The notes under the pieces were generated by a model. It was given only the letters and a program-made list of their open reading frames with translations, did no database searches and was not told the origin of the DNA. A DNA stretch of 19,117 nucleotides from DATDCY01 sp031406795 [NCBI: Candidatus Rokuibacteriota bacterium]. GTDB taxonomy: Bacteria; JAUVQV01. Location of the stretch: contig JANOHV010000100.1 in assembly GCA_031406795.1 (NCBI GenBank), positions 1 to 19,117 of the forward strand. Direction: 5' to 3'. The position numbers and the translations under genes were made by a program. Within the stretch, counting starts at the first letter, position 1; the number at the start of each line of letters is the position of its first letter. Positions 1-19,117 of this stretch are shown here, one piece after another.

Positions 1-589
1 CGACCGGCTTGCCGGCCACGCGCAGCGTAATGCGGCCGTCCTGCGGCAGGCGCTTCTCCGCGATATCCAGCTGCGCCATGATTTTTACACGCGAAACGAA
101 CGCCGCATGCAGCGCGCGCGCCGGCTCGATCAGATCACGCAGCGTGCCGTCAATCCGCAGCCGTACCACCGAGCGGGTTTCGAAGGGCTCAATATGGATG
201 TCCGATGCCCCATCGCGCAGCGCCTGGGTCAGCAACGCGTTGATCAGACGAATGACCGGTGCATCATCCCGGCTTTCGAGCAAATCCTCGACCCTGGGGA
301 TTTCCTGCAACAGCCGTGAGAGATCCAGGTCCTGGGCAAGTTCGCCCGCCAGCGCGGCGGCCCCGGTGTCTGCGCCGTTGTACGAGGCGGCGAGGAGTTC
401 GCCAAACTCATCGTTCCCGACGCGACGTGCGCGCAGCGGTACGCCGAGTGCCCGACGTAATTCGGCAAGCGCGCCCGCCTGAGCGTCGCTGCGGATCACT
501 ACCGCCGCGCCGTCTTTATCAATTGCAGTGACAACGACGCCATTGGCTTTGGCAAATGCATAGGGAACGGCGTCCGCTGTTTTGATCAT
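1..589 (-). CDS. gspE: Type II secretion ATPase GspE, N-terminal part (runs off the left edge)
   Basis: This is the first 196 codons of the hexameric cytoplasmic ATPase that powers the type II secretion pseudopilus. The reading frame stays open to base 1, so the Walker motifs lie outside the window. The recognisable part begins near residue 100: a stretch containing DDAPVIRLINALL, then GASDIHIEPFE, RLRIDGTLRD, VSRVKIMAQLDIAEKRLPQDGRI and the start of RVAGKPV. This order is typical of the GspE/PilB N-terminal ATPase subdomain, and the wording fits GspE better than PilB. The ATG at 587-589 overlaps the TGA of the upstream SRPBCC gene (ATGA), so the two are probably translationally coupled. No gspC or gspD lies upstream, which is unusual for a gsp operon. 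The family assignment is firm; the GspE rather than PilB choice is a judgement from the motif wording. Confidence 0.88.
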   Translation of the reverse strand, partial: MIKTADAVPYAFAKANGVVVTAIDKDGAAVVIRSDAQAGALAELRRALGVPLRARRVGNDEFGELLAASYNGADTGAAALAGELAQDLDLSRLLQEIPRVEDLLESRDDAPVIRLINALLTQALRDGASDIHIEPFETRSVVRLRIDGTLRDLIEPARALHAAFVSRVKIMAQLDIAEKRLPQDGRITLRVAGKPV

Positions 590-1101
590 CGCGGCACATC
601 GATCACGGCTGGACTTTGTCCGCCGGCACCGTCGGCCATCTGTTTCGTGCACCAGCGCGCATAGACGCCGCCGAGTAAACGGCCAAGCCAGGACCTGGGC
701 GCGTTGGTCGGCAACCTGTAGTCGATGAATACACGTACCAGCGATGAATCGCCTATTCGCGTCAGCTCGAAGCCCATGCGGTAATGCGCCAGGAACAGAA
801 GGTTCGGGGTTTCGATGGTCTCCCAGACCTTCATTGAGGGAACCTGGCGCTCGGTGATCACCTCTTCCAGAAAAAGTGGAATGCCCATCATAGTTCCATA
901 CATGCGGATCTTCGATCCGATCATGCGGCCACCGTCGGCATCGACGTCTATCGACATGCGCGAGCCCATCATCATCATCGAGGACTCGCCCATGTGCGCC
1001 GCCAATACCTTCGGATCGTCCAGATAGGCGAAGACCCGATCGGCCGGCGCATTGGCCAGTGCGGTGCTTTCATGGTGAAAAGGAAACGATGGATCAGACA
1101 T
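586..1101 (-). CDS. SRPBCC (START-like) superfamily protein
   Basis: A 171-residue protein that looks like an SRPBCC/START-type helix-grip fold. It opens with a strand (FHHESTALANAPADRVFAYL), followed by a helix that continues DDPKVLAAHMG. A middle region rich in strands follows (GSRMSIDVDADGG, IGSKIRMYGTMMGI), then VWETIETPNLLFLAHYRMGFEL, and finally a long C-terminal helix (GRLLGGVYARWCTKQM). Such proteins bind hydrophobic ligands or act as cyclases or chaperones; no specific substrate can be read here. A cluster of four Met residues (SSMMMMGSRM) is odd. I chose the ATG at 1099-1101 over an upstream one at 1203 because GAAGG lies about five bases before it and homology-like sequence starts there. 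The stop overlaps the gspE start. The upstream neighbour is an HMA chaperone 123 bases away. Confidence 0.75.
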   Translation of the reverse strand: MSDPSFPFHHESTALANAPADRVFAYLDDPKVLAAHMGESSMMMMGSRMSIDVDADGGRMIGSKIRMYGTMMGIPLFLEEVITERQVPSMKVWETIETPNLLFLAHYRMGFELTRIGDSSLVRVFIDYRLPTNAPRSWLGRLLGGVYARWCTKQMADGAGGQSPAVIDVPR

Positions 1102-1224
1102 TGCTGCCTTCGAGGGGCGGGTCAGGCCGTTTGTGCAATTCCCAGACAAAATTACATGCAAGCTTGCCAACCGCAATCCGTCCCCCAAGGAGGCCGCGAT
1201 CAAACGTAGTGTGATCGGCGCGAG

Positions 1225-1479
1225 TTAGCCGCAGCAGCAGCCCTTGCCTTGAGGTTTCTGAGCAGTATTGGCGGGATCGACACCATAGCCCGCGCCCTTC
1301 ACGGCCGATTTCAGTTGATCGGGAGACGTTTGCCGCTCGTCGTATTGCACTGTGGCTTCGCCAGCCGAGAGCGATACGTTTACGTCACTGACCCCGGAGA
1401 CCGCTTTCAGCGCGTGCGTGACGCTGCTAATGCAGCCGCTGCAGGTCATTCCCGTTACTTTAACAATTTCAGTTTGCAT
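1225..1479 (-). CDS. Heavy-metal-associated (HMA) domain protein, CopZ-like copper chaperone
   Basis: An 84-residue soluble protein made of one ferredoxin-like HMA domain. The metal site GMTCSGC is at residues 10-16, with Cys13 and Cys16 as the ligands. The rest of the fold follows in order: helix SSVTHALKAV, strand VNVSLSAGEATVQYD, and helix SPDQLKSAVKGAGYGV. Known relatives carry Cu(I) to copper-exporting P-type ATPases or to regulators. The ATPase of this window (9296-11563) has no HMA domain of its own, so this could be its soluble partner, although it lies almost 8 kb away. The protein ends in KGCCCG, three consecutive Cys outside the HMA fold that could bind more metal. The start at 1479 is preceded by AAAGGA; an in-frame ATG at 1497 is less likely because the Shine-Dalgarno lies inside it. 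A sigma-70-like promoter is about 115 bases upstream. Confidence 0.88.
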   Translation of the reverse strand: MQTEIVKVTGMTCSGCISSVTHALKAVSGVSDVNVSLSAGEATVQYDERQTSPDQLKSAVKGAGYGVDPANTAQKPQGKGCCCG

Positions 1480-1594
1480 GGCGATGTTCCTTTCCATTGG
1501 GTTGAATAGGTCACAGGAATTCCCTTTCGCGGCCTGACTGCCATCGTTTCGCCCAGAAGCCCTTTGGAGGGTGCTTTGGCTCATGATGGGGACG

Positions 1595-1623
1595 ATTCTC
1601 CGGGCAAGGCTGATGGTTGTCAA
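1595..1623 (-). promoter_or_regulatory. Candidate sigma-70 promoter for the HMA gene
   Basis: On the minus strand a perfect TTGACA (1618-1623) is followed by a 17-base spacer and GAGAAT (1595-1600, four of six matches to TATAAT). It points at the HMA start about 115 bases downstream. I see no clear MerR/CueR-type dyad in the spacer, so copper control through that route is not supported. Confidence 0.45.
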
Positions 1624-1780
1624 GGCATTGGCCTCGAAGAGCAGGCCGACAGTCGCCTGAAGAACCACGACAGAGGAAACAGGTCCGCGAGAAGAAAAAC
1701 GTCCTCCGGCGCCCCACGCCGAGAAGATCTCAGTCCTCGCAGGGGACGCGCTCGAAATCCACGGCCGCCGGCAGCAACCG

Positions 1781-2104
1781 GTGGCGGTCGCGCTCGGGGT
1801 GCGCGGGGTGCTGGTGTCCGTCCCCGCGCGGCGGGAAGCGGGGGCATGGGGTCGGCCCCCGCGGCGCAGATCCCGCTGGGACAGCTGGGTGGGCATGATC
1901 GCGCTGCTCGGCATCGCCACCGAAACCGCCTCGATCATGATGGTCTACCTCGACCAGGGCTACGAGACCTGGCGCAAGGAGGGGCGCATCCACTCGGTGG
2001 CCGATCTCATCGACATGGCCGTGGAGTCCGCCACCCTGAGGGTGCGGCCGCTCGTCATGACCGTGGGCATGAACATCGTGGGCCTCATTCCGGTGCTGGT
2101 CCGC
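1781..2104 (+). pseudogene. Remnant of a CusA/CzcA-type heavy-metal RND efflux pump
   Basis: The plus strand holds a scrambled piece of a heavy-metal RND transporter. The clear part starts at 1886 with WVGMIALLGIATETASIMMV and continues through YLDQGYETWRKEGRI, MAVESATLRVRPLVMTVG and NIVGLIPVL near 2100. This is the late membrane region of CusA-family pumps, only about 70 of over 1000 residues. Just upstream, in another frame (about 1858-1887), AAQIPLGQL resembles the periplasmic motif that in intact pumps lies roughly 120 residues earlier, so an internal deletion and a frameshift are likely. After 2104 the sequence stops resembling the family. The open frame continues to 2188 but reads as unrelated residues. 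No transposase or inverted repeat is visible. It probably marks an old copper or silver efflux locus cut by rearrangement. Confidence 0.72.
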
Positions 2105-2117
2105 GGCATTTCCCACC

Positions 2118-2146
2118 TTGACTTCGGTCTCCGGCAGCATGAACAT
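2118..2146 (+). promoter_or_regulatory. Weak candidate sigma-70 promoter before the beta-propeller gene
   Basis: TTGACT (2118-2123, five of six) is followed by a 17-base spacer and GAACAT (2141-2146, three of six). It lies 45 bases upstream of the start codon at 2192, right after the point where the CusA remnant ends. The -10 match is poor, so this is tentative. Confidence 0.28.
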
Positions 2147-2191
2147 TCTTCTAGCCAAGAAAAGTCTTCCGGACTCAAGGGGAGGTAGCGT

Positions 2192-3577
2192 ATGGACGCT
2201 GAGGGAATTGGTATTTCGAGGCGCGATTTCATCCGGATCGTCGGAACGGCGGCGGTGGCGAGCCAATTGCCGGTCACCGGGGCGCGCGGCCAGGAGGGTC
2301 GACCCGCCGACATCGAGCCGGGCGACCGGGTCTTCATCGCCAACGAGGACTCGAACACGATCAGCGTAATCGACCCGGCGCGCAACGCGATCGAGACGAC
2401 CATCAACCTGACGAGCTTCGACGAGGATCCGCGCCCGCCCTTCCGGCTCGTCACGGGCGGCGTCGCCCCGACGCACGCCGCGCTCATCCACAAGCCGCTC
2501 TACCACGGGTGCGTCGACGCGCATGGGGTCGTCCCCTCGCCGGACGGCCGGATGCTCGCCACCTCCGGACGCGGGTCGAGCAACGTCTACCTCATCGACA
2601 CCGTCGCGCGGAAGGTCATCGGGAACACTCCGAATCCCTTCGCCTCGGCGACGACGAACGCCGAGCGGATCTCCAGCGGCGTCCTCGTCGGTCGCGAGCC
2701 CCACGAGCCGACCTTCACCCGCAACGGCCGCGAACTCTGGGTCGCCGTCCGTGGCGAGGACCGCATAGCGATTTTCGACACGGCGCTGGCCGTTGCCGGG
2801 GCGGGTGGCGCTCCCGGCAGGGCGCTGCTGCGCACGCTGCCCACGGTGAACGGCCCCGCGCAGGTCTGGTTCGACCGGGCGGGGACACTCGCCTTCGTGG
2901 TGAGCCAGAAGGTGCCGCGCGTGCAGGTCTTTGCCGTCAACCCCGACGCGGAGGGACACTCGCGCCCCGAGCCGGTCGCCACGATCGACGTCTCGGCTCA
3001 GGATGCACCGGGTTTCACACCCTTCGAGAAGAGTTCCCCTGATGGCTCCGAGATCTGGTTCTCGCACAAGCTCGCGGACGCCGTCTCGGCCCGCTCCACC
3101 GCAGCGCCGTTCGGGCTCCTCGACACGATCGCCCTCGGGGAGAAGGCCCGGCCGAACCATCTGGAGTTCGTCGAGAACGCGCGGGGTCGCGTGGTCTATG
3201 TGAGCTTAGCGCGGGTGGACGACGACGGGCCGGGCGGGGTCGCCGCGAGTCGAATCGCCGTCATCGACCGGTCCGCCGCACCCGGGGCGCGCCGGGTCGT
3301 CGGCACGTTCTTCTCGGGCGGCCGCGAGGCGCACGGTCTCTGGACCAACCCCGCGAACACGCTCCTCTACGTGGCGCACGAGCAGGACGAGCTGCCCGGC
3401 ACGCCGAACGCCGGCCAGACCGTCGCGAGCGCCTTCGACGTCTCGGACCCGTTCGCGCCGCGCTTCATCGCCCAGATCCCGCTCGGCAACCTCCTGCTGC
3501 CCTCGGGCGAACTACGCAACAAGAAGAGCATCAACCTCGTATACGTGCGCCCCGGCTACCGGGGCCAGACGGCATGA
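2192..3577 (+). CDS. Tat-exported YVTN-type beta-propeller protein
   Basis: A 461-residue protein. Residues 9-18 are a twin-arginine motif (SRRDFIRIVG) followed by a hydrophobic stretch to about residue 25 and GARGQ, so export through Tat is likely; Tat substrates are often folded or cofactor-bearing. From residue 45 the sequence has repeated blade motifs of the YVTN/surface-layer propeller type, such as VFIANEDSNTISVID, SSNVYLIDTVARKVIG, RELWVAVRGEDRIAIFD and TLLYVAHEQ. The family includes YncE-like and nitrite-reductase d1-like folds, but I see no haem-d1 motifs and cannot assign a ligand. GGGGAGG six bases upstream supports the start. A DUF305 gene follows after 10 bases, suggesting a two-gene unit. 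The composition is much more GC-rich than the genes to the left. Confidence 0.85.
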   Translation: MDAEGIGISRRDFIRIVGTAAVASQLPVTGARGQEGRPADIEPGDRVFIANEDSNTISVIDPARNAIETTINLTSFDEDPRPPFRLVTGGVAPTHAALIHKPLYHGCVDAHGVVPSPDGRMLATSGRGSSNVYLIDTVARKVIGNTPNPFASATTNAERISSGVLVGREPHEPTFTRNGRELWVAVRGEDRIAIFDTALAVAGAGGAPGRALLRTLPTVNGPAQVWFDRAGTLAFVVSQKVPRVQVFAVNPDAEGHSRPEPVATIDVSAQDAPGFTPFEKSSPDGSEIWFSHKLADAVSARSTAAPFGLLDTIALGEKARPNHLEFVENARGRVVYVSLARVDDDGPGGVAASRIAVIDRSAAPGARRVVGTFFSGGREAHGLWTNPANTLLYVAHEQDELPGTPNAGQTVASAFDVSDPFAPRFIAQIPLGNLLLPSGELRNKKSINLVYVRPGYRGQTA

Positions 3578-3587
3578 GGTCCGGGCC

Positions 3588-3929
3588 ATGAACGACCGGA
3601 TCGCGCCCGACCGTTTCGCCGTGGAGATGGGGGCGGGCATGGAGCGCATGATGCGCGCGATGCACGCCAGCGCCCCGACCGGCGACCCTGACGCAGATTT
3701 CCTCGCGATGATGATCCCCCACCACGAGGGGGCGGTCGAGATGGCGCGGCTCGAGCTCGTCCACGGCCGCGACCCGCTCGTGCGGCAGCTTGCCGAGGGG
3801 ATCATCGCGAGCCAGCGGACCGAGATCGAAGCGATGCGGGCACGGCTCGAGATCCTGCGGCACCGGGGCGCCGCCGCAGAACCGGAGTTCCCCGCCCTCG
3901 GCGGGACGCGCGGGCCAGCGGCGCGATGA
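3588..3929 (+). CDS. DUF305 family protein (CopM-like)
   Basis: A 113-residue, mostly helical protein. The DUF305 signature is clear at about residues 35-51: DADFLAMMIPHHEGAVEMA, followed by VRQLAEGIIASQRTEIEAMR. The paired His and the Met residues of the MMxxHH motif are the presumed metal ligands. Family members such as cyanobacterial CopM bind copper and help copper tolerance. Most are exported or membrane-anchored, but this one has no signal peptide in the visible start, so either it is cytoplasmic or the true partner supplies localisation. It starts 10 bases after the propeller stop and is likely co-transcribed with it. It converges with the minus-strand DUF1566 gene, ending 18 bases from it. 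No strong terminator is visible in that gap. Confidence 0.85.
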   Translation: MNDRIAPDRFAVEMGAGMERMMRAMHASAPTGDPDADFLAMMIPHHEGAVEMARLELVHGRDPLVRQLAEGIIASQRTEIEAMRARLEILRHRGAAAEPEFPALGGTRGPAAR

Positions 3930-3947
3930 AGAGAAAACCGGGATTTC

Positions 3948-4976
3948 TTAGCTTCCCGCGGCAAGGAACGCCGCGTCCCTGACGGGCCAGACCCGGAAGT
4001 GCCGACCGCTCTTCTGGCCCACCCCGATCGCCCCTTTCGCCATGTAGAGCGCCCAGGCCCAGTCCGGCTCGAAGACACTCGTTGTCGATGACCAGTACCC
4101 CTCGCCGACACCGCGGAACGGGTGCAGTACCGGCAGCGCGGGGGAGTGCCGGTCGCAGTCAACAAGAGATTCAAGCTCGTTGATGTTCGGCAAGCGCCAG
4201 CCCTCCCGCGACCCCGTGGTGTGGTTGAGGGTCCGGACCGCTTCGAGCCCTTCCTCCCACGTCACCGGCCCGGCGCAGAGATCGGCCTCGCTCTTCCAGC
4301 AAAGTCCGGTCAGGAGATCGAGAATCCCTTCCTCCGCGGTGCGAAATCGGGGATCGGGCCAGGGACGGCCCATGCGGAACTCGCCGTCCTGTCCGGTCCC
4401 CCTGCAGGGCGCTTCCGCGCCGGCCTCGTCAAAGCAGCGCCGCTGTCCGGTCCGCAGGCAGACTTCGGTCTCGCCGCATACCGGCCAGAGCAGGGCGAAG
4501 CGCTGCTTCTCGCCGTAGAACATCCTTGCGCCCGCAAGGTGCACATACCAGGCGAACGCCGGATTGATTGCCGCCGAGGTCGAGGTCCAGTACCAACCCT
4601 GGAAGAGGTTTCGGAAAGGATGGCCCGCCGGAAGAGCCGGACGCGCCTCCTGGTGACTGAGCAGGCTGCGCAACTCGCGCCGGTTCGGCACTCGCCAATC
4701 GCGGTGGCCGAAAGCGCTCTTGCGGTTCATCGCAGCTATCGCCTCGAACGCCTCGTTCCAGCCGATGGGGAACTCCATCGGATTGGCGTCGATCATCCAG
4801 ATCAAGCCAGTCAGGCGGTCCGTCGCGACTCCCCCAGCGACGGAAAAGCGCGGTTCGGGCCAGGGACGGCCTTTCGTGTGCTCCGCGTCTTGGGAACTCC
4901 CGGTGCACTGAATTACGCGTCCGTCAACGCCGTAACAGCGAAACTGACCGGTTCGGAGCAGGCGTTCGTCAGTCAT
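3948..4976 (-). CDS. Double DUF1566 (Lcl C-terminal-like) protein, copy A
   Basis: A 342-residue protein of two DUF1566-type domains produced by internal duplication with a period of about 166 residues. Repeat 1 shows RTGQ (8-11), GRPWP (36-40), LTGLIW (55-60), DWRVPNRREL (93-102), YWTST (129-133) and LLWPV (162-166). Repeat 2 shows RTGQ (175-178), GRPWP (203-207), LTGLCW (222-227), GWRLPNINEL (259-268), YWSST (294-298) and RVWPV (328-332). The LTGLxW / DWRxPNxxEL / YWSST order is the DUF1566 hallmark; the fold resembles C-type-lectin-like or sulfatase-modifying-factor-like domains in known members. There is no signal peptide and no membrane segment. It starts 10 bases after the pentahaem cytochrome stop, so it is probably the last gene of that operon. 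It is about 80% identical by eye to copy B at 12165-13223. Function unknown. Confidence 0.85.
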   Translation of the reverse strand: MTDERLLRTGQFRCYGVDGRVIQCTGSSQDAEHTKGRPWPEPRFSVAGGVATDRLTGLIWMIDANPMEFPIGWNEAFEAIAAMNRKSAFGHRDWRVPNRRELRSLLSHQEARPALPAGHPFRNLFQGWYWTSTSAAINPAFAWYVHLAGARMFYGEKQRFALLWPVCGETEVCLRTGQRRCFDEAGAEAPCRGTGQDGEFRMGRPWPDPRFRTAEEGILDLLTGLCWKSEADLCAGPVTWEEGLEAVRTLNHTTGSREGWRLPNINELESLVDCDRHSPALPVLHPFRGVGEGYWSSTTSVFEPDWAWALYMAKGAIGVGQKSGRHFRVWPVRDAAFLAAGS

Positions 4977-4986
4977 CTGGCTGACT

Positions 4987-6156
4987 TCAGTTCAGTGGAA
5001 TCGTCTCCCGGTAGATTGGATACGCGATCGGCTCGCTGTTCTCGTAACCTATTCGCTTGCGCCTTTTCTCGTCTAGCAGGTGATACGTGACCGTAACTTC
5101 GAGTCTCACGGGCGGGTTTTTGCCCTGCCGGCTGAACTCGAAGGAAAACACCCTCGTCTTCCCCTTGGGCAAACGGGTGTCCCTCAGGTCGACGATGAAA
5201 GGTCTCCACATGATGTACCGTTTCATAAGGAATGTCTCGTGCTTGATGGTATTTCCACCCCGGTCGAGCAGCCTCAGATCGAGGCTGAGATGACGATCCG
5301 GCGTGCCAGTTGGGAGATAGTGGGCAGCCCCGGCATTCGTCAGGCTGATGATATATTTCACCCTGGCGCCGCCGAGTTCTTCAGTCTTGTAACCGACCTC
5401 GAGCGCGCTCTTCACCATTTCCGGAACGTGGCCGCCCTGGAAGAGATGTCTTCTCCCTCTCCGCACCACACCCCCACTTGCGATGGGACGACTGACCGGC
5501 GGCATGTGACAACCGATGCAATCCGGCCTCTGGCCGCTTTCGCTGATCTCGGCCACGGTGCCGCAGGGAGGAACCCGATAAAAGACATCCCATCGTCTGT
5601 TCGTGGCGATGTGACACCGCGCGCAGGGACCGATTCCTGAAACCATGTCCGGGTCAACCGCCACGGGATGAGGTGCCTCGGCGGACGCGAAAGGTCCCAC
5701 GATTTTCCCATCCCTCACATGACAGACCGCGCAGGTGACCCCCTCCTCCCGCAGAGTCGGGTCATAGGCTGGGTTGGGCTTGAGGAGCGGCTTGAATTTC
5801 TCGCGATCCTGGAAACCGAGAACGAGGTTCTCCTGCTGGTTCTCCAGTGGTGTATGACAATTCAGGCAGATCTGCTGCGAACCATCGAACTGGAAATCCA
5901 CCTGGAAGTAGGGATCCCGCCACGCGCGGGCGTGCATGCTCTCCGCCCATTCCCGGTAGATATCCTCATGGCATTCACGGCATTCGCCGGCGCTGACCGT
6001 CTTCAGCCCCTCAGGTATGACAACGGCCATCGGTCTTTCAAACCTGTCATCGACCACGAAGATATTGAGCGGTCTGACTATGCGCCAAAGGAAGAAGGTT
6101 GAAAACAGAACGAGAACAGCGATCCAGAGTACCCGCTTCCGTTTTCTACCACCCAT
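4987..6156 (-). CDS. Membrane-anchored pentahaem c-type cytochrome (cytochrome c554-like)
   Basis: A 389-residue protein with one N-terminal membrane segment (about residues 8-24, uncleaved signal anchor after a KRKR stretch) and a periplasmic multihaem part. Five canonical CXXCH haem sites are at residues 59-63, 97-101, 142-146, 178-182 and 213-217. The opening SAGECRECHEDIYREW and the CIGCHMPP ending recall cytochrome c554-type and related multihaem families. Residues about 250-389 lack haem motifs and look beta-rich (VKYIISLTNAGAAHYLPTG, VFSFEFSRQG), like a domain often attached to these cytochromes. It probably passes electrons in the periplasm; its redox partner is not evident. It starts three bases after the stop of the upstream cytochrome and is followed by DUF1566 copy A after 10 bases, all in one likely operon. 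Confidence 0.87.
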   Translation of the reverse strand: MGGRKRKRVLWIAVLVLFSTFFLWRIVRPLNIFVVDDRFERPMAVVIPEGLKTVSAGECRECHEDIYREWAESMHARAWRDPYFQVDFQFDGSQQICLNCHTPLENQQENLVLGFQDREKFKPLLKPNPAYDPTLREEGVTCAVCHVRDGKIVGPFASAEAPHPVAVDPDMVSGIGPCARCHIATNRRWDVFYRVPPCGTVAEISESGQRPDCIGCHMPPVSRPIASGGVVRRGRRHLFQGGHVPEMVKSALEVGYKTEELGGARVKYIISLTNAGAAHYLPTGTPDRHLSLDLRLLDRGGNTIKHETFLMKRYIMWRPFIVDLRDTRLPKGKTRVFSFEFSRQGKNPPVRLEVTVTYHLLDEKRRKRIGYENSEPIAYPIYRETIPLN

Positions 6157-6159
6157 GGC

Positions 6160-7140
6160 TCAGGTCTTCAGAATTCCAAGCTCCACGATGATGACGGTGG
6201 CGATCTGCACAAGCCAGAAGAGGAACAGCCCGAAACCGAGGCGCGTTCCGGCAATGTTCCACCCAACCTTCAAGAACCGCACCGCCAGGATCTTGCCGGC
6301 ATAGAGAGCAAAGCCGATCAGGCCGTTGACGGGATGCAGCAGGAACCATCCCAGATTCGAGAGCTTGCCCAGGTTGTCGAGCGGCGTGTGGATGAAGACG
6401 CAAAGAAGAGCATCGAAGCAGAAGACGGCGAAACTCACCCATGCTGCGTGGCGGTGCACGCTGATCATCGTCTGGACTTCCGCGAAAGGACGGATCCAAC
6501 CCTTGGCGGCGGCCGCCGAGAGAAATGCTAGCAGGGCGAACAGCCCCCCGCCGATCGCCAAAATCAACTGCAGACGCATGATCTTCACGTTTGTTGTCGC
6601 CCGCAGGCGATGGACCACCGATCCGTACGCTTCGGCCCACTGTCGACTTCTGAAAACGTCATGGCACGGCATACAGACGTAGTCCACCGTGAGGAAGCCG
6701 GGGTTGTAGCTTGCGCCACCTGTTGTCCGCTTCGGAATTTCCGCGTGAGGCCTGATAACGAAGAGGTGACTCCGCACGTCACCGTGCAGGGAGTCGGGCC
6801 GCGATTTGGCGAGCAGTCCGGCCGGGGGCATGTGACAATCGATGGACCCGACGCGGGCATTCGCCATCAGACTTTCTTGATAGACTTTGGCGACCCCGGG
6901 ATGGCAGGAAGCGCAAGTGCGCCGCTGGGATCCTTCCCCGCTACGGTGGGGATTGTGACAACCCGTGCAGCCAAGCCCCTTCATTTTGCTTTTCTCGAGC
7001 TGGTTCGCCTCGGTATAGGGCGCGAGGAAGTCACCGACGAGCGGGATCCCTTCCTTCGACTCCTGGCGGTGGCAGGAGGCACAGCCGTCGGGTCGGGTGA
7101 CGTATGTCCTGGCGCAGGCTCGAACGTGCGTGCCGGGCAC
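6160..7140 (-). CDS. Multihaem cytochrome with four-helix membrane tail, 3' part of a frameshifted gene
   Basis: This is the downstream part of one multihaem cytochrome whose 5' part is at 7031-7668. Within this reading frame (residue 1 at the GTG at 7138-7140) canonical haem sites are at residues 20-24 (CASCH), 57-61 (the CTGCHNPH motif, near 58-62), 76-80 (CASCH) and 156-160 (CMPCH). A fifth site at 99-103 reads SIDCH, with Ser (TCC) in place of the first Cys. About four hydrophobic helices follow, near 188-212, 232-252, 264-285 and 298-322, with several His (such as HRHAAW) that might bind haem b; this is inference. The GTG is unlikely to be a native start, since cytochrome sequence continues upstream in another frame. 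The membrane tail suggests quinone-linked electron transfer. The stop lies three bases before the pentahaem cytochrome start. Confidence 0.8.
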   Translation of the reverse strand: MPGTHVRACARTYVTRPDGCASCHRQESKEGIPLVGDFLAPYTEANQLEKSKMKGLGCTGCHNPHRSGEGSQRRTCASCHPGVAKVYQESLMANARVGSIDCHMPPAGLLAKSRPDSLHGDVRSHLFVIRPHAEIPKRTTGGASYNPGFLTVDYVCMPCHDVFRSRQWAEAYGSVVHRLRATTNVKIMRLQLILAIGGGLFALLAFLSAAAAKGWIRPFAEVQTMISVHRHAAWVSFAVFCFDALLCVFIHTPLDNLGKLSNLGWFLLHPVNGLIGFALYAGKILAVRFLKVGWNIAGTRLGFGLFLFWLVQIATVIIVELGILKT

Positions 7141-7668
7141 CGGGGCCGTGGCAGTGCTCGCACTGCACCCCGTCGAGTCGCCAGGTGCCGACGATCCCGG
7201 GGAGCCCGTCTTGGTGCCCCTCCGCGGCGTATCCCGTCGTATGGCACCGGCCGCAGTCGTAGGGGACTTTTTCCCCGGGCCGGAAGTCCACCCAGTGCCG
7301 GCCCTGGAGGTTGAACTGGTTCGCTCCGGGCCCGGATCCGCTCGACGTCACGAGATAGCCCTGCCGGTCGAGGAAAAGGGCCTTCCAGCGGAAACCGCCG
7401 ACGATGTAGGAGATATCGGCAGTCGTCAATCCCAGCGGAAGGGGGATGTCCCGCGCTTCGATGGCGCCGGGGCGATGCAGGATGCGCGCGTGGCCGGTTG
7501 TGACCAGTGCTCGAAGATCTCCCGGTGACAGGGTGCGCAGCCCGCGGCGCCAACATAATCCGACGCCTTGTCGGAGGCCGCGGAAGCCGGTGCAGCGAGG
7601 GCGAGCAGGAGACACATTCCGGCCAGAATCCATCGCACCGGGCGAAATCCGCACGTTGTTCTGTCCAT
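7031..7668 (-). pseudogene. 5' part of the same multihaem cytochrome, split by two compensating frameshifts
   Basis: The gene starts at 7668 with GAGGAG upstream and a good signal peptide (LAGMCLLLALAAPASA), then a CAPCH haem site at residues 44-48 and REIFEHWSQ. Near 7498 the sense moves to another frame, where TGHARILHRPGAIEARDIP follows naturally; one missing base in CACAAC would explain it. That frame carries WVDFRPGEKVPYDCGRCHTT and VQCEHCHGPGARHA, two more haem sites. Between about 7085 and 7145 one extra base returns the sense to the original frame, which continues as the 3' part at 6160-7140. The rejoined protein would have seven canonical haem sites plus one degenerate one, and about 500 residues. 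The two opposite indels may be assembly or sequencing errors, or true decay; the sequence alone cannot tell. Confidence 0.78.
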
Positions 7669-7712
7669 AGTATCTCACTCCTCGTCGGGCAGCAACACGG
7701 GCACGGGTAGGC

Positions 7713-7726
7713 GCCGGTTATCCGGC
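7713..7726 (-). other. Small intercistronic hairpin
   Basis: A perfect 5-base stem (GCCGG/CCGGC) with loop ATAA on the minus strand, four bases after the stop of the small Gly-rich gene and before the multihaem cytochrome. There is no T tract, so it is not a classical terminator. It may mark mRNA processing or attenuation, but so short a stem may also be chance. Confidence 0.25.
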
Positions 7727-7730
7727 CTTG

Positions 7731-7949
7731 TTACTTCCGTTTCGTCATGACAACGACTCCCAGAATCACCAAGACAACGATGACGATCAGAATCAACCCG
7801 CCGGAGTTCATCCCCCAACCCCAACCGCCGCCCATCATGCCACCACCCTGGCCAGAGCCCATGTTGCCGCCCTGGCCAGTGCCCATCTGGGCGGAGGCAG
7901 GAATCCCGGAAAAGAACAACACCGTCAGCAACAACATCAATCTTTTCAT
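7731..7949 (-). CDS. Small Gly/Met-rich single-span membrane protein
   Basis: A 72-residue protein with a signal peptide (MKRLMLLLTVLFFSGIPASA, cleavage before Q21), a Gly/Met-rich linker (MGTGQGG, NMGSGQGGGMMGGGWGWGM), one hydrophobic helix at about residues 51-68 (GLILIVIVVLVILGVVVM) and a short basic tail (TKRK). The tail probably lies in the cytoplasm. The start at 7949 is chosen because GGAGG lies seven to eight bases upstream; an ATG six codons earlier overlaps that site. I do not recognise a named family. Its place between an outer-membrane protein and a cytochrome, and its Met and Gly content, suggest a metal-related or assembly role, but this is only context. Confidence 0.7.
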   Translation of the reverse strand: MKRLMLLLTVLFFSGIPASAQMGTGQGGNMGSGQGGGMMGGGWGWGMNSGGLILIVIVVLVILGVVVMTKRK

Positions 7950-8003
7950 CTCGTGCCTCCATTTCAACAGCCGCGCCCTGTCCGACCCAGGGCTTCCCGT
8001 GCC

Positions 8004-8015
8004 CCTGCATGCAGG
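8004..8015. repeat. 12-base perfect palindrome in an intergenic gap
   Basis: CCTGCATGCAGG sits between the outer-membrane barrel gene (stop 8025) and the small membrane protein (start 7949). Extended to 18 bases it remains nearly symmetrical, with one mismatched pair. It could be an operator or a small RNA hairpin with a CAUG loop; there is no T run for termination. Confidence 0.3.
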
Positions 8016-8024
8016 AGCCTTCGT

Positions 8025-8774
8025 CTACAACCAGCGAACGACCCCGAGGAATACCCCGAAGGCCGGTCCGCCGTCGTTCAAGCCGATGGTCATGCCTCCG
8101 GTGAGAGCGTAATCCTTGCTGAGGAGATGAAACGCCCCGAGACTCGCCTCGAGCGGGTCCTTGGCATTTGAAACAGTCGCTCCCCGGCCTTCCAGCGATA
8201 CAAAGACGTTCGTCATGCCGAAGACTTTCGAGACGCCGATGCCGGCGAGCGGGATGTCATCGTATGAGGTGCCGGAGGGATCGCCGGTGACGATATACCC
8301 CCCCGTCAAAGAGAACTTCAGACCCCTGAGACGCTGGTGGAAGCCGGCGAAGACTCCGTAATCCGTCTGGCCGGTGCCAAGACCATTCGCCTCATCGGCT
8401 GTTGGCAGTTTCACCGCCGCAGAGCCGCTGACGGAAAACCCGCCGCGGGACTCCGACAGCAGGACCGCTCCGGCCCGCACAACGACATCCCCCAAACCGG
8501 TTTCCGTGGCGCTTGAGCCACCGGTCTTCTGCGTGAGGGAAAGCAGCGGCGTGGTAACGCTTGCGCTGTACCGCGGCGAGACGTACCCGAGAGTCGGCGA
8601 AAGGGAGATGAGGCTGGATGTCGTCGGGGTGCCGAAATCGCCGGTCTTGTATCCGGCGTCGAGCTCCAGATAGCCGCGGCCATCCAGAGCCCGAGCCGCA
8701 CCAGGTGAGAGAATCCCAAAGAGCACGAAAACAACCGCAGAGACCGCCAGGACTCCTCTCGCCAGGGGAACCAT
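8025..8774 (-). CDS. Outer-membrane beta-barrel protein
   Basis: A 249-residue protein with a signal peptide (LAVSAVVFVLFGILSPGAARA) and then alternating strands typical of an outer-membrane barrel: GYLELDAGYKTGDFG, LSPTLGYVSPRYSASVTTPL, GLGDVVVRAGAVL, FSVSGSAAVKLPT, TDYGVFAGFHQRL, FSLTGGYIVTGD, TNVFVSLEGRG, YALTGGMTIGLNDGG and FGVFLGVVRWL at the end. The GLGDV and VKLPT motifs recall the MetA-pathway phenol-degradation and similar transporter-like barrels; the substrate cannot be read. It begins directly at the stop of the Met-rich gene (TAATG overlap), so the two are translationally coupled. This pairing suggests an envelope copper-handling unit, by context only. Confidence 0.72.
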   Translation of the reverse strand: MVPLARGVLAVSAVVFVLFGILSPGAARALDGRGYLELDAGYKTGDFGTPTTSSLISLSPTLGYVSPRYSASVTTPLLSLTQKTGGSSATETGLGDVVVRAGAVLLSESRGGFSVSGSAAVKLPTADEANGLGTGQTDYGVFAGFHQRLRGLKFSLTGGYIVTGDPSGTSYDDIPLAGIGVSKVFGMTNVFVSLEGRGATVSNAKDPLEASLGAFHLLSKDYALTGGMTIGLNDGGPAFGVFLGVVRWL

Positions 8775-9208
8775 TACTTCCCCTGCTTGCTCAGGTCGTC
8801 CATCATCTGGTTCAGATTCTTCATCCGCGCCTGCATCGCTTGCATCGCCGCGGAATCCATCGTGCCCTTGGCCATGTGCTCCGACATCTGCTTCATCGTC
8901 ACGGACATATCGGCCATCCCCCCGGACATCTTCTGCATCCGGTCCATGGCCATCTGCCCTTCCATGCCGCGAGACATTTTCTGCATGACCTGGTCCATCT
9001 GACTCATCATCCCCGTCATGTCCCGCATCATGTCCTGCTGCATCATCGTCTGTCCGCCCATCATCTGCGAGGACGGCTGGGAGCCCATCATGCCGCCGCC
9101 GGAAGGCTGCTGCCCGCCGCCCATGCCGCCGCTGGGCATCATCTGGGCCGTCGCCACCAGGGCCGAGAAACCGATAATCGCCGCTGTTCCTGCAATGATT
9201 TTTTTCAT
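8774..9208 (-). CDS. Secreted Met-rich protein, probable periplasmic copper sponge
   Basis: A 144-residue protein with a signal peptide (MKKIIAGTAAIIGFSALVATA, cleavage near Q22). About 34 of the residues are Met, close to one in four. The first part is a flexible MMPSGGMGGG / GGGMMGSQPS region; from about residue 55 a long amphipathic helix has repeated Met pairs (MMRDMTGMMSQMDQVMQKM). Clustered Met is a known way to bind Cu(I) in the periplasm. I do not recognise a named family. The start at 9208 is supported by GGAG seven bases upstream; the ATG four codons earlier overlaps it. It shares a TAATG junction with the barrel gene and has its own promoter at 9271-9299, just behind the copper ATPase. 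Confidence 0.75.
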   Translation of the reverse strand: MKKIIAGTAAIIGFSALVATAQMMPSGGMGGGQQPSGGGMMGSQPSSQMMGGQTMMQQDMMRDMTGMMSQMDQVMQKMSRGMEGQMAMDRMQKMSGGMADMSVTMKQMSEHMAKGTMDSAAMQAMQARMKNLNQMMDDLSKQGK

Positions 9209-9270
9209 CTCGTTCTCCATTTTTGGGGTGTCGAACTCATCGCACTGTGCCCGGTCTTCCCGATCTTTCT

Positions 9271-9299
9271 ACTTTATCCGGCCTCCTTTCTCTGGTCAA
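9271..9299 (-). promoter_or_regulatory. Candidate sigma-70 promoter for the Met-rich protein/barrel genes
   Basis: On the minus strand TTGACC (9294-9299, five of six) is followed by a 17-base spacer and TAAAGT (9271-9276, four of six). It overlaps the end of the copper ATPase gene and lies 62 bases before the start at 9208. This would give the downstream genes an internal promoter within the copper block. Confidence 0.5.
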
Positions 9300-11563
9300 A
9301 CCCGCGCCCGACGCAGCCGCAAGGCGTTGCCGATCACCGACACCGAGCTGAGGCTCATCGCCGCGGCGGCGATCATCGGACTCAGCAGCATGCCGGAGAA
9401 GGGATAGAGCACCCCGGCCGCGATCGGCACGCCCAGCACGTTGTAGATGAAAGCGAAAAAGAGATTCAGTCTGATGTTCGCCATAGTCGCCCGGCTCAGT
9501 CGTCGCGCCCGCACGATGCCGCGCAGGTCGCCTTTGACGAGGGTCACGCCGGCGCTTTCCATCGCCACGTCGGTTCCCGTGCCCATGGCGATGCCGACCT
9601 GTGCCTGCGCCAGGGCGGGCGCGTCGTTGATGCCGTCGCCGGCCATCGCGACGACCTTGCCCGCCGCCTGCAGATTCTTCACCGCCTCGGCCTTCTGATC
9701 CGGGAGCACCTCGGCCAGCACTTCGTCGATGCCGAGCTTCTTCGCGACCGCCTCCGCCGTCACCCGGTTGTCGCCGGTCAGCATGACGATGCGTATCCCC
9801 TCGTCATGGAGTTGCCGGATCGCCTCCGGGGTGGTCTCCTTGATCGGGTCGGACACCGCCAGCAGGCCGGCGACCTTGCCGTCAACGGCTACGAACATGA
9901 CGGTTTGCCCCTCCGCCCGGAGTACTTCCGCCTGCTCGGCTAGCCCGCCGGGGGCGATCTGAAACTGTTCCAGGAGTTTGGCGTTGCCCAGAAGCACCGT
10001 GCGCCCGTCGACCATGCCGGCGACGCCCTTGCCGGTGTGGGAGACGAATTCGACGACCTCGCCCGTACCCGCGCCGCGCTCGCTCGCTCCGGCGACGATG
10101 GCGCTGGCGAGGGGATGCTCGCTGCCCTTCTCGACGCTCGCCGCAAGCCGCAGGAGGGTCGCCTCGTCCATGCCTGCCGACGTCACGACCTGCGTCACCT
10201 TCGGTTTGCCCTCGGTGAGGGTGCCCGTCTTGTCCACCACCAGGGTGTCGACCTTGCGCAGCGTCTCGATGGCCTCGGCGTTCCTGAAGAGCACCCCCAG
10301 CGTCGCGCCCTTGCCCGTTGCGACCATGATCGACATCGGCGTGGCGAGTCCCAGGGCGCAGGGGCAGGCGATGATCAGCACCGAGACCGCGGTGATCGAG
10401 GCGTAGGCCAGTCGCGGCTCGGGTCCCACGAAATACCAGACGAGAAAGGAGAGAGCGGCGATCGCAATCACGATCGGCACGAAATACCCCGAGACGACGT
10501 CGGCCAGCCTCTGGATGGGTGCGCGGCTGCGCTGGGCTGCTGCCACCATCTGGACGATCCGCGCCAGCAGGGTCTCGGCGCCGACCTTTTCCGCTTTCAT
10601 GACGAGGGTGCCGTTGGCGTTTACCGTGGCGCCGACCACTTTGTCGCCGGCGTGTTTCTCTACCGGGATCGGTTCGCCGGAAATCATGGACTCATCGATG
10701 CTGCTGGCCCCCTCGAGCACCTCGCCGTCCACGGGCACCTTCTCCCCGGGCCGGATCCGGAGCCGGTCGCCGACCTGCACGTGCTCGAGCGGGATGTCGG
10801 CCTCCTCGCCATTGTCGGAGAGTTTCCTCGCGGTCTTGGGCGCGAGCCCGAGCAGGGCCTTGATCGCGGCGCCTGTTCTGCTGCGCGCCCGCAGTTCCAG
10901 GACCTGGCCGAGCAAGATCAGCGTGACGATCACCGCCGCCGCCTCGAAATAACCGGGCACCAGGCCCGTGTGGGTACGCATGGCAACCGGGTACAGACCC
11001 GGCGCGAGGAGTGCCACCAGACTGTAGAGATAGGCGACGGAAACGCCGAGCGCGATCAGCGTGAACATGTTGAGGCTGCGATTGGCGACCGACTGGACAC
11101 CCCTGGCGAAGAACGGCCACCCTGCCCACACAACGACCGGCGTCGCCAGAATAAACTCCAGCCAGCCGAGGATCCCGCCGCCCACGACGGACTCGAGGGA
11201 GCGACCGCCGGGAATCATGCCGCGCATTGCGATCGCGACGAGAGGGACCGTGAGCACGGCACCGACGATGAAGCGCCGGCGCATGTCGCGATACTCCGCG
11301 TCTTCCTCAATCCCCTCCGCCGTTGCGCCCCGGGGTTCCAATGCCATCCCGCACTTCGGGCAGATCCCCGGCGCGGGCTGCACCACTTCCGGGTGCATCG
11401 GACAGACGTACTCCGTCCGCTGGGGGGTGGCCGGAGCCGGTTCTTTCGGCTCGAGGGCCATCCCGCACTTCGGACAGATGCCCGGCCCGTCCTGAACGAC
11501 CTCCGGGTGCATGGGGCAGGTGAACTGCCGAGGAGCTATCGTCGTTCGCCGCTCGCTCGTCAT
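9296..11563 (-). CDS. copA: Cu(I)-exporting P1B-type ATPase with two N-terminal heavy-metal-binding modules
   Basis: A 755-residue P1B-1 ATPase that moves Cu(I) (or Ag(I)) out of the cytoplasm using ATP. All key motifs are present: CPC in helix 6 (400-402), the phosphorylation site DKTGTLTEG (Asp444), SGEP of the actuator domain (295-298), SEHPLA (481-486), GDGINDAP (642-649), and the Cu(I)-specific YN (707-708) and MSLSS (736-740). The N-terminus has no HMA domain. It has two tandem modules of the type CPMHPEV...[12 protein letters not shown] (residues 16-39 and 54-77), a heavy-metal-binding domain with Cys and His ligands that often replaces HMA in such pumps. It starts 18 bases after the small His/Met protein stop, so both share the promoter region at 11841-11909. 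No strong Shine-Dalgarno precedes the ATG. Confidence 0.95.
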
Positions 11564-11581
11564 CGAGAGACCGCCATCGCC

Positions 11582-11794
11582 CTAGTGATGCTGCTCATGC
11601 TCGGAGTTTGGCTGTGGCGCGGCGCCGGCCGGCGGTGCTGCCGCTGCCGACGGTGCGCTCTCGCTCATCCCCTGCCGGGCCTCGGGCGGGGACGGCGCGT
11701 CGCTGCCACTCATTCCCGTGCCCATCATTTGCGCCGACGCAACGCCGGGCGCCGCCAAGAGGACAACAACTGCTGCGAGCACATACCGTTTCAT
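11582..11794 (-). CDS. Small secreted His/Met/Pro/Ala protein upstream of the copper ATPase
   Basis: A 70-residue protein with a signal peptide (MKRYVLAAVVVLLAAPGVASA, cleavage before Q22) and a short, probably disordered tail: MMGTGMSGSD near the front, a Pro/Ala stretch, and NSEHEQHH at the end. The Met pair and the His-rich tail could bind copper. GGGGGA about seven bases upstream decides the start at 11794; an ATG 11 codons earlier lacks such a site. I do not recognise a family. As first gene of the copper operon it probably acts in the periplasm with the pump, by context only. Confidence 0.65.
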   Translation of the reverse strand: MKRYVLAAVVVLLAAPGVASAQMMGTGMSGSDAPSPPEARQGMSESAPSAAAAPPAGAAPQPNSEHEQHH

Positions 11795-11840
11795 CTCTAT
11801 CCCCCTTGTTGTCAGGGAAGACGGCACCCTACGTCTCTAA

Positions 11841-11856
11841 GGCATCAACTGTGCCA
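11841..11856 (-). promoter_or_regulatory. Candidate sigma-54 promoter for the copper operon
   Basis: On the minus strand TGGCACAGTTGATGCC matches the sigma-54 pattern: a perfect TGGCAC at -24, exactly ten bases between GG and GC, and ATGCC against TTGCW at -12. The expected start of transcription near 11830 leaves a leader of about 35 bases that contains the GGGGGA ribosome site. An NtrC-type regulator is encoded just upstream, which makes this more than a chance match. Confidence 0.5.
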
Positions 11857-11880
11857 TTGCCTGATCCGGATGAGGCGCGC

Positions 11881-11909
11881 ACTACACAACTGCTTGATAA
11901 GCTTTGCAA
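11881..11909 (-). promoter_or_regulatory. Candidate sigma-70 promoter for the copper operon
   Basis: On the minus strand TTGCAA (11904-11909, four of six) is followed by 17 bases and TGTAGT (11881-11886, four of six), 87 bases before the start at 11794. The spacer holds the GCTT-GAT-AAGC inverted repeat. It could give basal expression next to a sigma-54 promoter, or be a chance match. Confidence 0.3.
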
Positions 11910-11957
11910 TATTCAGTGCGGCCACAGGGAAAACCAGGGGGAAGCTCGGGCTCCACA

Positions 11958-11972
11958 GTCACATTTTGAGAC
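11958..11972. promoter_or_regulatory. Imperfect dyad, possible enhancer site for the NtrC-type regulator
   Basis: GTCACATTTTGAGAC reads as GTC-x-CA-TTT-TG-x-GAC, with one mismatched pair on each arm around the centre. It is about 100-115 bases upstream of the sigma-54-like element, the usual distance for enhancer-binding regulators. Only one copy is seen, while these regulators often use two, so this is weak. Confidence 0.25.
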
Positions 11973-12164
11973 GCTTGATCGGGTCCACCGCGTTTCAGAA
12001 TTTCCGAATCGGGGCCGGAATTCACAAGAAATTATTGGCATTCTTTCTGGGCGGCGTCGTCGAACCCGGGAATAGTTGTCTCGTAATTGAATTTCGGCTC
12101 ATTTGACACAACTGCACTCGCTGCAACCCCGGTCGCACAATGCCTCACGTCAGCGAACGCCCGA

Positions 12165-13223
12165 CTACGACGCGAGATCGTCGGGATCTCGCGCAGGCAA
12201 CGACGCCGCATCCTTGACCGGCCAGACGCGGAAGTACCTGCCCCCCTTTTGACCCACCCCGATCGCCCCTTTCGCCAGGTAGAGCGCCCAGGCCCAGTCC
12301 GGTTCGAAGACGCTCGTCGTCGACGACCAGTATTCCTCGTCGACACTGCGGAACGGGTGCGGCGCCGGCAGGGCGGGAGAGTGGCGGGCGCAGTCCACCA
12401 GGGATTCAAGTTCGTTGATGTTCGGTAGTCGCCAACCTTCGGACGTTCCAGCGTTGCGGTTGAGGGTCCTGACCGCCTCAAGCGCCTCCGCCCAAATGAC
12501 CGGCCCGCCGCAGAGGTCGGCATCACGCCTCCAGCAAAGCCCGGTCAGCAAATCGATGACCCCGTCCTCCGAAGTGCGGAATCTGGGATCGGGCCAGGGG
12601 CGCCCCAGGCGCAGTTCGCCGTCTTGTCCGGTCCTCTGGCAGGGCACCTCCGCACCCGACTCGTCGAAGCAGTGCTCTTGTCCGGTCCGCAAGACGACTT
12701 CCGTCTGGCCGCAAACCGGCCAGAGCAGGGCGAAGCGCTGCTTGTGCCCGTAGAACATCCGTGCTCCCGCGAGGTGCACATACCAGGCGAATGCCGGACT
12801 GATCGCCGCCGTGGTCGAGGTCCAATACCAACCCTGGAAAAGGTTGCGGAAGGGATGCCCCGCCGGAAGGGCCGGACGCGACTCCTGGTGACTGAGCAAG
12901 CTGCGCAACTCGCGCCGGTTCGGCACTCGCCAGTCGCGGCGGCCGAAAGCGGCATCCCGGTTCATCGCGGCTGTCGTCTCGAACGCTTCGTGCCAGCCGA
13001 CGGGATACTGTGCCGGATTGGCATCTCCAGACCAGGTTAGGCCGGTCAGGCAGTCCGTCACGACCTCCCCGTCCACGACAAAGCGGGGTTCGGGCCAGGG
13101 CCGGCCGATCAGAAGCTCAGCGTCCTGAGCGCTGCCGGGGCAGGAAATCTCCCGCCCGCCCGGGCTGTAACAGCGGAGCTGCCCCGTGCGGAGCAGGCAC
13201 TGAGGGTCCTGGGATACCTTCAC
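12165..13223 (-). CDS. Double DUF1566 (Lcl C-terminal-like) protein, copy B
   Basis: A 352-residue paralogue of copy A, about 80% identical by eye along its length. It has the same internal duplication: two units with RTGQ, GRPWPxPRF, LTGLxW, DWRVPNRREL or GWRLPNINEL, YWTST or YWSST, and a WPV end. The differences are spread evenly, with the middle of each unit most conserved (for example SLLSHQESRPALPAGHPFRN, nearly unchanged in A). It has no signal peptide or membrane segment. The GTG start (13221-13223) overlaps the TGA of the response regulator gene by four bases (GTGA), so it is translationally coupled to the two-component system. It ends a three-gene operon and is followed by the copper operon control region. 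Function unknown; a signalling accessory is one possibility. Confidence 0.85.
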   Translation of the reverse strand: MKVSQDPQCLLRTGQLRCYSPGGREISCPGSAQDAELLIGRPWPEPRFVVDGEVVTDCLTGLTWSGDANPAQYPVGWHEAFETTAAMNRDAAFGRRDWRVPNRRELRSLLSHQESRPALPAGHPFRNLFQGWYWTSTTAAISPAFAWYVHLAGARMFYGHKQRFALLWPVCGQTEVVLRTGQEHCFDESGAEVPCQRTGQDGELRLGRPWPDPRFRTSEDGVIDLLTGLCWRRDADLCGGPVIWAEALEAVRTLNRNAGTSEGWRLPNINELESLVDCARHSPALPAPHPFRSVDEEYWSSTTSVFEPDWAWALYLAKGAIGVGQKGGRYFRVWPVKDAASLPARDPDDLAS

Positions 13224-14611
13224 GACTGAACTGTTTCGGGTGGCTTTCGCGGCAGCGAGAATTTCTCCATCCGATAAAGAAGCAGGTGTCGGGGTACCTT
13301 GAGCAGCTGCGCGGCGCGGCTCTGGTTCCAGCCACTCCTGCGCAGCGCTTCCAGGACGATAGCCTTCTCGGCCTCCTCCAGCGACAACCCCTCCTCGGGA
13401 AACGTGAACGAGAAACCCGAAGTGTCCTGTCCGGTCCCGGATGGGCGCGGGGCGCGGATCTTCTCCGGCAGGTCTTCGAGGCGGATGACGTCGGCATCGC
13501 CGAGCACGAGCAGGCGCTCGACGTTGTTCTCGAGCTCGCGCACGTTGCCCTTCCAGGGGTGGCGCTTGAGGGCGTCCATCGCCTCTCGGCTCACCGTGAC
13601 CTTCCGGTCCCCGCCGAGCGTCCGCAGGAAATGCGCGACAAGCAGCGGTATGTCCTCGGGGCGCTCTCGCAGGCTCGGCAGGTGGATCGGCACCACGGCC
13701 AGCCGATAGAAGAGGTCCTCGCGGAACCGCCCCTCGGCGACGTCGCCCTCGAGGTCGCGGTTGGTGGCGGCGATCACCCGGGCCTCGAAGCGCAGTGCGC
13801 CGTTGCCGCCCACCGGCGTGAACTCCCGCTCCTGCAGCGCGCGCAGCAGTTTTGCCTGCAGCTCGACGGGCAGGTCCGCGATCTCGTCGAGCAACAGGGT
13901 GCCGCTCCCGGCCTCTTCGAAGCGCCCCATCTTGTCGCGCACGGCGCCGGTGAAGGCGCCTTTTTTGTGGCCGAACAGCTCGCTCTCGAGAAGCTCGCGC
14001 GGAATCGCGGCGCAGTTGACGGCCACGAACGGCTTGTCGGCCCGCAGGCTCCGGTAGTGAATGGCCTTGGCGACGAGTTCCTTGCCGGTGCCGCTCTCCC
14101 CGGTGATCAGCACCGAGGCGTCGGAGTCGGCCACTTTCTCGATCACCCTGAACACCTGCTGCAGCAGCGGCGAGTCGCCGACGATGTTCCCGAGACCGTA
14201 CTTCTTCTCGACCTCGCGCCGCAGACGCGCGTTGTCGTGCTCCAGGCTCTTGAGCCGCAGCGCCTTGCGGACGGCGAGCGAGAGTTCGTCGCGGTTGAAC
14301 GGCTTGGCGACGTACTCGAAGGCGCCGGCTTTCATCGCCTCGACGGCCATCGCGATCGTGCCGAAGGCGGTGATGACGATGACCTGGGTCTCGGGGGAGG
14401 CCTGTCGCACGCGCCGCAGCAGGTCCATGCCGTCCATCCCCGGCATCTTGATGTCGGTGATCAGCAGGTCGACGCGCTCGGCGCCCAGCAGCGCGAGCGC
14501 CTTCTCGCCGGAGTCCGCGGTGAGGACGGCGTAGCCCTCCTTGGCGAGGTTGTACTCCAGCACCCGTCGCAGGCTCGCGTCGTCGTCGACAACCAGGATT
14601 CGTTCAGTCAT
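13220..14611 (-). CDS. NtrC-family sigma-54-dependent response regulator
   Basis: A 463-residue three-domain transcription activator. The receiver domain has the acid pair at Asp10/Asp11, the phosphoryl site Asp53 (LLITDIKMPGMDG), Thr81 and Lys103. The central AAA+ domain has Walker A GESGTGKE (171-178), the sigma-54 contact loop GAFTGA (218-223), Walker B LLLDEIADLP (Asp242/Glu243), ATNRD (282-286) and FREDLFYRL. The C-terminal Fis-type helix-turn-helix lies at about 414-452 (AIVLEALRRSGWNQSRAAQLL). It is typical in length for AtoC/ZraR-like regulators. It overlaps the kinase gene by eight bases upstream and the DUF1566 gene by four bases downstream. By location, the copper operon with its sigma-54-like element is the best target candidate; the stimulus is not known. 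Confidence 0.95.
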   Translation of the reverse strand: MTERILVVDDDASLRRVLEYNLAKEGYAVLTADSGEKALALLGAERVDLLITDIKMPGMDGMDLLRRVRQASPETQVIVITAFGTIAMAVEAMKAGAFEYVAKPFNRDELSLAVRKALRLKSLEHDNARLRREVEKKYGLGNIVGDSPLLQQVFRVIEKVADSDASVLITGESGTGKELVAKAIHYRSLRADKPFVAVNCAAIPRELLESELFGHKKGAFTGAVRDKMGRFEEAGSGTLLLDEIADLPVELQAKLLRALQEREFTPVGGNGALRFEARVIAATNRDLEGDVAEGRFREDLFYRLAVVPIHLPSLRERPEDIPLLVAHFLRTLGGDRKVTVSREAMDALKRHPWKGNVRELENNVERLLVLGDADVIRLEDLPEKIRAPRPSGTGQDTSGFSFTFPEEGLSLEEAEKAIVLEALRRSGWNQSRAAQLLKVPRHLLLYRMEKFSLPRKPPETVQS

Positions 14612-15800
14612 GCGGCCTCACCTCCGTGTCCGCGCCGGCCGCCGGGAGCGAGAGCGTGAACCGCGCGCCGCCGCCCGGCCGGTTTTCCGCCCTGAGGGCG
14701 CCCCCGTGAGCCTCCGCGATGCGCAGGCTGATGGCGAGCCCGAGCCCGGTCCCCTCGGGCCTCGTGGTGTAGAAGGGCAGGAAGACCTTCGCCAGGTCCG
14801 TCTCGGGGATGCCCGGTCCCTCGTCGTCGACGACGACCTCGACCAGGCGTCCTTCAACGTCGCGGTACTCGAGGCCCTTGACCAACCCGACACGCACGGC
14901 GCCGCTCACGCTGATCCCGCCCCCGGGCTCAGTCGCCTGCGCCGCGTTCAGCAGCAGGTTCAGCAGGACCTGCTTGAGCTGCACCGGATTCCCCCGGACG
15001 GGCAGCGGCGCGCCGATCGCCGTGGTCAGCCGCACGCCCCGCCGCGCAGTCTGGACGCCGACCAGCGCGGCCGTCTGCCGGGCCAGTTCCCCGAGGTCGA
15101 AATACGCCGTCGCCCCTTCCGCCGCCTTCGACCGCGCCAGGCCGAGGTACTCCTCGACGACCTTGTTCAGCCGGTCGGTCTCCTTGAGCAGGATCTCGAA
15201 GAACTCCGCTTTCGGGGAGTTCGCCGGGAAATCCTCCTTAAGTATTTCGACGGTCCCCCTGATCGACGAAAGCGGGTTGCGGATCTCGTGCGTGATCGTC
15301 GCGGCGAGTTCGCCCACGGCGGCGAGCCGGTCGGCGCGGCGCATCTGGCCCTCGATCTCCAGGATCATGTCGGCCTGGCGCCGCAGTTCCTGGTAGGAGT
15401 CCTCAAGTTGCCCCGCGATCTGCTCGCTCCGCAGACGGTACCGGCGTTCCCGGCCGGCGAAGTGGCCGATGAGCGTGGAGAACGCGAAGTACTGCGCGAT
15501 CTCCATGAACTGGTTCGCGATTTCGCGACCCATGTGCTGCCAGTGCAGCAGGATGTGGGGGGCATAGAGCACCGCCACCGCCGCCGAGGCGACCACGCCG
15601 CCGCGCACCCCGAACCAGACGGCGGCCAACCCCACCGGGATGTAATAGAGTCGCCGGTAGAAATCGTGGAGCAGCGGGATCGAGGTGACGGTCGCGTAAT
15701 GCAGTGCGGAAACCCCGAGCACGAGTAGGACGACGGTCACGATCTGGCGTCGCGCATTCCCGGTGCCGCTGGCGGCAGGCAGGCTCTGCTCGAGCGTCAT
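14604..15800 (-). CDS. Membrane histidine kinase partner of the NtrC-type regulator
   Basis: A 398-residue kinase. The N-terminal third holds several hydrophobic segments, about 20-38, 52-64, 66-82 and 100-114, with almost no periplasmic loop, so it probably senses within or at the membrane. A coiled-coil-like linker (about 117-155) leads to the phospho-acceptor helix AATITHEIRNPLSSI with His171. The ATP-binding domain has the N box (LLNLLLNAAQA, Asn281/Asn285), G1 DDEGPGIP (325-332), the F box VFLPFYTT (339-346) and G2 GTGLGLA (350-356). No PAS domain is seen. The stop overlaps the regulator start by eight bases. No clear ribosome site precedes the ATG, and TATAGT ends only six bases before it, so a short or absent leader is possible but unproven. 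Confidence 0.93.
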   Translation of the reverse strand: MTLEQSLPAASGTGNARRQIVTVVLLVLGVSALHYATVTSIPLLHDFYRRLYYIPVGLAAVWFGVRGGVVASAAVAVLYAPHILLHWQHMGREIANQFMEIAQYFAFSTLIGHFAGRERRYRLRSEQIAGQLEDSYQELRRQADMILEIEGQMRRADRLAAVGELAATITHEIRNPLSSIRGTVEILKEDFPANSPKAEFFEILLKETDRLNKVVEEYLGLARSKAAEGATAYFDLGELARQTAALVGVQTARRGVRLTTAIGAPLPVRGNPVQLKQVLLNLLLNAAQATEPGGGISVSGAVRVGLVKGLEYRDVEGRLVEVVVDDEGPGIPETDLAKVFLPFYTTRPEGTGLGLAISLRIAEAHGGALRAENRPGGGARFTLSLPAAGADTEVRPHD

Positions 15801-15878
15801 CGCGTCACTATAGCCATCACCCGCCGCCTTGGATAGGGGGAGCCGGCGGCGCCGCGGGGTCTTTCACGCATTCGTCGC

Positions 15879-15907
15879 TTGACATGCCGGCCCGGTCATC
15901 CCAAGAT
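15879..15907 (+). promoter_or_regulatory. Candidate sigma-70 promoter for the DUF2868/DUF3482 operon
   Basis: A perfect TTGACA (15879-15884) is followed by a 17-base spacer and CAAGAT (15902-15907, three of six). It lies in the 218-base divergent gap between the histidine kinase and DUF2868 genes and points at the latter, 112 bases before its start. The -10 is weak. Confidence 0.38.
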
Positions 15908-16018
15908 TCCCCTGCGAGCACAATTATGGACCCAGGCCATGTCACGCCCCCGCTCTCGCGGCCGCCGCTCGTCCGACCCGAGCGCGCCATCGACCAGGCC
16001 GCCTGAGTTCACCCGCCG

Positions 16019-17509
16019 ATGCGCGACTCAGCCCTGCTCGAAGTGCTGCTGGTCAAGGCCGTCGAGGAGGCGGACCGCAGCGGCAGCCTGATCCCGTTCG
16101 GCGACCGGGAGCGCGCCGCGCGCGAAGCGCTGCGATCGGCCGGGCTCGGCTCCGGCGAGATCGCCGCCGGTCGCAATTCGCCCGCCTTTGAACAGGCGCT
16201 CGCCGCCCGCGCCGCGAGCCTCGCCGGACCGCTGCTCGAGCGCCACCCGGTGCTCCGGGCCGTGCTCCGGCGGTGCCGTCCCCCGGCGTGGGTGGGACTC
16301 GCCCTGTTCGCGGCCGTCTTCGCGACCGGGGCCGGGCTTTCGGCGCTCGACGGCTCGCGACGGATCAACATCCTGGCTCCGCCGGTCCTCGGCCTGATCC
16401 TTTGGAATCTCGCGGTGTACCTCCTGCTCGCGATCGGCGCACTCCGCAGCCTGGGCGCCGGCGCGAGCGGCCGGCCGCCGTTCACCCGATCCTTCGTGAA
16501 AGCGATCGGGCGACGGCTCGCCCCGCTGCTCGCCAAGACCGCCGACGTCGACACGCTGCTCGGCGACGCCGTCCGTCGGTTCGCCGCAGACTGGTGCGGG
16601 GCGGCGGCGCCGCTGCTCGGCCAGCACCTGAGGCGCTGGTTCCACATCGGGGCCGCAGCGCTCAGCGCCGGGCTCATCTGCGGGCTCTATCTGCGTGGAC
16701 TCGTCCTGCGCTACGAAGCCGGGTGGGAGAGCACGTTTCTCGAGCCGGCGCAGGTCAAGAGGCTGGTCGACCTGCTGTTCGGACGCATCGCCGCCTGGGC
16801 CGGCATCCAGCTGCCGCAGACAATCGAGGAGGTGGCGAAGTTGCGCTGGGACGCGGGGGGCGGCGGCGGTGCGGCCGCCTCATGGATTCACCTGATCGCT
16901 TTGCTGCTGACGGCCATCGTCCTGGTCCCCCGGCTCACCCTCGCGTCGATCGCCTGGCTCTCCGGCCGACGACTCCGCGGGTCCGGCCATCTTCCCGGCG
17001 ACATTGTCGCGTACGCCCGACTCGCCTTCGGCGCGGGGCAGCAGGTGCCGGTTGCCGTCAGCGTCACGCCGTACGCCTTCGAGCCGCCTCCCGGCACCGT
17101 GGAGCAGCTCGCCGTGCTCCTGCGGCCGACCCACGGGCGCGGCGTTCAGCCGGAGCTGCGGGCGCCGATCGCCTACGGCGACGAACGTTCCATCCCGTCG
17201 GCTTTCGACGCCGACGCGCATCGCGTCGGCGGGCGGGTGCTGCTGATGAATCTGTCGTCGACGCCGGAGACCGAGAACCACGGCGCCGCGATCGTCGCCG
17301 CGCGCGACCACACCCGGCGGGTCCGGCCTGAACAACGGCTGCTCGTCGTCCTCGACGAGTCGGCGTACGCTTTGCGTTTTGCCCAGGCGGCCGCACCCGC
17401 CGGGCGCATCGAGGAACGTCGCCGCCTGTGGCGCGCGTTCGTCGACGGGTACGGCGTCGAGGTCGCATTCACGCACGAGTCGGGCGCGCCGCCCGAGCCG
17501 GGAGCGTGA
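16019..17509 (+). CDS. DUF2868 family membrane protein
   Basis: A 496-residue protein of the DUF2868 family, which in many proteobacteria sits directly before a DUF3482 GTPase. The N-terminus is helical (ALLEVLLVKAVEEAD) with an IPFGDRERAAREAL motif typical of the family. Hydrophobic segments lie at about 91-110, 119-140, 210-230 and 291-311. The C-terminal half is soluble, with VTPYAFEPPPGTVEQL and a loop ending LLVVLDESAYALRF, probably in the cytoplasm. The biochemical role is unknown. The ATG at 16019 is the first start after an in-frame stop (TGA at 16004-16006), though no strong ribosome site precedes it. Its stop abuts the next start without a gap. Confidence 0.88.
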   Translation: MRDSALLEVLLVKAVEEADRSGSLIPFGDRERAAREALRSAGLGSGEIAAGRNSPAFEQALAARAASLAGPLLERHPVLRAVLRRCRPPAWVGLALFAAVFATGAGLSALDGSRRINILAPPVLGLILWNLAVYLLLAIGALRSLGAGASGRPPFTRSFVKAIGRRLAPLLAKTADVDTLLGDAVRRFAADWCGAAAPLLGQHLRRWFHIGAAALSAGLICGLYLRGLVLRYEAGWESTFLEPAQVKRLVDLLFGRIAAWAGIQLPQTIEEVAKLRWDAGGGGGAAASWIHLIALLLTAIVLVPRLTLASIAWLSGRRLRGSGHLPGDIVAYARLAFGAGQQVPVAVSVTPYAFEPPPGTVEQLAVLLRPTHGRGVQPELRAPIAYGDERSIPSAFDADAHRVGGRVLLMNLSSTPETENHGAAIVAARDHTRRVRPEQRLLVVLDESAYALRFAQAAAPAGRIEERRRLWRAFVDGYGVEVAFTHESGAPPEPGA

Positions 17510-18949
17510 ATGGCGACCATCGACCTGAGCCTGATCTCGCACACGAACATCGGCAAGACGACGCTCGCCCGCACGCTGTTGCGCCGCGACATCGGCGAGA
17601 TCCGCGACGGCGCCCACGTCACCGACGCGGCCACCGGCTACACGCTGATCGAATCGCCCGAGGGCGACACGCTGCGGCTCTGGGACACCCCGGGGTTCGG
17701 CGACAGCGCGCGCCTGCTCCGGCGGCTGAACCAGAGCGGCAACCCGCTCGGCTGGTTGCTGGCTCAGGTCTGGGACCGCTACGTTGACCGGCCGTTCTTC
17801 AGCAGCCAGCTGGCGGCGCGCAACGTTCGCGACGTGGCCGACGTCGTGCTCTATCTCGTGAATGCGGCGGAGGACCCGGCGGGCTCCGGCTATCTGGACC
17901 CGGAAATGCAGGTCCTCGGCTGGACGGGCAAGCCGGTTCTCGTCCTGTTGAATCAACTCGGTCCGCCGCGCCCGGCCGAGCAGGAGCGCGCCGAGCTCGA
18001 GCGCTGGGCCGCCCATCTGCGCGGCTACCCGTGGGTGCGCGGCGCGCTGGCGTTCGATGCCTTCGCGCGCTGCTGGGTCAAGGAGCACGCGCTGCTCGAG
18101 CACATCGCCGCCGCGCTGCCCGAGGGCGCCCGCGAGACGTTCGCGCGGCTCGGCGCAGCCTGGCGCGCCCGCAACGAAGAGGTGTTCCGACGCTCGGTCG
18201 ACCTGCTGGCGACGGAACTTGCCGCGGTCGCCGGCGACGGCGAGGAGGTCGCGACACCGACGCTCGGCGCGACGGCCCGGGCCTGGCTCGCCGGCTTTGT
18301 CCGCGGGGAAAGCGCCGGCTCCGGCGCCGGCATTGCTGCGGCAATGCAGGCGCTCGCCGGGCGCGCCGATGCGCGCATCCGCCTGGCGACCGACGGGCTG
18401 ATCGCCCTGCACGGGCTCGCGGGCAGTGCCGCCGCGCAGATCCGCGCGCGCGTCGCGACGGACTTCGTCGTCGATGCCGCCGCCGACGCCGGCAAGGCCG
18501 GGGTGATCGGCGCCGCCGTCTCCGGCGCTCTCGGCGGGCTGGCAGCGGACCTTGCCGCGGGCGGCCTGACGTTCGGCGCCGGCGCGCTGATCGGCGGCCT
18601 CCTCGGTATCGCCGGCGCGCGCGGTCTCGCGCAGGCCTACAACCTGATGCGCGGCGCGGACACTTCGACCGTCCGCTGGAGCGACGGCGTGCGATCGAAG
18701 CTCGTCGCCGCGGCCGGCCTGCGCTACCTCGCCGTCGCGCACTTCGGGCGCGGGCGCGGCGATTATGTCGAGAGCGAATACCCGGCGCACTGGCGCCCCG
18801 GGGTCGAGGCCGCGGTCGGCGCGGAGTCGGCGGCGCTCGCGGCGATCTGGGCGGCTGCGGATCGCGGCGAAGCGCCCGAGCAGCTCGCGCAGCCGTTGCG
18901 CGCGGTCGTCGAACGGGTGCTGCGCTCGCTGCTGGCGAATCTCTCCTGA
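17510..18949 (+). CDS. DUF3482 family GTPase
   Basis: A 479-residue protein with an N-terminal small GTPase-like domain and a C-terminal DUF3482 region. The P-loop is SHTNIGKTTL (residues 10-19, Lys16), G3 is DTPGFGD (59-65), and the G4 position reads NQLG (148-151) instead of NKxD, which is common in this family but may weaken guanine specificity. Middle helices carry QVWDRYVDRPFFSSQLAARN. The later part has a long Gly/Ala-rich hydrophobic stretch (such as GALGGLAADLAAGGLTFGAG), which may touch or insert into membranes. With the DUF2868 membrane protein ending exactly one base before its ATG, the two probably form a membrane-bound GTPase pair. Function unknown; membrane remodelling or transport are guesses from analogy to other such GTPases. 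Confidence 0.88.
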   Translation: MATIDLSLISHTNIGKTTLARTLLRRDIGEIRDGAHVTDAATGYTLIESPEGDTLRLWDTPGFGDSARLLRRLNQSGNPLGWLLAQVWDRYVDRPFFSSQLAARNVRDVADVVLYLVNAAEDPAGSGYLDPEMQVLGWTGKPVLVLLNQLGPPRPAEQERAELERWAAHLRGYPWVRGALAFDAFARCWVKEHALLEHIAAALPEGARETFARLGAAWRARNEEVFRRSVDLLATELAAVAGDGEEVATPTLGATARAWLAGFVRGESAGSGAGIAAAMQALAGRADARIRLATDGLIALHGLAGSAAAQIRARVATDFVVDAAADAGKAGVIGAAVSGALGGLAADLAAGGLTFGAGALIGGLLGIAGARGLAQAYNLMRGADTSTVRWSDGVRSKLVAAAGLRYLAVAHFGRGRGDYVESEYPAHWRPGVEAAVGAESAALAAIWAAADRGEAPEQLAQPLRAVVERVLRSLLANLS

Positions 18950-19117
18950 GAGCCGAGGCGCGGAGGCGCTCGAACGCGACGCACTCGACATCACGACTGC
19001 GACGTTTTTGTGAACATGCTGCCCGAGTCACGCGGGAGCGTCAGGACGCGTCTTGGCAAGGCAGTGACGAGTGTGCGCGGAGGCGGGCTCGTGCCCGCCG
19101 CACAAGCAGCACGAGGA
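18950..19117 (+). other. Right-end gap with an unsupported open frame and a short hairpin
   Basis: No gene is supported. A frame from the ATG at 19016 (MLPESRGSVRTRLGK) stays open to the end, but 34 codons in high-GC DNA prove little. A perfect 7-base stem with a TCGT loop (19082-19099, GGCGGGC/GCCCGCC) is present; no T tract follows, so it is not a clear terminator. Confidence 0.35.

Follow-up and report, generated by a model that had tools for sequence, protein, structure and literature searches.

Accounts of copper defence in Gram-negative bacteria usually centre on CueR, CsoR and CopRS/CusRS, the last being two-component systems whose OmpR-type regulator works with sigma-70. ZraSR of Escherichia coli is a sigma-54-dependent, NtrC-type pair of the metal and envelope responses, with a metal-linked secreted target. 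The available part of PMC12316311 presents ZraR as such a sigma-54 metal/envelope regulator. According to the available text of PMC3707914, Myxococcus xanthus possesses CorSR, composed of a HisKA kinase and the sigma-54-dependent regulator CorR; the nine-gene curA operon encodes both of them as well as CopA, a cytochrome, a secreted His-rich protein and lipoproteins of the PQQ_2 and DUF305 types. In the same text, putative sigma-54 promoters are given for the curA system, deletion of corSR abolishes most of the copper induction of copA, and the residual induction requires the ECF factor CorE.

In this work, we analysed a 19,117-nt stretch of DNA (hereafter the window) in which a kinase-regulator pair lies beside a run of copper and cytochrome genes (Table 1). 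The kinase, regulator and DUF1566 genes follow one another in that order on the minus strand, with overlapping ends. The first-pass annotation had described them as an operon for a membrane kinase, an NtrC-type activator with GAFTGA and a DUF1566 protein, and the Pfam domains bear this out: the receiver (PF00072), Sigma54_activat (PF00158) and Fis-type HTH (PF02954) domains of the regulator all score above cut-off, and its GAFTGA loop is intact. Neither protein could be assigned to ZraSR, as both fell far below the cut-offs of the equivalog models NF007688/NF007689 (185.8 vs 479 for ZraS and 383.8 vs 760 for ZraR); the best NCBIfam models, AtoS (205.3 vs 646) and AtoC (499.9 vs 714), likewise remained below cut-off. 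The DUF1566 protein gave an AlphaFold model with a mean pLDDT of 46, which was set aside, and a sequence search returned no PDB relative at E<=1.

Table 1. Window positions of the predicted genes and sites discussed in the text
Positions	Strand	Feature	Basis
14604-15800	-	Sensor histidine kinase, 398 aa	Pfam HisKA and HATPase_c; hydropathy
13220-14611	-	NtrC-type sigma-54-dependent response regulator, 463 aa	Pfam
12165-13223	-	Two-domain Lcl_C (PF07603)/DUF1566 protein, last gene of the regulatory operon	Pfam
11907-11914	-	GAATATTG, one mismatch away from the GAATATTC dyad of pPRO1; weak candidate for an activator site	pPRO1 matrix
11859-11876		Palindrome of 18 nt (one mismatch) adjoining the -24 element	Inverted-repeat search and own scan
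11841-11857	-	Putative sigma-54-type promoter ATGGCACAGTTGATGCC (-24 GG, -12 GC)	Consensus scoring, shuffles
11582-11794	-	Secreted-looking protein of 70 aa that contains Met and His; its gene opens the copper operon	ORF listing, hydropathy
9296-11563	-	Copper-type P1B ATPase (CopA) with two N-terminal HMBD domains	Pfam; NCBIfam TIGR01511
8774-9220	-	Secreted-looking protein, 148 aa, about 23% Met	ORF listing; without Pfam match
8025-8774	-	Outer-membrane-type protein (Phenol_MetA_deg, PF13557)	Pfam
7731-7967	-	Small Met-containing membrane protein, 78 aa	ORF listing, hydropathy
6160-7668	-	Multihaem cytochrome with membrane part, in two reading frames	Domain scan; frames by eye
4987-6156	-	Multihaem cytochrome with five CXXCH and an N-terminal hydrophobic stretch	Pfam, hydropathy
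3948-4976	-	Second two-domain Lcl_C/DUF1566 protein, 78% identical to that at 12165-13223	Pfam, alignment

Downstream of the regulatory operon, a gap of 370 nt (54% GC) precedes the copper run, in which the intergenic gaps between 11582 and 3948 measure at most 75 nt according to the ORF listing. The ATPase passes the copper model TIGR01511 (610 bits, cut-off 397) and likewise the cadmium model TIGR01512 (416 bits, cut-off 313.5), and fails the stricter CopA equivalog NF007952 (699 vs 1316). The cytochrome encoded in two frames contains two compensating frame changes, as judged by eye, i.e. an assembly error or a decayed gene. On the plus strand, a short ORF at 1781-2188 resembles by eye the C-terminal portion of an RND pump of the CusA/CzcA type and is perhaps a remnant; it is followed at 2192-3929 by a tandem pair of genes, for a beta-propeller and a DUF305 protein, whose orientation is convergent to that of the copper operon, an arrangement that recalls the E-F pair of the M. 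xanthus curA operon as it appears in the available part of its description.

Comparison with the available description of CorSR (PMC3707914) reveals both common features and differences. In both systems, a sigma-54 regulator pair is encoded with a copper P1B ATPase. Much of the curA gene list recurs in the window, which has a DUF305 gene, a small secreted-looking Met/His protein, a propeller and cytochromes, the last two being of other families. The window propeller is of the Lactonase type and not PQQ_2, the cytochromes are multihaem proteins in place of a cbb3-type subunit, the DUF305 and propeller genes lie on the opposite strand, and two DUF1566 proteins occur. The multicopper oxidase CuoA of the curA-type cluster has no counterpart, as no multicopper oxidase domain was found among the 18 window ORFs scanned. 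The sensors also differ: CorS carries a signal peptide, one transmembrane segment and a HAMP domain, whereas the window kinase displays several hydrophobic stretches within residues 16-85 and no Pfam match to HAMP. Compared with CopRS/CusRS, the likeness is limited to two-component control of copper genes, the window regulator being NtrC-type. The window system thus probably works like CorSR with a sensor of another type, the likeness being drawn from the description of CorSR and not from sequence identity.

The gap upstream of the copper run contains a promoter-like sequence. The first-pass annotation had placed TGGCACAGTTGATGCC, with TGGCAC and GG-N10-GC spacing, at 11841-11856, and we recovered it there on the minus strand. 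Its extended form, ATGGCACAGTTGATGCC, shows GG-N10-GC at the canonical distance, and 46 nt separate its end from the ATG at 11794. Sites were scored with weights set by hand on the consensus TGGCACGRNNNTTGCW, as quoted in the available part of PMC3707914, for a maximum of 32.5. With 27.0, ATGGCACAGTTGATGCC ranks first on both strands of the window, but narrowly, followed by six sites at 26.5, five of which fall inside predicted genes; one of these, 6338-6354 on the minus strand, lies 181 nt before the cytochrome gene starting at 6156. When the sense strand of the 370-nt gap was subjected to 5000 dinucleotide shuffles, 2.5% of them reached a score of at least 27 anywhere, 0.6% did so no more than 100 nt from the ATG, and 0.08% contained the exact core TGGCAC-N6-TGC. 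This core is found only once in the 19,117 nt, at the gap site; allowing at most one mismatch, four occurrences were observed for 5.4 expected, which is not above chance. The -12 half reads ATGCC and not TTGCW. Upstream of the kinase gene, the best score was 21.0, with no site comparable to ATGGCACAGTTGATGCC. The gap site is good and well placed, though its score on its own would not prove a promoter. A transcription start about 12 nt past the -12 element would lie near 11830; the leader would then measure about 36 nt and include a GGGGGA stretch. The GTG at 11827, taken as start in the ORF listing for the 70-aa protein, would then be too close to serve as a start codon; the ATG at 11794 was assumed here.

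Further insight was gained from plasmid pPRO1 of Pelobacter propionicus, the one plasmid that provided a close comparison. In a search of 72,556 plasmid records, it gave the best match for both the kinase and the regulator among the matches listed, and the two genes are adjacent there (NC_008607.1, 19091-21561) in the same order as in the window. Identity reaches 56% for the regulator and 39% for the kinase, the N-terminal sensor region included; when the first 142 residues of the kinase were used alone, pPRO1 was the only one of the 72,556 records to match at E<=1. The motifs LHY, LHD, RLYY and YAPHI are kept in both sensor regions, and the pPRO1 kinase gives a sub-threshold match to DUF4118 (19.7 bits, cut-off 28.4). 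Both regulators have an intact GAFTGA loop and the HTH motif PRHxLxYRxEK. The pair is located in a copper and heavy-metal island, after CopA, HMA and ABC genes and before an operon for TolC, an adaptor and CusA/CzcA. These TolC-RND and HMA/ABC neighbours distinguish it from the window, as does the annotation of a 25-kb stretch of pPRO1, in which no DUF1566 gene appears.

The island also displays a recurrent palindrome, GAATATTC. At three places ahead of metal genes it forms tandem pairs with a spacing of 20-21 nt, and one of these pairs includes a copy with a mismatch; such tandem dyads are not a feature of the window. The scan covered 200,000 of the 202,397 nt of pPRO1, as four pieces. GAATATTC is the commonest of the 64 palindromes of its G+C, with 17 copies, including 7 in the island, a count that is not an independent test since the motif was picked after inspection of the island; the 63 others have at most 8 copies in all and at most 2 in the island each. 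Eight sigma-54 sites score at least 28 on pPRO1, the five best at 31.0, 29.5, 29.0, 28.5 and 28.5. GAATATTC is located within 150 nt upstream of three of the eight, i.e. 40 nt from the 31.0 site, 56 nt from the 29.5 site and 89 and 109 nt from one 28.5 site, and the other five are without it. Two of the 63 control palindromes lie within this distance of one such site each, and the remainder of none. For nine copies of GAATATTC, the 150 nt downstream contain no sigma-54 score of at least 25. The 31.0 and 29.5 sites, which resemble the G. sulfurreducens RpoN consensus TTGGCACGGTTTTTGCT published in PMC2725144 (available part), precede genes for related Met/His-rich secreted proteins (60% identical), so that sigma-54-type sites stand before proteins of this kind on pPRO1 as in the window. 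As promoters of paralogues, the two may have arisen by copying from a single ancestral promoter. The third site (28.5) lies 275 nt before an HMA gene, with TTGA replacing TTGC. A weaker one (26.0), with GAATATTC 110 nt upstream, precedes the gene of a Cys-containing secreted protein, and the TolC operon has the clearest dyads with a weak promoter (25.0, GTGT replacing TTGC).

As the window and pPRO1 regulators share the HTH motif, a related binding site is expected in the window. An imperfect dyad had been annotated about 100 bases further up than the promoter; nothing stands out there, either in an inverted-repeat search, which listed five pairs of 11-14 nt (82-91% complementary) in 11790-12170, or in our own palindrome scan of 11830-12165, which only the palindrome at 11859-11876 passed. 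This palindrome could be a site for another regulator. A matrix built from eight pPRO1 sites gave GAATATTG, 49 nt upstream of the promoter, as its top match in the window, with 7.4 bits compared with 17.5-23.0 for the training sites. That score was reached anywhere in 15% of 2000 shuffled gaps and within 150 nt of the promoter in 5.9%, and 212 of 199,924 pPRO1 positions score as high. One-mismatch copies of GAATATTC occur twice in the window, at 2141 and 11907; such a copy turned up in 12.8% of the shuffled gaps. A tandem partner was sought at 18 offsets from 19 to 42 nt, none of which scores above -3.9. Degenerate and single, GAATATTG offers a hint of an activator site.

Taking together the observed gene content and domains, the promoter-like sequence with its position and the related pair on pPRO1, we propose, with a probability of about 0.68, that the kinase acts through the NtrC-type regulator and a sigma-54 promoter on the copper operon from 11794 to 3948. 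For the metal, phosphorylation, binding site, transcription and operon extent, we infer the following. The kinase, at the inner membrane, would sense copper or a related soft metal and phosphorylate the regulator, which would bind upstream of 11841-11857, contact the sigma-54 polymerase held at this site and remodel it. The operon would then be transcribed down to 3948, yielding the secreted Met/His-containing and Met-rich proteins, which may bind copper, the CopA pump, the multihaem cytochromes and the second DUF1566 protein. The link from regulator through sigma-54 to copper operon, already suggested by the first-pass annotation, is well placed and probably right. It is supported independently by pPRO1, where a related pair lies among metal-resistance genes together with strong sigma-54-type sites and recurrent GAATATTC, and it stays a prediction.

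Copper ATPases are commonly under CueR or CsoR, and the genes studied here might be read from a sigma-70-type promoter governed by CueR, CsoR or another regulator encoded elsewhere, with TGGCAC-N6-TGC a chance match and the pair controlling other genes. The chance frequency of one-mismatch sites across the window and the six sites at 26.5 are in keeping with this, as is a CsoR-family gene directly before CopA on pPRO1. We nevertheless consider it unlikely: the exact core is rare in shuffled gaps and stands just before the ATG, a crude scan of the 370-nt gap reported no sigma-70-type site, and no regulator of the kind required was found among the 18 window ORFs scanned. Read-through from the kinase-regulator-DUF1566 operon, which would make a separate promoter unnecessary, appears more improbable still; both gene runs are on one strand and the gap scan reported no terminator-like site on the minus strand, but a gap of 370 nt contrasts with the overlaps of the first operon and the short spacings of the second, and it contains a promoter-like site.

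Alternatively, the wiring may be right and the signal something other than copper. It might be zinc or silver, for instance, or arise from electron transport or the envelope, the main output then being the cytochromes. Searches found no characterised relative of the sensor region, the ATPase passes the cadmium-family cut-off too, the pPRO1 island has a CusA/CzcA-family exporter, and ZraSR provides a sigma-54 metal/envelope pair. However, the copper model scores highest of the metal-specific ATPase subfamilies, and secreted proteins rich in Met fit Cu(I)/Ag(I), so that we regard a non-copper signal as rather improbable.

The route had been annotated as unlike the usual CueR or CopRS systems. 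This claim has to be softened because M. xanthus CorSR is published as controlling copA in this manner (PMC3707914, available part). Sigma-54/NtrC control of copper export being already published, the window is probably a variant with a different sensor. If the window bacterium and a plasmid from the Desulfuromonadales had in common a sigma-54 copper switch with such a sensor, this would speak against the CorSR mode being peculiar to myxobacteria; a link to the cytochromes would connect metal stress to electron transfer. The related pPRO1 system and the candidate activator site are added here and make the hypothesis testable. A broader proposal is conceivable, though we find it doubtful: the window and pPRO1 would represent a distinct, horizontally moving family of sigma-54 metal switches, in which the kinase senses copper within the membrane via its conserved hydrophobic domain, the regulator uses a GAATATTC-type site and copper export is coupled, in the window, to a multihaem-cytochrome electron pathway.

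No publication title on this kinase/regulator pair or on a GAATATTC sigma-54 site was found among the titles listed, and in the available parts of PMC3333781 and PMC2725144 a term search gave no passage on copper or heavy metals. No relatives of the kinase or of the DUF1566 protein were found in viral contigs. Among 398 genomes of one phylum, the regulator has relatives in four (E<=1e-125, 49% identity), a closer one possibly being missed with four candidates scored per genome. In the same set, the kinase has one relative (E<=1e-42), matching over residues 139-388 only, and the GTPase gene at 17510-18949 of the window has relatives in two genomes (E<=1e-70, best identity 48%).

DUF1566 was also considered as a copper marker and rejected, its link to copper genes being loose across nine neighbourhoods. 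In the phylum of a Thiogranum MAG, 57 of 299 genomes match at E<=0.001, and this MAG alone exceeds 47% identity to the query among the matches listed. Within the order and class of the MAG, relatives with 56-62% identity are present in nine genomes, from searches that gave 2 of 20 genomes at E<=1e-50 and 8 of 274 at E<=1e-60, with the Thiogranum MAG in both; the neighbourhoods of all nine were surveyed over stretches of 9.8-19.9 kb. Four of the nine contain no match to any other query. L068 has a 27% kinase match, L064 a CopA match 7 kb from the DUF1566 relative and L063 a partial CopA match 9 kb away; in L062, a pair 38% and 32% identical to that of L002 lies 2.4-4.4 kb away. L002 (7460-10594) belongs to the Thiogranum MAG, where the 62% DUF1566 relative is convergent with an adjoining CopR/CopS-type pair that scores above the cut-offs of TIGR01387 and TIGR01386.
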